A stretch of DNA of 64,000 nucleotides. Origin: Fodinibius saliphilus (lineage in GTDB: Bacteria > Bacteroidota > Rhodothermia > Balneolales > Balneolaceae). A program made the translations under genes and the position numbers. Below the pieces are notes generated by a model, which saw only the letters and a list, made by a program, of their open reading frames with translations, was not told the DNA's origin and did no database searches. How positions within the stretch are numbered: the stretch's first letter is position 1; each line of letters opens with the position of its first letter. Below, piece by piece: positions 1 through 64,000 of this stretch. Location of the stretch: positions 1,364,001 to 1,428,000 of the forward strand of contig NZ_VAWF01000001.1 in assembly GCF_005869845.1 (NCBI RefSeq), given 5' to 3'.

Positions 1-251
1 GCCATCTTTTTGTTGGCGGAAGAAAACTGGGTGGGATAGGGCCCTGCGTCAGGGTCATTGGCTACAGAGTAGAGGTGCCACTTTCCATCAATAGAAGCTT
101 TAATGGTCAGGTCAAACACCTCCCCCGCCTTCACTGTTTCAGGAGCATCTGTTACCGAATATGAGACAGGATCTAACATCTGTCCTTGAACAAAAAATGG
201 GGATAACACCATTACGATGATCCCCATTATCTTACTAATCGAATTTTTCAT
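1..251 (-). CDS. DsbD-like N-terminal domain protein (5' part only)
   Basis: Reading the minus strand from ATG at 249-251 gives 83 codons that run off the window. The protein opens with a signal peptide (MKNSISKIMGIIVMVLSP, then FFVQGQ). A beta-rich stretch follows, including the motif GKWHLYSVANDP. That 'WHLYS' context is typical of the N-terminal periplasmic domain of DsbD/thiol:disulfide interchange proteins, which carry reducing power across the inner membrane to periplasmic partners. The membrane and thioredoxin domains would lie outside the window, so the family call rests on the N-terminal domain alone. The gene starts 31 nt beyond the rplI stop on the same strand, so it may be read through from the ribosomal protein operon. 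Confidence 0.6.
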   Translation of the reverse strand, partial: MKNSISKIMGIIVMVLSPFFVQGQMLDPVSYSVTDAPETVKAGEVFDLTIKASIDGKWHLYSVANDPDAGPYPTQFSSANKKM

Positions 252-282
252 TACCAAGAGGTTAAATTGAACGCAAAGCGCT

Positions 283-741
283 TTATTTTTTAACCACCCA
301 AACTTTAATCTGTGCTTTAATCTCACTAATTAAAGTAACAGTGGCGGTGTATTCACCTAATGTTTTGATGTCTTGGTCTAGTTCAATCTTACGCTTATCG
401 ACGTTAATATCTCGTTCTTCCAGTGCATCTGCAACGTCTTGATTGGTTACTGAACCGTGAATCCGTTCATCTTCTCCTACAGCAACAGGAATTGTTACCG
501 AAGTAGTTTCCAGACGCTCTGCCAATTCCTGAGCATTTTCTACTGTAACTTCAGCACGACGTTCTGCTTGTTCTTTCATTGTTTCAACCTGCTTGAGAGC
601 ACCGTCGGTGGCCATAATTGCCTTTCCTTGGGGTATCAAGTAGTTGCGGCCGTATCCGGCTTTTACTTCTACGATGTCGCCGGCATCACCGAGCTTATTA
701 ACATCTTCTCTTAAAATTAACTTCATGTATTTATTAGCCAT
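283..741 (-). CDS. rplI: 50S ribosomal protein L9
   Basis: 152 aa, close to the usual L9 length of about 150. L9 binds 23S rRNA near the L1 stalk and helps reading-frame maintenance. The N-terminal L9 signature is visible at residues 17-43 (KLGDAGDIVEVKAGYGRNYL, then IPQGKA). It is followed by the long connecting helix (residues 48-80) and the C-terminal domain with the conserved GSVTNQDV segment. It is the last gene of an rpsF-rpsR-rplI cluster, 18 nt after rpsR. Many bacteria have ssb between rpsF and rpsR, but there is none here. Confidence 0.97.
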   Translation of the reverse strand: MANKYMKLILREDVNKLGDAGDIVEVKAGYGRNYLIPQGKAIMATDGALKQVETMKEQAERRAEVTVENAQELAERLETTSVTIPVAVGEDERIHGSVTNQDVADALEERDINVDKRKIELDQDIKTLGEYTATVTLISEIKAQIKVWVVKK

Positions 742-759
742 GGGAATAGAAAATCTTTG

Positions 760-1011
760 TTATCGAAGGTTATCTGCTACATATGGAATCAAACCGAGGA
801 ATCGTGCTCGCTTAATAGCTCGCGACAACTGGCGCTGATATTTAGCACTCGTTCCGGTTACACGACGGGGAAGAATCTTTCCCTGATCATTCATAAAACG
901 CTGTAGCAAATCAGTGTTTTTATAGTCGATATATTCAATGCCCGCTTTCGAAAACTTGCACTCACGGGTCTTAATATGCCCTTTCTTTGGGTGTGATGGA
1001 TTCTTAATCAT
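760..1011 (-). CDS. rpsR: 30S ribosomal protein S18
   Basis: 83 aa, basic, family-typical length. S18 pairs with S6 on the platform of the 30S subunit. The S18 signature is clear: a DYKN segment near residue 30, then [19 protein letters not shown] and the basic helix [18 protein letters not shown] at the C-terminus. The N-terminus carries an extra basic stretch ([20 protein letters not shown]). The gene sits 31 nt after rpsF and 18 nt before rplI and is certainly co-transcribed with them. Confidence 0.96.
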
Positions 1012-1042
1012 AATAGAAAATTGTTGTATTTATTGAGATAAA

Positions 1043-1426
1043 TTAATCTTCGTCGTTTTCTTCTTCATCTTGCTCTTCGACAAAGACCGGAGGTACTTCA
1101 TTTTTACGCTGCATTTCACGATGACGCAACATTTTAGCATCATACTTCAACGTTAGATAACGCATAATATGATCATCAATGCGAAGTGCTCGTTCTAACT
1201 TCTCAATAAGTTCTCCGGGCGCAGTAAAATAAGCGTTTACGTAATAGCCGCTGGACTTATTATCCATTTCAAACTCAAACTTGCGGATTCCCCATTCATC
1301 AACTTCATCAATCTCACCATCATTATCTCTGATAAACTTGGTGAATTTTTCGACGATACCTTCATACTCATCGTCTTCTAGAACGGGACTTATTATATAT
1401 GTTAATTCGTAATAGTTTCTACTCAT
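1043..1426 (-). CDS. rpsF: 30S ribosomal protein S6
   Basis: 127 aa. The N-terminal YYELTYIISPVL and the central GIRKFEFEMDNKSSGYYV are characteristic of the S6 ferredoxin-like fold. S6 forms the S6:S18 heterodimer that binds 16S rRNA. The C-terminal tail is strongly acidic (EEQDEEENDED), a common variable extension. It is the first gene of the rpsF-rpsR-rplI operon, with about 500 nt of non-coding leader upstream that contains a stem-loop at 1465-1492. Confidence 0.96.
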   Translation of the reverse strand: MSRNYYELTYIISPVLEDDEYEGIVEKFTKFIRDNDGEIDEVDEWGIRKFEFEMDNKSSGYYVNAYFTAPGELIEKLERALRIDDHIMRYLTLKYDAKMLRHREMQRKNEVPPVFVEEQDEEENDED

Positions 1427-1464
1427 AGGATATGTTTTCCTTTGGTTGTTCCTTAATTGAAACA

Positions 1465-1492
1465 GCCGACGTGGTGACTTTCACTCGTCAGC
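1465..1492 (-). promoter_or_regulatory. Stem-loop in rpsF leader, possible S6:S18 autoregulatory element
   Basis: About 40 nt upstream of rpsF, on the transcribed (minus) strand, GCTGACG pairs with CGTCGGC (7 bp with one G-U). An asymmetric internal loop (A versus CA) separates it from an inner GTGA/TCAC stem with a 3-nt loop. In many bacteria the S6:S18 complex represses its own operon through a leader stem-loop with an asymmetric bulge. Position and shape fit, but I cannot confirm the specific bulge consensus. Confidence 0.3.
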
Positions 1493-1924
1493 AGGCACGC
1501 AAAAATAAGCTTTTTTAATGCTAATTCCAATCCCTAAAATTCAATAACCATCGCTATTCTAAGGGTCGTAATGTCAGTATCGCCTGCAGGGTACTTTTTA
1601 GAAAAAAGCATTTTTTGACTTTAAACTTCATTTCCAGTTTAATTAGTATGATGTTATTGAAAGTTTTTTTCTAGAACTTGCTCTTTATACCCCGATTATT
1701 TTGATTCACAGGTAGGATCAAAGCATCATAAATAATACGTTGGCTAACTATTTTTACAATCCCTGTAATGGGATTTAAAAACTTTTAAGTATCATGGGCA
1801 GCCATTCCCTGTTTGAACAGGGTGCTACTCTATTTTCGCTGGATATTATTGGAGGTCTCACCAAAGTTAAATCTACGTCCTTAAAAATAGATATAAGAGA
1901 ATTTCCAAACACAAAATATTTTCA
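1493..1924. other. Intergenic region between rpsF and the decayed sigma factor gene
   Basis: No reading frame here looks coding. It must contain the divergent promoters for rpsF (minus) and the old sigma-factor gene (plus), but I find no convincing TANNTTTG element. A palindrome at 1807-1822 (CCCTGTT, 2-nt spacer, AACAGGG) sits about 100 nt upstream of the sigma-factor remnant and could be an operator or a structured leader. There is no T-run, so it is not a terminator. Confidence 0.4.
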
Positions 1925-2495
1925 ATGGCAGACTCCTCTCAAATAACTCAGCTTTTAAATGACATTGAAGAAGGTTCTGAAGAAACATATAACGAACTTT
2001 TTCCCCTAGTCTACCAGAAGCTCAAGCAGCTGGCTTATTCTAACTTACAAGATGAAAGAGACGATATTACTTATACCAAGACTGCTCTTGTTCATGAAAT
2101 GAAGTATATCTAAAACTAGTACAGCAAGGAGAGCTGAAAGTAGCCAATAAAAATCACTTTTTGGCTATCGCCGCGCGTTGCATGCGACAAATACTTGTTG
2201 ACCATGCCCGTAAAAACAGGCAGAAAAAAGGGGAGCCGACAACCGGGATATTACGTTCATCGATGAGCTGTTAAAAGTACAAGAAGAATCTGAGCATATA
2301 GTTGAGTTGGACAAAAAACTCAAAGAACTTGGGGAAATAGATGAACGAATGGCCCAGATTGTCACACTTCGTTTTTTGGGACAGATGACGGTCTATTCCA
2401 CAGCCAAAGCATTGGATATATCGGAATGGACGGTAAAACGAGACTGGGCTAAAGCACGCGGATGGTTATATAAAGAATTAAAATCGGGGTTATAA
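1925..2495 (+). pseudogene. Decayed ECF-type RNA polymerase sigma factor
   Basis: Three fragments in different frames join into one ECF sigma factor of the kind paired with Ser/Thr kinases. The N-terminal part (MADSSQITQLLNDIEEG to TKTALVHEM) breaks near 2100-2110. The middle part (YLKLVQQGEL, then HFLAIAARCMRQILVDHARK) breaks near 2240. The C-terminal part (DITFIDELLKVQEE to KRDWAKARGWLYKELK) ends at TAA 2493-2495. Region 2 (ARCMRQILVDHARK) and region 4 (ERMAQIVTLRFLGQMTV, ALDISEWTVKRDW) are recognisable. The two frame breaks make it non-functional unless frameshifting occurs. A degraded kinase gene follows 14 nt downstream, matching the usual sigma-kinase pairing. Confidence 0.85.
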
Positions 2496-2509
2496 CAAAA
2501 ATCATTTCC

Positions 2510-5290
2510 ATGAATAAATAAGAGTGGAAAGAGATCTATGAGATTCTTGACACGGCCTTAGACTTAGATAAAAATAAAAGACTTACCTACATCCAAAAGC
2601 GATGCCAGGGAGTACCAAAACTCAAAAAAAAAGGTAACCGCTCTTCTAGAATCAATTGATAAATCTGGCACTGAAGAGTTTTTAGAGGAACCTCAAGCCT
2701 TTCCCAATCATTTAGCTGCTGATTTTTCAAAACACAATAAAAAAAGATCAAAAACCTTCCTTAATTAGAGATATAATAGGAAATTACAAGATTATCGAAC
2801 TGATCGACCATGGGGGAATGGGATCAGTTTTTTTGACAGAACGGGTTGTTGGAGCCTACAATAAGAAAGTAGCGTTAAAACTACTACAACGTGGTATGAG
2901 CACCCCGTCTAATATTGCTCGATTTAAACGTGAACGAAATATACTAGCCAGCCTTAACCATCCTAATATTGTAAAAACTTCTTGACGGAGGCGTTACTGA
3001 TAACGGACTACCTTATCTCGTCATGGAATACATTGAAGGTATTCCACTCCTGGAGTATTGCCAAAAGCATCAACTCCCTTTTGGACAAGCGGCTACAGTT
3101 GTTTCAAACAGTATGTCAGGCTGTAAAACATGCACATAGAAATGCCATAATCCATCGTGATTTAAAACCCTCTAATATTTATGTCACCGACAGCGGCACC
3201 GTAAAAATACTTGATTTCGGTATTGCTAAACTTCTAGTACAAAGATTCCGGAGATGCACTTTTATTAAGAACGCGCACTAGTGACCATATGCTTACCCTG
3301 GGTTATGGTGCCCCGGAACAGTTTAGTAATGAAGCAATTACTACAGTAACTGATACTTATACTCTGGGGATACTTCTATATGAGCTGCTAACCGACAAGC
3401 ATCCTTTCAATATCAAAGATAAAAAGCCATCGCGGATTGAGAATTTAATTCTCAGAAAATCTCCTGAAACCCCATCAAAAAATATTCAAAAACTAAGCAA
3501 AGATGAACGAACAGAGATTGCATCACTCAGAGATACGACACCTTTATCTTTGATTCAAACGCTTACAGGAGATCTTGACGCCTTGGTAATGGAAAGCATG
3601 GCGCAAAGAATTCAAGGATCGGTATCCTTCGGTTGAACAACTGCTTGAAGACCTCAACAGGTACAATCAATTCCTCTTATCGCTCAACGTGATACATTTC
3701 AATACAGGATCAAAAAATTTGTTAGTCGAAACAGTCGTATTATTGTAGCTTCAATGCTAGCTATTGTTACAATAGTTGGATTGGGGATATATCATATCAA
3801 CACAATTGAAGAAGAGCGTCAGATTGCTGAAATGGAGGCGCAAAAAGCCCAAACTGTTACGGAAGTATTAGGTCGAAATATTCAGGACATCCAATCCTCG
3901 TTCCACTGATTATGAAGGCAAGAATTTGTCGGCGAAAGAACTGCTCACTAATTCCAGTAATACCATCACCGATGATCTTCAAGATCGACCTGATGTTTAT
4001 GTGAAAGTACTCTTAGCCAAAGGGGAAGTTTTAAAAGGCATTGATGCATACCAAGAAGCGGAATCTAACTATCGTAAAGCGTTAGAGTGGAGTTCTGAAA
4101 CAACTCATCCAATTGAAAATAAAGTAAAAACCAATGTGCTCCTTGGGGATTTGTACACAGATTGGAATAAAGGCCAGCAGGAGACTGTGGAATTTGCTCA
4201 AAGGGCTCATAACCAACTGAAAAACATGGAATCCCCACCGCCTGCTTTGAAAGCTTCCGTTATAGGTCTCCGGGCTCATGTAATCTCTTCAGAATTGAAA
4301 GATTACGAAAAAGGTAATCTATATTTCGAAAAAGCGGATAGCATTTATAAAAAGGCAGGTTTAGATCAATCCTATGAATATATGAACATGCTCACCGGTT
4401 ATGGCCGAACACTTCTCTATGTCTTCAATTTCACAAAGTCAGAGCAAGTACTGTTAAAGTCAAATCGAATACATCGAAAGACCTTGGATCGTCCCACCCT
4501 CACGGTAGCGGAAAATTACAAATTCTTGGGGTGGACAAATCGAAAGTTAGGTAATTTTGAACAATCAAACCGGTATTTCAGGAAATCGATTGCATTAAAA
4601 CAAAAATTAACTGGTGAGGAAACACTACAAACCGCCATTCCGATGTATCACCTTGCTCGGAACTATACACTCTCCGGAGAGTACGAAAAGTCGGAACGTT
4701 TGGCCAAGCAAGTCTTGCAAATATATCAGAAAAACCTAGAGCCGGGTAATCAATATATTTTGCAAGCCAAAAATTATATAGGAACTGCAAAATACCATCT
4801 CGGAAATTATTCCGCAGCCGAACGGTCACACAAGGATATCATCAAACAGAGTAACCAAGCCATGCATAAAGCCGGAGTTAAGCCGAACTTAGCATTAGTC
4901 TATCAGCACACCGATCGCTTAAATGAGGCGATTACCTTGCTTGAGGAAAGTATCAACGTGAATGAGAAGTATTTGGATCATCAGAGTCGGGTTGTAGCCG
5001 TAGATATGATTAAATTAGCCGCCATTTACCGGGAGCTGGATAAATAGGATCAGGCAGAAAATTATTTTGACCAAGCTAAATCAATACTGAAAAAAGAGGT
5101 GGCAGCTAATCACTACCGCATGGGTGAATTTCATTTGCGATACGGTAGATTAAAATTAGAAAGCGGTCACTAAAAACAAGCAAGCAATCATTTTAGCAAA
5201 GCCTATACTATATTTCGCGATTGCTTCGGTGAGGAAAGCCCCAGAACGCAACAGGCTCAATCCCAATTGATAGCCCTTGGGCAGGCGTAA
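2510..5290 (+). pseudogene. Decayed Ser/Thr protein kinase with TPR repeats
   Basis: Parts of one large protein appear in successive frames. First an N-terminal segment (EWKEIYEILDTALDLDKNKR). Then the kinase: glycine loop GNYKIIELIDHGGMGSVF near 2775-2830, VALKLL lysine, catalytic loop HRDLKPSN near 3160, DFG near 3222, APEQF near 3310. Then a membrane segment near 3730-3795 (IIVASMLAIVTIVGLGIY). Last come about 450 residues of TPR repeats (3926-5287). I count at least five frame breaks (for example near 2630, 2980, 3240, 3630, 3900) and premature stops at 2519-2521, 5045-5047 and 5171-5173. The TPR half keeps a 373-codon open frame, but without its kinase. Intact relatives are transmembrane PknB-type kinases with periplasmic TPRs. 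Confidence 0.85.
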
Positions 5291-5456
5291 GACTCTGCAT
5301 TTTCTTTACAGTAAAGCGCCTGATGGGGAAGGTTAAATTTGCCTATTTCACACAGGTTAACTTATGAATTATCGTTTTGGAGTTTACCTCCCAGCTATAA
5401 ATATGGGGAAAGCAAATCAAAAGGTTGAGCTACCCGATTATTAATCATAAAAATAC

Positions 5457-6905
5457 TTAGCCACCAATTAATGCAACCCAATCGTTGGTATAATAGGAAG
5501 TAATAAGATTATGCAAATCACCAAATGCAATGCCAAAATACACCGTTAAAACGGCGAGCACAATCAATGTAGAACGGAATAATAATCCTGACTGTACAAG
5601 AGGTACATCTTTATGAGGCTCACGGAAATACATATAAACCATAGGACGCAGATAGTAGTACACACTTGCAGCACTTGCAAGTACACCAATAATAGCCAGT
5701 GCTATATATCCTGCGTCAATAGCCGCAGCAAAAACCATGTATTTTCCAATAAACCCTACAAATGGCGGTATGCCGGCTAATGAGAATAGGAAAAAGGAAA
5801 GCAACACTCCCATAAGCGGGCGTTTAAAACCAAGTCCGGCATAGTTGTTTACATCAGTAAAGTCGAGTCCTTGTTGACGTTCATAATATGCTACTACACC
5901 AAAAGCACCAACGTTCATGATGGTATAAGCTAACAAGTAAAAGAGCACCGCACTATAACCTGCGGTAGTACCTGCAGCCAATCCTACCAATAAGTAACCG
6001 GCATGAGCTATACTGGAATAAGCGAGCATTCTTTTGATATTGTCTTGGACAAGGGCAATAAGATTGCCTAATATCATCGTAAGAATAGCAATAACTTCAA
6101 TTACTTCTCCCCACTCTGCTGTTTCTGCCGGAATCATCTTGGAAAGGATGATCATGAGTGCAATAAAAGAGGCTGACTTTGAAGCTGTGGCCATATAAGC
6201 CGTGAGTGTAGTCGGTGTCCCCTGATAAACATCGGGCGTCCACATATGGAAAGGTACAGCAGAAATCTTAAAGAAAAATCCAGTTAGCAGTAACGCCGCC
6301 CCGGCTACAAATAAAAGATCGGTACTGGCTGCTTCAGCGATAGCAGGTAGCGATAGTGAGCCTGTAGCACCATACAAAAGAGCCATTCCATAAAGTAAGA
6401 AACCCGTAGAAAATGCTCCCAGTAGAAAATATTTTAGTGACGCCTCGGCTCCGGTTTTTCGCTGCTTAAATATTCCTGCAAGCACATACAGGCAAATAGA
6501 CATTGTTTCTACCCCTATAAAGATCATGACAAGATCGTTGGCACTGGCCAAAGCGACCATTCCCGTTGTAGCAAAAAGTACCATCGCATACACTTCACCA
6601 AAATCGTGGTCTATGGCACTTAAGTATTCTCTGGATATCAATACACAAAACAGAGAACCAAAAAGAATAACAGCATTACCAAAAGCAGTAACACCGCCAT
6701 ACGTTATCATGCCGGAAAAAGCGATACCAGCAGGTTCGAACATATCAATTACTGACAATACCAGTGCGGCCAATAATGACACTACGGAAAGACCGTAAAT
6801 GGCATCATGATCATCTTTATAAGAATCAATGACAATTCCGATAAGTCCGGCAACACCAACAATGATGCCGGGTAAAAAAGCGTTTATATCGTGTAAGTAA
6901 TCCAT
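5457..6905 (-). CDS. nuoN: NADH-quinone oxidoreductase subunit N
   Basis: 482 aa, about 14 membrane helices, the usual NuoN size. NuoN is one of three antiporter-like proton-pumping subunits of the complex I membrane arm. The family signature is present: FHMWTPDVYQGTPTTLTAYM with the following SKSASF, and the conserved lysine segment DNIKRMLAYSSIAHAGY. The C-terminus ends in VALIGG. It is the last gene of the nuoL-nuoM-pcd-nuoN cluster, 8 nt after the pcd stop. No clear terminator is visible in the 166 nt before the kinase remnant. Confidence 0.96.
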   Translation of the reverse strand: MDYLHDINAFLPGIIVGVAGLIGIVIDSYKDDHDAIYGLSVVSLLAALVLSVIDMFEPAGIAFSGMITYGGVTAFGNAVILFGSLFCVLISREYLSAIDHDFGEVYAMVLFATTGMVALASANDLVMIFIGVETMSICLYVLAGIFKQRKTGAEASLKYFLLGAFSTGFLLYGMALLYGATGSLSLPAIAEAASTDLLFVAGAALLLTGFFFKISAVPFHMWTPDVYQGTPTTLTAYMATASKSASFIALMIILSKMIPAETAEWGEVIEVIAILTMILGNLIALVQDNIKRMLAYSSIAHAGYLLVGLAAGTTAGYSAVLFYLLAYTIMNVGAFGVVAYYERQQGLDFTDVNNYAGLGFKRPLMGVLLSFFLFSLAGIPPFVGFIGKYMVFAAAIDAGYIALAIIGVLASAASVYYYLRPMVYMYFREPHKDVPLVQSGLLFRSTLIVLAVLTVYFGIAFGDLHNLITSYYTNDWVALIGG

Positions 6906-6913
6906 GCAGCTAA

Positions 6914-7201
6914 TTAGTTATACAGTGACTCGATGGTTTTTGCGAGCGTAATATCTTTTTCGGTAACTTTTCCGCCGGCATCATGTGTACTCAGCGAGAT
7001 GTTAACCGTATTATAAACATTAAAGATTTCTGGGTGATGAACCTGTTCTTCAGCTTCAAAGGCGATACGATTAATAAAAGCTATCGCATCACGAAAATTA
7101 TCAAAACCAAACTCCTTGCTGATCTTATCATTCGCATGTTCCCAATCAGAGAGACCTCCAAGTTCATCTGCAATCTTGTCGTCAGAAAGTGGTTCAGCCA
7201 T
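6914..7201 (-). CDS. 4a-hydroxytetrahydrobiopterin (pterin-4a-carbinolamine) dehydratase
   Basis: 95 aa, normal for the PCD/DCoH family (95-110 aa). The active-site signature is intact: EEQVHHPEIFNVYN with the paired histidines and HPE, then the third histidine in LSTHDAGG and the aspartate in EKDITLAK. The enzyme dehydrates 4a-hydroxytetrahydropterin during pterin-cofactor recycling. It lies between nuoM (4 nt) and nuoN (8 nt), so it is translated from the complex I message. No aromatic amino acid hydroxylase gene is nearby. From memory, a PCD gene is also found in the complex I cluster of Rhodothermus marinus, so a link to complex I in this lineage is plausible. Confidence 0.93.
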   Translation of the reverse strand: MAEPLSDDKIADELGGLSDWEHANDKISKEFGFDNFRDAIAFINRIAFEAEEQVHHPEIFNVYNTVNISLSTHDAGGKVTEKDITLAKTIESLYN

Positions 7202-7205
7202 TGTA

Positions 7206-8819
7206 CTATCTGTTTTTAGTTTTAGATGCTAATTCATCTGTAACATCATACAATGTTGAAGCCCATTGCGGTAGTTCCTGAGAGTTTGCGGAACGTTTAA
7301 TTGCCATTCTTTTTTCATTGGATGATTCAAGCAGCTCCTGAACTTGTGCTTCAGAGTACTGGGTGAAATCAAGAGGCCTGATACCAATCCAAACCATAAA
7401 AATCACTAATGGCACCAAGAGTCCGATTTCTCGTGCATTCAGATCTACCAGTTTTTCATTTTTCTCATGCTTCAACGGACCAAACATTACGCGTTGATAC
7501 ATCCAAAGCATATAAACCGCTGCTAAAATCACTCCCAAAGCGGCGAATACTACAAAAGCATTTTGCGGAAGTACTTCAGAGCTAAAGGTTCCATTAAGAA
7601 TCAAGAACTCACCAATAAATCCGTTTAATCCGGGTAACCCAATAGATGCAAGGGTTGCGATCATAAACATAACCGCAAAGACGGGAACAACCTTAGCTAT
7701 GCCACCGTAGTCTTTGATTTGCCGTGTATGGGTGCGGTCATAAATCATTCCTACAATCAGGAATAACGCTCCTGTTGAAAGACCGTGATTAATCATTTGA
7801 ATAAGTGCTCCCTGAACAGCAATAGTATTAAAGGCAAAGAGTCCCAACACTACAAACCCAAGGTGACTAACTGAGGAATAGGCTACCAGTTTTTTTACAT
7901 CTTTCTGTACCATTGCAACCAAGGCACCATAAATAATTCCGATCACTGCCAATGTTGCCATATATGGAGCAAATTCTACGAACGCATTGGGGAACAATGG
8001 CAAACAAATGCGCAACAGTCCATATGTTCCCATCTTCAACATAATAGCTGCTAACACTACCGAACCGGCTGTTGGCGCTTCTGTATGCGCATATGGCAAC
8101 CAGGTATGGAAGGGGAATAGCGGAACCTTAATACAAAAGGCTAAGGAAAAAGCTAAGAAGAGATAGGTTTGTTCGACCAATCCAATTTGGTAGGTATCTC
8201 CGGAAAGGAATCTCCAGTCAGTAGTAAATTGATATCCATCAATAAAGGTACCTGCATCGTAGCCCACATAAATCAAGCCTACAAGCATGATCAGTGAACC
8301 TACCAGGGTATAAATGAAAAATTTAACAGTAGCATGAATTCGGTTTTTGCCGCCCCAGATACCGATCAGGAAATACATTGGTATCAGTGAGAGTTCGAAG
8401 AATACATAAAAAACAATCAGGTCGAGCGAAGCGAAGACTCCCATTGAGGCCGTTTGCAGCAACAGTAACATTGAATAATAACCCGCCAAATGCTTTTTAA
8501 CAGAATCCCAAGAAGATAGAATTACTATGGGCCCCATAAGGGTAGTTAACATAAACAAAAGCAGGCTCAATCCGTCAAGCCCCAGCAGATACTTTATATC
8601 GAGCCCAGTCAATAAGGGATTACCCTCTGTTAAATATTGCGCCGTAGCTGAATTTGCAATATCGAAGTTAAACAGTAGTGGCAGCGATAATGCAAAAGTC
8701 GCCGTTGTGACGATCAAGCTTATCCATTTAGTAGCTTTGTCACTGCGGGCAGCCAAAATTGCGGCGATCCCTACTAGTGGTAAATAAATACAAATATTTA
8801 AGAGTAACTCCATTATCAA
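7206..8819 (-). CDS. nuoM: NADH-quinone oxidoreductase subunit M
   Basis: 537 aa with about 14 membrane helices, the middle antiporter-like pump of complex I. The proton_antipo_M signature is intact: FPFHTWLPYAHTEAPTAG, followed by the broken-helix region, and KKLVAYSSVSHLGFVVLG with the conserved lysine. The glutamate in FELSLIPMYFLIGIWG matches the conserved TM5 glutamate of the family. The C-terminal 60 residues are hydrophilic (EAQVQELLESSNEKRMA to LASKTKNR), a modest extension. The gene follows nuoL by 7 nt and precedes pcd by 4 nt. Confidence 0.96.
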   Translation of the reverse strand: MIMELLLNICIYLPLVGIAAILAARSDKATKWISLIVTTATFALSLPLLFNFDIANSATAQYLTEGNPLLTGLDIKYLLGLDGLSLLLFMLTTLMGPIVILSSWDSVKKHLAGYYSMLLLLQTASMGVFASLDLIVFYVFFELSLIPMYFLIGIWGGKNRIHATVKFFIYTLVGSLIMLVGLIYVGYDAGTFIDGYQFTTDWRFLSGDTYQIGLVEQTYLFLAFSLAFCIKVPLFPFHTWLPYAHTEAPTAGSVVLAAIMLKMGTYGLLRICLPLFPNAFVEFAPYMATLAVIGIIYGALVAMVQKDVKKLVAYSSVSHLGFVVLGLFAFNTIAVQGALIQMINHGLSTGALFLIVGMIYDRTHTRQIKDYGGIAKVVPVFAVMFMIATLASIGLPGLNGFIGEFLILNGTFSSEVLPQNAFVVFAALGVILAAVYMLWMYQRVMFGPLKHEKNEKLVDLNAREIGLLVPLVIFMVWIGIRPLDFTQYSEAQVQELLESSNEKRMAIKRSANSQELPQWASTLYDVTDELASKTKNR

Positions 8820-8826
8820 TTCTTTT

Positions 8827-10848
8827 TTACAGGATCAACATACTTAGTACAATAATAACTCCAAGAACAAGAGCCAGCGCATAACTGCTGGTAACACCGG
8901 TTTGGATATATCGGAAGACACTTCCGAAAAGTCGGACAACACCCCCGACCGTATTCACAATACCATCAACAATCTTCATATCAAACTTTGCAAGACCTTT
9001 CTCCGACATTCGAACAACAGGATCAACAACAACGCCTTCATAAAACTCATCAATACTGTATTTTTCTTTCCAGGTTTGATACAGGGTACCAAAGCGATTT
9101 GCGAGCTTGGCATCCGATTCTTCAGTATCTCCGCTCCCATACATTCGATAAGCAATAAATACACCGGCAACAGCAATACCAATTGATATAAACATCAGTA
9201 TCCATTCTGCTGAGTGTGAAAGGGTAAGTCCATAATCAGCCGTTACATTGTACAGCCAATTGTGCAGAAGATTAATATGCTCTTCTTGGTGCGTAAATGT
9301 AGCAAGCAAGAAGTTCGGTACCCCTAGGAACCCACCGAAAACTGATAGTCCGCCAAGTGTCCAAAGCGGTATCGTCATGGTCTTGGGACTTTCATGCAGA
9401 TACTTCTCTGCCCCGGCTGCTTCACTAATTTTCTCCGGCAATTTAAACGATCCGTTAAATGTACCAAACGTAAGACGGAACATGTAGAAGGCGGTCAAAA
9501 ATGCGGTCACAATGCCTACCCCCCAAAGAAGCAGGTACAATGTACCGGCAAATTCACCGAAACCAGCATTGAAAGTGAATGCTAAAATTTCATCTTTTGA
9601 GAAAAAACCAGCCAGTGGCGGTATACCTGAAATCGCAATAGTTGCAATCAAAAATGTTTTATACGTAGAGGGCATATACTCTTTAAGCCCACCCATAAAG
9701 CGCATATCCTGCGGGTCGAAATGCACATCTTTACCTTCATCATGTAAACCATGCTCTACATGTTCCATAGCATGAATAACAGAACCTGAACCCAAAAAGA
9801 GACAAGCTTTAAAAAAGGCATGTGTCACAACGTGGAACATAGCAGCAGTAAAAGCACCGGATCCCAATGCCAGGAACATATACCCCAGCTGAGAAACAGT
9901 AGAATAGGCCAGTACCCTTTTAATATCGTTCTGTGTAATGGCAATAGTAGCAGCAACAATTGCGGTCAAGGCTCCTACAACAGCAATAATCATCATTATT
10001 TCCGGTGACATTACAAACATCTCTGACATTCTGGAGATCAGATATATTCCAGAAGTCACCATTGTAGCTGCGTGAATAAGAGCAGAAACAGAGGTCGGCC
10101 CTGCCATCGCATCAGGCAACCAAACAAAAAGAGGTATCTGTGCACTTTTACCGGTAGCCCCTATGAGCATTAATAATCCAATCCAAAACGTATCATCTGC
10201 TGGTATGGACTCAAGATTTGCGAGTACTACATCAAAATCGAGACTCCCGACATGTTGGAACGTCAGAAACATAGCAATGAGGAAAGCGAAATCTCCTACC
10301 CTGTTATACCAAAAGGCTTTGCTTCCTGCTGCGGAGTTTGCCATATCGGTATACCAGAACCCGATCAACAGGTATGAACAGAGACCTACCCCCTCCCAAC
10401 CTAAGAAAAGCAGCAGCATATTATCTGCCAGCACGAGGTTGAGCATGGCGAAAATAAAGAGATTCAAATAGGCAAAGAATTTCCAATACCCCTCATCGTG
10501 CCACATATAACCGATAGAATAAAGGTGGATTAAAAACCCTACCCCCGTTACTACCAAAGCCATCATGACCGAAAGCTGATCCAATTGATAGGCGATATCT
10601 ACACTAAAAGATCCAACCTCAATCCAGGTAAAAAGTTCAGCGAATATCGGTTCCGACCCCTGCCCCATATTTACGAAGAAATAAACGGCTATGGCAAAAG
10701 GAATAAAGACTGCGAGATTGGAAATGGCCCCTATAAGCCCCTTCTTATTACGAAAAGAATCGGAATATAGCCCCAAAAGGCCATTGATCAGAAATCCCAA
10801 AAGCGGGAAGAGAATAATAAGCGTTGTAAGCGTAGTTGCAGAATCCAT
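8827..10848 (-). CDS. nuoL: NADH-quinone oxidoreductase subunit L
   Basis: 673 aa, with about 16 helices and the long lateral helix near the C-terminus (FDMKIVDGIVNTVGGVVRLF). NuoL is the distal proton pump of complex I. Signatures: FLGWEGVGLCSYLLIGFWY, LFVWLPDAMAGPTSVSALIH and DIKRVLAYSTVSQLGYMF. A cytoplasmic loop rich in histidine and acid residues (HAMEHVEHGLHDEGKDVHFD) lies near residues 360-380. It is the first gene of a nuoL-nuoM-pcd-nuoN unit. A TATCTTTG element at 10942-10949 on the minus strand is a candidate promoter, and a terminator separates it from nuoK. Confidence 0.96.
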   Translation of the reverse strand: MDSATTLTTLIILFPLLGFLINGLLGLYSDSFRNKKGLIGAISNLAVFIPFAIAVYFFVNMGQGSEPIFAELFTWIEVGSFSVDIAYQLDQLSVMMALVVTGVGFLIHLYSIGYMWHDEGYWKFFAYLNLFIFAMLNLVLADNMLLLFLGWEGVGLCSYLLIGFWYTDMANSAAGSKAFWYNRVGDFAFLIAMFLTFQHVGSLDFDVVLANLESIPADDTFWIGLLMLIGATGKSAQIPLFVWLPDAMAGPTSVSALIHAATMVTSGIYLISRMSEMFVMSPEIMMIIAVVGALTAIVAATIAITQNDIKRVLAYSTVSQLGYMFLALGSGAFTAAMFHVVTHAFFKACLFLGSGSVIHAMEHVEHGLHDEGKDVHFDPQDMRFMGGLKEYMPSTYKTFLIATIAISGIPPLAGFFSKDEILAFTFNAGFGEFAGTLYLLLWGVGIVTAFLTAFYMFRLTFGTFNGSFKLPEKISEAAGAEKYLHESPKTMTIPLWTLGGLSVFGGFLGVPNFLLATFTHQEEHINLLHNWLYNVTADYGLTLSHSAEWILMFISIGIAVAGVFIAYRMYGSGDTEESDAKLANRFGTLYQTWKEKYSIDEFYEGVVVDPVVRMSEKGLAKFDMKIVDGIVNTVGGVVRLFGSVFRYIQTGVTSSYALALVLGVIIVLSMLIL

Positions 10849-10941
10849 TAACTATGATCTTTCAGATTTGTATCCTCATACAATTTTCGGCCCAAATGTA
10901 GCCAATACCCTAAATTTTCCCAAGGGTAAATTCACAAGTGG

Positions 10942-10949
10942 CAAAGATA
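10942..10949 (-). promoter_or_regulatory. Candidate Bacteroidota-type -7 element upstream of nuoL
   Basis: On the minus strand TATCTTTG matches the Bacteroidota -7 consensus TANNTTTG. A TTTA lies about 20 nt further upstream where the -33 TTTG is expected. The leader to the nuoL ATG would be roughly 85 nt. The terminator at 11055-11082 lies just upstream, consistent with a fresh start of transcription here. Confidence 0.45.
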
Positions 10950-11054
10950 CAAAAAAGTGAGTGAAGGTAAAGGGTTTTATTGCTGTTTAGACCCATTTTA
11001 TAAACAAGGAATTCTCTTTCCCGGGATTCCCCAGTAAGACCTGTCTAAATAAAA

Positions 11055-11082
11055 AAAGACGACCCTGAATAAGGCCGTCTTT
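11055..11082 (-). terminator. Rho-independent terminator after nuoK
   Basis: On the minus strand AAAGACGGCC pairs with GGTCGTCTTT around an 8-nt loop (10 bp, one G-U) and is followed by a T-rich run. The G-U forms only in minus-strand RNA, so it belongs to nuoJK, whose stop codon is 27 nt upstream. Confidence 0.8.
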
Positions 11083-11109
11083 TCGTTAAATAAAAATTTT
11101 AAAATCATA

Positions 11110-11412
11110 TTACCAACGCAGTAGATTAATCTTACTGATATCCACTGAAAGATTGTTTCGAAAGATAGCAATGATTATTGCAAGTCCCACTACGGCCTCT
11201 GCTGCTGCAATAGCAAGCGAAAAAAACACCAATATTTGCCCATCAACATTTCCATAGTGACTGCTAAATGAAATCAACGATAAGTTTACCGCATTTAACA
11301 TCAATTCTACGCACATAAAAATTACGATGGCGTTTTTACGAATCAAGACGCCAATAACACCAATGCAAAACAGTAGCGCACTGAGCGCCAAAAACCAATC
11401 AATACCTATCAT
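11110..11412 (-). CDS. nuoK: NADH-quinone oxidoreductase subunit K
   Basis: 100 aa, three membrane helices, exact family size. The conserved glutamates of the E-channel are visible in FMCVELMLNAVNLSLI (helix 2) and AIAAAEAVVGLAIII (helix 3). Its start overlaps the end of nuoJ by 4 nt (ATGA), indicating translational coupling. A terminator follows at 11055-11082, so nuoJK form a separate transcript from nuoL-N. Confidence 0.97.
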   Translation of the reverse strand: MIGIDWFLALSALLFCIGVIGVLIRKNAIVIFMCVELMLNAVNLSLISFSSHYGNVDGQILVFFSLAIAAAEAVVGLAIIIAIFRNNLSVDISKINLLRW

Positions 11413-11927
11413 TTATTACCCTCAGTTCTAACTTTGTGTTGTGCTATCATTATCGCTCCATTCATGGCCGCTGTAAGGAGCATAGCAATTATATGAAAAG
11501 GAAGTATATACTTTGAAAAGAGCACATCCCCTATAGCTTCTACCGTTCCGGCAGTGGCCATTTCAGAAGAAACAGTAGGCAATGTATCAGAAAAACTGCC
11601 TATGCTAAATAGTATCTGTGCAAAAACACCTACTCCAAGTAAGAAAGCCACAAAATACTTTAACCGTAACTTGCTGAAGAGACTCGTTTCCTCATCAACA
11701 TTCAAGAGCATAATTACGAATAAAAACAGTACCATTATGGCACCGGCATATACCAGCACCTGAATTATTGCTAGGAATTGTGCCTGTAGCAATAAAAATA
11801 ATCCTGCCAGAGAAATCATATTCAGTACCAGGAAAAGTGCGCTATTGACGGTATTTTTGCTGATTACCATCATCAGCGCTGAAGCAACGGCTAAGACAGC
11901 CAGAAAAATGAAGAAATACGTAATCAT
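11409..11927 (-). CDS. nuoJ: NADH-quinone oxidoreductase subunit J
   Basis: 172 aa with five membrane helices. The NuoJ signature VYAGAIMVLFLFVIMLLN, containing the pi-bulge TM3 glycine region, is intact at about residues 60-77. NuoJ links the quinone cavity to the antiporter subunits. It is coupled to nuoK by an ATGA overlap. The remaining complex I genes (nuoA-I) are not in this window: the next gene upstream is uppP, so the locus is split. Confidence 0.95.
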   Translation of the reverse strand: MITYFFIFLAVLAVASALMMVISKNTVNSALFLVLNMISLAGLFLLLQAQFLAIIQVLVYAGAIMVLFLFVIMLLNVDEETSLFSKLRLKYFVAFLLGVGVFAQILFSIGSFSDTLPTVSSEMATAGTVEAIGDVLFSKYILPFHIIAMLLTAAMNGAIMIAQHKVRTEGNK

Positions 11928-11952
11928 ATTTATCTATTTATTTTGGTGGCTT

Positions 11953-11960
11953 CAAAGGTA
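11953..11960 (-). promoter_or_regulatory. Candidate Bacteroidota-type -7 element upstream of nuoJ
   Basis: On the minus strand TACCTTTG fits TANNTTTG, with a GTTG 20 nt upstream at the -33 position. The motif ends 26 nt before the nuoJ ATG, giving a short leader. This supports nuoJK having its own promoter rather than depending on a distant nuoA-I operon. Confidence 0.5.
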
Positions 11961-12046
11961 GATAAAATTAAAAACCTCATCAACAAAAAAGCGAATTTGT
12001 TTCCATTCTTTATAAGACCTTTCCAAAGAACACTCCCCCTTGCTCA

Positions 12047-12862
12047 TTACCAGAAATAAATAAGCCCGCAGATTCCCACAATCCAACAATACCATGCAAA
12101 AGGATGGATTCCTTTAGTGCGTAGTAAGATAATCAGATATTTTAAAGCAATATATCCTGATACAAATGAGGTGACAAAACCGATAATCAGATCCCAAAAA
12201 GCGGCCATTGGAATTCCCATCTCAATCATTGTCTTGAGTTCCAGGAGCATAGCACCGGCAATAACAGGGATAACCATTAAGAACGAAAAGTTTGCTACCT
12301 TTTCCCTTTGTATCCCTAAGTAGAGCCCCAACGAAATCGTTGAACCCGACCGACTTATACCCGGTAAAATTGCACAAGCCTGAGCGAGGCCAATCCCAAA
12401 AGCGCTACCGGCACTTAAATGGTTCGTAAACTTTGTGCGATACTTGGTAGCATACAAAATCACTCCTGTTACCAAGAGCATAATTGAAACCATAAATGGA
12501 TTTAAAAACACATTCTCAATAGTATCTTTCAGTGTCAGCCCTACAATTAATGCAGGAATCATACTCAATAAAATAAACCCTGTAAGTTTGATGTTACTAT
12601 CAGTAGATACTTTATTAGAGAATTCTGAAGGACTTAGCAGTAACGACCATATTGAGCCAAGTATATTTCCTATTTTTTCATGATAATAAATAAGAATACT
12701 ACACAAGGTGCCAAAGTGTACAACAACTTCAAATGTAATACTTTTATCCAGCTCTCCACCAAGTAAGGCCTCCCCTAACACCAGGTGTCCCGAACTGCTG
12801 ATAGGCAGAAATTCTGTTAATCCCTGAATAAGTCCTAATAAAAAAGAATCTATGATTTCCAT
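12047..12862 (-). CDS. uppP: Undecaprenyl-diphosphate phosphatase (bacitracin resistance protein)
   Basis: 271 aa, about eight membrane helices, normal for UppP/BacA. It dephosphorylates C55-PP to recycle the lipid carrier used for peptidoglycan and exopolysaccharide synthesis. Both catalytic signatures are intact: LIQGLTEFLPISSSGHL at residues 12-28 and ILPGISRSGSTI near residue 165, with the Glu, Ser/His and Arg residues expected for activity. The gene stands alone, divergent from moxR with 84 nt between the starts. Confidence 0.96.
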   Translation of the reverse strand: MEIIDSFLLGLIQGLTEFLPISSSGHLVLGEALLGGELDKSITFEVVVHFGTLCSILIYYHEKIGNILGSIWSLLLSPSEFSNKVSTDSNIKLTGFILLSMIPALIVGLTLKDTIENVFLNPFMVSIMLLVTGVILYATKYRTKFTNHLSAGSAFGIGLAQACAILPGISRSGSTISLGLYLGIQREKVANFSFLMVIPVIAGAMLLELKTMIEMGIPMAAFWDLIIGFVTSFVSGYIALKYLIILLRTKGIHPFAWYCWIVGICGLIYFW

Positions 12863-12946
12863 TTATTACCTTTAGCCATTTATATTAAAGCGAAAGAAAA
12901 TAGTTATAACTCATTTGAATTCTAAATTAACAATTGAACTTCTGCT

Positions 12947-13954
12947 ATGGAGAACCCCTCAACATCAGTAGATATGCAAGAACTGGGTAAAAAAATAGAA
13001 AAGTCCAGTGCCTTCATTGAAAATATTTACAGAGAATTAGATAAAGTTATTGTCGGTCAGCGCTATATGATAGACCGGCTGCTTATTGGGTTACTATCTG
13101 ATGGTCACGTGCTGCTCGAAGGGGTACCAGGCCTTGCCAAAACTCTAACTGTATCATCGCTGGCACAAGTAATAAACACTAAATTTCAGCGACTGCAATT
13201 CACCCCCGACCTGTTACCTGCCGACCTTATAGGTACGCTTATTTACAACCAAAAAGAGGCCGAATTTACGGTAAAAAAAGGACCTATTTTTGCAAATATT
13301 ATTCTGGCGGATGAGATAAACCGATCTCCCGCGAAAGTGCAAAGCGCGCTCCTCGAGGCCATGCAGGAACAACAAGTAACAATTGGGGAAGAAACGTTTA
13401 AACTTGATGACCCCTTCTTGGCTTTAGCTACCCAAAACCCTGTAGAGCAAGAGGGAACCTATCCCCTTCCCGAAGCCCAGGTTGATCGTTTTATGATGAA
13501 AATTAAGATCGATTATCCTAATGAAAGTGAAGAACTTGAAATTATGCGTCGGATGGCTAAAACCGGTGCTCAAGAAGAATTAAAACCGGTTATAACGGTC
13601 GATAAAGTTTTGGAAGCCCGAGAAGTTATTAATGAAATATACATTGATGAGAAAGTTGAACAGTATATTATAGACCTGGTTTTTTCAACAAGAAATCCCG
13701 AGAAATATAATATGGATGACCTAGCTGACCTCATTAACTTTGGTGCTTCTCCCCGTGCATCTATAAACTTAAATTTGGCAGCCCGTGCTCATGCCTTCAT
13801 GGAACATCGTGCCTATGTAACGCCCGAAGATGTACGAACCATAGCTATGGATGTTCTTCGCCACCGCATCATTCCAACCTTCGAAGCCGAAGCAGAAAAC
13901 ATCACATCCGAAGACCTTATAGATAAAATCATGTCTTCGGTACAGGTTCCATAG
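12947..13954 (+). CDS. MoxR-family AAA+ ATPase
   Basis: 335 aa, the usual MoxR length. Walker A is GVPGLAKT (about residue 59) and Walker B is IILADEINR. The sensor region ALATQNPVEQEGTYPLPEAQ and the arginine-finger/sensor-2 region (GASPRASINL) are all present. MoxR AAA+ proteins act as chaperones that insert cofactors or remodel partner proteins, commonly VWA-domain proteins. In Bacteroidota moxR normally heads a bat operon (moxR, DUF58, batA/batB). Here no DUF58 gene follows, and the only Bat-like VWA gene is at 36428-37459, more than 22 kb away. Confidence 0.92.
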   Translation: MENPSTSVDMQELGKKIEKSSAFIENIYRELDKVIVGQRYMIDRLLIGLLSDGHVLLEGVPGLAKTLTVSSLAQVINTKFQRLQFTPDLLPADLIGTLIYNQKEAEFTVKKGPIFANIILADEINRSPAKVQSALLEAMQEQQVTIGEETFKLDDPFLALATQNPVEQEGTYPLPEAQVDRFMMKIKIDYPNESEELEIMRRMAKTGAQEELKPVITVDKVLEAREVINEIYIDEKVEQYIIDLVFSTRNPEKYNMDDLADLINFGASPRASINLNLAARAHAFMEHRAYVTPEDVRTIAMDVLRHRIIPTFEAEAENITSEDLIDKIMSSVQVP

Positions 13955-13981
13955 TAATTTCCTTCCTTTTAGCATTTAAAG

Positions 13982-14056
13982 TCCGTAAGGTTTATTACAT
14001 AACCATAGACATCTGCTGTGTATGGTTGTGTAAAACTAAGCCTTACGGATTTTCTA
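13982..14056 (+). terminator. Long imperfect hairpin downstream of moxR
   Basis: TCCGTAAGG (13982-13990) pairs perfectly with CCTTACGGA (14041-14049). An inner pair of arms, ACATAACCATA and TATGGTTGTGT, continues the stem with G-U/mismatch tolerance. The loop is about 13 nt. A T-rich tract follows (TTTTCTATTTTT). It works as a terminator for moxR but is far longer than needed. Confidence 0.6.
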
Positions 14057-14123
14057 TTTTTAATTTGCTAGTATTCCAATCGCTTTATTATTTAGTATTA
14101 CTAGTTAATTCAATCCACTTTTT

Positions 14124-14378
14124 ATGGATATCAATTTTGTCTCTCGCAAAGACATCAATATTTCCAAGAAGAGTTCCTCCAAATATAAACCTCTACTTGA
14201 TGCTATTAGGAAGTTAGAACCAGGGGGAAAAGCAATACAGGTTTCTTATGATGAAAAAGCAGAACTAAGCTCAATGCGCAATGTCATCTATAGTCATAAT
14301 AGACAACAAAATGACAACGTTAAAAGCAGTAAACACCCTGACAAAAAAGTGGTTTTTTTCTTTTTAGAAGATAAGTAG
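14124..14378 (+). CDS. Small uncharacterised protein (84 aa)
   Basis: Not recognised. ATG at 14124 opens an 84-codon frame flanked by its own hairpins: the moxR terminator upstream and a strong terminator 22 nt downstream. The central part (KYKPLLDAIRKLEPGGKAIQ, then VSYDEKAELSSMRNVIY) has the alternating pattern of a folded alpha/beta domain. It resembles a small DNA-binding-like module in which a 'G.A..V.Y......SSMRN.IY' pattern suggests a helix-turn-helix or Arc-like unit. The C-terminus is strand-like (KKVVFFFLED). No signal peptide or membrane segment is seen. Function unknown; that it is a real gene is likely but not proved. Confidence 0.55.
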   Translation: MDINFVSRKDINISKKSSSKYKPLLDAIRKLEPGGKAIQVSYDEKAELSSMRNVIYSHNRQQNDNVKSSKHPDKKVVFFFLEDK

Positions 14379-14400
14379 TCTTAAAACTTTCAGTAAAAGA

Positions 14401-14435
14401 AAAGGCCCAGCGTAATTGCACGCTGGGCCTTTCTT
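14401..14435. terminator. Bidirectional Rho-independent terminator
   Basis: AAAGGCCCAGCGT (14401-14413) pairs perfectly with ACGCTGGGCCTTT (14420-14432) around a 6-nt loop, with T/A tracts on both sides. It lies between the convergent 84-aa gene (plus) and rpsA (minus) and can terminate both. Confidence 0.9.
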
Positions 14436-14462
14436 AATTTATGTCAAAGAGTAACTTCAGAA

Positions 14463-16472
14463 TTACTCCTCTTGGTCATCAGCCTCTTTTTCAGCTTCTT
14501 CGGCTTTTGCTTGCTCACGGAACTTCCGTGCAGCTTCTTCCTTCTGCTTATCAACCATCTGCTGCTTAAGATCAGCAAGACCAGACATTTCACCAAGTGT
14601 TGGTGTGCCTGTCTCGGTTGAGGATTTCTTTTGACTGCTACCTTCAGGCTTGCTACGCTCTTTCTTCTCTTTGGAAGAGTCAGCTTTCTCAACATCTTGC
14701 TCTCGCTGACTAAGCGTAATATTCTTGTTGGATTCATCCAACTCAATTACAAATGCTTCTACGCTGTCGCCATCTTCAAAGATTTCTGATGGTTCCCCAT
14801 CTTCTTCTGTTTTGCTAGCGGGCAAGAAGCCTTCAAGTCCGTAAGGTAGAGAAACAAAGGCGCCTTTATCTGTTGTCTTAACAACTTCGCCTTCAACCTT
14901 GTTAGTTCCGCTGTATTCTTCTGCGAACTGCTCCCAAGGGTTCTCTTCAATCTGCTTGTGACCAAGCGTAATTCGACGATTTTCAAAGTCTATCGCCAGA
15001 ATAATAACTTCGATCTCTTCATCCTTGTCAATAACCTCGTTCGGATGGTTGATCTTCTCAGTCCAACTCAAGTCAGAAATATGGATAAGTCCATCGATAC
15101 CTGGTTCGAGTTCAACAAACACACCAAAGTTGGTGAGGTTTCGAACAGTTCCTGTATGCTTGGATCCAACAGGATAACGCTTGTCGATATCTTCCCAAGG
15201 ATCTTTCTCGAGCTGTTTAACACCAAGAGAAATTTTCTTCTCCGGCTCATTTACATTAAGTACCACACAATCGATGATATCGTCCTTGCTTACCAGCTGT
15301 GATGGATGTTTAATATGCTGTGTCCACGACATTTCACTAATGTGGATAAGCCCCTCAACACCTTTCTCAAGCTCAATAAACGCACCGTAATCAGCGATAG
15401 AAACAACACGACCCTGTACTTGAATGTTTTCAGGGTACTTAAGATCAATCTCGTTCCATGGATGCGGCTGCAACTGCTTAAGTCCAAGCGATACTCGCTT
15501 AGAGTCTTCATCAAAGTCGATAACAGCAACATTAAGTCGTTGGTCCAGAGAAACAATTTCTTCGGGATGCTCAACACGTCCCCACGAAAGATCGGTAATA
15601 TGCAAGAGGCCGTCGACACCACCAAGATCGATAAAGACACCGAAATCGGTAATATTTTTGACGATACCTTCGAGTACCTGACCTTCTTCGATAGTAGAAA
15701 GGATCTCTTCACGCTGCTCTTCGAGATCAGACTCGATAAGTGCACGGTGAGATACCACAACATTTTCTGCCGACATGTTGAGTTTAACAACCTGGAACTC
15801 CATCGTTTTACCCACATAAGCATCAAAATCTCTTACCGGACGTACATCAATTTGTGATCCGGGCAAGAACGCATCGATACCCATGATATCGGCAACCATA
15901 CCGCCTTTAATACGACGTTTAATGTGTCCTTCAATAACTTCGCCGGTCTCAGCAGCTCGTTCAATTGTTTCCCAAGCATGCAGAATATCAGCCTTACGAC
16001 GAGAAAGGATGAGTTGCCCTTCCTGATCTTCTACCTTATCAAGGAATACATCAACTTCATCACCTGGTTCAAGTTCTTCAACCAGTTCATCAGGAAATTC
16101 ATTTGCCTGTACAATTCCTTCGGATTTAAATCCGATATCAACAATTACATAATCTTCATCTACAGAAACGACACGACCCGTAACAATCTCTTTTTCTTCA
16201 ATCTCATTGAGCGTGTCTTCATACATGTCTGCAAGCTGATGAAACTCTTCATCGCTGTAATCTTCCGATGCAGCCTGCAATTGATCATAAGTATAGGTTT
16301 TTTCGCCCTCTTCAACATCGCCGGAGAATGAAGCAATTTCTTCTGATTCCGGTTCCACGCGTACTTCTTCTTCGGTGGTAGGGTCTATAGCAGTTTCTTC
16401 CGTAACCTCTTCTTCGGCTACTGTTGCCTGCTCTTCTTCGTTAGTTTGTTCTTGTTTAGGTTCGTCTGTCAT
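14463..16472 (-). CDS. rpsA: 30S ribosomal protein S1
   Basis: 669 aa, longer than E. coli S1 (557) because of acidic extensions at both ends. Residues 1-95 are almost entirely Glu/Asp-rich. Six S1 OB-fold repeats follow from about residue 97 to 595. Repeat 1 has GRVVSVDEDYVIVDIGFKSE and repeat 2 GHIKRRIKGGMVADIMGIDA. Repeats 3-6 each contain the 'G.F..L..G..GL.H.S..SW' pattern (for example DGLLHITDLSWGRVEHP). The tail is Lys/Glu/Gln-rich. S1 recruits mRNA to the 30S subunit. It follows cmk by 79 nt, the classic cmk-rpsA order. Confidence 0.95.
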   Translation of the reverse strand: MTDEPKQEQTNEEEQATVAEEEVTEETAIDPTTEEEVRVEPESEEIASFSGDVEEGEKTYTYDQLQAASEDYSDEEFHQLADMYEDTLNEIEEKEIVTGRVVSVDEDYVIVDIGFKSEGIVQANEFPDELVEELEPGDEVDVFLDKVEDQEGQLILSRRKADILHAWETIERAAETGEVIEGHIKRRIKGGMVADIMGIDAFLPGSQIDVRPVRDFDAYVGKTMEFQVVKLNMSAENVVVSHRALIESDLEEQREEILSTIEEGQVLEGIVKNITDFGVFIDLGGVDGLLHITDLSWGRVEHPEEIVSLDQRLNVAVIDFDEDSKRVSLGLKQLQPHPWNEIDLKYPENIQVQGRVVSIADYGAFIELEKGVEGLIHISEMSWTQHIKHPSQLVSKDDIIDCVVLNVNEPEKKISLGVKQLEKDPWEDIDKRYPVGSKHTGTVRNLTNFGVFVELEPGIDGLIHISDLSWTEKINHPNEVIDKDEEIEVIILAIDFENRRITLGHKQIEENPWEQFAEEYSGTNKVEGEVVKTTDKGAFVSLPYGLEGFLPASKTEEDGEPSEIFEDGDSVEAFVIELDESNKNITLSQREQDVEKADSSKEKKERSKPEGSSQKKSSTETGTPTLGEMSGLADLKQQMVDKQKEEAARKFREQAKAEEAEKEADDQEE

Positions 16473-16499
16473 TATGTGTTTTAGTTAAAATTACCGCAG

Positions 16500-16514
16500 C
16501 CCGAATAATTCGGG
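16500..16514. promoter_or_regulatory. Small palindrome in the rpsA leader
   Basis: CCCGAAT-A-ATTCGGG lies 28 nt upstream of the rpsA start and 38 nt after the cmk stop. There is no T-run on either side, so it is more likely a leader stem-loop or processing site than a terminator. S1 is autoregulated through its leader in other bacteria, but no match to a known S1 element can be claimed. Confidence 0.25.
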
Positions 16515-16551
16515 ATGGGATTAGTGTTAGTATTATAATTTACAGTTGTAT

Positions 16552-17208
16552 TCAAAATTCAATCCTTTGTTTCACTTCCAAACAAATTTGATCGACCTGT
16601 TGTTCAAATGTCAAACCCGTCGTGTCAATTTCAATGGCATCTTCCGCCTTTTTCAGTGGATCAGTCTCACGTTTTTCATCTTTCTGATCGCGCCGAGCAA
16701 TACTTTCTTTCACCTGCCTAAACGTTAGATCAGGGTTTTTATCTTTTCGCTCATCAAAACGCCGTCGAGCACGTTCATCCAGATCTGCCCACATATAAAA
16801 TTTCAATTCTGCATTTGGGAAAACTGCTGTTCCCAAGTCTCGTCCTTCTGCTATATACGCACCATCTTTTACTACTTCGCGCATTAGCTCATTAACAAAT
16901 GCCCTTACATCAGGCATCGCTGCTACTTCACTCACATTCTCAGCAACAGCTTCTGTTCGTATATCATCGGTAACTGATTTACCATCTATCGCTATGTGAA
17001 ACAGCTGATTACGATAATAAAATGAGATATCTTTCTTATCTAATAAATTAAAGAACGCTTCCTTATCACAGTCCGCTTCTAAATAAATGAGCGTTGCTGC
17101 TCGGTATAAGGCCCCTGAATCCAGGTATTCAATATTTAACCTGTTTGCTATGGCTCGTGCTGTAGAACTTTTTCCTGAGCCTGCTGGCCCATCGATCACT
17201 ATGATCAT
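16552..17208 (-). CDS. cmk: Cytidylate kinase
   Basis: 218 aa, family-typical. It phosphorylates CMP/dCMP with ATP. The P-loop GPAGSGKSS is at residues 7-15, DSGALYRA forms the substrate-binding segment, and the (d)CMP kinase signature EGRDLGTAVFPNAELKFY is near residue 120. The LID region ARRDQKDEKRETDPL is intact. It is upstream of rpsA in the same direction (79 nt), a widely conserved pair. It diverges from rpsT with 155 nt between starts. Confidence 0.96.
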   Translation of the reverse strand: MIIVIDGPAGSGKSSTARAIANRLNIEYLDSGALYRAATLIYLEADCDKEAFFNLLDKKDISFYYRNQLFHIAIDGKSVTDDIRTEAVAENVSEVAAMPDVRAFVNELMREVVKDGAYIAEGRDLGTAVFPNAELKFYMWADLDERARRRFDERKDKNPDLTFRQVKESIARRDQKDEKRETDPLKKAEDAIEIDTTGLTFEQQVDQICLEVKQRIEF

Positions 17209-17363
17209 AACCGAAAGTCTCCTAAATTACCCTTCTTTTATTAAATTTTCAATGATTTCTTGTATAACATTACCAGAAATTTTAACTTTGACGTCTTTCT
17301 GATCATGGCGAGGAAGATGATACGAATTAATTTGAAGAACTGATAAGAACATTTTATAAAAAT

Positions 17364-17615
17364 ATGCCACAACATAAGTCTGCAGTAAAGCGAGTCCGTC
17401 AAAACGAAAAACGTCGTCAACGTAACCAAGGTCAACTTTCTAAGATGAAGACCTTGATCAAAAAAGCGTTAGAAACGACTGAAAAAGAAGAGGCAGAGAA
17501 AGCATTTAAAAAAGCTAGCTCTTACCTCGACAAAATGGCTGCCAAAGATCTCGTTCACGAGAACTTTGCCGCACGAAGGAAATCAAAAATTGCTAAGCAC
17601 GTTAATAACCTGTAA
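17364..17615 (+). CDS. rpsT: 30S ribosomal protein S20
   Basis: 83 aa, lysine/arginine-rich, family length. The N-terminus MPQHKSAVKRVRQNEKRRQR and the C-terminal helix VHENFAARRKSKIAKHVNNL match S20, which binds the 5' domain of 16S rRNA. gpmI begins 13 nt after its stop, so the two genes share a transcript. That pairing is unusual compared with the normally monocistronic rpsT. Confidence 0.95.
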   Translation: MPQHKSAVKRVRQNEKRRQRNQGQLSKMKTLIKKALETTEKEEAEKAFKKASSYLDKMAAKDLVHENFAARRKSKIAKHVNNL

Positions 17616-17628
17616 GCACTGAAGCACT

Positions 17629-19152
17629 TTGGCTGACCCGAACGAAAAAGCACTTCTTATTATACTGGATGGTTTCGGGTTAGCCGAAAATCCCGAAGTA
17701 AGCGCTATTGATAAAGCGCAAAAACCATTCATTGAGTCCCTTTTTCGGGATAATCCCCATTCTGAGCTCTCTGCCAGCGGCAGAGATGTTGGGCTCCCTA
17801 ATGGGCAGTTTGGCAATTCCGAGGTTGGACACCTTAATATAGGTGCTGGCCGTATTGTGCCACAGGAATTAACTCGACTCAATAAAGCTATTGAAGATGG
17901 GAGCTTTTTTGAGAATCAAGCGCTCTCATCTGCTTTTAAAAAAGCTAAAGAGAATGGTCGTATCCATATTATGGGATTATTCTCTGATGGCGGTGTTCAC
18001 AGCCATAACGACCATTTATTTGCCCTACTTAGGTTTGCCCATTCTCAAGGTATTGACAATACCTACGTGCATGCCTTTACTGATGGTCGTGACACTTCTC
18101 CCCATGGTGGATTAGCATATACAAAAGAATTTAATGAACAGGCCGAGCAAATTGGGACTGGTAAAATTGCTTCTATTGTCGGGCGATATTATGCTATGGA
18201 TCGGGATAATCGGTGGGAGCGAACCAAATTAGCCTACGATCTTCTTGTACATGGTGAAGGTCAAGAATTTGACGACCCTGAAGAAGCCCTGCAATCATCT
18301 TATGATGAAGATATTACCGATGAGTTTGTAAAACCCAAACTTATTGATCAATCTCCAGACTCTCGCATACAAGAAGGAGATGTGATCATCTTTTATAACA
18401 TCCGAGGGGACCGGGCCCGACAAATCACTCGCGCCCTCACTGAAGACAACTTTGATGAATTTGACGTAGAAGACAGCCTCAACCTCCATTATACTACGTT
18501 CACCTCTTATGATGATACCTTCCAACATGTGGAAGTAGCCTACCCTCCCCTGCAACTCAAAAACACACTGGGAGAAGTAGTAAGTAAGCACGGCTTGCAG
18601 CAGCTCCGTATTGCCGAAACAGAAAAATATCCCCATGTAACATACTTCTTTAACGGCGGAGAGGAAGACCCTGTCGAAGGCGAACACCGCATAATGATTC
18701 CCAGCCCACAGGTAGCAACATATGACCTGCAACCCGAAATGAGTGCTCCCAAAGTAACCGACGCTTTGTGCGAGCAGTTACAAACCGAAAATAACGGTTT
18801 ATGCATCCTTAACTATGCTAATCCTGATATGGTGGGACACACCGGTGATATGGAAGCAACAATAGAAGCCGTTGAAACTATAGATAAACTGCTCGAAAAG
18901 GTTGTTAAAACCGCCACTGCCCATGACTATAAAATCTTAGTTATTGCAGACCATGGAAATGCTGACTGCTTGATTAACGAAGATGGATCACCCCATACTG
19001 CACATACCTCGGCGAATGTACCTGCCCTTATCATAAATGAACCGCGAGCTACTGAGATGAAAGATGGGATTTTAGCTGATGTAGCTCCTACATTATTAAA
19101 ATTTCTGAACATTGAACAACCTGTAGAGATGACCGGCACCCCTCTCTTTTAG
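17629..19152 (+). CDS. gpmI: 2,3-bisphosphoglycerate-independent phosphoglycerate mutase
   Basis: 507 aa, family-typical. It interconverts 3- and 2-phosphoglycerate using two Mn2+ and a phosphoserine intermediate. Visible features: DGFGLAENPEVSAID at the first metal site, NSEVGHLNIGAGR with the catalytic serine near residue 64, HAFTDGRDTSPHGG, GRYYAMDRDNRWERT, and the final metal site IADHGNADCLI with HTAHTSANVP. The only start that gives the full N-terminus is TTG at 17629. No in-frame ATG precedes the conserved LIILDGFG. It is 13 nt after rpsT. Confidence 0.95.
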   Translation: MADPNEKALLIILDGFGLAENPEVSAIDKAQKPFIESLFRDNPHSELSASGRDVGLPNGQFGNSEVGHLNIGAGRIVPQELTRLNKAIEDGSFFENQALSSAFKKAKENGRIHIMGLFSDGGVHSHNDHLFALLRFAHSQGIDNTYVHAFTDGRDTSPHGGLAYTKEFNEQAEQIGTGKIASIVGRYYAMDRDNRWERTKLAYDLLVHGEGQEFDDPEEALQSSYDEDITDEFVKPKLIDQSPDSRIQEGDVIIFYNIRGDRARQITRALTEDNFDEFDVEDSLNLHYTTFTSYDDTFQHVEVAYPPLQLKNTLGEVVSKHGLQQLRIAETEKYPHVTYFFNGGEEDPVEGEHRIMIPSPQVATYDLQPEMSAPKVTDALCEQLQTENNGLCILNYANPDMVGHTGDMEATIEAVETIDKLLEKVVKTATAHDYKILVIADHGNADCLINEDGSPHTAHTSANVPALIINEPRATEMKDGILADVAPTLLKFLNIEQPVEMTGTPLF

Positions 19153-19178
19153 CTATTTCCTGTATCCACAGAAAATAG
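19153..19178 (+). terminator. Hairpin at the 3' end of gpmI
   Basis: CTATTT-C-CTGT pairs with ACAG-A-AAATAG around ATCC immediately after the gpmI stop. It is A/T-rich with one mismatch and no T-run, so it is weak as a terminator. Confidence 0.3.
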
Positions 19179-19671
19179 GTCAAGTCCTAAGTATTTCCTG
19201 AGTATTGTATAATCTGTATATTTAATTGACTCCAATCAACTACCATATAGCTATAGTGGGCTTTAGCTGTTGGACACTCCTATTCTTCTTTATCTACTTG
19301 AGAAAAATAGTATAAGCACATAATCTTCATTTCTTTGGAGTACAGCTTTACCAAACCAATCTTTTGTTAAAGTCCTCACCTGATTTCACCTATTTTTTTG
19401 GTGAAATTTTACTATCTTAAAAAGGAGGATTGAAAAAGGAAGTTCATATATAAATCGGTTTATCCCTTGCTTATAGGAAGATACCATTATACATGATTTA
19501 TCAAATTCCTGATAAAAATCATCTGACTTTCTATTGATGGTATTTATTGTTTCAGTTTGCTTTTGCATGCTGCCACTACTACTTTCGTTAAAAGAATATG
19601 AACTAAATAATTCGCTCACTCGTTTTACCGATTGAAACCTAACCCAAAAACTACAAGAAGGTTCGTTTTAT
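19179..19671. other. AT-rich intergenic region between gpmI and clpC
   Basis: About 490 nt without a convincing gene. A hairpin with 8-bp arms (ATTTCACC 19383-19390, GGTGAAAT 19400-19407) and a T-rich loop could end the rpsT-gpmI transcript. A 77-codon minus-strand frame starting with GTG lies at 19386-19619, but it lacks a ribosome binding site and any recognisable feature. The clpC promoter must be in the last 150 nt. AGAAGG about 10 nt before the clpC ATG is its ribosome binding site. Confidence 0.4.
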
Positions 19672-22284
19672 ATGGAGGGTAATTTCTCTAGCAAAGTTCG
19701 AGATGTAATTCAATTTAGTCGCGAAGAAGCATTGCGTCTCGGGCACGACTATATCGGAACAGAACACCTCATTCTCGGAATCGTACGTCTTGGAGAAGGT
19801 GTTGCCGTTAAAATACTTAAGAATTTGAACTGTGATCTTTTCAAACTAAAAAAGACCGTTGAAGATACTGTTCGCGGAACAGGTGGTTCAGTAAAAGTGG
19901 GTAATATTCCACTTACCAAACAAGCTGAAAAAGTACTCCGTATTACCTATTTGGAGGCTAAACTTTATAAAAGTGATACTATCGGCACGGAACATTTGTT
20001 GCTCTCGCTATTACGGGACGATGAAAATATTGCTGCACAAATCTTACAGCAATTCAACATTTCGTACGATGCCGTGCGTGAAGAACTTGATCTTATTATA
20101 TCAGGAAAATCTTCGGATGAAAAAAGTGCTGACTCAAGCTCTGTTTCTGCCAGTCTATCTTCATCTAAAGGTTCACAATCGTCCGGAAGCTCCAGAGAAA
20201 AGAAAATGGAAAAATCAAAAACTCCTGTACTCGATAATTTTGGCCGTGACTTAACGCAATTAGCTGAAGATGGAAAACTCGATCCCATCATAGGGCGAGA
20301 AGATGAAATTGAACGTGTTGCCCAGGTTTTAAGCCGACGAAAGAAAAACAACCCCGTACTTATTGGGGAACCCGGTGTTGGTAAGACAGCAATTGCTGAA
20401 GGGTTGGCCTCGCGTATAATTGAACGAAAAGTTTCTCGTGTACTCTATGACAAAAGGGTGATCGCTCTTGACCTTGCTGCACTTGTTGCCGGTACCAAGT
20501 ACCGTGGACAATTTGAAGAGCGAATGAAAGCAGTAATGGGAGAGCTCGAGAAGACAAAGAATGTGATTCTCTTTATTGATGAACTTCATACTATTGTTGG
20601 CGCCGGCGGTGCTAGCGGATCGCTTGATGCCTCAAATATGCTTAAACCTGCACTCGCTCGCGGCGAAGTTCAGGCTATTGGTGCAACTACGCTTAACGAA
20701 TATCGCCAGCATATTGAAAAAGACGGCGCTTTGGAACGACGCTTCCAGAAAATCATGGTTGATCCAACTACTCCTGAAGAAACCATTGAAATTCTTTCTC
20801 AGATTAAAGAAAAATACGAGAATCACCACAGTGTCGCCTATTCAGATAAAGCAATCGAAGCATGTGTTAGCTTAACAGATCGGTATGTGACCGACCATTT
20901 CTTGCCCGACAAAGCAATTGATGCGCTGGATGAAGCAGGTGCTCGTGTACATCTTTCCAATATCCATGTACCACAGCATATTATCGACCTTGAAGAAAAA
21001 ATTGAGGAAACAAGCGATAAGAAAAACGGCATGGTTAAGAAGCAGCGTTTTGAAGAAGCTGCTCGCCTCCGGGATAAAGAAAAACGTTTAAATGAAGAGC
21101 TGGAGGAAGCCCAAAAGAAATGGGAGAAAGAATCTGAGGAGATTGTTTACGATGTTGAAGAAGCAGACGTAGCTCATGTTGTAGGTATGATGAGCGGCGT
21201 ACCCGTTAGTAAGATCAATGAAAGTGAAAGCAAGAAGTTGGTCAAGATGAAGGAGGAACTCTCCAAACAGATTATTGGCCAGAACGAAGCTATCGTTAAA
21301 CTTACTAAAGCGATAAAGCGAACACGTGCCGGACTTAAAGATCCTACACGTCCTATTGGTTCATTTATATTCCTTGGGCCTACTGGTGTGGGTAAAACAG
21401 AAATGGCTAAAGTTCTTGCTGAATATCTCTTTGACAAAGAGGATGCGCTCATTCGTATCGATATGAGTGAGTATATGGAGAAATTTTCCGTATCACGACT
21501 TGTCGGTGCACCTCCAGGCTATGTTGGTTATGAAGAAGGTGGTATGCTTACTGAAAAAGTTCGTCGTAAACCATATAGTGTTGTTCTTCTCGATGAAATT
21601 GAGAAAGCACACCCTGACGTCTTCAATATCTTACTACAAGTTCTTGACGATGGTATTCTCACAGATAGTTTGGGGCGTAAAGTAGACTTCCGTAATACCA
21701 TTATCATCATGACTTCTAATATTGGAGCTCGTGATATTCGTAATCTTGGAGAAGGAATTGGATTCTCTACCGGGGAATCAAGCTTCGACTACGAACAGAT
21801 GAAATCGACAATACAGGATGCCCTTAAAAAGGTATTTAATCCTGAATTCTTAAATCGTATTGATGATGTCATCACTTTCCGTTCGCTTGAGAAAGAAGAT
21901 ATCTTCCAGATTATCGATATTCTTTCTGATGATCTCTTCGAACGTATTCATAATCTTGGTTTTGAAGTTACGGTAACACAAGGAGCCAAAGACTTCTTAA
22001 GTGATAAAGGATTTGATCAGAAGTATGGTGCTCGTCCGTTGAAGCGTGCCATTCAAAAATATGTTGAAGAGCCGCTTGCCGAAGAGCTGCTTGAAGCTGA
22101 TCATACCGAAGGTTCAGAAATCAGGATAAAAATGAATAAGTCGCGAGATGGACTAACATTTGACTGGAATGAAGCTGATGATTCGGCAAGTACCGATGAG
22201 GATGAAGAAAAAAAGACAACCTCAAAAGATGGTAATACTGATGACGGTGAAGAGTCAAAATCTGAAGCTAAAACTTCTGAATAA
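19672..22284 (+). CDS. clpC: ATP-dependent Clp protease ATP-binding subunit ClpC
   Basis: 870 aa AAA+ unfoldase that feeds substrates to ClpP. Order of parts: two Clp_N repeats (residues 1-145, [14 protein letters not shown] and [14 protein letters not shown]), a Ser-rich linker (150-180), AAA-1 with Walker A GEPGVGKT near 232, a UVR-type middle segment ([16 protein letters not shown] near 456), AAA-2 with Walker A GPTGVGKT near 568 and the [13 protein letters not shown] Walker B. The [14 protein letters not shown] pore loop is present. The last 50 residues form an acidic Ser/Glu/Asp tail beyond the normal ClpC end. The UVR segment distinguishes it from ClpB. A strong terminator follows. Confidence 0.95.
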
Positions 22285-22311
22285 CTCCTTTCGGACTTAA
22301 TATTAAAAAAC

Positions 22312-22340
22312 AAAAAGGCCTCCGGTTGGAGGCCTTTTTT
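22312..22340. terminator. Rho-independent terminator between clpC and a convergent gene
   Basis: AAAAAGGCCTCC pairs perfectly with GGAGGCCTTTTT around a GGTT tetraloop. A/T tracts on both sides allow use in both directions: clpC on plus, the secreted protein gene on minus. Confidence 0.9.
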
Positions 22341-22365
22341 AATGAAGTATATTTTACCTCTGATT

Positions 22366-23490
22366 TTAAAAGTCTGCTTTAATGCGGACTCTTTTGCTTC
22401 CACCGTTCAACTGATAATTATCAGCCGACAGACGTTCAATAGAAGCATCTGAAGCCTTTAAAAAACCAACAGAAGAACCAAATTCCTCAGTTGTTATAGA
22501 CCTCTTCTTCAAGTTAATTCCACGAAACTCAACATTGCTGAGTACACCGGCTGTTGTAGTATAATTGCCTGTTACAGCTAAAATTAGGTTATCTTCTGCA
22601 AAATAATCAGCAAGAAATACCGGAGACCTAAAACTTGTAGCACCCAGGCTTTCTCCACTCAGCACATTATGTACCATTACCCGCCCACCGGAATACAGGG
22701 TGATAAATTCATGATCTGCAGAAAAAGAAGCTCCAATTAAATTCTTATCTGTTGTAATCGTGTTTAACTCGTTACCAAAACGATCCATAATAATTGCCTG
22801 GTCGTCAGAACCTTGCTTAGCAGTTATTACTGCCATCACATTACCGTCATCAGAAAGTTCTAAACTTTTAATATACCGGTCACTACTGTAATGAATATCC
22901 CGAAATCGCCCGTTAGCCATCTTCAATTTAACCTGTGAGGCAAAGTTATTATCCCTTTTAATTTTAGGACTATAAATAATCATCGTCTTCTGATCATTAC
23001 TTATTGCCACTTCTGAAATTTGTTCTCCTTGCTTACTTTGTGAACTGCTCGACATATTATCCGATATATTTCCTGAGCGTCCATAAAATGTGAAATTAGC
23101 AATATTATCGCGGAGCAAAACATCCCCATTATCAGCAGGATAAACGGCAATAGAAGGATCATTATCCCCTAAAATAATAGAAGAAAACTCATCTAGCTTT
23201 TCTCCATCCGGACTATAAACTGATATTTGACCTTTCTCCCCGCTTCGTTTCAATACACTAATGATGGTATTAGCCGGTGAAACTCCCAAAACCTCATAAC
23301 TATTGATTGTAGTACCAGATTCTAGAAATCGAATAGCTGTTGAATTTATAACGACCTCTGAATCATCCAACAAAAAGGTAGAAGTAGAATTATTTGTAGT
23401 AGGTGGAACAACAGACAGATCAAGAGACTGCCCAAATACAGTGACAGGCAGCAATAACAAAATTAACGCTCGAAAAATATGGGTAACCAT
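22366..23490 (-). CDS. Secreted beta-propeller-like protein of unknown function
   Basis: 374 aa. A signal peptide covers the first about 20 residues (MVTHIFRALILLLLPVTVFG, cleavage near GQS). The rest consists of repeating beta units of 40-50 residues with 'S.D...v.v.' starts and 'G..i' turns (SDDGNVMAVITAKQGSDD, SADHEFITLYSGGRVMV, AEDNLILAVTGNY). This is the look of a WD40/quinoprotein-like propeller. No catalytic motif is seen. It is a single gene between the clpC terminator and a divergent GT2. Likely periplasmic or surface. Function unknown. Confidence 0.75.
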   Translation of the reverse strand: MVTHIFRALILLLLPVTVFGQSLDLSVVPPTTNNSTSTFLLDDSEVVINSTAIRFLESGTTINSYEVLGVSPANTIISVLKRSGEKGQISVYSPDGEKLDEFSSIILGDNDPSIAVYPADNGDVLLRDNIANFTFYGRSGNISDNMSSSSQSKQGEQISEVAISNDQKTMIIYSPKIKRDNNFASQVKLKMANGRFRDIHYSSDRYIKSLELSDDGNVMAVITAKQGSDDQAIIMDRFGNELNTITTDKNLIGASFSADHEFITLYSGGRVMVHNVLSGESLGATSFRSPVFLADYFAEDNLILAVTGNYTTTAGVLSNVEFRGINLKKRSITTEEFGSSVGFLKASDASIERLSADNYQLNGGSKRVRIKADF

Positions 23491-23626
23491 AAATCAGTGT
23501 ACATTTCATGTTAAAAATTTGACCTTTAAAGAACGTAATTATTTACCAGAGTTTCAGAACCGATCAACTATAATTCTATAATAATTATTTGTAGTTTTGC
23601 TCTATTCAAAATTTTAAAAATCTATT

Positions 23627-24586
23627 ATGTTATTTTCTGTAGTAATTCCTGTATATAACCGTCCCGAAGAGGTAGATGAACTGCTGGAAAGTCTTACCAA
23701 ACAGTCATATAAAAATTTCGAAGTACTCATTATTGAAGATGGATCAGAAGAGCCATGCAAGGATATTGTTAAACAGTACGAAGAATCTCTTGATATCCGC
23801 TACTTTTACAAAGAAAACTCTGGTCAGGGTTTTAGTCGAAACTATGGCTTTGAGCGTGCAAATGGTGATTATTTTATTGTTTTTGATTCTGACTGCCTGA
23901 TTCCAGAACATTATTTTGAAACAGTCACCCAATATTTAAAAAAACATCCGCTTGATGCTTTTGGCGGACCTGATCGTGAGCATGAAAGTTTTACGCCCAC
24001 CCAAAAAGCGATAAGCTATGCCATGACCTCCCCTATCACTACCGGAGGTACCCGAGGCAACAAGAAACATATAGGGACTTTCCATCCACGTAGTTTTAAT
24101 ATGGGTATTTCACGAGAAGTTTATAAAAAGACCGGCGGCTACCGTATTACCAGGATGGGTGAGGATATTGAGTTTAGCATTCGAATAATAGAACACGGAT
24201 TTACCACGGGTCTAATCCCAGATGCATATGTTTATCACAAACGCCGAACAGATTTATCACAATTTTTCCACCAGCTTCATTTTTTTGGCAGAGCCCGTAT
24301 AAATATAAGTCGGTTCTATCCCTCAGAATTAAAACTCATTCATACCATTCCCGCACTTTTTACCCTTGTCACATTGGTATTGCTAACCCTCCCATTTTGG
24401 GCCCCATTCTTTTTCAAAATATCAATAATTCCGTTCCTCGCACTGTTCATTTTAATTTTTGCACATGCATCCATAAAAAATAAAAGTGTAGAAATAGGCA
24501 TACTCAGTTCAGTTGCTTCATTTATCCAGCTTACGGCCTATGGTATTGGTTTTATGGAAGAATTAGTTGTAAAGCTTAGGGAGTAA
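23627..24586 (+). CDS. Family 2 glycosyltransferase with C-terminal membrane helices
   Basis: 319 aa. An N-terminal GT-A domain: SVVIPVYNRPEEVDELL, nucleotide-sugar aspartate in IIEDGSEEP, DxD metal motif FDSDC at residues 86-90, and the acceptor/catalytic region GGYRITRMGEDIEFSIR near 185. Residues 235-300 form two or three membrane helices (LFTLVTLVLLTLPFWAPFF and following). Such proteins transfer a sugar on the cytoplasmic face, often for surface glycans or glycolipids. It stands alone between the propeller gene and the tRNA cluster. TAGTTTTG about 35 nt before the start fits TANNTTTG weakly. Confidence 0.88.
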   Translation: MLFSVVIPVYNRPEEVDELLESLTKQSYKNFEVLIIEDGSEEPCKDIVKQYEESLDIRYFYKENSGQGFSRNYGFERANGDYFIVFDSDCLIPEHYFETVTQYLKKHPLDAFGGPDREHESFTPTQKAISYAMTSPITTGGTRGNKKHIGTFHPRSFNMGISREVYKKTGGYRITRMGEDIEFSIRIIEHGFTTGLIPDAYVYHKRRTDLSQFFHQLHFFGRARINISRFYPSELKLIHTIPALFTLVTLVLLTLPFWAPFFFKISIIPFLALFILIFAHASIKNKSVEIGILSSVASFIQLTAYGIGFMEELVVKLRE

Positions 24587-24627
24587 ATTCATTTCAATTT
24601 GAAATTGATTTGAGACTATAAGACTCT

Positions 24628-24635
24628 TATATTTG
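24628..24635 (+). promoter_or_regulatory. Candidate promoter of the tRNA cluster
   Basis: TATATTTG matches the Bacteroidota -7 consensus TANNTTTG, with ATTG 20 nt upstream as a -33 element. The first tRNA begins 16 nt downstream, the right distance for a start site just before tRNA-Pro. Confidence 0.5.
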
Positions 24636-24651
24636 ACATCTTTCTGAAACA

Positions 24652-24725
24652 CGGGGAGTGGCGCAGTCCGGTAGCGCATTCGCTTTGGGAGCGAAGGGTC
24701 GCAGGTTCAAATCCTGTCTCCCCGA
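24652..24725 (+). tRNA. tRNA-Pro (anticodon TGG)
   Basis: 74 nt cloverleaf. Acceptor CGGGGAG pairs with CTCCCCG, the anticodon stem TTCGC/GCGAA encloses a loop with TGG, and the T-loop TTCAAAT is flanked by GCAGG/CCTGT. Discriminator A. CCA is not encoded. First of a five-tRNA run. Confidence 0.96.
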
Positions 24726-24778
24726 CAATATGTCTTTTGAAAGAGATAATTGAGATCAATATCAAAAGACAGACAGGA

Positions 24779-24852
24779 GCGCCCGTAGCTCAACTGGATA
24801 GAGCAACTCCCTTCTAAGGAGTAGGTTACAGGTTCGAGTCCTGTCGGGCGTA
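24779..24852 (+). tRNA. tRNA-Arg (anticodon TCT)
   Basis: 74 nt. Acceptor GCGCCCG pairs with CGGGCGT (first pair G-U). Anticodon arm ACTCC-CTTCTAA-GGAGT, so the anticodon is TCT. T-arm ACAGG-TTCGAGT-CCTGT. Discriminator A, CCA not encoded. Confidence 0.96.
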
Positions 24853-24871
24853 CTGAAGACGCCTTAAATAT

Positions 24872-24942
24872 GGCGACGTGGCCGAGTGGTTAGGCAGAGG
24901 TCTGCAAAACCTCCTACGGCGGTTCGATCCCGCCCGTCGCCT
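24872..24942 (+). tRNA. tRNA-Cys (anticodon GCA)
   Basis: 71 nt. Acceptor GGCGACG pairs with CGTCGCC, discriminator T as usual for tRNA-Cys. Anticodon arm GAGGT-CTGCAAA-ACCTC gives GCA. T-arm GGCGG-TTCGATC-CCGCC. CCA not encoded. Confidence 0.96.
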
Positions 24943-24956
24943 CTTCGAAACTAGAT

Positions 24957-25029
24957 GCCGCGTTCGTCTAGGGGTTTAGGACGCCGCCCTTTCACGGCGG
25001 TAGCACGGGTTCGAATCCCGTACGCGGTA
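24957..25029 (+). tRNA. tRNA-Glu (anticodon TTC), copy 1
   Basis: 73 nt. Acceptor GCCGCGT pairs with ACGCGGT. Anticodon arm CCGCC-CTTTCAC-GGCGG gives TTC. T-arm ACGGG-TTCGAAT-CCCGT. Identical over its whole length to the copy at 25223-25295, including two to three flanking bases on each side. Confidence 0.96.
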
Positions 25030-25036
25030 CTGATAC

Positions 25037-25111
25037 GGAGCTTGTAGCTCAGTTGGTTAGAGCGCCAGGTTGTGGCCCTGGAGGCCGTGGGTTCAAATCC
25101 CATCAGGCTCC
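25037..25111 (+). tRNA. tRNA-His (anticodon GTG)
   Basis: 75 nt counting the encoded G-1. GAGCTTG pairs with CAGGCTC, and G-1 pairs with discriminator C73, the identity pair of tRNA-His. Anticodon arm CCAGG-TTGTGGC-CCTGG gives GTG. CCA not encoded. Confidence 0.96.
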
Positions 25112-25178
25112 CACTTTTTTTAGAAGCTTTAGGTTGTATTAATACCTAAAATAGTGTATCATTGCTGCCTTCGATTTT

Positions 25179-25211
25179 GCTTTGTTGACGGAATGTCGAC
25201 AAAGCTTTTTT
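25179..25211 (+). terminator. Terminator after the first five tRNAs
   Basis: GCTTTGTTGAC pairs with GTCGACAAAGC (11 bp, one U-G in plus-strand RNA) around a 5-nt loop, followed by a run of T. It lies between tRNA-His and the second tRNA-Glu and would cut the latter off from the upstream promoter. Confidence 0.75.
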
Positions 25212-25222
25212 ACTGACTTTAT

Positions 25223-25295
25223 GCCGCGTTCGTCTAGGGGTTTAGGACGCCGCCCTTTCACGGCGGTAGCACGGGTTCGAATCCCGTACGCGGTA
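25223..25295 (+). tRNA. tRNA-Glu (anticodon TTC), copy 2
   Basis: Identical in sequence to copy 1 at 24957-25029, so the same evidence applies. It lies 12 nt beyond the end of a terminator and is followed 10 nt later by its own terminator. No clear TANNTTTG element is seen between tRNA-His and this gene. Confidence 0.95.
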
Positions 25296-25304
25296 CTCAA
25301 ATAC

Positions 25305-25347
25305 AAAAGCCCTTGCAAATATAAGTTTGCAAGGGCTTTTTTGTTTT
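25305..25347 (+). terminator. Terminator after the second tRNA-Glu
   Basis: AAAAGCCCTTGCAAA (25305-25319) pairs perfectly with TTTGCAAGGGCTTTT (25326-25340) around a 6-nt loop. A further T-run follows. Confidence 0.9.
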
Positions 25348-25712
25348 TAGAAGATGGATAATTCCAATTATAGAATTGTTTGTTAATCGCCTTTCCATTA
25401 CAAGAATATCCTGCCTTATTCGTTTCCTATATCTAAAAAAGGTTTTTTTTATCCTTTTAATTCAATGTATAACTCTTTCATGAAGATCCTGAAACAAGTT
25501 CAGGATGAACTCTGCCAGTCCGCCTATCGGGGCCCCTGACAAAAAATGGATATCCTAAATCCTAAATGATAGTAAGTAAAGAATGTAAGGAGAGAACAAA
25601 AGAGAGTCTCTTATAAAAGAAAAAACAATTAAAGCCAATAAGGTCTTTTTAACTATTTTTAAACCTGAAATGTTTTTATCATTCAGCAAGTAAAAAGAAT
25701 ACTCTTTTAACT
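25348..25712. other. Intergenic region with one dispersed hairpin repeat
   Basis: 365 nt without a gene between the tRNA terminator and the MgtC/DUF4010 gene. At 25483-25508 is a hairpin repeat (AGATCCTGAA, ACAAG, TTCAGGATGA) of a kind found again at about 38094, 38879, 40451, 44678, 60984 and 63761. The remainder is AT-rich with no recognised promoter motif. Confidence 0.6.
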
Positions 25713-26984
25713 ATGGAACAAGAGTTAACCCTTATTTGGGATATCCTATCAGCCCTCGGTATCGGTTTACTTATCGGTATAGAACGGGGGTGGAGTGGGC
25801 GCCTGGAAGATGAAGGAGATCGGGTAGCAGGTATTCGCACTTTCAGCTTGGTAGGCCTTCTGGGTGGAGTATGGGCAAAATTAAGCAACATCCTTGATGC
25901 ATGGATTTTTGCTGTCGTTTTTCTTGGAATCACAGCCTTGGTTATTACGTCCTACATCACCGAAGTCAAGGTAAATAAAGAGAAAGATCTTGGTATCACG
26001 ACAGAGGTAGCCCTGCTTCTTACATTCTCGCTGGGTAGCTGGGCCGCTTTTGGCTATCATGGTTATGCACTTGGAGTTGCAGTGATTGTTGTAGCATTAC
26101 TGAGCTTAAAACCGACCCTGCACAAGTGGCTTAAAGTGATTGAAGTAAAAGAGGTATATGGTGCTATTAAACTGCTGGTTATTTCAGTAATTCTACTCCC
26201 CCTGCTGCCTAACAAAGGATATGGTCCCTGGGATACCATCAATCCCTATTGGATCTGGTGGATGGTTGTACTCATTTCGGGCCTATCGTTTATCGGATAT
26301 ATCCTTATTAAATATACCGGTAAAGATAAGGGTACAATTTTAACAGCCATCACGGGAGGACTCGCTTCTTCAACAGCCGTAACTATTAGCCTGGCCCAGT
26401 TCGCACGGCAGCAAAAAAAGTCTGCCAGCCGAATATTTATTGCCGGAGTCCTTGTTGCCTCTTCCATTATGTTTATCCGGGTGGGTATTGAGGTTGCGGT
26501 TGTCAATATAACGCTACTATACCCTCTTATAGTGCCGTTAACGGTGATGCTAATATTAAGTATGGGCGGTGGTATTTGGCTCTGGAGACAACACCGAGAT
26601 TTAGATGAGGAACATCCGCCTTTGGATATTAAAAACCCACTCCAGTTTCTAACAGCTCTGCAATTTGGCATACTGTTAGGGCTAATTCTTCTTCTGGCTA
26701 CAGCCATGGAACAATGGTACGGCGACAGGGGCATCTACCTGCTCAGTCTTTTCTCCGGCCTCATGGATGTAGATGCTATTACTCTTACGCTCTCGCGAAT
26801 GGCGAAAAACGGTACGGAATCGAGTGTAGCCCTGCTGGGTATCATCATTGCAGTTATTACTAATACTATGGTCAAAGCAGGCCTTTTTATTTCATGGGTG
26901 GGTTACCGTAAAAGCACGCAGTTAATCTGGATGATTCTCGTTATTTCGATAAGCGGAATTTTATGTCTGTTACCATTTATATAG
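25713..26984 (+). CDS. MgtC/DUF4010 family membrane protein
   Basis: 423 aa, nearly all hydrophobic, about 12 membrane helices. Residues 10-140 match the MgtC/SapB N-terminal domain (ALGIGLLIGIERGW, DRVAGIRTFSLVGLLGG). Residues 180-400 match DUF4010, with the conserved TAITGGLASSTAVTISLA and GLMDVDAITLTLSRMA segments. The fusion is widespread in bacteria, and a transport or magnesium/stress role is suspected but not established. The gene is followed after 142 nt by a universal stress protein in the same direction, perhaps on one transcript. Confidence 0.85.
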   Translation: MEQELTLIWDILSALGIGLLIGIERGWSGRLEDEGDRVAGIRTFSLVGLLGGVWAKLSNILDAWIFAVVFLGITALVITSYITEVKVNKEKDLGITTEVALLLTFSLGSWAAFGYHGYALGVAVIVVALLSLKPTLHKWLKVIEVKEVYGAIKLLVISVILLPLLPNKGYGPWDTINPYWIWWMVVLISGLSFIGYILIKYTGKDKGTILTAITGGLASSTAVTISLAQFARQQKKSASRIFIAGVLVASSIMFIRVGIEVAVVNITLLYPLIVPLTVMLILSMGGGIWLWRQHRDLDEEHPPLDIKNPLQFLTALQFGILLGLILLLATAMEQWYGDRGIYLLSLFSGLMDVDAITLTLSRMAKNGTESSVALLGIIIAVITNTMVKAGLFISWVGYRKSTQLIWMILVISISGILCLLPFI

Positions 26985-27126
26985 CAACTTTTATCCAACT
27001 AATACTGATATCTAAACTTTTAATATCCAGAAGAGAGTAATCTTCATAAACTTATTGAAAAAGCAACATTTTGATGTCCTTTATTACTAAATAAAAAAAT
27101 ATGGCCATAACTTAACCTCCAGTACT

Positions 27127-27996
27127 ATGACTTCATCAATAAACCACATTTTATTTCCTACTGATTTTTCCAAAAATGCAAATCGTGCCCTGCCCTTTGC
27201 TGCTGAAATAGCTCACCGTTCTGGCGCTAAACTAACCCTTTTTCACAGCAGCCAAGAGTCGATGGATATGCTGCCCAGCTTCGAAGGAAGCAGAGATAAA
27301 ACCATTCAAGACACCTCCGATCTGTTTCAACGGTTAATAGGCAATTTGAGTAAAAAAGAAGCCTATGCAGAGCTGGATATCTCAACTATCCTGCAATCGG
27401 GCCAACCTACTACCAGTCTTATAAGTCGTATTAAAGAGGAGCAGCCCGACTTGGTAGTAATGGGAACCAAAGGGGTAACAGGAGATCGCAATAATATTTT
27501 TGGCAGTGTTACCTCCAGTGTTATAAAGAATTCGGAAAGTCCTGTACTGGCAATTCCCAATGGCAGTACGCTGGAACAGTTGAGTAAAATTACTTTTTCC
27601 ACCGACTATAAAAGTGGTGACCTCGGGGCACTGAAACAGACTATTGCCTTTGGGAAACTGTTTAATGCTTCAGTGGATGTGCTTCATGTTACCGATCATC
27701 GGGATCTGGAGAGTGAAATCAAATTCAGAGGCTTCCGAGAGCTGGTAAAAGAACAAATAGCCTATCCTGATATTAGTTTCAATTTAAAGTATGAATACGA
27801 TTTCTTTCCGGGTGCGGCCGACTTTTTAATTGAGCATCCCAACTCTATGTTAGTGATGGTTCGATATAAGAAAACGTTCTGGGAAAAGCTCACAAATCGT
27901 AATCACTCTAAAGAGATGGCTTTCTACTCCAAAGTGCCCCTACTGGTATATGAGGCATCCAAAGTAAAAGAAGACGAACTAACATCTGTAAAATAA
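27127..27996 (+). CDS. Tandem universal stress protein (UspA family)
   Basis: 289 aa, two Usp domains in tandem. The first (residues 1-140) starts NHILFPTDFSKNANRALPFA and has the ATP-binding pattern G-2x-G-9x-G-S/T in MGTKGVTGDRNNIFGSVTSS. The second (145-280) has the fold pattern (KITFSTDYKSGDLGALK) but lacks the G-rich ATP motif, ending in KVPLLVYEA. Tandem Usp proteins respond to energy or oxidative stress and are typical of Bacteroidota. A terminator follows. Confidence 0.92.
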   Translation: MTSSINHILFPTDFSKNANRALPFAAEIAHRSGAKLTLFHSSQESMDMLPSFEGSRDKTIQDTSDLFQRLIGNLSKKEAYAELDISTILQSGQPTTSLISRIKEEQPDLVVMGTKGVTGDRNNIFGSVTSSVIKNSESPVLAIPNGSTLEQLSKITFSTDYKSGDLGALKQTIAFGKLFNASVDVLHVTDHRDLESEIKFRGFRELVKEQIAYPDISFNLKYEYDFFPGAADFLIEHPNSMLVMVRYKKTFWEKLTNRNHSKEMAFYSKVPLLVYEASKVKEDELTSVK

Positions 27997-28020
27997 TCTC
28001 ACAACCGAATTCTATCCTCC

Positions 28021-28065
28021 ACTCCCGGTTAGGTCATTCAAGATCTAATTGGGAGTATCTTTTTT
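28021..28065 (+). terminator. Terminator after the universal stress protein gene
   Basis: ACTCCCGGTTAG (28021-28032) pairs with CTAATTGGGAGT (28045-28056) as a 12-bp stem with two G-U pairs in plus-strand RNA, followed by ATCTTTTTT. Its right arm overlaps the last codons of the convergent methyltransferase gene. Confidence 0.75.
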
Positions 28066-28881
28066 GCGGGCTAAGGCATAAATACCAGTACCTTGGGGGT
28101 TAGGTTCATTAAGATCCAGCCACATAAGGGAAAGTCCTAAGGGAAGCGTAAAAACATAGTAGACTGCCATCACCGGAAGAGCCCACAGCTTGATTCTGTT
28201 GAGCCAAAGCATAGGATACTTGATGAGCATTTCCCATGCCATATGACCTTTATCTCCGTATGTATAGGCAACATGTAACGGTTTAAATCCGGCCGTTTTC
28301 AACTTTTCTTTGATATCTTCTTTACCATAACCGGCACGGGCATGTTCATCTACAAAAGAGGCATCTCCATCCGCATCCTCCTCAGAATAAATTGACGGAG
28401 AGTGCATTAAAAAATACCCCCTCTCTTTCAGCGCTTGCTGTATATTTGTCATTACTTTGACATCCTCTTCAATATGCTCAAGTACATCAATACAGATAGC
28501 GAAATTAAACTCCCGTTCATAATTAATATCAAGTAGATCTTTTTGCTTGAACTCAATACGGCCTTCAGCTATCTCTTTCTGGAAATAAGCTCTTGAATCT
28601 TCCAGGTAATCATCTTTAACATCAATTGCCTTAATTTTAACATGGTCAAACTGTTGCAGCAAAAAACGATCATACTGTCCAAAACCGGAACCGGCATCCA
28701 GCAGTGTCCAACTGCCCTCTTGGTCCAATATTGTCCCAAACTTTCTCATTATAGCTCGCACATACCAGCTACGCAGAAAAAAAAGATCCAGAATCATATA
28801 AAAAGCTGTACGTAGAAAACGGAACCGACGTATTATGTTGGCAAAACGGTCTTTAACCGGATCGTAAGCAATGCGACTCAT
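28045..28881 (-). CDS. Class I SAM-dependent methyltransferase
   Basis: 278 aa. The SAM-binding motif I is LLDAGSGFGQYDRFLLQ near residue 60, motif II is VKIKAIDVKDDYL, and motif IV is FAICIDVLEHIEED. The N-terminus has a hydrophobic or amphipathic segment (FLRTAFYMILDLFFLRSWYV) and the C-terminus one or two membrane helices (LWALPVMAVYYVFTLPLGLSL), so it is likely membrane-bound. It begins 7 nt after the GT2 at 28889, suggesting joint action on a lipid-linked sugar. Substrate unknown. Confidence 0.85.
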   Translation of the reverse strand: MSRIAYDPVKDRFANIIRRFRFLRTAFYMILDLFFLRSWYVRAIMRKFGTILDQEGSWTLLDAGSGFGQYDRFLLQQFDHVKIKAIDVKDDYLEDSRAYFQKEIAEGRIEFKQKDLLDINYEREFNFAICIDVLEHIEEDVKVMTNIQQALKERGYFLMHSPSIYSEEDADGDASFVDEHARAGYGKEDIKEKLKTAGFKPLHVAYTYGDKGHMAWEMLIKYPMLWLNRIKLWALPVMAVYYVFTLPLGLSLMWLDLNEPNPQGTGIYALARKKDTPN

Positions 28882-28888
28882 TTAGTGG

Positions 28889-29845
28889 CTAAATAATCTC
28901 TTTAATATTAGGTTTTTGCTGCTTTTCGCTGCGCTTTTGGATGAGCTCACCCAGGAAGCCGATGGAAAATATCTGGGCTCCCAATACCATAAGCATGACC
29001 CCCAGCAATAAAAGGGGACGATCTCCCAACGGTTCTCCAAAAAATATTTTATCGATTGACAGATACAAGTTAACAGCCCCGCCAAGTAGAAGAAACAGGA
29101 AACCCAGCGTACCAAAAAAATGCATAGGACGCTGCAGATAACGATTTACAAACAGCAGGGTCAACAGGTCCAAAAAACCGTGCATAAACCGACCGACTCC
29201 AAATTTAGTACTACCATACTTGCGGGGATGGTGTTTTACCACTTTTTCACCAATAGCATCAAATCCTTCAAGTTTAGCTAAAAACGGAATATAACGATGT
29301 AGTTCCCCATAAAGATAGATATGATCAACAACCTCACGCCGGTATATTTTAAGCCCACAGTTGAAATCATTGAGCTTAATACCCGTGACCAGAGAGGTTA
29401 CGCGGTTAAAAAACCGGGAAGGCACCGTCTTGGAGATCGGATCGTGTCGCTCCTTCTTCCATCCGCTTACAATATCCAACTGCTGTTCTTTGAGCTGCTG
29501 AAGCATCTCCGGAATTTCAAAGGGATCATCCTGCAGGTCCGCATCCATCGTAGCGATATAACTGCCGCGAGCTTTCTCAAAGCCGGCTTGTAATGCTGAA
29601 CTTTTACCATAATTACGCTGCAACTGAATACCAAAAGTATTTGAATATTCTTGGGTCATTTTCTCAATAGCCTGCCAAGATCCATCAGACGAACCGTCAT
29701 CAACAAATACAATCTCAAACTCATGTTGCTCACTAAGAGCTTCATTTACTTTTTCGACCAGTTCTTTGATCGATTCCTCTTCATTGTATAGGGGAACAAC
29801 AATACTAAGTTCCACCTCTCGTTTATTAGATTTTTGTTCAGGCAA
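28889..29845 (-). CDS. DPM1/ArnC-like family 2 glycosyltransferase
   Basis: 318 aa. GT-A domain: LSIVVPLYNEEESIKELVEK, VFVDDGSSDGSWQAIEKM, metal-binding MDADLQDDPFEIPEML (DADLQDDP is the polyprenol-phosphate glycosyltransferase hallmark), and the FNCGLKIYRREV region. Two C-terminal membrane helices (FFGTLGFLFLLLGGAVNLY, LLLLGVMLMVLGAQIFSIGF). Such enzymes load glucose, mannose or arabinose derivatives onto undecaprenyl phosphate. It is transcribed with the following methyltransferase and divergent from a MerR gene. Confidence 0.92.
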   Translation of the reverse strand: MPEQKSNKREVELSIVVPLYNEEESIKELVEKVNEALSEQHEFEIVFVDDGSSDGSWQAIEKMTQEYSNTFGIQLQRNYGKSSALQAGFEKARGSYIATMDADLQDDPFEIPEMLQQLKEQQLDIVSGWKKERHDPISKTVPSRFFNRVTSLVTGIKLNDFNCGLKIYRREVVDHIYLYGELHRYIPFLAKLEGFDAIGEKVVKHHPRKYGSTKFGVGRFMHGFLDLLTLLFVNRYLQRPMHFFGTLGFLFLLLGGAVNLYLSIDKIFFGEPLGDRPLLLLGVMLMVLGAQIFSIGFLGELIQKRSEKQQKPNIKEII

Positions 29846-29934
29846 CGTCTTGTTACTTATTTTATGACAAAGAGTTAGAAATAATCCGTCAGATCATGTA
29901 TAATTAGCAATAAAGATACGCTTTTAGATCTCCT

Positions 29935-30255
29935 ATGAAAAAACTTTATTATTCCATCGGTGAAGTCAGTGATATTACAGAAGTGGAAGCCCACGTTCTG
30001 CGCTATTGGGAAACGGTTTTCAACGAACTTAATCCCAAAAAAAATAAAGCGGGCAACCGTATTTATAAAGAGGAAGATATTGAGACTGTTCTAAAGCTCA
30101 AAGAACTCATCCAGGAAAAAAAGTACAGCACAGAAGGAGCTCAGCAAGTACTCGAAAATGAAGGGCTTGAAGAGGATAAAAAAATACCGGTCAGCGTTAA
30201 AAAGGATCTCAAAGAGATTCGCCTTTTTCTGAATAAACTCCTCGAGAAACTTTAA
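29935..30255 (+). CDS. MerR-family transcriptional regulator
   Basis: 106 aa. The MerR winged helix-turn-helix fills residues 1-70 (YYSIGEVSDITEVEAHVLRY, then NRIYKEEDIETVLKLKEL). A short helix follows, with no C-terminal ligand-binding domain and no metal-binding cysteines. This short form is common in Bacteroidota. The starts of this gene and the divergent GT2 are 89 nt apart, so it may control that pair or the downstream hydrolase 76 nt away. Confidence 0.88.
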   Translation: MKKLYYSIGEVSDITEVEAHVLRYWETVFNELNPKKNKAGNRIYKEEDIETVLKLKELIQEKKYSTEGAQQVLENEGLEEDKKIPVSVKKDLKEIRLFLNKLLEKL

Positions 30256-30331
30256 GATCACTCCCCACTTTTAATACTGCTTCACTGATCACTCGCGAAC
30301 AAATTATCTCAAACCTCCACACGCTTTTGTA

Positions 30332-31213
30332 ATGCAACTATCTGATGTCAAACTGGGTCCTTTTCACTTATATAGCATAGAAACAGGTCGATTTCGTTTA
30401 GACGGAGGAGCTATGTTTGGCGTTGTGCCCAAAACGCTTTGGTCACGCTATATTGATGTAGATGAGAAAAATCGGATCAATATGGCCATGCGCTGTCTGC
30501 TCATCACCTCTGAAAATACCGACCGTGTATATCTTATTGATAATGGATCAGGTACAAAGTTTAATGAAAAATTTGAATCTATATATCAGATTGATCATGA
30601 TCACAGTAATCTGCTAGACTCTCTAAGCCATCATGGCTTTGAACCGGAAGATATTACGGATATTATTTTTTCACACCTGCATTTTGATCACTGTGGCGGT
30701 ACTACTTATTACAATGAACAAAACGAGTTAAAGCACCGCTTCCCCAATGCTCGCTACCATATTACCAAAAAGCACCTGCAAACAGCTACCGATCCCAATG
30801 CCCGTGAGAAAGCCAGCTTTTTAGATGACAATATCGCACCTATTAAAAACTGGGATAAACTTACCCTTGTTGATGAACACCATACCTACGAAGAGGGACT
30901 TGATGCTTTGCCGGTAAACGGACATACAATCAGCCAGCAGCTTCCACGCCTCACCGCAGAGGGAAAAACGGTTGTATTTATGGCCGACCTCATTCCCACT
31001 CACGTTCATTTGCCCCTGCCCTGGGTTATGGGATATGATATGTATCCGGTTAAAACGCTCAACGAAAAAGAACGATACTTGGATCAGGCTGTTGAAGAAG
31101 GCTGGTATTTATTCCTGGAACACGATGCCCAACAAGAACTTGTGACTGCTAAAAAAGAGAATGGCAAATATACTGTGGATCAGCAGCTAACATTGTCAGA
31201 CCTCAATGATTGA
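30332..31213 (+). CDS. MBL-fold metallo-hydrolase
   Basis: 293 aa. The metallo-beta-lactamase signature is HLHFDHCGGTTYYN near residue 112 (HxHxDH). Later metal ligands appear in LPVNGHTISQ, MADLIPTHVH and LFLEHDAQ. Family members of this type hydrolyse lactones or other esters (quinol/AHL-lactonase-like), but the substrate cannot be read from the sequence. No signal peptide, so cytoplasmic. It follows the MerR gene by 76 nt in the same direction. Confidence 0.9.
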   Translation: MQLSDVKLGPFHLYSIETGRFRLDGGAMFGVVPKTLWSRYIDVDEKNRINMAMRCLLITSENTDRVYLIDNGSGTKFNEKFESIYQIDHDHSNLLDSLSHHGFEPEDITDIIFSHLHFDHCGGTTYYNEQNELKHRFPNARYHITKKHLQTATDPNAREKASFLDDNIAPIKNWDKLTLVDEHHTYEEGLDALPVNGHTISQQLPRLTAEGKTVVFMADLIPTHVHLPLPWVMGYDMYPVKTLNEKERYLDQAVEEGWYLFLEHDAQQELVTAKKENGKYTVDQQLTLSDLND

Positions 31214-31425
31214 TCAATAATTTTAGTAAAACTGGCTTTCTGATTGATCTCTGTTTTTCAAAGCCCTCTGATCAAAAAAATGACACGCTATTACAGCTGA
31301 TGATGTTATAATGATGTTAAAACTGTTATCTTTTATAAAATGTGATGGCATGAATTTTCGTTATACCATTCCGGCACTGGCAGTTTAGCCCGACGTCCAC
31401 TAACCATCGCTTGAATATCAGCTAT

Positions 31426-34400
31426 ATGAAATCACCTTTGGATGAGCCTACATACCAATCGATACAACAATTCCTGACGGCATTAAAGCAGAAACATCAA
31501 CATCTGCTGCGAAAACAACGCTTTACACTAAGCATCATATTTGTTGCTATTCTATTATTGGGATTTCTCGGTGCCGGGCTCCTGGAGCTTTATCTTTTTC
31601 TACCTGCTTCAGTAAAAATTACGCTGGGGATATTTATCCTACTAACTGCCTCTGCTTCGGTATACTTTCTCTCCGACAAATTTTATTCACCATCATTCAA
31701 ACAATTTTACCAACAGTTTAGCAAGAAGCATGCTCTGCCCCGACTCAGTAATGCGCTGGACCTCTACTACGATACCAACAAAAAAGACTTACCACTTCAA
31801 CAGGCTGCGATAAAGCAAAATATCGGGGCGCTGGACCAAGAAAAAGTAAAAACACTGCTGAATACTTTTTTGAAGCAACGGCCTTCTCACAATTACTACC
31901 GTGCAGGCATATCGGGGCTGGCTGCTACACTGATACTTCTTATCATGTTTTCAAACTGGCAATCCGAAGCTTTACATCGGACGACACACTTCTGGGCAAA
32001 TTATGCCCCACCCAATCCCTATAGCTTTACCGTAGATCCGGGTACCGTAACTATTGAACAGGGAGAATCAATTACTCCCAAAATAAAATTTGACGCTGAG
32101 ATCCCCGAAAATCTAAGCCTGGCATTTAAAACAAATATTGAGGACGATTATCGCAAACGAGAAGCAATTAATACTGAAAATAAACAAGCATCTTTTGCTC
32201 CTATTTCGCTAACCACCTCGGGGCAATACCATTTTATAATGGATGGCTTTAAAAGCGCTGAATACCAAATCTCAGTGCAATTACGACCGAGACTAGAGCA
32301 GTTAACCGTAAAGGTTATACCTCCCTCCTATACCCGCCTCGACACCACCTCATACAGCTACCCCTTTTCCCAGGTAAAGGCTTACCAAGGATCAAAGCTA
32401 TCATTAAAAGCTACTACCAACAAAACTGTTCAAGAAATTCGCCTCAGGCATAGTGCTCAAGCTGATACCCTATTTGGATACAGCGCTGCAACAGACTCGC
32501 TTACTATATCTGATGCATGGGAAGTTACACAAACTGATACCATTTCATTTACAATGACCGGTGAGGCCGGGCTTTCCAATAAGAATAATTTTCGCTTTGT
32601 AATTAGCCCAAGGCAAGATCAAGCACCCTATGTTAATATTACCAGCCCAGAAAATAATCGGCAGATGAAAACTGCTGAAGATGTCCTCCTTCAATATGAG
32701 GCCGGAGATGACTTTGGTTTAACATCTGCTTCTTTAAAATATGAGCTACAGCAAGCCTTTAAAAAGGAACCCACCCGTGGCAGCATTTCTCTGGGTCGGC
32801 CAGAAATAAGTCAGCAAGCACAATACCGCTGGGCTATTCCGGAACTTACCCCCAAGCCCCGGGATGTAATAACGTATTGGATCGAAGTTACCGATAATGA
32901 CCGGTACAATGGCTACAAAAAGGGGCGCTCACAAAAGATGGTAATCTCTTTCCCTTCTATGACAGAATATATGGATGAACTGGAATCCGAAGAAGAGAAA
33001 GTGACAGAATCACTTGATGATATCTCAAAGTCTTTTGAACAGATGGAACGAGAATACGACAAATTCAAAAAGAATCTCAAGAAGAACCCAGAAACAAATT
33101 GGGAACAAAAGAAACAGTTAGATCAGGTAGAAAAAGAACGACAAGAAATAGATAAAAAGGTTAAGGACCTCAATAATAAGTTTGAAAAAATACGCGAAGA
33201 AATTGAGAACAGTCAGGCTATGTCTCCGGAGACGCTGAAAGCCTACGATGAACTGCAAAAGCTAATGAAAGAGATCAATGATCCAGAACTCCAAAAAGCC
33301 TTGGAGAAGCTGCAAAAATCGTTGGGAGAGATGAGTCCGGAGCAGATGCGGAAGGCACTGGAAAATTATGAATTTAATGAAGAGCTCTACAAGCAACGTA
33401 TCAACAGGACTAAAGAGCTGTTTAAATCTTTGAAGCTTAACAGCGATCTCGACAAGATGGCCAAATCGTTGGAAGAGCTGGCTAAACAAGAAAAACAGAT
33501 CAGCCAATCAGAACAGTCACCAACGGAAGATCTGGAACAGCAAAAAGCAGTACAAAAAGATCTTAAAAAACTACAGAAACAGATCGAAGAACTCGATAAG
33601 AATGCTCCCAAAAAGGCAAAAGAGGAGATCCAAAAGCTAAAAAAGGACTCCCGCAGCCAGATGGAACAAACAAAAGAAGAGCTCAAGAATAATATAGAAC
33701 AGCTACAAAAACAGAAACAAGCACCAAAATCGGATCCCCAAACACGCCAGCAGCAACGCAACATTCAAAAGCAGATGCAGCAGATGGCGCAGCAAATGAA
33801 GTCTGCGAAACAGCAAATGAATCAGCAGCGTAAACAAGTTAACAGTAGAGCTCTCAAGTATATTCTCTATTCGCTGATTAATCTGTCAAAGAACCAAGAA
33901 GAGTTAACCCGTGAGACCGAAAACCTGCCGCCCCGTTCGCAAGCATTTGTACAGAAAGCGCGCAATGAAAAAAATATCTCTCAACAATTCACCACGCTTT
34001 CCGATTCGCTGTTTAAACTTTCATCAGATATCCCCAGCTTTTCTAATCGTATCAACAAGAAAAAAGTAGAGGTAGAAAATACGCTTAGTCGTGCTGTACA
34101 TACACTATCAGAACGCGATAAATCGAACGCCATTTATACACAACGGCAATCGCTGGGGGGCATCAATGAACTCTCATCGATGATTGCTTCTCTACTGGAT
34201 CAGCTACAAAACCAACAGGGCGGTGGTTCAGGCGGAGGCATGAGCATGCAACAGATGATTGAACAGATGCAAAAGATGTCGGGGCAGCAGCAGAAGCTGA
34301 ACCAACAGATTCAAAATATGATCAATGATATTCAGGGCAATCGCCTCAGTAAAGATCAGATGAATCGTCTTAACCAAATTTCGAAGCAGCAAAACAGAAT

Positions 34401-34806
34401 CCGGAAACAACTTAAAAAGATGCAACAAAGTGGAGAGCTTGAGTCCGGAGATCGCGTTCTCAGTGAACTGGAACGGATGTCGGAACAGATGGAAGATGCA
34501 ATCAATGATTTGCGCGGCGGACAGCTGGATCAGCAACTTATACAGCGCCAACAAAATATTTTATCACGTATGTTAAGTGCTGAAAAAGCCGTTCAGGAGC
34601 GAGGCAAAGAAGACCGTCGCGAAGCCACAACAGCCGAAGAGCAGCAACAGGCTACGCCACCCGATATTACCCTTGAGGAACTACAAAAACGAATTCGAAA
34701 GTTACTCAATGATCCTGACCGTACTCAGTTTTCAGAGGATTACCAGCGCCTGATTGAACATTATTTTGAGGTATTAAAAAAGAAAGAGGAAGGAAGTATC
34801 AATTAA
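31426..34806 (+). CDS. DUF4175-family membrane-anchored coiled-coil protein
   Basis: 1126 aa from ATG 31426. An in-frame TTG lies 15 nt upstream, but the ATG gives the more natural start. Two membrane helices near residues 35-58 and 66-85, and a third near 165, anchor it. Residues 190-510 are beta-rich (Ig-like or macroglobulin-like modules such as YSFTVDPGTVTIEQGESITP). Residues 520-1120 are a very long Gln/Lys/Glu-rich coiled coil with a Gly/Ser-rich break (QGGGSGGGMSMQQM) near 930. This matches DUF4175 of Bacteroidota and some alphaproteobacteria, function unknown. A periplasmic stalk or scaffold role is inference. Confidence 0.82.
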   Translation: MKSPLDEPTYQSIQQFLTALKQKHQHLLRKQRFTLSIIFVAILLLGFLGAGLLELYLFLPASVKITLGIFILLTASASVYFLSDKFYSPSFKQFYQQFSKKHALPRLSNALDLYYDTNKKDLPLQQAAIKQNIGALDQEKVKTLLNTFLKQRPSHNYYRAGISGLAATLILLIMFSNWQSEALHRTTHFWANYAPPNPYSFTVDPGTVTIEQGESITPKIKFDAEIPENLSLAFKTNIEDDYRKREAINTENKQASFAPISLTTSGQYHFIMDGFKSAEYQISVQLRPRLEQLTVKVIPPSYTRLDTTSYSYPFSQVKAYQGSKLSLKATTNKTVQEIRLRHSAQADTLFGYSAATDSLTISDAWEVTQTDTISFTMTGEAGLSNKNNFRFVISPRQDQAPYVNITSPENNRQMKTAEDVLLQYEAGDDFGLTSASLKYELQQAFKKEPTRGSISLGRPEISQQAQYRWAIPELTPKPRDVITYWIEVTDNDRYNGYKKGRSQKMVISFPSMTEYMDELESEEEKVTESLDDISKSFEQMEREYDKFKKNLKKNPETNWEQKKQLDQVEKERQEIDKKVKDLNNKFEKIREEIENSQAMSPETLKAYDELQKLMKEINDPELQKALEKLQKSLGEMSPEQMRKALENYEFNEELYKQRINRTKELFKSLKLNSDLDKMAKSLEELAKQEKQISQSEQSPTEDLEQQKAVQKDLKKLQKQIEELDKNAPKKAKEEIQKLKKDSRSQMEQTKEELKNNIEQLQKQKQAPKSDPQTRQQQRNIQKQMQQMAQQMKSAKQQMNQQRKQVNSRALKYILYSLINLSKNQEELTRETENLPPRSQAFVQKARNEKNISQQFTTLSDSLFKLSSDIPSFSNRINKKKVEVENTLSRAVHTLSERDKSNAIYTQRQSLGGINELSSMIASLLDQLQNQQGGGSGGGMSMQQMIEQMQKMSGQQQKLNQQIQNMINDIQGNRLSKDQMNRLNQISKQQNRIRKQLKKMQQSGELESGDRVLSELERMSEQMEDAINDLRGGQLDQQLIQRQQNILSRMLSAEKAVQERGKEDRREATTAEEQQQATPPDITLEELQKRIRKLLNDPDRTQFSEDYQRLIEHYFEVLKKKEEGSIN

Positions 34807-34904
34807 AAAGATATTTATCCCCTCTAGTTCCTCTCACGTTGTCACTCATCCGTAAAACTTCTATCCCGAGGAAAGCATTAAAATGGAGATGATGATGCTT
34901 TTCT

Positions 34905-35430
34905 AGGGTTTATAATTTGGGGTCTGAGGCGAAAGTTTGAAAAAGCATTAGCTTGTTTACCCCCCGGTATAACGAATTCAGAATTCTCAGCCGGTGACTT
35001 TTTGAGTTACTTTTTTCGTCACTGAAAAACAGTAACAAACCTTTTTCTTTTCGCCTTTTACCGTGTCCCATTCTACGTGGTCTTTTTAGCTTTACTGGGC
35101 CGACTACCGGCGGATCGTCGTTCTAAAAATTGAACAAGACAAATATGGTGGGAGCTTCTTTTCCACCTTTTGGCTTGATCCAAAAGGCTCGTAAAAAATC
35201 AAGACTACGAATTACAGAAACAGCTCCGGCCGGCAGCAGTTGCGTATTTTGATGATCCTTGGATTAACAAAAACTACTTAACTGTTAATCACCGGTACAA
35301 AATACACACCTGTCTGCTTTGCCCTCCGCTCGCAATTCTAATGTCGTTTGCGGTACCCGGTGCAGAAGAGGTGGTAAAAAAGCGGGAAATATGTTGCAAA
35401 AGCAACGGCCGAGATAATTGTACTAACCTC
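34905..35430. repeat. Long intergenic repeat, copy 1
   Basis: Copy 1 of a multi-module non-coding repeat, between the convergent DUF4175 and HAD genes. Modules in order: a 'ggggtctgaggcgaaag' block (34918-34936); adjacent GAATTC arms with almost no insert (34974-34986); a 'GTTAC..CACTGAAAAACAGTAAC' stem (about 35010-35036); and the core from CTTTTGGCTTGATCC (35166) through CTCCGGCCGGCAGCAG to CACCGGTACAAAATAC and AATTCTAATGTCG (about 35348). All six frames carry stops. The rest of 34807-35588 holds no gene. An AACATTCAA-type tract lies just before the HAD stop (about 35555-35585). Confidence 0.85.
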
Positions 35431-35588
35431 CTTCGATTTACAGTGATAGCCTTACCATCAACAGAATCACAAGGAGAAGTTCCTTTTGCTTATAAATGCT
35501 ACGAGTAACAAGTTCGGGATGGCATTGCTTTTATTAGAAAACAGAACAACCATTTAACATCCATCATCCAAAATTCAACATTCAAACG

Positions 35589-36347
35589 CTACCCTACCTC
35601 CGCCAGTACCTTTCTATTATGCTGAATGATACGCCGATAAGCCATCAGCACTGCATCTGTGACCGAGGCATCCAGCACTTCTGCCTTTTCCTTGACAATA
35701 TCCGCAGCATTTTGAGGAGCAAATGCATGACCTACCACCCCTAACCCCGGAATATCACCACTGCTGTCTCCAATATAAGCTACTTCATCCGGTGAGACAT
35801 CTATTAGCTCACAGAGTTTGGAAATGCCTGCTCCTTTGTTGTTATTCTTTAAAATGATATTAATTGATATTTCCGTTTTATGAACTTCAAAACGCGGATA
35901 GTGCTCATCAACATAATCCTCAAAAATAGGACAAAGCTCATCAATAATTTCCGTATCAAGGTGGATGATACCGGCATCCATTTTTTTGGTAAACTCAATC
36001 ACCATATCAGAATATTGGGGTATGATCTCCTCATCAAGCCACTTTTTCAGATCCGTAATCTGCCTTTCAGCCTCTTCATCAAAAGAACTCAAAAATTCCA
36101 CCCTGTTGCTTTCCAGCTCATATATCCCTCCACTCTCAAAAACACAAGGCAAATCCACGTGCAGCCATTGGGCAACAGCCTCTACATACGGCATCGGACG
36201 CCCGGAACACAGTGTTAATGGAGGAACCGCCATATCTTGCCTGCTCTGTTCATTAAGTCTCCGTACCTGGGCAAGCAGATCCCAGTTGGGAGTCGTAAAA
36301 GGCTCAGAAATACAACCATCAATATCAGAAATAAAAAGTTTAATCAT
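35589..36347 (-). CDS. HAD-superfamily phosphatase (Cof/SPP-like)
   Basis: 252 aa. HAD motif I FISDIDGCISEP (DxD at residues 8-10), motif II TLCSGRP, motif III lysine in NNNKGAGISKL, motif IV YIGDSSGDIPG. The cap is of the C2 type, between motifs II and III, as in sucrose-phosphate or phosphoglycolate phosphatases and Cof proteins. The substrate is probably a sugar phosphate or phosphoglycolate. It lies 80 nt downstream of the BatB-like gene in the same direction and may share its transcript. Confidence 0.85.
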   Translation of the reverse strand: MIKLFISDIDGCISEPFTTPNWDLLAQVRRLNEQSRQDMAVPPLTLCSGRPMPYVEAVAQWLHVDLPCVFESGGIYELESNRVEFLSSFDEEAERQITDLKKWLDEEIIPQYSDMVIEFTKKMDAGIIHLDTEIIDELCPIFEDYVDEHYPRFEVHKTEISINIILKNNNKGAGISKLCELIDVSPDEVAYIGDSSGDIPGLGVVGHAFAPQNAADIVKEKAEVLDASVTDAVLMAYRRIIQHNRKVLAEVG

Positions 36348-36427
36348 AGTGTCTTGTTAATCAGTAATAAAGTGCCTTTGTTTTCGTAATTTTTTTGAAA
36401 AACGTGATCAACGATCTTGGTGCTTTG

Positions 36428-37459
36428 TTAGTCAGTAACTTTCTTATCAAATCGGTATTTGGGAAACACCATCCCGATCACCAGAAGAAGTAAGCCGATA
36501 CCCGCCAACCACTGGTACTGGTTCTTGAAATCTGCATACTCTTGATTGGCAAACTCGCCCTGCTGTAGTTCATCAAGACGACCGAGAAAAGCATCGATCC
36601 CTGAACCTCCACTTCTAATTTCATAGTAATTACCGTCACCTTTTTCAGCAATAGAACGTAATACCTGGGATTCAAGCTTCGACGTTATCACCTTACCGCT
36701 TTCATCCCGTTTATATCCCATTAGCGAACCGGAATCATCATAGAGTGGAATAGTTCCTCCTGCATCAGAGCCAATCCCCAAGGTATATGTCGAAACATTC
36801 TGTTCTTTCAACTGCTGTAAAGCCTCATCATAGGAATCTCCGTGATTTTCGCCGTCAGAGATAATCATAAATACTTTTGCCGCCTTCGTTTTTTTATCCT
36901 CCTCTATTGAACCAAATGCTTCAGAAGCAGTCTCCATTGCGGCACTAAAATTCGTAGTAGAAGAAGGCATCTGATCGGTCTCGGCAATATTGAGAAACAG
37001 ACGAAGCGCCGAATAGTCAAGGGTCATTGGTGATTGCAAGTACGCTTCTCCGGTAAAAACGATAAGCCCAACCCGGTCGCCGTTGAGGCGATCGATAAGA
37101 CGGGTAATCTCATACTTAGCTTTTTCCAGTCGGCTCGGTTTTACATCCTCGGCATTCATGCTTGCTGACAAGTCCAGGGCAATAAGAAGATCTACCCCCT
37201 GTCGTTTAACTTCACGGACTTCTGTCCCTAACTTAGGCCCTGCAGCTGCGATGATTAAGAGAGCGATCCCTCCATAAATACTGGCATTACGAATCCTTTT
37301 GCCAAGCGGCCAAAAGCCAGATCGTAATTTCTCAAAAAGTTCGGATCCGAAATACTTATCTCTTTTTTCCTCAAGCTGCTTATTATACCACCAACTTGCA
37401 GCTATTAATATGGGAATAATCAACAAGAACCATAAATAGATGCCGTCCTGCCAAATCAT
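36428..37459 (-). CDS. BatB-like VWA-domain membrane protein
   Basis: 343 aa. N-terminal membrane helices near residues 9-24 and 60-74, a VWA domain at about 85-285 and a C-terminal helix (WLAGIGLLLLVIGMVFP) near 322. The MIDAS motif DLSASMN (91-97) is followed by the conserved threonine and aspartate positions (TNFSAAMETA, ISDGENHGDS), so metal binding should be intact. Bat proteins form an aerotolerance/envelope complex regulated by MoxR ATPases. Here the gene is without batA, DUF58 or moxR neighbours. Promoter candidate TATCTTTG at 37509-37516. Confidence 0.88.
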   Translation of the reverse strand: MIWQDGIYLWFLLIIPILIAASWWYNKQLEEKRDKYFGSELFEKLRSGFWPLGKRIRNASIYGGIALLIIAAAGPKLGTEVREVKRQGVDLLIALDLSASMNAEDVKPSRLEKAKYEITRLIDRLNGDRVGLIVFTGEAYLQSPMTLDYSALRLFLNIAETDQMPSSTTNFSAAMETASEAFGSIEEDKKTKAAKVFMIISDGENHGDSYDEALQQLKEQNVSTYTLGIGSDAGGTIPLYDDSGSLMGYKRDESGKVITSKLESQVLRSIAEKGDGNYYEIRSGGSGIDAFLGRLDELQQGEFANQEYADFKNQYQWLAGIGLLLLVIGMVFPKYRFDKKVTD

Positions 37460-37508
37460 AGATATCTGTGGTTAGGGATTTAAAATCAGACAGAGAATAA
37501 TTAACTCG

Positions 37509-37516
37509 CAAAGATA
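37509..37516 (-). promoter_or_regulatory. Candidate -7 element upstream of the VWA gene
   Basis: TATCTTTG on the minus strand, 50 nt before the ATG, identical to the element upstream of nuoL. The -33 region is not clear. Confidence 0.4.
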
Positions 37517-37622
37517 AACCAAATTGCTCGAAAATATAATTTTTTCGTGCATAAAAGCCGGGTTATTGTAATACCGACAATACCTTCCTGGCTCATTGCC
37601 CCCAATAACGGCAATAAGCAGT

Positions 37623-37665
37623 AAATCAAGTTTCCCTCTCTACTGGTAGAGGGAAGCAAGTGGGG
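37623..37665. repeat. Hairpin TTCCCTCT / AGAGGGAA
   Basis: TTCCCTCT (37632-37639) pairs with AGAGGGAA (37648-37655). It is a member of the CCCTC-GAGGG hairpin family also seen at 38036, 38821, 44621 and 48201 with different but complementary arms. Confidence 0.6.
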
Positions 37666-37909
37666 TGAACATTGGAAGAGAGCTTCAGATCCTACGCAAA
37701 CCGGAAAATCGCTGTTCATTTGTAATGACACTGCTTTTTCTAGTTTTTTAAAATCCGGGGACTAGCCAAAAGCGTGAGAAATCGTTGTTTGCTTAGCAAC
37801 CCGGTATTACGAATTCTGTGTGGAAACCGAAGCAAATACAGAATTCTTAGCCGGTCAATTTTTTGGTTCTTCCAACTTTGCTGGTCCGACTACTGGCGGA
37901 TCGTCATTA

Positions 37910-38091
37910 AAAAAATGAACAGACAAACGATAAGAGAAAAGACGAAAATCTAGCGTCTACTTAGCCCCCTCTTTATTCATAAAAGTAAATTCCCAAACAT
38001 GCCCTATTCTACCCACCCCGCCTCATACCTCGGCACCCCTCCCGAGAGGGGACTTTTTCTTGTTCTTTAGATGCTACGCGAACAAACAAAA
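37910..38091. repeat. 182-bp direct repeat, left unit
   Basis: Matches 38695-38876 at 181 of 182 positions by reading (one G/A difference at 38020). The unit contains a hairpin CCCCTC-CCGA-GAGGGG followed by ACTTTTT at 38036-38058, a terminator-like structure on the plus strand. Confidence 0.95.
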
Positions 38092-38694
38092 GGAGATCCT
38101 AAAACAAGTTCAGGATGATAGGGGGTTGGTTTTTAAAAAATGGGGGGGCTGGGGCGAATCGTGGGAAACATGTCGGAAAAGCAACTACCGAGACAAGGCA
38201 ACCCGCTGAACAACTATTTTAAAAAGTATAAAATCTATGATTCCCTCAGCAGTTTTTTCGTTCTTCCGTCTTTGCCGGTCCGTCTATCGGCGGATGCTGA
38301 AAAAATGGACATGAGTAAATGTGGTGCGAATTTCCTTTTCGCCTTTTGGCTTGATCCAAAAGGCTCGTAAAAAATCAAGACTACGAATTGAGAACCAGCT
38401 TCGACCTGCAGCAAGCGTATATCTTGATGGTCCTTGAACTTTTAAAAGCTATTCCCAGAATCATCACCGGTACAAAATACACAACCGCCCGCTTTGGTCT
38501 CCGCTCCCAATTCTAATGTCGTTTTGGGCCCCCTGTGTAGAAGAGGTGGTTTTAAATCGGGGGTCCGGGGCGAAAGCTTGGGAAAGTTGTTTTACAATAT
38601 TGGCTAATGAGGGAGAGCAATTCCTGCTATTCGGCTACAGAAAGATCAACATCTAGCTTTCCCCCGGTACTTTTTTGGTTCGTTTTTTGGTAAC

Positions 38695-38876
38695 AAAAAA
38701 TGAACAGACAAACGATAAGAGAAAAGACGAAAATCTAGCGTCTACTTAGCCCCCTCTTTATTCATAAAAGTAAATTCCCAAACATGCCCTATTCTACCCA
38801 CCCCACCTCATACCTCGGCACCCCTCCCGAGAGGGGACTTTTTCTTGTTCTTTAGATGCTACGCGAACAAACAAAA
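38695..38876. repeat. 182-bp direct repeat, right unit
   Basis: Second unit, offset 785 bp from the first. The near-identity means recent duplication or gene conversion. The terminator-like hairpin is at 38821-38843. A shortened, diverged relative occurs at 44597-44670. Confidence 0.95.
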
Positions 38877-38998
38877 ATAGATCCTTCGACTCCCCTAAGC
38901 TGCGCTCAGGATGACATTGCTTTTTAAAGTTTTAGCCGGAGATCCCGGACCGTGAATAGCCGGTTTTCTGTCAGCCGTCCACAGACAACACCCAGCAA

Positions 38999-40321
38999 TT
39001 AGCCCTCACCTTTAACAAGCACCAGCACAATATCCATCAAATTGTTCCCCGTAGGCCCTGTCTTTAATAGCGTATTCATCCGCTTATGAAAATGATATGA
39101 ATCGTTATTCACTAAAAACGATTCAGGGTTCATTCCCTTCTCACGAGCCAAAGAAATTGTTTTTCCACTCACAACAGCCCCCGCCGCATCCGTAGGTCCA
39201 TCAATACCATCAGTACCGGCCGATAGCCAAGAGAGCCCTTCCCAGCCGTCAATTTCCAAAGCACCATAAAGTGCCAACTCCTGGTTCCGTCCCCCCTTTC
39301 CCTCGCCCTTCACCGACACCGTACTCTCCCCATAAAAAACAAACAGCCTTTTGCTTGCTGTACTCCTGTTTTTAGAGACCTCCCCCGCAACCATTTTGGC
39401 AACCTTTTTGACATCCATATTATACGGTTCATCAGCAATATACACCTCCAAACCCTCTTCCCCTGCTATCGTACCTATCTCCTTAGCAAAATGGTTCGCC
39501 GAACTGATCACATACGAGTCATGCCCTTTGAAGAATTCCGAATCCCGCTTCAACGTCTCCGGCACCTTCCCCGCAATTCCCCGTAAAATATAATCAGAAA
39601 CCGTATCGGGAATCTTCTCCCACAAACCATGCTCTTTTAGCACCCTATCCGCATCTTCAAACGTAGTAGGATCCGCCACCGTAGGACCGCTCCCAATAAT
39701 GGCCAACTCATTACCCGGCACATCAGAAATAACCAGGTCAACAACCGTAACAGAAGGATTGAGATAGCTCAAAAGCTGCCCCCCTTTGATTTGTGAACAA
39801 TGCTTCCGCACTGTATTTATTTCGCTGATTGTAGCACCAGAACTGTTTAGCAGCTCAAAAGTAGTATTAAGATCACCGATAGCAATCTCCCCGGCAGGCA
39901 AACACATCAGCGATGAAGTCCCCCCGGAAATAAGCGTTACCACCAAGGCGTTCTCGGGAAGCCCCCTCATAAATTCAACAGCTTGCCTCCCCGCTTTCAA
40001 ACTACTGTTTTTTGGGGTGGGATGCGCAGCACCTATTACGGTATCAGCACTGCATTCAGGGATATTGCCATGTGCCGGGTAGATTAGGAAACCTCTATCA
40101 ATCCGTTCACCTAACACCTCATCTGCTGCCATGTACATTGGAACGGCCGCCTTTCCCACCGCAAATAGGTAAATGGGTCGATCACCAAGATCGTACTCCT
40201 TAGCCGAGATCTTCAATCTCCTCCGCTCCAACACCAGTGCCTCAGCTACCGCATTTTCAGGCGAACATACCTCCAGCCCCTTAAGAAAAAGCTCTTTTAA
40301 ATAAGATTCAGCACCCATCAT
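38999..40321 (-). CDS. Glycerate 2-kinase (GckA/TtuD, DUF4147-MOFRL)
   Basis: 440 aa, family-typical for class II glycerate kinases that make 2-phosphoglycerate from D-glycerate and ATP. The N-terminal DUF4147 domain has LFAVGKAAVPMYMAADE (conserved lysine) and YPAHGNIPE. The glycine-rich nucleotide region is TLISGGTSSLMCLP, with GSGPTVADPTTF later. The C-terminal MOFRL domain (about residues 330-440) has FYGESTVSVKGEGKGGRNQE and GTDGIDGPTDAAGA. The gene is isolated between two long repeats, so a role in the adjacent polysaccharide cluster is not implied. Confidence 0.93.
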   Translation of the reverse strand: MMGAESYLKELFLKGLEVCSPENAVAEALVLERRRLKISAKEYDLGDRPIYLFAVGKAAVPMYMAADEVLGERIDRGFLIYPAHGNIPECSADTVIGAAHPTPKNSSLKAGRQAVEFMRGLPENALVVTLISGGTSSLMCLPAGEIAIGDLNTTFELLNSSGATISEINTVRKHCSQIKGGQLLSYLNPSVTVVDLVISDVPGNELAIIGSGPTVADPTTFEDADRVLKEHGLWEKIPDTVSDYILRGIAGKVPETLKRDSEFFKGHDSYVISSANHFAKEIGTIAGEEGLEVYIADEPYNMDVKKVAKMVAGEVSKNRSTASKRLFVFYGESTVSVKGEGKGGRNQELALYGALEIDGWEGLSWLSAGTDGIDGPTDAAGAVVSGKTISLAREKGMNPESFLVNNDSYHFHKRMNTLLKTGPTGNNLMDIVLVLVKGEG

Positions 40322-40450
40322 ATAACCGTCTAGTCATAAAGTTGATAACACCAATGATAGAAGATTCCCGAAAACAATACCAAAGTGAAATCAAGTATCT
40401 CTCGTAGAGGTGAATTATCCTCACTTTTAGATCCTACGCGAACCTGTTCA

Positions 40451-40490
40451 AGGAGATTCCTCTACTTCACTAGGCTCCGCTCGGAATGAC
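40451..40490. repeat. Dispersed short hairpin (GATTCC...GGAATGAC type)
   Basis: AGGAGATTCC, a pyrimidine-rich loop, then GCTCGGAATGACTG. A member of the small hairpin family whose arms vary together (GATCCT/AGGATG, GATTCT/AGAATG, GATTCC/GGAATG). Confidence 0.6.
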
Positions 40491-40499
40491 TGCTTTTTT

Positions 40500-41035
40500 A
40501 TAGCTTTTAAATTGGGGGCTGGGGCGAAAGCTTGGGAAAGCATTGCTTATTTACCTCCTGCAAAACGAATTCTGTGTGGAGGCCATAGGATGAGGAGGAT
40601 AATTCTATACCGGTATATTCCTTTGTTGCTACTACTTAAGGAAAAGTACCATTAGAACTATCCCATCAGAAGGCCGAAACCGGTTTCAGAATTCTTAGGC
40701 GGTGACTTTTTTGGTTACTTTTTTCGTCACTGAAAAACAGTAACAAAACAAACAGCACCTTTTTCTTTCCGCCTTTTGTCTTGATACAAAAGGCTCGTAA
40801 AAGATCAAGACTGCGAATTGCAGGACAGCTCCGGCCGGCAGCAGACGCATATTTTGATGGTCCTTGGACTAACAAAAACTACTTTACTGTTAATCACCGG
40901 TACAAAATACCCAACCGCCTGCCTTGTCCTCCGCTCGCAATTCTAATGTCGTTTTATGGTACCCTATTCAAACAACAATGGTTTTAAAACCGGGGATTGA
41001 TTTTAAAAAATGGGGGTCCGGGGTGTTGAATAACC
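40500..41035. repeat. Long intergenic repeat, copy 3
   Basis: Between glycerate kinase and the SLBB gene. It has the 'gggggctggggcgaaagctt' block (40512-40531), GAATTC arms with a 116-nt insert (40567-40694), the CACTGAAAAACAGTAAC stem, and a core (40771 to about 40980) almost identical to copy 4 over the first 80 nt. A 'tggttttaaaaccgggg' block follows. No gene. An AACATTCAACATTTAAC-type tract (about 41070-41108) precedes the SLBB stop. Confidence 0.85.
40567..40694. repeat. Palindromic insert within repeat copy 3
   Basis: Bounded by GAATTC at both ends. Inner arms GGATAATTCT (40597-40606) and AGAACTATCC (40654-40663) pair with one mismatch. It corresponds to the element at 43876-44006, while copies 1 and 2 have the same GAATTC ends with 0-18 nt between. 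Confidence 0.75.
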
Positions 41036-41114
41036 CGTCCTCCGTCTCCCGTCCCCGGTCAACAACCACCCAACATTCAACATTTAACCTTCAACACTCA
41101 ACATTTCCATACCC

Positions 41115-43568
41115 TTAATTACGTCGTATTTGAAATATCGTATTACTCACGATCGCCGCCATCGACACAATAGCTGATAAAATACCAATACGCTCCTGCG
41201 TCGTCAGTTCTCGTTTCTGCTGTTTCTTCGGCACATATATCGTAGCACCGGGACGCACTTTCGGGTAGTTTTGGAAAAACAGAATCTTCCGGGCACGATC
41301 TACCTCCCCATTGGCATACACCACATAGGCATCCTTCGGTTTCCCGAGATCCGTAGCACCACCGGCCGCACGCAGATACTCCTTAACCGACATATTATCT
41401 CGATACCGAACACTTATCGGATATAACACTTCGCCCGAAACCTGTACCGTTTGCAGCTCTTTAGGGATCTCCAGCACATCACCGGGACGCAAAATAAGAT
41501 CCTGATCAGAACCCGGATTCTCAAGGATCTCTTTTAGATTGATCCCCACCTTGGTTGTGTTTCGCTGAAGTTCACTGCCTCTCGATAATGAGTCCGGAAT
41601 ATTAATCTCCGTGGTATCGATACGCTGCTCTAATCTTCGCGTCAAGTTAGCCCCCCGTGGATATGCATACTGGCTCAATCCCCCCGCACGCTGCAGCAGA
41701 TCAGAAATACGCATATACTTCTGATCCAGCGTATACTGACCCGGGAACAACACCTCGCCCTCAACTTTGACCTCTTGCTGTTCAAAGTAAGAAGGCGAAT
41801 TACGTACAAACACTTTATCAAAAGGCTTTAGTGTAAAGTCTGACGCTTTGTCTCCAAGTTCCAGGTTTTCATCCACACGAAAACGAAAAATCTCTGCCGT
41901 TTCCCGCGGTACAAAGGTAGAATCTCCCCCGGTAATACGTCGCGATACCTCAATGCGATAAGGGGCAGCCGACTCCTTGAACCCATCAGACTGCAGGATA
42001 ATATCTTCCAGAGTCATATTTTCGGCATACCGGTAGTTGCCCGGTTCTTGAACCGCTCCCACAATATCGACACGGTAATCATCGTGCAGATCAAAGATGG
42101 AAGAGATCTGTACCATATCGTTACGCTTGAGCATAATGTCATGTTCTTCGGGATTGGCAATAATATCCCGTACGCTAAAAGGAATGGCTTCTGTCGTTAA
42201 ATCTCCCTGCTCACGGTAGATCAGTCCCCTGTTCATAAATACATCTTCACGAACGCCCTCCGCGCGTTGAATCAGCGAATAGAGGCTGGTGGAATCTTTC
42301 AGCTCATACTCCCCGGGACGAAATACCGCCCCTTCAATCGTCACGCGATTCGCATAACGATCAAGCACTTTACCTACGAATACGCTGTCACCGTTTTGTA
42401 TGTTAAACCCTTTTTCTTCGGGATATTGAATATCATTAATACGCTTCTGCGTGGACGTATTTCCATACACTTTAATACGCTTGGTATAGGCTCCGTTGGC
42501 AAAACCGCCGGCAAAGGCAACCAGATCCTCTACCGTCTCATTTTCTTTCAGTTCAAACAGACCGGTACGTTTGGTTTTACCGCTTACCGCAACCCGGGAT
42601 ATATAGGGATCAATCTTCAAAATATCTTGATCACGCAGGCGGATATTATCCTCCTGGTTACCATATACCAGGAAATCATACATATCAAAGGTCGCGGCCG
42701 TGCTGTCTCCCCGCAACACTTCAATCTCCCTGAAGGTCCCCGTAGAATCGGGTCCCCCTGCAGAATAAAGGGCATTAAAAACGGTAGCCAGCGATGGTAA
42801 TGTATAGGTACCCGGCTTCCGTACTTCTCCCAGCACCGTCACATTGATGCTGCGAATATTCCCCAACGAAATACGGGCATGGGTATCGGTGGCGGCATCT
42901 TCATCGGCCTTTAATCCAGAATAGATGCGACTTAAGCTGGATCGCAAGCGATCGCGCGCTTTCTCAATACTAAGACCATTCACGTAAATGGGACCCAGAT
43001 TGGCGATGGTGATAGTACCCTCGGGAGATACCGTTTTGCGATAGGTCTGCTCGGCCGCTCCCCAGATATCGATCACCAGCTCATCACCCGGACCCAACTG
43101 GTAATTCTCGGGAGTTGGAATATTCAGTGAGGGCGTGAAATTAATCTCTTTACCGCGAAACAAGTTGGCCCCGAAAATGCGACTTCTGGCTCTGTCGGCC
43201 CGCTGCTTCTGGAGCTGAAAGAGTCCGGTAGTATCCGTGGTTACCGAACGCAGCTGTCCGGTTTCCTGTGCCTTTCCCTGACCGTTGCCGCTCTGCATGC
43301 GCACTTCGCGGAGGCGCCGTACAAAGGCACTCACCTGCGAACGGGACATCCCGCGGGCCAGCGCCAGCTGCTCCAGCTGGGAAATAGAGTATCCTCGATC
43401 CTGGGCCCGCTCCCATAACCGTTTAATCTGCTGGTCAGAAAGTTCAGAGGCCTTTAAGTTCTTGAAATCAATAGAACCAATATCCTGTGCAACGGTATTG
43501 GCTACCAAGATAAATAGTAGTGAAAATATGACTGCTGCTGTACTGAATAGCTGTTTTTTAATCGCCAT
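41115..43568 (-). CDS. SLBB-domain polysaccharide export protein (Wza-like)
   Basis: 817 aa with a signal peptide (MAIKKQLFSTAAVIFSLLFI, cleavage near VAQ). After a helical, Arg-rich segment comes the Poly_export domain (NYQLGPGDELVIDIWGAAEQ near residue 155). Six SLBB-type repeats follow, recognisable by 'v.G.v..PG.y': TVLGEVRKPGTYTLP, AVSGKTKRTGLFEL, TIEGAVFRPGEYEL, DIVGAVQEPGNYRY, KVEGEVLFPGQYTL, QVSGEVLYPISVRY. The C-terminus is a single hydrophobic helix (IGILSAIVSMAAIVSNTIF) before IRRN. It should form the outer-membrane exit channel. It has its own candidate promoter at 43647 and lies beyond the wecA terminator. Confidence 0.93.
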   Translation of the reverse strand: MAIKKQLFSTAAVIFSLLFILVANTVAQDIGSIDFKNLKASELSDQQIKRLWERAQDRGYSISQLEQLALARGMSRSQVSAFVRRLREVRMQSGNGQGKAQETGQLRSVTTDTTGLFQLQKQRADRARSRIFGANLFRGKEINFTPSLNIPTPENYQLGPGDELVIDIWGAAEQTYRKTVSPEGTITIANLGPIYVNGLSIEKARDRLRSSLSRIYSGLKADEDAATDTHARISLGNIRSINVTVLGEVRKPGTYTLPSLATVFNALYSAGGPDSTGTFREIEVLRGDSTAATFDMYDFLVYGNQEDNIRLRDQDILKIDPYISRVAVSGKTKRTGLFELKENETVEDLVAFAGGFANGAYTKRIKVYGNTSTQKRINDIQYPEEKGFNIQNGDSVFVGKVLDRYANRVTIEGAVFRPGEYELKDSTSLYSLIQRAEGVREDVFMNRGLIYREQGDLTTEAIPFSVRDIIANPEEHDIMLKRNDMVQISSIFDLHDDYRVDIVGAVQEPGNYRYAENMTLEDIILQSDGFKESAAPYRIEVSRRITGGDSTFVPRETAEIFRFRVDENLELGDKASDFTLKPFDKVFVRNSPSYFEQQEVKVEGEVLFPGQYTLDQKYMRISDLLQRAGGLSQYAYPRGANLTRRLEQRIDTTEINIPDSLSRGSELQRNTTKVGINLKEILENPGSDQDLILRPGDVLEIPKELQTVQVSGEVLYPISVRYRDNMSVKEYLRAAGGATDLGKPKDAYVVYANGEVDRARKILFFQNYPKVRPGATIYVPKKQQKRELTTQERIGILSAIVSMAAIVSNTIFQIRRN

Positions 43569-43646
43569 CTGCTAAATAATGATCTATTTGAATAATTAGG
43601 CTCATCCCATCTCTCGGTCGAGAGTAGACTCGGTTACAATCGATGA

Positions 43647-43654
43647 CAAAGGTA
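43647..43654 (-). promoter_or_regulatory. Candidate -7 element upstream of the SLBB export gene
   Basis: TACCTTTG on the minus strand, 79 nt before the ATG, identical to the element upstream of nuoJ. The -33 box is weak. It supports the export gene being a separate transcript from the wecA-ending operon. Confidence 0.45.
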
Positions 43655-43804
43655 ACAAATATCAGCTAAAAATTACACTGCGTTTTTGTTGTTTGGGTTT
43701 TTGGTATTCGGTATTGGTTATTTGTTATTGGCTATTTATCCGGATGTTTAACTTTAAAGGATCAAAGCGCATCGTTTTGAAGAGTCTGGATTATATTGCT
43801 CTTA

Positions 43805-44460
43805 AAAATGGGTTCACAACGGGGGCTGGGGCGAAAGCTTGAGAAAGCATTGCTTGTTTATCCCACCGGCATAACGAATTCTGTGTGGAGGCTGAAAGAT
43901 GAATAGGATAATTCTATACCGGTTCTTTAATAATTCAATACAATTCCCCTATGAGAAGGACCATTAGAATTATCCCATCCGAAGGCCGAAGCCTGGTACA
44001 GAATTCTCTGCCGGCGACGTTTTTGGGTTCCGTTTTTGCCTCGCTCCAAAAATGGAACAAACAAGATCATTGATACTATTTCTTTCCGCCTTTTGTCTTG
44101 ATACAAAAGGCTCGTAAAAGATCAAGACTGCGAATTGCAGGACAGCTCTGGCCGGCAGCAGGCGCGTATTTTGATGGTCCTTGGCACTCATAAATTATTT
44201 CAACGGTCATCACCGGTACAAAATACCCAACCGCCTGTTTTGCCCTCCGCACGCAATTCTAATGTCGTTTTAAGGTACCCTATTCGGACAAAAATGGTTT
44301 TAAAACCGGGGTCTGGGACGAATCGCGGGAAAAGTGTTTTAGCACAAGAACTAATGAGGAATAGCAATCCCTTATTTAAAACTAAAAACAGATCAAAATA
44401 TACGATTCCTCCAGCAGTTTTTTCGTCTATTTTTTGCTGCCAAAAAATGGACACACTCTT
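43805..44460. repeat. Long intergenic repeat, copy 4
   Basis: Between the SLBB and wecA-like genes. 'gggggctggggcgaaagctt' at about 43819, GAATTC arms with a 119-nt insert (43876-44006), core from CTTTTGTCTTGATAC (44090) to about 44295, then 'ttttaaaaccggggtctggg' and a block ending CAGTTTTTTCGTCTATTTTTTG (about 44410-44435) that recurs at about 48364-48390. Frames are interrupted. Region 43569-44913 contains no credible gene. Confidence 0.85.
43876..44006. repeat. Palindromic insert within repeat copy 4
   Basis: GAATTCTG at the left end and CAGAATTC at the right end are complementary. The inner arms GGATAATTCT (43906-43915) and AGAATTATCC (43966-43975) pair perfectly. The copy 3 counterpart has one arm mutation. 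Confidence 0.8.
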
Positions 44461-44620
44461 TAATAATAATCCACTTTGTGCTTTCTCGCCTATTGGTGTA
44501 TCACGTTCTACAGAAAGCTTCCAGTTCTGCTGGTCCGACAATCGGCGGATCGTCATTGAAAAACAGTAACAAAACAGTTATTAACTATCTACAGAACCCA
44601 CCCCGCCTCGTACCTCGGCA

Positions 44621-44645
44621 CCCCTCCGATGGAGGGGACTTTTTC
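44621..44645 (+). repeat. Hairpin CCCCTCC-GAT-GGAGGGG with T-tract
   Basis: Terminator-like on the plus strand. Related to 38036-38058 but with a longer arm and a changed loop, so base pairing is kept while sequence drifts. A short hairpin repeat (GATTCCTCGACTT..GAAATGAC) follows at 44678-44716. Confidence 0.65.
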
Positions 44646-44851
44646 TTGTTCTTTAGATTCTACGCGAACTTATTCCAGGAGATTCCTCGACTTCGCTAAA
44701 CTCCGTTCGAAATGACTGTTTCTTTATAGTTTATAAATTGGGCTTCGGGGCGTGGAATAACCGGTCCCCCATTTACCACAGTTGGCCAAACTTCATTCAA
44801 CATTCAACCCTTAAACTTTCCTTAATTTTATAATCAGATTTTGAAAAAAAT

Positions 44852-44891
44852 AGACAAAAAATAAAAAGGCACACCCTTTCGGATATGCCTT
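44852..44891 (-). terminator. Terminator of the exopolysaccharide operon after the wecA-like gene
   Basis: On the minus strand AAGGCATATCC pairs with GGGTGTGCCTT (11 bp, two G-U) around a GAAA tetraloop, followed by TTTTTATTTTTT. It is 22 nt past the wecA-like stop. Confidence 0.88.
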
Positions 44892-44913
44892 AAAATATCA
44901 TCAACCCAAAACC

Positions 44914-46155
44914 TTAAACAGCAATCCTGTCTATCTCCTCAATTTCTTCCTGCTCACTAACAGGCTCAGTCTCAATATCAGCTTCTTCCTTTGCAACCGT
45001 CAAATCAGTGGTGTTATTATGATCAAATTCGATACCCCACTTTTCACTACGATAAGCCAGCCAGTCGAACCCAAACATCATAGAAATAACTCTTCGTTTC
45101 AGGCCATTAGTAGGGAAAACAAATAAACTGGCGAATACTACAGAACCCAAGAGTAGGTTTACATTCATCCCCAGCAGGGCTAAAAGACCGGTAACCGCAA
45201 CCAGGGAGATACTCTTGGCATAGAGTAAGAGTGAAGCATTTTTATGAGAGAATCCCATTCTCAACAGCTCATGATGCACATGGTCTTGCCCCGGTTGAAA
45301 GATCGAATTTTTTCTTCGAACTCTGCGTAAAACCACCCGTAAGGTATCATATAAAGGAAAACCTAAAATTGCTGCCGGTAAAATCGGGGAAGCATTACCA
45401 AAAATAGCAGCAAAACCAGGTTCACCGCTTAATCCTATAAACTCAATCGCTTGTATTGACAAAAGGAATCCCAAAATCATGGAACCGGTATCCCCCATAA
45501 AAATAGAGGCGGGACTGAAATTATGATACAAAAAGCCGGCTAAAGCCCCACTCAGGCAGAAAGAAAATACTGCCATCGGCAGATGCCCGGTATACCAAAA
45601 TACGATGCCGAATAACAATGAAGCTATAGTTCCAATCCCTCCGGCTAATCCATCAATACCGTCAATTAGATTAACGGCATTAATTACTACAATAATAGTA
45701 AAAAAGGTAACGGGAACAGCTGCCCAATAGGGTATCTCAGCTAATCCAAAAACACCATAGAAATTTGAAATAAGTATATCTCCCCCAAATATAACCAAAG
45801 CGGCAGCCGAAAGTTGTGCTATCAATTTTTTCCGTGCAGATAGAACAACCAAATCATCCTTTAAACCTACAAAAAACAGAATCAGTAAAGCTGCCACCAG
45901 GTATGAAAAGCCCTCCATACCTGCAGAGAGCGGGCTTAGAGCAAACGTTAACAGAAAAGAAAAAAATATAGCTATGCCACCCAGTGTAGGAATCGCTTCT
46001 GAATGCAATTTTCGATCGTGATCGGGATGGTCAAAAAGATGCTTTTTTTCGGCCGCCCTGATAATTACCGGAATGGCAAAATATGAGACCAAACAGGCAA
46101 ATAAAAAAGCAACTCCTATTGCCATACCCTCGTTCAACAGTAACAATTGTTCCAT
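44914..46155 (-). CDS. WecA/MraY-family undecaprenyl-phosphate sugar-1-phosphate transferase
   Basis: 413 aa, about 11 membrane helices. It starts the polymer by moving a HexNAc-1-phosphate from UDP-sugar to undecaprenyl phosphate. Signatures: DHDRKLHSEAIPTLGGIAIF, the catalytic aspartates in GLKDDLV and INAVNLIDGIDGLAGG, FMGDTGSM, and the histidine motif DHVHHELLRMGFSHKNA near residue 290. The last 60 residues are soluble and acidic (EADIETEPVSEQEEIEEIDR), beyond the normal family end. It is the last gene before the operon terminator and 104 nt after the nucleotide-sugar dehydrogenase. Confidence 0.92.
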   Translation of the reverse strand: MEQLLLLNEGMAIGVAFLFACLVSYFAIPVIIRAAEKKHLFDHPDHDRKLHSEAIPTLGGIAIFFSFLLTFALSPLSAGMEGFSYLVAALLILFFVGLKDDLVVLSARKKLIAQLSAAALVIFGGDILISNFYGVFGLAEIPYWAAVPVTFFTIIVVINAVNLIDGIDGLAGGIGTIASLLFGIVFWYTGHLPMAVFSFCLSGALAGFLYHNFSPASIFMGDTGSMILGFLLSIQAIEFIGLSGEPGFAAIFGNASPILPAAILGFPLYDTLRVVLRRVRRKNSIFQPGQDHVHHELLRMGFSHKNASLLLYAKSISLVAVTGLLALLGMNVNLLLGSVVFASLFVFPTNGLKRRVISMMFGFDWLAYRSEKWGIEFDHNNTTDLTVAKEEADIETEPVSEQEEIEEIDRIAV

Positions 46156-46259
46156 ATGATATTATTTAAGCTGGCATATCTCTACTTGACCATTTGCCAA
46201 AAAAAGTAAGACATTTATGGAACGAATACAATTTTTATTCAAAAACCGGAATTTTATGG

Positions 46260-47639
46260 CTAAGCCTTCCAGATATGAATTTCATTTTGAGGTTCTATCC
46301 CCTTCATCGCATGACGTGAATCTATAATACAATTACTCCACTTTCCTAACTCATGGTAATTAATATCGGAGTGATCGGTTGAAATAATAACAGCATCAAA
46401 GGCTGAAATATTTTCTTTTGACCAGCCAACGCTTTTTACACCCGTCCACTCTGCATGTTCCCGGGTCGGTTTAATTTCGGGAATATGAGGATCGTAGTAC
46501 GACACCTCTGCCCCATATTCTTTCAACAGATCCATAATCTTAAAGGTCGGAGATTCCCGCATATCATCAACATCCGGCTTATAAGCCAAGCCAAGAACCA
46601 AAACATTACTTCCATTCATCGCTTTCTTATGAGCATTCAAAGCTTTAAGTGTTTGGTCCACCACATATTGAGGCATAGCAGTGTTAATCTCACCGGCTAA
46701 CTCAATAAAGCGCGTATTCTGCTCGTACTCCCGTGCTTTCCAAGTTAGGTAAAAAGGATCAATTGGTATACAATGCCCGCCCAGACCCGGACCGGGAACA
46801 AACTTCATAAATCCAAAGGGCTTGGTATCAGCTGCATCCAATACCTCATGCACATCAATATCCATATCACTGAATATAACCTTCAACTCATTCACAAGAG
46901 CAATATTTACTGCTCTAAACACATTTTCTGTAATCTTTACGGCTTCTGCTGTTTTAGTATCTGATACCGGTACTGTTTCAACGATTGACGTATTATAGAG
47001 CGCACATGCCAGCTCAATGGCCTCTTCTCCATGACCTCCCACCACTTTGGGAATTTTTGAGGTATTAAAATCTACATTTCCCGGGTCTTCTCTTTCCGGG
47101 CTGTAAGCTACATAAAAATCCTTACCGGCCGTAAGACCTGACTTGGACTCCAGAATAGGAATAATCAGTTCCTCTGTGGTACCGGGATAGGTTGTGGATT
47201 CTAAAATGACCAGCTGGCCTTCTCTCAAATGTTCACCCACGGTCAAACACGTTTTTTCCACGTACTGCATATCCGGTTCCCGGTGATGATCTAAAGGAGT
47301 AGGCACACATAACATGAGAGCATCCGCATCAGGAATACGACTGAAGTCTGTAGTCGCATCAGCCTTTTCACTATCAGCCAGCTTTTGCATCATATCCTTT
47401 CCAAGATGCTTGATATAGGGTTTACCCTGCTCAATGCAGTCAATTTTATCGGTATCAATATCAAAGCCCAACACCGGCATGTCGTTGCTATGGAAGGTCC
47501 ACATCAGGGGAAGTCCCACATATCCGAGTCCCACAATACCGACCGTGTAGTCTCGTGTTTCTATTTTTCCCAGTAGCTCTTGCAAACGATCTGTTTTAAC
47601 TTCTTCTTGCTGAATGGTATCAGGTGTGTCTGTAGTCAT
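46260..47639 (-). CDS. UDP-N-acetylhexosamine 6-dehydrogenase (WbpA/WecC-type)
   Basis: 459 aa. An N-terminal Rossmann domain with TVGIVGLGYVGLPLMWTF near residue 32, the conserved LESTTYPGTTEE loop, AYSPEREDPGNVDF as in WbpA proteins, the catalytic cysteine in GPGLGGHCIPIDPFYLTWKA near residue 285, and a C-terminal UDP-binding domain (LVLGLAYKPDVDDMRESP). It oxidises a UDP-HexNAc to the uronic acid with two NAD+. With WecB two genes away the product could be UDP-ManNAcA, although the SPEREDPGN motif favours the GlcNAc-type WbpA group. TATTTTTG at 47710-47717 is a candidate promoter. Confidence 0.92.
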   Translation of the reverse strand: MTTDTPDTIQQEEVKTDRLQELLGKIETRDYTVGIVGLGYVGLPLMWTFHSNDMPVLGFDIDTDKIDCIEQGKPYIKHLGKDMMQKLADSEKADATTDFSRIPDADALMLCVPTPLDHHREPDMQYVEKTCLTVGEHLREGQLVILESTTYPGTTEELIIPILESKSGLTAGKDFYVAYSPEREDPGNVDFNTSKIPKVVGGHGEEAIELACALYNTSIVETVPVSDTKTAEAVKITENVFRAVNIALVNELKVIFSDMDIDVHEVLDAADTKPFGFMKFVPGPGLGGHCIPIDPFYLTWKAREYEQNTRFIELAGEINTAMPQYVVDQTLKALNAHKKAMNGSNVLVLGLAYKPDVDDMRESPTFKIMDLLKEYGAEVSYYDPHIPEIKPTREHAEWTGVKSVGWSKENISAFDAVIISTDHSDINYHELGKWSNCIIDSRHAMKGIEPQNEIHIWKA

Positions 47640-47709
47640 TATAAGAAAAGATGATTATTAGTTTCGATGCTGAAGATAGGGAAGTTTAAAGAAAGTGTAC
47701 ATTAAAGAT

Positions 47710-47717
47710 CAAAAATA
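47710..47717 (-). promoter_or_regulatory. Candidate -7 element upstream of the UDP-HexNAc dehydrogenase
   Basis: TATTTTTG fits TANNTTTG, 70 nt before the ATG. TTTG lies 22 nt upstream as a possible -33. If real, the dehydrogenase and wecA-like genes can be transcribed separately from wecB and the genes above. Confidence 0.35.
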
Positions 47718-47819
47718 TTTTTTTGCCCTTTTGGTTAATCAAAGATCATATCATTATGTAACCTTCTATCTTACTCTTTCTCTGTATCGTAGAAGTCGTG
47801 AAGCGATCTGTTATTGTTC

Positions 47820-48415
47820 ATTTTTTCAATCAAGAAAAAACGAACCAAAAAATTGACCGTCTGTAAATTGTGATTCAGCTCAATCTACAGGAAGCGTTCA
47901 TTTTGATGATCCTTCCAAATATCAAGCCAGTTAATAAGGTTGTCACCGGTACAAAATGCACAACCGCTTCCTTCGTTTTCGCTCACAATTATTAGGACGG
48001 TTTACATTTTGACACCTTCACGGGTTTCAACTGGGCATAAGAATTATGTACTGTAGCCAAGGGATATTGAATATGCATTTTGTACCACTCCCTGATGTTG
48101 ATCATTTCTCATAAAACAAGGGCCATTAAAAAGCATCTACCCTGCTAGCCATAGCTTATTTTTAATTCTACAATTAGCCCTTTCCTTCAATCACCCTCAT
48201 TCCCTCTTCTTCAAGAGGGACATTAATTTTTTTGCCAACTTTACGGGTTTTATACCGGGGTCTGGGGCGAATCACGGGAAGCATGTTCTTAGCATAAGTA
48301 CTAACGCTGAAGAACTATCCCAGTGCTGAAAACTTTAATAAGAACAAAATCTACGATTCCCCCAGCAGTTTTTTCGTCTATTTTTTGCTGACAAAAAATG
48401 GACATCGCCATTATT
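47820..48415. repeat. Long intergenic repeat, copy 5 (diverged)
   Basis: Between the dehydrogenase and wecB genes; the 791-nt gap has no gene. A diverged core runs from about 47860 to 47995 (CATTTTGATGATCCTTCC, GTCACCGGTACAAAATGCAC). A TCCCTCTT-CTTC-AAGAGGGA hairpin is at 48201-48220 with a T-tract after. The 'ataccggggtctggggcgaatc' block and CAGCAGTTTTTTCGTCTATT block lie at 48251-48390 and match copy 4. The order of blocks relative to the core is the same as in copy 4. Confidence 0.75.
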
Positions 48416-48430
48416 GCAGCTAATCATATT

Positions 48431-49534
48431 TTAGTTAGAAGCTTCCAAAATAGCTTTCACAATTCGCTTCGCCGTATTCCCATCCCAATAGAGCGGCTTA
48501 GGCAGCTCCTTATTCCCAGCTACCCCATTCTGCAGATGTTTCTCAATATGATCCAAAATCACCTCCGGATCGGTACCTACCAGCGTATTCGTGCCCTCGG
48601 TAATGGTAATAGGACGCTCGGTATTTTCGCGGGCCGTCAGGCAAGGAACGCCCAGCGCTGTTGTCTCTTCCTGAATACCGCCGGAATCAGTCACCACCAA
48701 CCGGGCATTACTCATTAAGTTTACATTATCCAGGTAACCCACCGGCTCAAGCAGGTGCAAGTCATCAATGGACTGCAGTCGCTCCCAAAGGCCAAACTTC
48801 TCAGCATTGTTTTTTGAGCGCGGGTGCACCGGCCAGACCATCGGCAGTTCTTGTGAGGTCTCCTCTAAGATATCCACAAAGTTGCTTAATGTTTCTTCCT
48901 GATCTACATTTGAGGGACGGTGCAGGGTAACCAGCACATACTCTTTCTCCCTAATACCCAAATTTCCAAGGATGGTTGATTCATCAGACCGCTTACGCAT
49001 GTTAAAGAGCGTGTCTATCATAATGTTGCCCACAAAGCGAATCTTTTCTTCCCCAATGCCTTCCTTGATCAGATTCATATTGCCATCGATAGAGGGCGTC
49101 AGCAAAAGATCGGCAATACTATCGGTAAGCACGCGGTTGATCTCCTCCGGCATATCACGATCATAGCTCCGCAAACCAGCTTCGACGTGGGCAACTTTTA
49201 TTCCCATTTTATTGGCAACAATGGTACACGCCATGGTGGGATTTACATCCCCGACCACAACCACCCAGTCGGGCTGCTCATCCTGTAATACTTTTTCAAA
49301 CTCGGTCATCACTTTGGCTGTTTGCTCGGCATGACTGCCACTGCCAACGCCCAAATGGAAGTCCGGTTTGGGAATGCCCAGTTCGTCAAAGAATATTTTA
49401 GACATTTCGTAGTCATAATGCTGACCGGTATGTAGCAGTTTCGCTTCTATCTCTTGATGATTTTTATACTCTTCTAGCAGCGGTGCCACTTTCATAAAGT
49501 TTGGTCTAGCGCTGGCTACGTTAATAATTTTCAT
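48431..49534 (-). CDS. wecB: UDP-N-acetylglucosamine 2-epimerase (non-hydrolysing)
   Basis: 367 aa, family-typical GT-B-like fold. It converts UDP-GlcNAc to UDP-ManNAc. Signatures: LLHTGQHYDYEMSKIFFDEL, VVVGDVNPTMACTIVA, HVEAGLRSYDRDMPEEINR (catalytic acid residues), VTLHRPSNVD, and TDSGGIQEETTALGVPCL with REN..R at the UDP site. It is 14 nt after the WecG/TagA-type gene in one operon. With WecB and a WecG-type transferase present, ManNAc or ManNAcA is probably the second residue of the repeat unit. Confidence 0.95.
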   Translation of the reverse strand: MKIINVASARPNFMKVAPLLEEYKNHQEIEAKLLHTGQHYDYEMSKIFFDELGIPKPDFHLGVGSGSHAEQTAKVMTEFEKVLQDEQPDWVVVVGDVNPTMACTIVANKMGIKVAHVEAGLRSYDRDMPEEINRVLTDSIADLLLTPSIDGNMNLIKEGIGEEKIRFVGNIMIDTLFNMRKRSDESTILGNLGIREKEYVLVTLHRPSNVDQEETLSNFVDILEETSQELPMVWPVHPRSKNNAEKFGLWERLQSIDDLHLLEPVGYLDNVNLMSNARLVVTDSGGIQEETTALGVPCLTARENTERPITITEGTNTLVGTDPEVILDHIEKHLQNGVAGNKELPKPLYWDGNTAKRIVKAILEASN

Positions 49535-49548
49535 TAATTAATATTCTT

Positions 49549-50262
49549 TTAAAGCTTATTGGTAACTAATTTATAAAAAAAGGTTATGAGACTGGTCTGT
49601 CTGAAAATCCTTCTCGGTTCTTTAAAAAGTCGATAAGACCATTCAAGTCCCATTTTCCTAAGTATTTTAGGAGCTCTTTCTTTCCTCCCCGAATAAATAT
49701 CAAAACTCCCACCTAATCCCATGTATAAAGCAGGATGTTTTCGTTTCATTTTCTCCATTACAAATTCTTGCTTAGGACTCCCCATAGCTACAAAAACAAT
49801 GTCAGGCTCTTTAGTATTAATATCCTCTATCAGTTTCTCTTGTTCCTGACTATCCATGTATCCATTGCAATACCCCACAATATCAATGCCTCGGTACTCT
49901 TCTTTTAGCCGGTCAACCGTTTGCTCTATTACCTCTGGTTTACCTCCAACCAAGTAAAACGTTTTATCATTGTAGTGTCTCTGGATGATATCAAGCCAAA
50001 ATTCTGCCCCGGGTATTTTCTCAGAATTATGCCCTTTCCGTTTTAAAGCCCAAACAGCCCCAATTCCATCTGGATAACCAATATTGTTATTTACTAATAC
50101 TTTTAGTTCACGATCTTCCTTTACCAACTTTTCAGCATTAAGGGCTACCAGAATATTACCGAAGTTCCCATTTTCTAGATGATCTAAAAAATGGTCTTTG
50201 CTATCAAAAGGGTAGATTTTATATCCATTCAATAATACTTCTTCAACCATCCACATATTCAT
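49549..50262 (-). CDS. WecG/TagA/CpsF-family glycosyltransferase
   Basis: 237 aa. GT26 signatures: VALNAEKLVKEDRE, YPDGIGAVWALKRKG, VFVAMGSPKQEFVMEKM and the C-terminal GLGGSFDIYSGRKERAP, GLEWSYRLFKEPRR. These enzymes add ManNAc or ManNAcA to lipid-PP-GlcNAc on the cytoplasmic face, a natural fit with WecB and the wecA-like gene below. The start used overlaps the upstream gene by 20 nt. A later in-frame ATG at 50250 would shorten the overlap. Confidence 0.93.
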   Translation of the reverse strand: MNMWMVEEVLLNGYKIYPFDSKDHFLDHLENGNFGNILVALNAEKLVKEDRELKVLVNNNIGYPDGIGAVWALKRKGHNSEKIPGAEFWLDIIQRHYNDKTFYLVGGKPEVIEQTVDRLKEEYRGIDIVGYCNGYMDSQEQEKLIEDINTKEPDIVFVAMGSPKQEFVMEKMKRKHPALYMGLGGSFDIYSGRKERAPKILRKMGLEWSYRLFKEPRRIFRQTSLITFFYKLVTNKL

Positions 50263-51433
50263 TTTTTAGATAATATGATAAAGCACAGAACATCCACGCC
50301 TGACTCCATCTCATGTAGGGTATCTTATTTTTGAACAATCTCTTAATCTGATAATAAAAATATCCATCCTCATCCTGCATATTTTCAATAGTCCAATTGC
50401 AAACTCGTTCGCCTAATTCTTTATGTTCCTCAAATCGTTCTGTTTTGACCAAAGTAATAAGAAACTGGGCCGGTGAATGTATATCAACCGGATATACCTC
50501 ATTATGATAATACTTTGGTGTCCCATCTTCTAAGAAGAAATTTTCCAAATAATATTGAAATCCCTTTTTTAAATTATCCTCAAAAGATCTATCTTCCGTA
50601 TATTTCTGATAATCACACAATGCCTCTAGATTAAAACCGGTGTGAAAACTATCAATCCAATCTTGAATAGGCAATTCCCCGTAATACCACGAACCATCTT
50701 CATTTTGGGCATTACAGCAAGCCATCACTGATTGTTTTGCTGCGTGTTTATAAGTTTCTTCGTTGGTTATAGAATAAACTCTTGCTAACAGCTTACTGCC
50801 CAATAGTGAGGCATTATATACGGTATTATTTCCAAACTTTGGAGCATAAGAAAATAAAAATCCTTGTTTCTTTTCGGTTCTGCTTAAATCATTGATAACA
50901 AACTCTGCCGAAGTTACAGCAGTATTCTTAATTTTCTCTTTATCCAAAATGGAATAGGCATCTAACAAACCATAAGTTGCAAAAGTAGTGGCCACTACAT
51001 TGGGCGTTTCGGCGGGAAAGTACAATCCACCACGAGCCTGCCAATCAAAATTATATCCCCAGCAAGATCCAGAATAACCTTCAGACTGTAACTGTATTAA
51101 CAGATTAGCAAGGTGATTTATCTTCTCTATTATTTCATCTTGTGTGCCAAACCTTACATTCCCGTATAATGCAATTTGGTATAAGTTGCAATAACCTGTC
51201 AAAAAAAGCCCTAACCCTTTGGGATTGTATTCTTTAGGCACATTTACTAATGGACGAAGATTGATGGGATTACGTTTAAAAAACTGTATCCATGCCAGAC
51301 GAGCGAACTTGGATTTTTTTAACGGCGTAGCCTGAAATATTTTTGAGTTTAACCCATCATAAGGATCCCATCCTTTAAATTCTTCATTTTCACAGTAATT
51401 TTTAACTTTTTTGAAAGAACTAATAACATCCAT
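50243..51433 (-). CDS. Alpha-helical toroid-like protein of unknown function
   Basis: 396 aa, no signal peptide, no membrane helix. It resembles proteins found in other exopolysaccharide clusters that begin with a 'GWDPYDGLNS' motif (GWDPYDGLNSKIFQATPL at residues 19-36). Repeating helical hairpins with Gly/Tyr/Trp turns (GYSGSCWGYNFDWQARGG, DEDGYFYYQIKRL, IPYMRWSQAWMFCAL) suggest an (alpha/alpha)6 toroid, the fold of many uronate-processing and glycan enzymes. The conserved WSQAW, HNE and WGYNFDWQ residues could line a sugar site. No specific activity is claimed. It sits between the sulfotransferase and the WecG-type gene. Confidence 0.6.
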   Translation of the reverse strand: MDVISSFKKVKNYCENEEFKGWDPYDGLNSKIFQATPLKKSKFARLAWIQFFKRNPINLRPLVNVPKEYNPKGLGLFLTGYCNLYQIALYGNVRFGTQDEIIEKINHLANLLIQLQSEGYSGSCWGYNFDWQARGGLYFPAETPNVVATTFATYGLLDAYSILDKEKIKNTAVTSAEFVINDLSRTEKKQGFLFSYAPKFGNNTVYNASLLGSKLLARVYSITNEETYKHAAKQSVMACCNAQNEDGSWYYGELPIQDWIDSFHTGFNLEALCDYQKYTEDRSFEDNLKKGFQYYLENFFLEDGTPKYYHNEVYPVDIHSPAQFLITLVKTERFEEHKELGERVCNWTIENMQDEDGYFYYQIKRLFKNKIPYMRWSQAWMFCALSYYLKNEYVDG

Positions 51434-51475
51434 ACTTATCTAAAAAATATTACCTACTACAAATAGGCTATATTT

Positions 51476-52423
51476 TTACTTTGCCTTATTTGCTTTTAAA
51501 ATTTTTTCTATTCCTCTTATTAAACCATGAGTTTTTATATTGAAATTTAATAAATTAATCCCATCGTAAATTTCCCAATACTTTTCTGTAAGTCTACCAG
51601 GAATTTTTTCGGATATATTTTTATTCTCATTTTTGTAATACTCCTTTAAGATAGGATGACAATATTCTTCAATTTCTTGAATTTCTTGAGGTGATAGCTG
51701 GTCCAAATATTTTTTTGAATTTGAAGCCTTTATGCTAGCTCTCTTAGCAGATCCTAAATTTTCAATTGAATTCTCAAGTTGAACTAAACCACTTTGGAAA
51801 TGGACACCTAAAAAAAGACAAACTTTTTCTAGAGTTTCTTCAGGTTTTGAAATTAGATCTTCATACCTAATTTCCATTATTCGATCCTCATTTTCTAAAT
51901 CTATTATATTTCTTACCCTTTTTTTCCAGCGGTAAGCGGCACGGTATTTGTTCTTACCCCAAGCTTTTTCCATAGATAATACATAATCGCGAGGATCTCT
52001 TACAATATGGACAAACTTGGCAGATTTATAACATTGCAACAATAGTTCAATGTGATTGATATAGTTAGGAGACTTATCACCTAAAATAGAAGCGCTTATA
52101 CCTCTTTGACTTGCTAACTCATTAAACAAATAGTCGATAAACTCTTTAATGTTTACCCTATCTACTTTTAGTGCTTCGAAATTAAAATCATGCCTTTTTT
52201 CGTAATAAAAAAAGAATAATGATTTTTTTATCTCAGAAATAACATCAATAACCTGCGATTCTGAAAGAATTTGAGACCCATATTTATTTAAAAGTTTGGG
52301 AATGAAAAGAGTTTCTACTTCAGGTATAAAAATATCATGATGATTATTTAGTAACCCTCTCAACAACTTGGTACCACTTCTAGGCATTCCTATTATAAAT
52401 AAATCTAATGATTTATTACCCAC
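51476..52423 (-). CDS. PAPS-dependent sulfotransferase (copy A)
   Basis: 315 aa. The 5'-phosphosulfate loop is IIGMPRSGTKLLRGLLNNH at residues 10-28. The 3'-phosphate site is KFVHIVRDPRDYVLSMEKAW near residue 145, with the arginine and serine in the expected spacing. The following YRWKKRVRNI and IRYEDLISKPEETLEKVCLF fit family 3-type carbohydrate sulfotransferases. It transfers sulfate from PAPS to a hydroxyl or amine. It overlaps the upstream GT4 by 8 nt. Base composition is very AT-rich (one counted line, 51481-51540, has 13 G+C in 60). Confidence 0.88.
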   Translation of the reverse strand: MGNKSLDLFIIGMPRSGTKLLRGLLNNHHDIFIPEVETLFIPKLLNKYGSQILSESQVIDVISEIKKSLFFFYYEKRHDFNFEALKVDRVNIKEFIDYLFNELASQRGISASILGDKSPNYINHIELLLQCYKSAKFVHIVRDPRDYVLSMEKAWGKNKYRAAYRWKKRVRNIIDLENEDRIMEIRYEDLISKPEETLEKVCLFLGVHFQSGLVQLENSIENLGSAKRASIKASNSKKYLDQLSPQEIQEIEEYCHPILKEYYKNENKNISEKIPGRLTEKYWEIYDGINLLNFNIKTHGLIRGIEKILKANKAK

Positions 52424-53615
52424 TACTTAAACCTTTGTACAATTTAACATATTCGTTTGAAACTACATCCCAAGAAAGGTTATTACGAACTAAGTTTGTA
52501 ATAACCTCTTTTTGATGTTTATAATTAGTCTTGTCTTTGACTTTTATAACTGTTCTTATCTTTTCTTTCAATTCATTGCAATCATGCTCTTTATAGTCAT
52601 ATTCTATCAACCAATCATTCAATTTATTATCCAAATCTAAATACTCTTTAAACTCTTTTAATACAGCAGCATATCCAATGACTGGTGTTCCTACAGATAG
52701 TGCTTCTAAATACACTAGACCAAAACTTTCACTCTTGCTTGGAACTACTAGTGCTCTACTTTTTCCTATTAAATCAATTACCTCTTTATTCCTAAGTATA
52801 CCATGATATTGGATTTGACTATTCTTTACATTTTCAACTTCCTTCTTAAATTCCCCATCTCCTATTATCTTAAGATCCAGCGATGATTTGTCTAAAAGGC
52901 TAAAGCTATTTATTAGTTCAAAAATTCCTTTTCTGTTAATCAATGATCCTACAAAACAAATAAAGTTTTCATTTTTCGTACGGCTTATGTTTTTCAACTT
53001 ATCCAATTCAATACCATTATATATAACATCATCTTTACAACTCCATTTTATTCCTAAATCTCTACCTTGCCTTCTAACTGATTTTGATACATGAGTCAGA
53101 TGATCTATGCAATCCATTTGTGCATTTATCATCAACTTCTCTTGGTCAATTTTCTGTTTTGACTCTTCCATTATGATTGAATGATAACTATGTATAGTAG
53201 CAACTATTTTTGTTCTAATACCCAATAGTTTGGCAGCTCTTGGTATTTCATTAATAACATGATGTACATGAATAATATCATAGTCTACCTTTTTCCTTAT
53301 ATAAGATAAAAAATATATAGAGTACAACAGTTTTATACCCTGTTTTATAGATATTCTTTTAAAGACTGGGAGATTAGCGAGCAAATTCCATATAGTTACA
53401 AATAAAGCCCTAATAGATATACCAATTCCATATATTTCTATCCCCTCTCTTTTTTGATATCCTTTAAAATATCTCCCAGTAGCAGCAATAGAAACATTCT
53501 TATTTCTACGCATTAAACTTTTTGCCAAATTCCAGACCACAATTGCCACACCACCAGAATCATTACTACCTAATTCTGTAGGTATAGGACCAATCAAAAG
53601 AATTTTTTCTCTCAT
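52416..53615 (-). CDS. Family 4 glycosyltransferase
   Basis: 399 aa, GT-B fold. N-terminal LLIGPIPTELGSNDSGGVAI, then a nucleotide-binding C-terminal domain with FICFVGSLINRKGIFELINS and the E-x7-E motif region VPSKSESFGLVYLEALSVGT. It adds a sugar to the growing repeat unit in the cytoplasm. Donor and linkage cannot be read from the sequence. 18 nt after the Wzy-like gene. AT-rich codon use like its neighbours. Confidence 0.92.
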   Translation of the reverse strand: MREKILLIGPIPTELGSNDSGGVAIVVWNLAKSLMRRNKNVSIAATGRYFKGYQKREGIEIYGIGISIRALFVTIWNLLANLPVFKRISIKQGIKLLYSIYFLSYIRKKVDYDIIHVHHVINEIPRAAKLLGIRTKIVATIHSYHSIIMEESKQKIDQEKLMINAQMDCIDHLTHVSKSVRRQGRDLGIKWSCKDDVIYNGIELDKLKNISRTKNENFICFVGSLINRKGIFELINSFSLLDKSSLDLKIIGDGEFKKEVENVKNSQIQYHGILRNKEVIDLIGKSRALVVPSKSESFGLVYLEALSVGTPVIGYAAVLKEFKEYLDLDNKLNDWLIEYDYKEHDCNELKEKIRTVIKVKDKTNYKHQKEVITNLVRNNLSWDVVSNEYVKLYKGLSSG

Positions 53616-53633
53616 ATTTCTACTACTAATATT

Positions 53634-54839
53634 TTACCTCTTTAATCTTAGCCAAATTAAAAAATAAACTAGTATAATTATATTATTTACCTGTGCACTA
53701 ACTAAAGCATGACCAGCAATTACTCCATGGAGTAAGTAAAAAGAAAGGCCAATCACTAGCACTAAGTCTTGCAAAGATCTTTTTATCAAAAAGTGTTTAA
53801 ATATTTTCCAGAGAAAGAATAGAGGTATTCCAAATGCGGTAAGACAAAAAAGCATACCAAACTTTCCGTAAATGTCAATCAAATCACTTTCTATAATTAA
53901 GAAGTTCCTTTGTGAACCAAATAAGTGTTCAGTTAATGAAAAGTTTTGAATTTGTTCAATACCAAAAGCATAATTTCTAAATCCAAAATTACCACTTGCT
54001 AATTCGGTAATTCGACTTAGAGTATAAGTCAACCCAAGGTCTTGTAAATATTGAACTATATACCAAACTGCTCCTATAAATAGTGCAGTAATTAAAAAAA
54101 TACCTGCTTTGAAACTTGCACTCTTTACCTCTTTTGCAAAGATACTATATCCCATTATTACTATAAAACTTACAGGTATACCTATAAAAAGCGCTTTCGT
54201 ATTAATAAGAAAAGCAGAAAATAAAAAAAGAAGTGATATAACAATTAACTTTGATACTTTGAAACTTTGAAAGCTAATGTTGTAATAAAGAAAAAAACAA
54301 AACGCTATTAATAAGATTAGTCCAGTATCATTTGCTGCCCCATATAAACCAGAAGAAGTGTATAGTTGATGAGAGTAACTTTGGATTCCTAATCCTACAT
54401 AAGTAAAGAAAATAATACCAATAATCACTATAACCCCATAATAATACCCTAAAGTCCATATTTCATTTGTATGGAAATATCTTTTGTATTTATGAATATA
54501 AATAAGACCACCTAATCCAAGATATGGGTAAACTACCTTTAACAAACCGCTAATTTTTGAGATTAAGCTAGTTTGTAATCCTGCAGACAAGCCCAAAAAA
54601 ACTGCACTTAAAACACAAAGCATACCAAGATAAAGGGGGATCAGTGAACTTGATTTGCTTTTTAAACACCAAAGCAAGAAAACAGGTAAGACCACACCTC
54701 CTCGAAAAAGAACCCCAGGTGTTAAAGCACTATAATTCAAAAACTCTGTAAAATATCCCGTACCTAAATCAACAACTGATCCAGCTAAGATAAGTATATA
54801 TGTAAATATTAAGTAAAGTCTTGCCTTATTTTCCTTCAC
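53634..54839 (-). CDS. O-antigen polymerase/ligase-like membrane protein (Wzy candidate)
   Basis: 401 aa, about 11 membrane helices with one larger periplasmic loop (residues 280-330, TLSRITELASGNFGFRNYAF to FLIIESDLIDIYGKFGMLF). The sequence is poorly conserved but has the layout of Wzy/WaaL proteins: short N-terminus, helices in pairs, a loop with Arg and Tyr residues. It is the only such protein in the cluster, so it is the most likely polymerase for the repeat units flipped by Wzx. Confidence 0.8.
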   Translation of the reverse strand: MKENKARLYLIFTYILILAGSVVDLGTGYFTEFLNYSALTPGVLFRGGVVLPVFLLWCLKSKSSSLIPLYLGMLCVLSAVFLGLSAGLQTSLISKISGLLKVVYPYLGLGGLIYIHKYKRYFHTNEIWTLGYYYGVIVIIGIIFFTYVGLGIQSYSHQLYTSSGLYGAANDTGLILLIAFCFFLYYNISFQSFKVSKLIVISLLFLFSAFLINTKALFIGIPVSFIVIMGYSIFAKEVKSASFKAGIFLITALFIGAVWYIVQYLQDLGLTYTLSRITELASGNFGFRNYAFGIEQIQNFSLTEHLFGSQRNFLIIESDLIDIYGKFGMLFCLTAFGIPLFFLWKIFKHFLIKRSLQDLVLVIGLSFYLLHGVIAGHALVSAQVNNIIILVYFLIWLRLKR

Positions 54840-54926
54840 AAAAAATTAGCATTTTTTTCTTTTTATACCTGTTGTATAGAGTGGATAATTATTTACTTCG
54901 AATGAGAAATATCTGGATTTAAATAT

Positions 54927-55766
54927 TTAAGATATTTCTTCTCTTATTATTGTCGGATGTTCTTCTTTCTGAATTTCCTTAAATTTATATTCATTAAAAT
55001 TTGGTTTTTCATATTGTCTATCTCCGAGTTCGTAAGCCTCAGCTAATCTCCCAGATCTATCAAATTTATAATGAAAATAATTTCCTAAATGATATGAATT
55101 AGTGTTCTCTTCATAAATCTTTTTCTTTAACCCTTCAAAAAAAACTATTCTTCTAGTAGGTATAAAAAACGTATCTTCTAAAATTCTATGAGGCATATTG
55201 CTACGCTTCCTATGTTCATAGTCTTCAGTATACCTGCTAAATGATTCAAAAAATGTTAGTTCATTGGCTGTCAATAAATTATATTCTTCATATTTATCAA
55301 TATTGTTGAAATTCTCAATCATATTATCACTATAAAATTGATCACAATCATAAGTAGTCACCCAATTACCAACCTTCCATAAACCAGACACCGTAGCCAT
55401 ATAATTAAAGGTTAACGCCTGATTAACCCTGTAGTTTGAATATTGGTACAAACTCAACAATATATACCAATATGGATAAATGAACTTATTAAAATGCTCA
55501 TCATTACTTAAAATTTTCAACAAGGTTTGTGGATATTTTAAAAAACTCACCCTTATTGGATCTACTAATTTATAATTTTCATTTTGCCTCACCTCTTGTT
55601 TTATCCTTTGATAAGTACCATCCGTACTATGTTTTGGTTTATCCATATCAAAACAACCATCACATAAAATTGCCTCATCCGGATTTAGTTTTTTTAATTG
55701 TTTTAAGGATAAATCAATCCATTCTTTTTCGTTCCAAAAACAGGCAAAAACTATTAGCTTACTCAT
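54927..55766 (-). CDS. GT2-like protein of unknown specificity
   Basis: 279 aa. The start LIVFACFWNEKEWIDLSLKQL and the segment DEAILCDGCFDMDKPKHSTD (a nucleotide-site-like acidic pair) point to a GT-A-type fold. A DCDQF motif (VTTYDCDQFYSDNMIENF) near residue 147 can serve as a DxD metal site. No membrane helix. Aromatic-rich throughout. I do not recognise a named family. A glycosyltransferase adding one residue of the repeat unit is the simplest reading. Confidence 0.6.
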   Translation of the reverse strand: MSKLIVFACFWNEKEWIDLSLKQLKKLNPDEAILCDGCFDMDKPKHSTDGTYQRIKQEVRQNENYKLVDPIRVSFLKYPQTLLKILSNDEHFNKFIYPYWYILLSLYQYSNYRVNQALTFNYMATVSGLWKVGNWVTTYDCDQFYSDNMIENFNNIDKYEEYNLLTANELTFFESFSRYTEDYEHRKRSNMPHRILEDTFFIPTRRIVFFEGLKKKIYEENTNSYHLGNYFHYKFDRSGRLAEAYELGDRQYEKPNFNEYKFKEIQKEEHPTIIREEIS

Positions 55767-55843
55767 TCGTAACTTTATACTTTTTTAAAAATAAATACTA
55801 AAAGAAAGGGTTAATAAACTTCAAACATCTTAAAATTGAATAA

Positions 55844-56746
55844 CTAAATGTATCTTGGGCTAACTTTCATATACACATTTTTCAAACTCTTTCTGGGGAT
55901 TTCCTTTAATGCTGAACCTAAAACACTCCTTAAACCTACTTCATTTAGATAAATCTTATATCTCTTTAACCAGTTTGCCCAATTCTTTTTTAAATCATTG
56001 AACACTTTTTGTTTACCAGGATATTCATTTTCAAATATCTGATATAGTGTTTCTTTGTCATTACTATAAAGATCTGGAGATGCTTCATTTCTAATTACAT
56101 AATCAGCCCCAAATAATATAATTCCACGTATTACATCTCTCTTAATGTAATATTGATGCCAAATATTAGAAAGAAGTTTGAACTGCATTCTTGAACTTAA
56201 AAAGCTAAAACCAACTCTATCAGTTTGCAAAAGCTTTAAAGCTCTATGATAACCAAATCTAAAAGCTTGATTCTTAGATGGATTAGGGCTATGTACAACC
56301 AAAGGTGCGGGTTCATTATGAGTATAAAATTTTTTCCCGGGGACTTTAGGACTTGGATCAACAAACAAATTCTCATCGTTTTTAGTCCAAGTGGCACGAT
56401 TACTAAAGATGTGCAATCCATCAATTATTGAATTAGAAGCCCAATCTTTTACCCCCAGTAATGCATGATCTAAATGTTTATAATTTTGGAAAGTACCAAC
56501 AATCTTGGATAGTGACTGTTCACTCATAAAAACCATGTCAGCATCAAGCTTTACAAACAGATCGTAATTTTCTGCCTCGTCCATAAACTTTCTATAAAGC
56601 GTTTCATGGGCTTTTTTATTGGGTAGATTTTTATAAACAACATGATCCCAATTTGTAAAAACCTGATCTTGCAGGGAATCTTTACACTGTCTAAATTCAT
56701 TTTCACCAGAAAATAATGTCCCTACTAACACTCTCATATCAGTCAA
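55844..56746 (-). CDS. GT2-like glycosyltransferase of unknown specificity
   Basis: 300 aa. RVLVGTLFSGENEFRQCKDS opens a GT-A domain, and LFVKLDADMVFMSEQSLSKI near residue 65 supplies the DAD metal motif. The conserved 'QVFTNWDHVV' resembles the GT2 segment Q.....W..V. The start ATG overlaps the deacetylase stop by 4 nt (ATGA), so translation is coupled. The C-terminal third is basic and lacks membrane helices. Confidence 0.7.
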   Translation of the reverse strand: MTDMRVLVGTLFSGENEFRQCKDSLQDQVFTNWDHVVYKNLPNKKAHETLYRKFMDEAENYDLFVKLDADMVFMSEQSLSKIVGTFQNYKHLDHALLGVKDWASNSIIDGLHIFSNRATWTKNDENLFVDPSPKVPGKKFYTHNEPAPLVVHSPNPSKNQAFRFGYHRALKLLQTDRVGFSFLSSRMQFKLLSNIWHQYYIKRDVIRGIILFGADYVIRNEASPDLYSNDKETLYQIFENEYPGKQKVFNDLKKNWANWLKRYKIYLNEVGLRSVLGSALKEIPRKSLKNVYMKVSPRYI

Positions 56747-57585
56747 TTTCCTAACTGTTTTAATAGGTTCTTAATTTCAATTCGGGGTAGGGCCATTAAG
56801 TTCGGTCTTCTTTTTATAAGTCTCTTTTTGGTGGTAAAGCCATACTTAAATCCAGAAAGCCTAGCCAAATTCCTTACGACAAAGTTATTTGCACCATAGG
56901 GATAAGAAAAGTGGTAAATCTTGTGACCCAGTTTTTCCTCAATTCTTTTTTTTGATTTGCGCATCTCATAATAGACCGTCCACATTGATTGTTCTGTTAA
57001 TACTGGATGAGTGATAGTATGTGCTCCAATCGTTATTAAAGGGTTTTCATCAAGCCTAACAATCTCATCCCAGGATAGAAATCTTTCTGTTTGACAGGAT
57101 CTTCTTTTGTAATTGTTTAGTTCTGCCAACTCATTCATGAACCTTTCTTTTTCCTCAAAAGTACTTTTCTTTAGAGGTTCACGTAACCGGTTATATACTT
57201 GTACTTTACGCTCCTCATTTTTTAATGACACTTCAGAAATGTCTCTTAATCTAAGACTATCAAACTTTTCAATTGCTTGGGCCAACTCAATTTCATAAGG
57301 ATACGCCTCTCTATCAATGAAACCAGTTGTAATAAATATAATTGCTTTTGCATTATATTTCTCTAGCAGTGGTAAAGCCTCTAGGTTATTTCTATAGCCA
57401 TCATCAAAGGTTATAAGTTTCCCTTTATCATTTTCGATATCAAAATTATTTACAGTATTTTGATAATCAGACCTGTGTTTTAAATATTTTTCTAACTCTT
57501 GAGAAGTAACACTATATAACTTTTGCGGACCCAAAAAAATATCCAAATCATTTATTATATGATGGAACATAGAAACTTCTATCAT
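56743..57585 (-). CDS. Polysaccharide deacetylase (CE4/NodB-type)
   Basis: 280 aa from ATG at 57583-57585. A longer frame from TTG 57642 exists, but it overlaps the upstream sulfotransferase by 32 nt and its first 19 residues look non-conserved. CE4 motifs are intact: LITFDDGYRNN (catalytic Asp plus metal Asp), GAHTITHPVLT (two metal His) and FSYPYGANN. There is no signal peptide, so it acts in the cytoplasm or on a lipid-linked intermediate. Deacetylation of a HexNAc would free an amine. The adjacent gene is a sulfotransferase and the GT2 gene below is coupled by ATGA. Confidence 0.88.
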   Translation of the reverse strand: MIEVSMFHHIINDLDIFLGPQKLYSVTSQELEKYLKHRSDYQNTVNNFDIENDKGKLITFDDGYRNNLEALPLLEKYNAKAIIFITTGFIDREAYPYEIELAQAIEKFDSLRLRDISEVSLKNEERKVQVYNRLREPLKKSTFEEKERFMNELAELNNYKRRSCQTERFLSWDEIVRLDENPLITIGAHTITHPVLTEQSMWTVYYEMRKSKKRIEEKLGHKIYHFSYPYGANNFVVRNLARLSGFKYGFTTKKRLIKRRPNLMALPRIEIKNLLKQLGN

Positions 57586-57610
57586 TACACATTCTTTTAA
57601 CGGCTGTTGC

Positions 57611-58465
57611 TCATTTTCGCCAATGAACAAGATCCCAACCAATTAACTTTTCTAAGCGTTGAATTTCTGGCTCAATCATCTCGAGTAGTTCAGAACGTAA
57701 TTCAGGTGAAATACCTTTTTCATATTCATCTTTATCCTTTAAAATTTTTCCCAGATATGGTGTCTGCTCTAATTTTCTAGCAACAATATCTAAATTCAAT
57801 TTGCGTAATCCCCCACCAATAAAAGAATCTCTTAAACTAGTCTTTAAATGTAGCCATCCTTGGTTTATAGGTGTCTGTTTACCAGAAGCTATATTAACCT
57901 TTTTGTCCAAGAAACTTGGTTTAAAGTTTTTATCAACTTCTAAAAAAGAAAGTATGGACTTTAAATAATTTTCTGGGTCTTTTTTAAGATCTCGAAAATC
58001 TAAAAAAAGAAATTGATCCTCATTAAAATATTGAAGGTATCTTTCAATATGTTCTGCGTATAGCCCCGGTTCAATCCAAGAGGAATACAAGTCATAATTT
58101 TCTAATACTTCACTGAATTCAAAAGCAATTTTTTGCTTTTTTTTCTCATGCCAATAATGAGAAAAAGCGCGATCAATTGGATGCCGCAAACAAACAATAA
58201 ACTTCGCTTTAGGATAATCATCAGCTATTCGACGAGGTGCCCAAGGTGATCTAATGTAGGATGGAGTAGGGTCTATTACTATTTTTTTTGAATTTTGTTT
58301 TTGAAAAAATGAAGCATACCACTCTTTGCCATTATTAAAATACATATCATAATAATGAATAGAATCATTATTAGGTACTAAAACCTCATTATGTTCTTTT
58401 AAACATTTATAAACCCATGTTGTGGCAGATTTCTGAGGACCTATATGAAAAACATCAATTTCCAT
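57611..58465 (-). CDS. PAPS-dependent sulfotransferase (copy B)
   Basis: 284 aa. The 5'-phosphosulfate loop HIGPQKSATTWVYKCLKEH (residues 7-25) has the 'IGPQK..TT' form seen in heparan N-sulfotransferase domains. The 3'-phosphate site is KFIVCLRHPIDRAFSHYWHE near residue 90. A further conserved YLQYFNEDQFLFLDFRDLKK segment follows. It differs clearly from copy A, which has GMPRSGTK. Immediately downstream is the CE4 deacetylase, upstream the Wzx gene overlaps by 11 nt. Confidence 0.88.
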   Translation of the reverse strand: MEIDVFHIGPQKSATTWVYKCLKEHNEVLVPNNDSIHYYDMYFNNGKEWYASFFQKQNSKKIVIDPTPSYIRSPWAPRRIADDYPKAKFIVCLRHPIDRAFSHYWHEKKKQKIAFEFSEVLENYDLYSSWIEPGLYAEHIERYLQYFNEDQFLFLDFRDLKKDPENYLKSILSFLEVDKNFKPSFLDKKVNIASGKQTPINQGWLHLKTSLRDSFIGGGLRKLNLDIVARKLEQTPYLGKILKDKDEYEKGISPELRSELLEMIEPEIQRLEKLIGWDLVHWRK

Positions 58466-59894
58466 TTTGGAATGTTAAATATTTATTAAAATTACTGATT
58501 AACCTTCTTAGAAAATCTCTCTCTGAGTATAACAAAGAAACAAGAATTAATAATAATACAGAAGTTGTAATAACAATATTGAAAATCATAAAACCCCTAA
58601 ACAACAAAATAACTACTGCAAAAAAAGTATGTATTGTTAAACTTATAGAATAAGTTTTAACTCCATCTTTATATAGGATAAGAAAAGAAGTTATTATATT
58701 GGTAACCCCAAAAGATACCAACATTGCAACTGCTGCCCCATCTGACCCTAAAATAGGAATGAGCCAATAATTTAATCCAATGTTAATGATAAGAACTAAT
58801 ATAGTTGTATAAAGAGTTAAGTTTGAATAACCAGCGATATTAAGATACCCCCCTGACATTCCAAAACTTGTTGTCAAAAGGTATGTGGAACACAAAATCA
58901 TCAAAGTCGAGTATGAATTCCCATATTCACCAAATAATTCTAATATTTGATATCCGAATAATGTAAAGACAATTGCTCCACAAAATGAGCAAGATAATGT
59001 CAAAATTCTACTATAGTGATACTCCTCATGAATTGATGCAAAATCTTGATTGCTCAAGAAATTACCTATTCTGGGTGTTAAAATTTTATTATTAATACCG
59101 TGTGCTAAATATAGGATAAATGCTAACTTCGAAGCTATTACGTATTCAGCAACTTGTGTACTAGTAGCAAGAATACCCATCATTAAAATATCCGCATACT
59201 TAACTGTTTTGCTAATACCAGTAGTAATAGCTAATTGCCCAGCATATTTAAAATCCCAAAGTGTTAAAACAGACCCTTTATTAACTCTAAAGAGATTTAA
59301 AGGAGTCATTATATATCGAACAGTTAATGGCAAAAATTCACTAAGCAAAATAGCTCCAACAACTACATAAATATTGGGCCAAATCAGCCAGCAAATACAT
59401 AAAAAACATACTTTCGCAATGGCCGGAAGCATTTCATAGTATAATATTGATTCAGCAATGAGCTGTCGAGCTCTAAACCACGCATCATAAATACCATGCA
59501 GAGCTTTAAGCGGAATTAATAAAGTCAACCCAACTATCCAAAAGCTATTTTCTAAGCCGCTCCATATAAATGCTACGCCAACCACGATCAAACTAACCAA
59601 ACTACTAGACATGAGGCTATATTTTAGCAGCTTCCCTGCTAAACTCTCTCCCTCCAAACTTTCGGGTGGTGCATCAATCCTTGAAAGACGATACATAGCA
59701 ATATGTTGAAAGCCTGCTGATCCTAAAATCAGCAAAATACTTATCAGAGAAAAGGCGAATTCATAATTCCCATATGCTTCCTTTGTAAGTACCTGATTAA
59801 GAATCCAAACACTAACAAAAGCTGAAACTTTTGTTACAATTGTAGAAATAAAGGCTGTACTTGACGAGCGGAAGTAGATCCTAAATTTACTCAC
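58455..59894 (-). CDS. Oligosaccharide flippase (Wzx candidate)
   Basis: 479 aa, 12-14 membrane helices, MATE/MVF-type flippase fold. It starts FRIYFRSSSTAFISTIVTKV, with the family-typical AYGNYEFAFSLISIL near residue 45 and ALHGIYDAWFRARQLIAES near 140. It moves the undecaprenyl-linked repeat unit to the periplasm. Only one flippase is present. It follows the epimerase gene by 8 nt and overlaps sulfotransferase B by 11 nt. Confidence 0.92.
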   Translation of the reverse strand: MSKFRIYFRSSSTAFISTIVTKVSAFVSVWILNQVLTKEAYGNYEFAFSLISILLILGSAGFQHIAMYRLSRIDAPPESLEGESLAGKLLKYSLMSSSLVSLIVVGVAFIWSGLENSFWIVGLTLLIPLKALHGIYDAWFRARQLIAESILYYEMLPAIAKVCFLCICWLIWPNIYVVVGAILLSEFLPLTVRYIMTPLNLFRVNKGSVLTLWDFKYAGQLAITTGISKTVKYADILMMGILATSTQVAEYVIASKLAFILYLAHGINNKILTPRIGNFLSNQDFASIHEEYHYSRILTLSCSFCGAIVFTLFGYQILELFGEYGNSYSTLMILCSTYLLTTSFGMSGGYLNIAGYSNLTLYTTILVLIINIGLNYWLIPILGSDGAAVAMLVSFGVTNIITSFLILYKDGVKTYSISLTIHTFFAVVILLFRGFMIFNIVITTSVLLLILVSLLYSERDFLRRLISNFNKYLTFQNGN

Positions 59895-59902
59895 TTAAGT
59901 AC

Positions 59903-60901
59903 CTATGACAATCTTATATTTTCCTCTTTGTATAATTTGTACCACTTAACGAAATTATACAGCCCGTTATGTAAATCATAACTTGGTCTATAGTCAAGCA
60001 TTTGCTCGGCCTTTGAAATATCTGCCCATGTCTGTCTTACATCACCAGGAACTTCCGGAGCATGGGTTTTATCCGCTTCAATACCAGAGGCCTCCTCAAG
60101 GGCTTCTACCAACTCCAAGAGCTGTATCGTTCGATTATTGCCCAAGTTGATAATTTCATACATGCTATCATCATAAGAAATAGCAGCCATCACCCCATCT
60201 ATAATATCATCAATATAGGTATAATCACGCCGGCTGCTGCCATCACCATAAAGCGTAATCTGCTCTCCATCACTCATCAGCCGTAGAAATTTATGGATCG
60301 CTAAGTCCGGCCGCTGCCGAGGACCATACACCGTAAAAAAGCGAAGGGCCAAAAATCGCATATCATAGAGTTCGCTATAGACATGCCCCATCAACTCCCC
60401 ACTTACTTTCGTGCTGGCATACGGGCTAATAGGCTTTAGCACGTGATCATCCTCCGACCACGGCACATTTTCATTGGTACCATATACACTACTGGAAGAC
60501 GCAAACACAAACTGTTTGACGTCCCGCTCCTTGGCAAATTCCAGCATGTTTTGCGTCCCCATCACGTTTACTTCCTGGAACCCCACCGGGTCTTTTACCG
60601 AGGGGCGTACCCCCGCCTTCGCTGCCAAGTGTACAATCACATCTATATCTTCAGTAATTTTTTCACGAAGCGCATCAAGATTTCGGATATCTTCTTCCAC
60701 CAGCCAGTAGTTCTCGTGTTTCCGGTGCTCGCGAATGTTGTTTTCTTTGATGGTGCGATCGTAGTAGGGATCAAAGTTATCTACACAGATTACATTGTCA
60801 CCCTGCTCAATTAGCCTATCGACCAAATGAGAACCAATAAAGCCTGCTCCGCCTGTGACGAGGACAGTTTTTGATGAATGATTTGTATCAGTGCTTGACA
60901 A
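59903..60901 (-). CDS. NAD-dependent epimerase, probably UDP-glucuronate 4-epimerase
   Basis: 332 aa SDR. Glycine motif TGGAGFIGSHLVDRL near residue 16, acidic NAD ribose site VDNFDPYYDRTIKENN (the NFDPYYD form is typical of UDP-glucuronate epimerases), HLAAKAGVRPSVKDP, catalytic SSSSVYG then SPYASTKVSGE (Tyr-x3-Lys), RFFTVYGPRQRPDLAI and the C-terminal DVRQTWADISKA. It probably makes UDP-galacturonate, so the polymer likely contains uronic acid. First of the tightly packed biosynthesis genes after Wzz. Confidence 0.9.
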   Translation of the reverse strand: MSSTDTNHSSKTVLVTGGAGFIGSHLVDRLIEQGDNVICVDNFDPYYDRTIKENNIREHRKHENYWLVEEDIRNLDALREKITEDIDVIVHLAAKAGVRPSVKDPVGFQEVNVMGTQNMLEFAKERDVKQFVFASSSSVYGTNENVPWSEDDHVLKPISPYASTKVSGELMGHVYSELYDMRFLALRFFTVYGPRQRPDLAIHKFLRLMSDGEQITLYGDGSSRRDYTYIDDIIDGVMAAISYDDSMYEIINLGNNRTIQLLELVEALEEASGIEADKTHAPEVPGDVRQTWADISKAEQMLDYRPSYDLHNGLYNFVKWYKLYKEENIRLS

Positions 60902-60940
60902 AATTTGTTTTATCTAATTTCCAATTCCGGTTTTTAAACA

Positions 60941-61030
60941 TCCCTCCTCGCCTTCGGGGGTACCCCCTTCGTAGGGAGAGTTACAGATCCTGAAACAAAA
61001 CCCGTCCCGACACATCGGGGGTCAGGATAA
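60941..61030. repeat. GC-rich hairpin and dispersed short hairpin between wzz and the epimerase gene
   Basis: CGCCTTCGGGGG-TA-CCCCCTTCG-type palindrome at about 60947-60975, then AGATCCTGA...TCAGGATAA at 60984-61029 with a nested CCCGTCCCGA/TCGGGGG arm. The second belongs to the same short-hairpin family as 25483 and 63761. They lie inside the operon in a 172-nt spacer and could affect read-through. Confidence 0.55.
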
Positions 61031-61073
61031 CACTTTATTAAAAACTTTAGACTTAAAGCGTTCTACTTAATAC

Positions 61074-62288
61074 TTACGACTCTAACCGCACTTGCTCATG
61101 CTTCCACCAATTTTCAATCAGTACCCAACCCAGACTTACAATCCCCCCCAGCATTCCGGATACAATCAAAATAAGAAGACCTGAAGTATTATCATTTAAC
61201 GGAACGCTCACCGGCTGCAATACCGAAAGCACCGGCGTTTCCTCTTGCAGGTCTAATTTCGCCTGCTCCTGTCGTTGTGAAAGAGAATTGTAAAGATTGA
61301 ACGTCAGGTCATATTGTGATTGCAATTCCTGCTCGCGGCTCTGTGCCTTGGCTGTCGCCAGGTTCAGGTTGCTGTCACGAAATTCCGCCAAACGTTGCTG
61401 CGCCTCTTCAAAACGCTTGCGGGCTTCCTCTACCTGCTCCTGTACAAACTGTAGATTCTGTCGCGCTTTCTGGGTTCGGTATTCTTTCACTTGCTCCTTA
61501 AGCAAAGTAATAGCAACACGACCGATTTCTGCGGCAGCCTGTGGATCGGGAAATTCCGAGGTTAGTGTTAAAATACCCGTTTCCTGGTCCACTGATATGG
61601 ATAATCGTTCCCGCAGCGTTTTTACCGTTTCCATCTGCTCTCTATTCAGTCTTAATACTGAATCGCGATCCACTTTTTTTGGCAACGGGTTTATATCCTG
61701 TTCTTCCGACTTAAAAAGCCCGATAATCTGTCCGGGCAAGCCTATGGTAAACTGCTTGACATATCCTAATATCGAAGGAGAATGAATATTCGTAAAAAAG
61801 TCATACACCGTAGCTGTCGTATCATACCTAGAAAAGTGGACTTCCGTATTCATCAGCTCCACCTGGTAGGGCAGGCTCTGTACGATATTCGGATAGAGCT
61901 GCGGGGGGATCGTTCCTTCTTGTCCCCCGCTCAATTGACTACCGCTGATTCCCAGCATACCCCCGTACTGCTGCAACAAACCGCTTGCCCCGCTTTGGGC
62001 AGATTGCATTTCCGGCATCATCGTAGCAGAGGTGGAGTATTCTTTGGGGCTGAATAGGGCGATGAAAAGTCCCAGCACCAAAAAAGCCCCGGTAATTTTT
62101 ATAATTTTCATACGGGCATCCCAGAAGGTCTGTGCCAGTTCTATGAGGTCAATTTCATCTTCTTCAATGGGCTGATAGCCGTATTCGGGCGGCTGTCCGT
62201 AATAGCCTTGGGGTGATGGATTGTGAGACTGTTGCCCTTTCTGGGGCTTGGGGTCGTGATGATCGTTATGTGGCTTATCTTTGCTCAG
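61074..62288 (-). CDS. Wzz-like chain-length regulator (non-canonical start)
   Basis: Frame runs from a stop at 62298-62300 down to 61074. The first ATG (62109-62111) would give 345 aa, but the frame upstream encodes EEDEIDLIELAQTFWDARMK, the N-terminal motif expected before the first helix of Bacteroidota Wzz proteins. Translation must begin earlier, and no ATG, GTG or TTG is available. CTG at 62286-62288 (404 aa) is one candidate. Helix 1 is IIKITGAFLVLGLFIALFS, the periplasmic coiled coil spans about residues 210-350, and helix 2 is SGLLILIVSGMLGGIVSLGW. No kinase domain. It sets polymer length with Wzy. Confidence 0.8.
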   Translation of the reverse strand: MSKDKPHNDHHDPKPQKGQQSHNPSPQGYYGQPPEYGYQPIEEDEIDLIELAQTFWDARMKIIKITGAFLVLGLFIALFSPKEYSTSATMMPEMQSAQSGASGLLQQYGGMLGISGSQLSGGQEGTIPPQLYPNIVQSLPYQVELMNTEVHFSRYDTTATVYDFFTNIHSPSILGYVKQFTIGLPGQIIGLFKSEEQDINPLPKKVDRDSVLRLNREQMETVKTLRERLSISVDQETGILTLTSEFPDPQAAAEIGRVAITLLKEQVKEYRTQKARQNLQFVQEQVEEARKRFEEAQQRLAEFRDSNLNLATAKAQSREQELQSQYDLTFNLYNSLSQRQEQAKLDLQEETPVLSVLQPVSVPLNDNTSGLLILIVSGMLGGIVSLGWVLIENWWKHEQVRLES

Positions 62289-62443
62289 CTTTGTTCTGTA
62301 TTAGTAATTTGTATTCTAATTTCTGATCAATAAAACGTTATTCGATTGTATTCAGGATTAAGGTTGAGGTTTAGGTTGAGAAAACCCTCAGCCTTAACCT
62401 TAATCTAAACCTTAACTTTAACACTTAACCTGAGCCTTAATAC
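62289..62443. repeat. GGTTGA/GGTTTA-type inverted repeat
   Basis: At about 62352-62440, GGATTAAGGTTGAGG and following hexamer-like units are followed by the complementary series CCTCAGCCTTAACCTTAAT, TAAACCTTAAC and so on, forming a long imperfect hairpin. A related block flanks the other side of the four-helix-bundle gene at 62808-62873. Confidence 0.7.
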
Positions 62444-62776
62444 TCAGTTCAAGCTCTTCATGATCTTGTTCAATTGGTGAATTAAATCATCATATTCTTC
62501 AATCAGCTTATCAACTATTTGTTCATCAAAATATTTTACTTTCCCGCCATACAGCAGATGACTTTGTGTTTCGAAGGCCGAACCGCGAGCGACAATATAA
62601 AAATTTCGCTTATCTTTTTTAGTTTTTCTTCCAAAAGCTTCGGATATATTTGATGAAATACTATTTGCCGATCGTCTTATCTGCGAGATTAATCCGTAGT
62701 CTTCAGATCGAGGCAACGATTTTGTTAATTCAAAAACCTGAAAGGACAATTCGATAGCCTTCTTCCATACTTCCAT
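62444..62776 (-). CDS. S23-type four-helix-bundle protein
   Basis: 110 aa. The 23S rRNA intervening-sequence (S23/IVP) family signature is clear: MEVWKKAIELSFQVFELTKS, YGLISQIRRSANSISSNISE, AFGRKTKKDKRNFYIVARG and SAFETQSHLLYGG. These small basic bundles occur in rRNA inserts, at free sites in Bacteroidota genomes, and as Avd accessory proteins of diversity-generating retroelements. No reverse transcriptase is near. Three tandem ATGGAAG repeats (ATG ending at 62768, 62776 and 62784) mark the start. Only the middle one is in frame with the family start. Confidence 0.92.
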   Translation of the reverse strand: MEVWKKAIELSFQVFELTKSLPRSEDYGLISQIRRSANSISSNISEAFGRKTKKDKRNFYIVARGSAFETQSHLLYGGKVKYFDEQIVDKLIEEYDDLIHQLNKIMKSLN

Positions 62777-62807
62777 ACTTCCATATCACGAAAGCTCTTA
62801 ACCATTT

Positions 62808-62873
62808 TCTAAGGATTAAGGTTGAGATTGAGGTTGAGAGGCTTTCTTAACCTAAACCCCCAACCTAAACACT
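62808..62873. repeat. GGTTGAG-type repeat block, right side
   Basis: AGGATTAAGGTTGAGATTGAG, then a complementary CCTAAACCCCCAACCTAAAC series. The left part matches the block at 62352-62378 in the same orientation, so it flanks the S23 gene like a direct repeat. Confidence 0.65.
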
Positions 62874-62970
62874 AAAAATCATCTTTGTTGGTTACTTCAT
62901 AAACTAAACGAACCAGCTCTCTGGCCAGCTTCCAAATTTTTAAATCTTCAAAACGCTCAACAGTCGCCAT
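62872..62970 (-). pseudogene. Truncated second S23 four-helix-bundle gene
   Basis: ATG at 62968-62970 opens a 32-codon frame MATVERFEDLKIWKLARE and LVRLVYEVTNKDDF that matches the first helix of the S23 family (F.DL..W..A..L....Y.....). It ends at TAG 62872-62874 exactly where the CCTAAAC repeat block begins, so the 3' two thirds are missing. It is clearly a different paralogue from the intact gene. Confidence 0.75.
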
Positions 62971-62974
62971 AAAT

Positions 62975-63149
62975 TTAAATATGTTGAAGGTTTTTAATAT
63001 TGCAGTTTGCAAGTTAAAGGTTGAATGTTGGGGATGATGCTAATAAACTAACCTGTAACTTTCAACGTGTAACCTGTAACCAACTTTTTCAATGTATAAC
63101 ATTTAACAACCTTTTATACCCTTCAACCTTTAACAGTCTTTTCAACCCT
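62975..63149. repeat. AACCTTTAAC/CAACCTTTAAC repeat tract
   Basis: A purine/pyrimidine-patterned stretch with many variants of GTTAAAGGTTGAA and its complement (AACCTGTAACTTTCAAC, AACATTTAACAACC, TTCAACCTTTAACAG). It lies just past the antiterminator stop. Shorter relatives precede stop codons at about 35555, 41070 and 44790. No gene in this stretch. Confidence 0.6.
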
Positions 63150-63662
63150 TCATTTCTCATTCAGCATCACTCCTTCCACTTCGGCCCGTATTTGCAAGCC
63201 GAGGCTTTCAAGCTGTATGCAAACTCTGTTCTCTTTGGTGTAGACCACTTCTCCGTCTTTTCCTTTTAACGGACCACTTTCTACGGTAACCTTTTGTCCC
63301 CGTTCCAGCTGCTTTACCTCTAGATCAATATAATCATAATCAGCTAGAAACTTCCACATCAGCTCCATCTCCTCATCACGGATTACAGCCGGTTTGCCCC
63401 GGTAAAAGACGAAATTGAGCACGCCGTATGTCTGCAATATTTTTCTACGCCGGGCTTCGGTACATTTCACAAACACGTAGGAAGAGATAATGGGGGTTTC
63501 CACAATTTTCTTACGATCGCTCCACTGACGCTGTTCTTTTTGCAGGGGGAGATATACTTCAATATCCTTTTCTTCCAGGCGCTCACACACTTTTTTTTCC
63601 GCTCTTGGAGCAGTATAAACGGCCATCCATCTTTTTTTCCCTTTTGAAGGCGTCATAAACAA
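63150..63662 (-). CDS. UpxY/NusG-family transcription antiterminator
   Basis: 170 aa. NusG N-terminal domain: RWMAVYTAPRAEKKVCERLE at residues 11-30, EVYLPLQKEQRQWSDRKKIV, then TPIISSYVFVKC and GVLNFVFYRGKPAVI. A KOW domain follows (QKVTVESGPLKGKDGEVVY near residue 125). This arrangement and its place at the head of a capsule/EPS cluster match the UpxY group of Bacteroidota, NusG paralogues that suppress premature termination in long polysaccharide operons. It differs from housekeeping NusG in length and loop sequence. The genes it would serve start 860 nt downstream. Confidence 0.9.
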   Translation of the reverse strand: MFMTPSKGKKRWMAVYTAPRAEKKVCERLEEKDIEVYLPLQKEQRQWSDRKKIVETPIISSYVFVKCTEARRRKILQTYGVLNFVFYRGKPAVIRDEEMELMWKFLADYDYIDLEVKQLERGQKVTVESGPLKGKDGEVVYTKENRVCIQLESLGLQIRAEVEGVMLNEK

Positions 63663-63822
63663 TTTGTTTCTGTGACTAATTTAATATAGGCTTTGCAAAA
63701 CCTAGCTTGTCATCCTGAATTCAGTTTAGGGTCTTGGTTTAAACGCGAACAACTGCATATGAGATTCTGAAACAAGTTCAGAATGACAAGATGGAAATAG
63801 GTTCGCAAAACCCTCTTAATAA
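63663..63822. repeat. Dispersed hairpin between the partial nucleotidyltransferase gene and the antiterminator
   Basis: CTTGTCATCCTGAA (63706-63719) is complementary (one mismatch) to TTCAGAATGACAAG (63777-63790). An inner AGATTCTGAA/TTCAGAAT copy of the short-hairpin family lies at 63761-63788. The operon promoter should be here but no TANNTTTG was found. AT-rich TAATATAGGC at about 63683 is a possible site. Confidence 0.55.
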
Positions 63823-64000
63823 CTATTTTCGTTCAAATAGCAATACGTGCGTTTCGTTTTCAATTAGCTCCCGGCCCCATTCCTTCTCGGTAAAGACCGC
63901 CATGCGGATTTTTTTACCGGTCAATTCTTCGGCTTTCTTTGTCATCTTGTGCAGGTACTCCCGGTTCACATCACCGATAAGGTACAGATCTATGGTCGGG
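63823..64000 (-). CDS. Nucleotidyltransferase-like protein, C-terminal part
   Basis: 58 codons entering from the window edge and ending at TAG 63823-63825. The segment TIDLYLIGDVNREYLHKMTK, KAEELTGKKIRMAVFTEKEW resembles the C-terminal half of MNT-type nucleotidyltransferases (D.(Y/F)(L/V)(I/V)GD......L......E....(K/R).(I/L)....(F/Y)T..E). These often have an upstream helix-turn-helix. Too short to judge activity. Transcribed toward the antiterminator, 160 nt away. Confidence 0.5.
   Translation of the reverse strand, partial: PTIDLYLIGDVNREYLHKMTKKAEELTGKKIRMAVFTEKEWGRELIENETHVLLFERK

Follow-up and report, generated by a model that had tools for sequence, protein, structure and literature searches.

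Do the adjacent deacetylase and sulfotransferase genes of Fodinibius saliphilus represent an N-deacetylase/N-sulfotransferase (NDST), a single protein in animals, divided over two bacterial genes? This was the original prediction, made from a 64,000-nucleotide stretch of the genome (the window). The deacetylase (56743–57585) and the sulfotransferase, ST-B (57611–58465), are both encoded on the minus strand, and 25 nt separate the stop codon of ST-B from the ATG at 57585 of the downstream deacetylase; coordinates and gap agree with those predicted. This ATG is most plausibly the start of the deacetylase, giving a protein of 280 aa; a longer, TTG-started open reading frame would overlap ST-B.

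The gene content supports placing the pair in a surface-sugar cluster of the Wzx/Wzy type with WecB- and WecG-type genes, all of which lie on the minus strand. ST-B (284 aa) overlaps by 11 nt a MatE flippase-like gene (58455–59894) with a putative Wzx role. On the other side, the deacetylase overlaps by 4 nt a putative glycosyltransferase (55844–56746) without a significant Pfam match, and beyond it are a second putative glycosyltransferase (54927–55766) and a hydrophobic, Wzy polymerase-like protein (53634–54839), neither with a Pfam match, a group 1 glycosyltransferase (52416–53615; PF00534) and the second sulfotransferase of the cluster, ST-A (51476–52423; PF13469). Further along are a WecG/TagA glycosyltransferase (49549–50262; PF03808) that would use an N-acetylmannosamine(uronic acid) donor, the non-hydrolysing UDP-GlcNAc 2-epimerase WecB (48431–49534; TIGR00236, 340 bits, cut-off 210), a WecC-like UDP-sugar dehydrogenase (46260–47639) named by reading its sequence and with congeneric matches, and a WecA/MraY-type glycosyl-1-phosphate transferase (44914–46155; PF00953). 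An APS kinase gene (G000:C1:1435292) is located in the same genome ∼7 kb beyond the end of the window.

Judged from its sequence, the deacetylase is a PgaB-like CE4 enzyme, predicted to be cytoplasmic, that probably takes acetyl groups off a sugar. PF01522 is the sole Pfam family matched (4e-22; 78.9 bits, above the cut-off of 23.1). The best NCBIfam score is that of PgaB (1e-14; 53.8 bits, far under the cut-off of 321.9), and CE4 and PgaB-type chains make up its better PDB matches; NDST and Agd3 entries are absent from its 15 PDB matches (E up to 1). A fold model of the deacetylase has a pLDDT of 36. The PF12062 profile gave no match in the genome, and none in its controls either. The metal and base residues, Asp61, Asp62, His189 and His193, are present, as predicted for the metal residues, and an alignment of six deacetylases shows no variation at these positions or at His8. 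His8, Asp61 and Asp62 would, by our reading, correspond to His55, Asp114 and Asp115, described as active-site residues of PgaB (PMC7112194). The enzyme resembles PgaB/IcaB-type CE4 N-deacetylases, its top NCBIfam matches, but differs from them in scoring far under the family cut-offs, in its N-terminus, which is not hydrophobic, and in its Wzx/Wzy-type setting. The best 19-residue Kyte–Doolittle means within residues 1–40 are 0.93 for the deacetylase and 0.01 for ST-B, too low on this scale to suggest either a signal peptide or a membrane-spanning segment, in line with the predicted lack of signal peptides in both proteins.

ST-B is a PAPS-type sulfotransferase (PF00685, 2e-19; PF13469, 3e-16) that probably adds sulfate. 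Its predicted model (pLDDT 71; residues 189–220 and 237–239 under 50) adopts the heparan-sulfotransferase (3-OST/NDST) fold and matches NDST and the 3-O-sulfotransferases equally well. The top structural match is 3rnl, a bacterial sulfotransferase from Alicyclobacillus acidocaldarius (Z 24.1); the 3-OSTs (1t8t, 3bd9 and 3uan) score 21.8–22.9, NDST (NDST1 entries 1nst, 8ccy and 8cd0) 21.1–22.4, and the next fold class at most 14.7. The predicted likeness to NDST is borne out, but in fold the 3-OSTs match equally well. In phmmer searches ST-B scored 79.6 bits with 3rnl, 71.3 with NDST1 and 64.7 with 3-OST-3. With the NDST1 sulfotransferase segment as the query, ST-B was the only match in its own genome and took the sixth best place among 244 genomes of the class. 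The phylogeny suggested along with the original prediction leaves the placement of ST-B unsettled: in a tree of 84 rows, NDST1 joins 3-OST-3 and 3-OST-5 with an SH-aLRT of 92, under the 95 mark, 3rnl does not group directly with ST-B, and a clade of ST-B and NDST1 was not rejected by the AU test (p = 0.493; the tree with this clade enforced 0.22 log units better). The tree and the residue alignment of ST-B end before the Lys833/Arg835/Tyr837 region of NDST1, part of the PAPS site.

The loop HIGPQKSATTW, predicted to be NDST-like and unlike the GMPRSGTK of ST-A, is indeed present in ST-B. An exact GPQK occurs in only one of 80 distinct sulfotransferases collected, ST-B itself, and GPQR in two; GAQK is found in 23, so a single substitution separates the ST-B loop from the most frequent one in the set. 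The NDST-like states Gln613, Thr618, Asp708 and His716 (NDST1 numbering) are held by 33, 62, 44 and 40 of 81 rows, respectively, and only Pro612 is rare (6/81); the loop motif was rejected as a sign of N-specificity. Lys614 and His716 have been given catalytic roles in NDST1 (PMC3733922). Their equivalents in ST-B, Lys12 and His106, are not diagnostic of NDST, since 71 and 40 of the 81 rows have them. At positions 704, 644 and 647, ST-B has the Arg, His and Asp common to 3-OST-3 and 3-OST-5; unlike ST-B, these two carry Gln, Arg and Glu at positions 716, 618 and 642, respectively. With NDST1, ST-B shares the fold, the GPQK loop, the Lys614 and His716 equivalents and a deacetylase encoded beside it; it differs in having Ser at 642 and Arg at 704, and in being bacterial and predicted cytoplasmic.

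We consider it fairly probable that the two genes encode separate enzymes, both predicted to be cytoplasmic, that tailor a single surface polysaccharide of the Wzx/Wzy type, one by PgaB-like N-deacetylation and the other by PAPS-dependent sulfation, more likely of a hydroxyl. The analysis itself shows the protein families, the fold, the gene order, the N-termini lacking hydrophobicity and the APS kinase gene; we infer what each residue does, by analogy with other CE4 enzymes, as well as the substrate, which enzyme acts first and that a hydroxyl accepts the sulfate. Judging by the WecA, WecB and WecG-type genes, the repeat unit probably starts from GlcNAc-PP-undecaprenol and includes a residue derived from ManNAc. 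The CE4 enzyme would take the N-acetyl group off one hexosamine of the lipid-linked repeat, with the metal held by Asp62, His189 and His193, Asp61 acting as the base and His8 as the likely acid. With PAPS as the donor, ST-B would sulfate this same repeat before it is flipped, a hydroxyl being a likelier acceptor than the freed amine.

It is unlikely, in our assessment, that the pair is a functional two-gene N-deacetylase/N-sulfotransferase arisen independently of animals, in which the CE4 enzyme would deacetylate a GlcNAc or ManNAc(A) residue of the lipid-linked repeat and ST-B would sulfate the amine thus exposed. The two genes adjoin in the same direction, and ST-B is among the more NDST-like bacterial sulfotransferases, with its phmmer score for NDST1 slightly over that for 3-OST-3 and with Lys12 and His106 matching the NDST1 residues. 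CE4 enzymes are reported to be capable of the first NDST step, as three of the four tried on heparosan gave product (PMC13353177), and an N-sulfated exopolymer has been reported in marine bacteria, Pontiella (PMC7356697). Ser at the Glu642 equivalent argues against N-sulfation, as does the rarity with which sulfotransferases adjoin a deacetylase. Among the relatives examined, the pairing is not a conserved feature. In 55 sulfotransferase-centred regions outside the window, an adjacent deacetylase was found for 1 of 114 sulfotransferases, and deacetylases occupy 1 of 221 sulfotransferase-adjacent places versus 2 of 391 further ones (Fisher p = 1). With a deacetylase model that misses a divergent subtype (L329, L330), 1 of 45 further sulfotransferase regions has a CE4 gene within ∼6 kb, or within a shorter distance where the contig ends. 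The count of 114, like the comparisons of 94 and 109 places given below, used an extra model for this subtype; it can only favour adjacency, since its two source proteins themselves adjoin a sulfotransferase. The window pair is the only one within 2 kb among the matches listed (150 per family), a count that is too low because the sulfotransferase of a tandem in G014 is not among them. A search of genome contigs with ST-B gave three loci, and our deacetylase model recognized no CE4 gene in any of them; in viral contigs neither ST-B nor the deacetylase by itself had a match, and a deacetylase alignment had one; and no sulfotransferase-named gene appears among the listed neighbours, some of them hypothetical, of five plasmid deacetylase relatives (34 records matched).

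Tandems of a sulfotransferase and a deacetylase occur in three congeners (G014, G010 and G013) and in another genome of the class, G512, in favour of N-sulfation, but the congeneric tandems have non-orthologous sulfotransferases and other deacetylase subtypes. Glycan deacetylases also often adjoin a possible amine-recapping enzyme. Of 48 deacetylases in glycan clusters, 11 have a formyltransferase next to them; formyltransferases take up 11 of 94 neighbouring places versus 3 of 109 places two or three genes off (Fisher p = 0.023, the weaker value, used here in preference to 0.0017 from another count). For sulfotransferases the difference is not significant (5/94 versus 2/109, p = 0.25), and the five include both sides of deacetylase L306 and a weak 'sulfotransferase', L273, without a Pfam check; the Fisher p values take neighbouring genes as independent. 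The 48 glycan-type deacetylases come from 80 regions around mostly lower-scoring places among the 150 matches listed and from 16 loci, 93 of these 96 regions being long enough; the window and listed places in G015, G091, G516 and G034 are left out, and the G010 tandem is missing because its region ended at the sulfotransferase. In a separate count, a sulfotransferase is adjacent to 4/32 and 1/22 glycan-type deacetylases and a formyltransferase to 4/32 and 9/22, versus 0/78 for either among other deacetylases; this count includes the window and regions picked for a nearby sulfotransferase, and its model misses the divergent subtype. A wider reading, which we regard as doubtful, is that the genus's exchangeable WecG–WecB locus couples deacetylases to interchangeable amine-capping partners, a formyltransferase or a sulfotransferase depending on the congener, to give N-formyl or N-sulfo amino sugars by a convergent bacterial two-gene system.

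That ST-B is catalytically altered or inactive appears very unlikely. Ser35 replaces the conserved Glu at the NDST1 Glu642 position, which we take to be the catalytic base, so the gene may be drifting within a cassette that is exchangeable; Glu is found at that position in 71 of the 81 rows, including NDST1 and both 3-OSTs. The cassette has a low GC content (0.29–0.36 versus 0.41–0.48 in the WecA, WecC, WecB and epimerase genes), and no close relative of ST-B was found: the closest among the tree rows is 34% identical, and the best matches in 128 genomes of the order and an even draw of 395 genomes of the phylum are 28–32% identical near full length and at most 42% over shorter stretches. The open reading frame is nevertheless intact, Lys12 (PAPS loop), Arg94, Ser102 and His106 are retained, and Asp34, adjoining the missing Glu, could substitute for it.

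The deacetylase domain of NDST is described as Agd3-like, clustering with CE18 and not CE4 (PMC13353177). A descent of the deacetylase and ST-B from an animal-type NDST split in two is not supported, since the deacetylase falls on the PgaB/CE4 side, the fold of ST-B matches 3-OST as closely as it does NDST and the pair is not conserved; what stands of the original prediction is a predicted cytoplasmic deacetylase encoded, as a separate gene, beside an enzyme of heparan-sulfotransferase fold.

The authors of the Pontiella report wrote in 2020 that no prokaryotic sulfotransferase with activity on glycosaminoglycans was known (PMC7356697), and expression of active NDST has been described as a key bottleneck in bacterial production of heparin-like polymers (PMC13353177). 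Our full-text literature search for a bacterial N-deacetylase/N-sulfotransferase pair returned a few papers, some of which, judged by title and abstract, concern engineered or heparin enzymes; other wordings gave none. Should ST-B be an O-sulfotransferase of the ordinary kind, the two genes would form a routine set for tailoring a polysaccharide. If the amine-capping reading is true, the genus would have a glycosaminoglycan-like N-sulfation route without descent from NDST. Should the pair itself N-sulfate, a soluble bacterial deacetylase and sulfotransferase would answer the missing prokaryotic glycosaminoglycan sulfotransferase and would be useful for bacterially made heparin-like polymers.

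The sulfotransferase gene ST-B (57611-58465, minus strand; 284 residues; loop HIGPQKSATTW) matches the Pfam families PF00685 (2e-19) and PF13469 (3e-16), and is followed after 25 nt on the same strand by a polysaccharide deacetylase gene (56743-57585, ATG at 57585; 280 residues; PF01522, 4e-22). D61, D62, H189, H193 and H8 are present in the deacetylase and invariant across six aligned deacetylases, and a hydrophobic N-terminus is absent from both proteins. The original prediction therefore described the pair correctly in its genes, spacing, metal residues and N-termini.

The pair belongs to a minus-strand run with short gaps or overlaps that begins with a flippase-like gene and continues, after ST-B and the deacetylase, with two putative glycosyltransferases (no significant Pfam match), a hydrophobic polymerase-like protein, a group 1 glycosyltransferase, a second sulfotransferase (ST-A, 51476-52423), a protein weakly similar to GH88/pectate lyases, WecG/TagA and WecB. 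Beyond WecB comes a 791-nt gap, then a WecC-like gene and a transferase gene of WecA/MraY type. Judging by the WecA-, WecB- and WecG-type genes, the acceptor is probably a lipid-linked repeat that contains N-acetylated hexosamines. PAPS should be available, since an APS kinase is encoded ∼7 kb beyond the window end. The genes at 49549-59894 have a GC content of 0.29-0.36, compared with 0.41-0.48 for the surrounding WecB, WecC, WecA and epimerase genes, and this low-GC cassette looks exchangeable. The product of 50243-51433, inside the biosynthetic cluster, shows weak GH88/pectate-lyase/cyclase similarity and is probably an alpha/alpha barrel. The small protein at 62444-62776 presumably belongs to the four-helix-bundle (23S rRNA intervening sequence) family, which is often found near polysaccharide loci.

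A structure model of ST-B (pLDDT 71, six sequences) matched 3rnl, a sulfotransferase from Alicyclobacillus acidocaldarius, with a Z of 24.1, heparan 3-O-sulfotransferases (3-OSTs) with 21.8-22.9 and the heparan N-deacetylase/N-sulfotransferase (NDST) with 21.1-22.4; the next sulfotransferase class scored 14.7 or lower. Foldseek E-values ranked 3rnl first, then NDST, then 3-OST. In phmmer searches ST-B scored 79.6 bits with 3rnl, 71.3 with NDST1 and 64.7 with 3-OST-3, and a ten-sequence profile including ST-B gave 211, 142 and 146, respectively. Structure and sequence scores thus show that ST-B has the heparan-sulfotransferase fold and resembles the N-specific and the O-specific members to about the same degree; the predicted likeness to NDST holds for the fold but is shared by the 3-OSTs. 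In a quick 84-row tree, NDST1 grouped with the 3-OSTs (SH-aLRT 92; threshold 95), with ST-B placed among other bacterial rows; a forced ST-B and NDST1 clade was not worse on the same data (p 0.493). With an NDST1 segment as query, ST-B was the sole match in its own genome and the sixth best place in 244 genomes of the class. No CE4 gene was seen around the five better places, some of them short stretches (L195, 4.8 kb; L139, 8 kb). No close relative of ST-B was found: in 128 genomes of the order and an even draw of 395 from the phylum, the best matches are 28-32% identical over nearly full length and up to 42% over shorter stretches, and a search of genome contigs yielded three loci. One relative, on Sinorhizobium meliloti pSymB (L060:1157-6828), belongs to an exopolysaccharide cluster in which a PIG-L de-N-acetylase gene lies ∼4 kb away.

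ST-B keeps the equivalents of Lys614 and His716, to which roles in NDST1 catalysis are assigned (PMC3733922). Among 81 rows (80 bacterial, including ST-B, plus 3rnl, with NDST1 and the 3-OSTs left out), these are common states (71/81 and 40/81), and at 704, 644 and 647 (NDST1 numbering) ST-B has the 3-OST state. Position 642 is Glu, which we take to be the general base, in 71 of the 81 rows as well as in NDST1 and both 3-OSTs; ST-B has Ser35 there and departs from its own family at this one key place. The loop motif, from which NDST likeness had been argued, therefore carries little weight.

In NCBIfam the deacetylase matches PgaB best (1e-14, well below the cut-off); the better of its PDB matches are chains of CE4 and PgaB type. 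The PgaB active site is described as His55, Asp114 and Asp115 (PMC7112194), and we read H8 as the equivalent of His55. In contrast, the NDST deacetylase is reported to be homologous to Agd3 (PMC10864358), and heparosan-specific deacetylases to cluster with CE18 rather than CE4 (PMC13353177). This rules out an NDST deacetylase by descent, and with it a split NDST in that sense. By chemistry, the window enzyme could still perform the NDST deacetylation step, by analogy with CE4 enzymes on heparosan, product being reported from three of four (PMC13353177).

The ST-B pairing is not conserved in the relatives covered: of 45 other sulfotransferase regions, one had a CE4 gene within ∼6 kb, and a deacetylase was the next gene at 1/221 places versus 2/391 at a distance of two or three genes (p 1; 55 sulfotransferase-centred regions, 114 distinct sulfotransferases). 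Among the listed neighbours of five plasmid relatives of the deacetylase (34 records matched), in incomplete tables with some hypothetical proteins, no gene was named a sulfotransferase. Other tandems nevertheless exist around glycan-cluster deacetylases, each on a single strand and led by the sulfotransferase gene: in the congener G014 (L211:4977-6700; 8-nt gap; sulfotransferase only 24% identical to ST-B), in the congeners G010 and G013 (6-nt gap; PF13469 sulfotransferase and divergent PF01522 protein) and in G512 of the same class (L203:7948-9992; 4-nt overlap). In G325 (L233:558-3161, one strand), a deacetylase stands between two sulfotransferase-like genes, one under Pfam cut-offs. The G010, G013, G512 and G325 sulfotransferases belong to subfamilies other than that of ST-B. 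Around 48 glycan-type deacetylases, in deacetylase-listed regions, a sulfotransferase was adjacent at 5/94 places versus 2/109 at more distant ones (p 0.25), a difference that may be due to chance.

Most likely, ST-B and the deacetylase both tailor a single surface polysaccharide, and for ST-B we favour O-sulfation. N-sulfation by the pair appears unlikely, and the best reason to keep it alive comes from amine-capping partners. In the same deacetylase regions, a formyltransferase was adjacent at 11/94 places versus 3/109 further away (p 0.023; 11/94 versus 1/105, p 0.0017, in an earlier version of the count), which suggests deacetylation followed by N-formylation. These neighbours occur in L209, L223, L226, L228, L251, L253, L258, L262, L268, L274 and L302; the formyltransferase was Pfam-confirmed in L209, L223, L226, L228, L251 and L329 (the same gene as in L253) and assigned by a model built for this analysis in the others. 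At the locus equivalent to the window WecG-WecB segment (L330:662-6081 in G010; L253:1368-4883 and L329:609-4011 in G013; WecB ∼92% and WecG ∼69% identical to the window), the genes run WecG, formyltransferase, deacetylase, WecB. This deacetylase is a second one, of DUF3473 type by Pfam in G013; upstream, the sulfotransferase directly precedes the divergent PF01522 deacetylase. The genus locus thus pairs a deacetylase with an enzyme capable in principle of capping the freed amine again, and by analogy the sulfotransferase might be such a partner in the window. Pontiella has been reported to make an N-sulfated exopolymer, in an account that leaves its enzymes unnamed (PMC7356697), and this makes the question of N-sulfation worthwhile.
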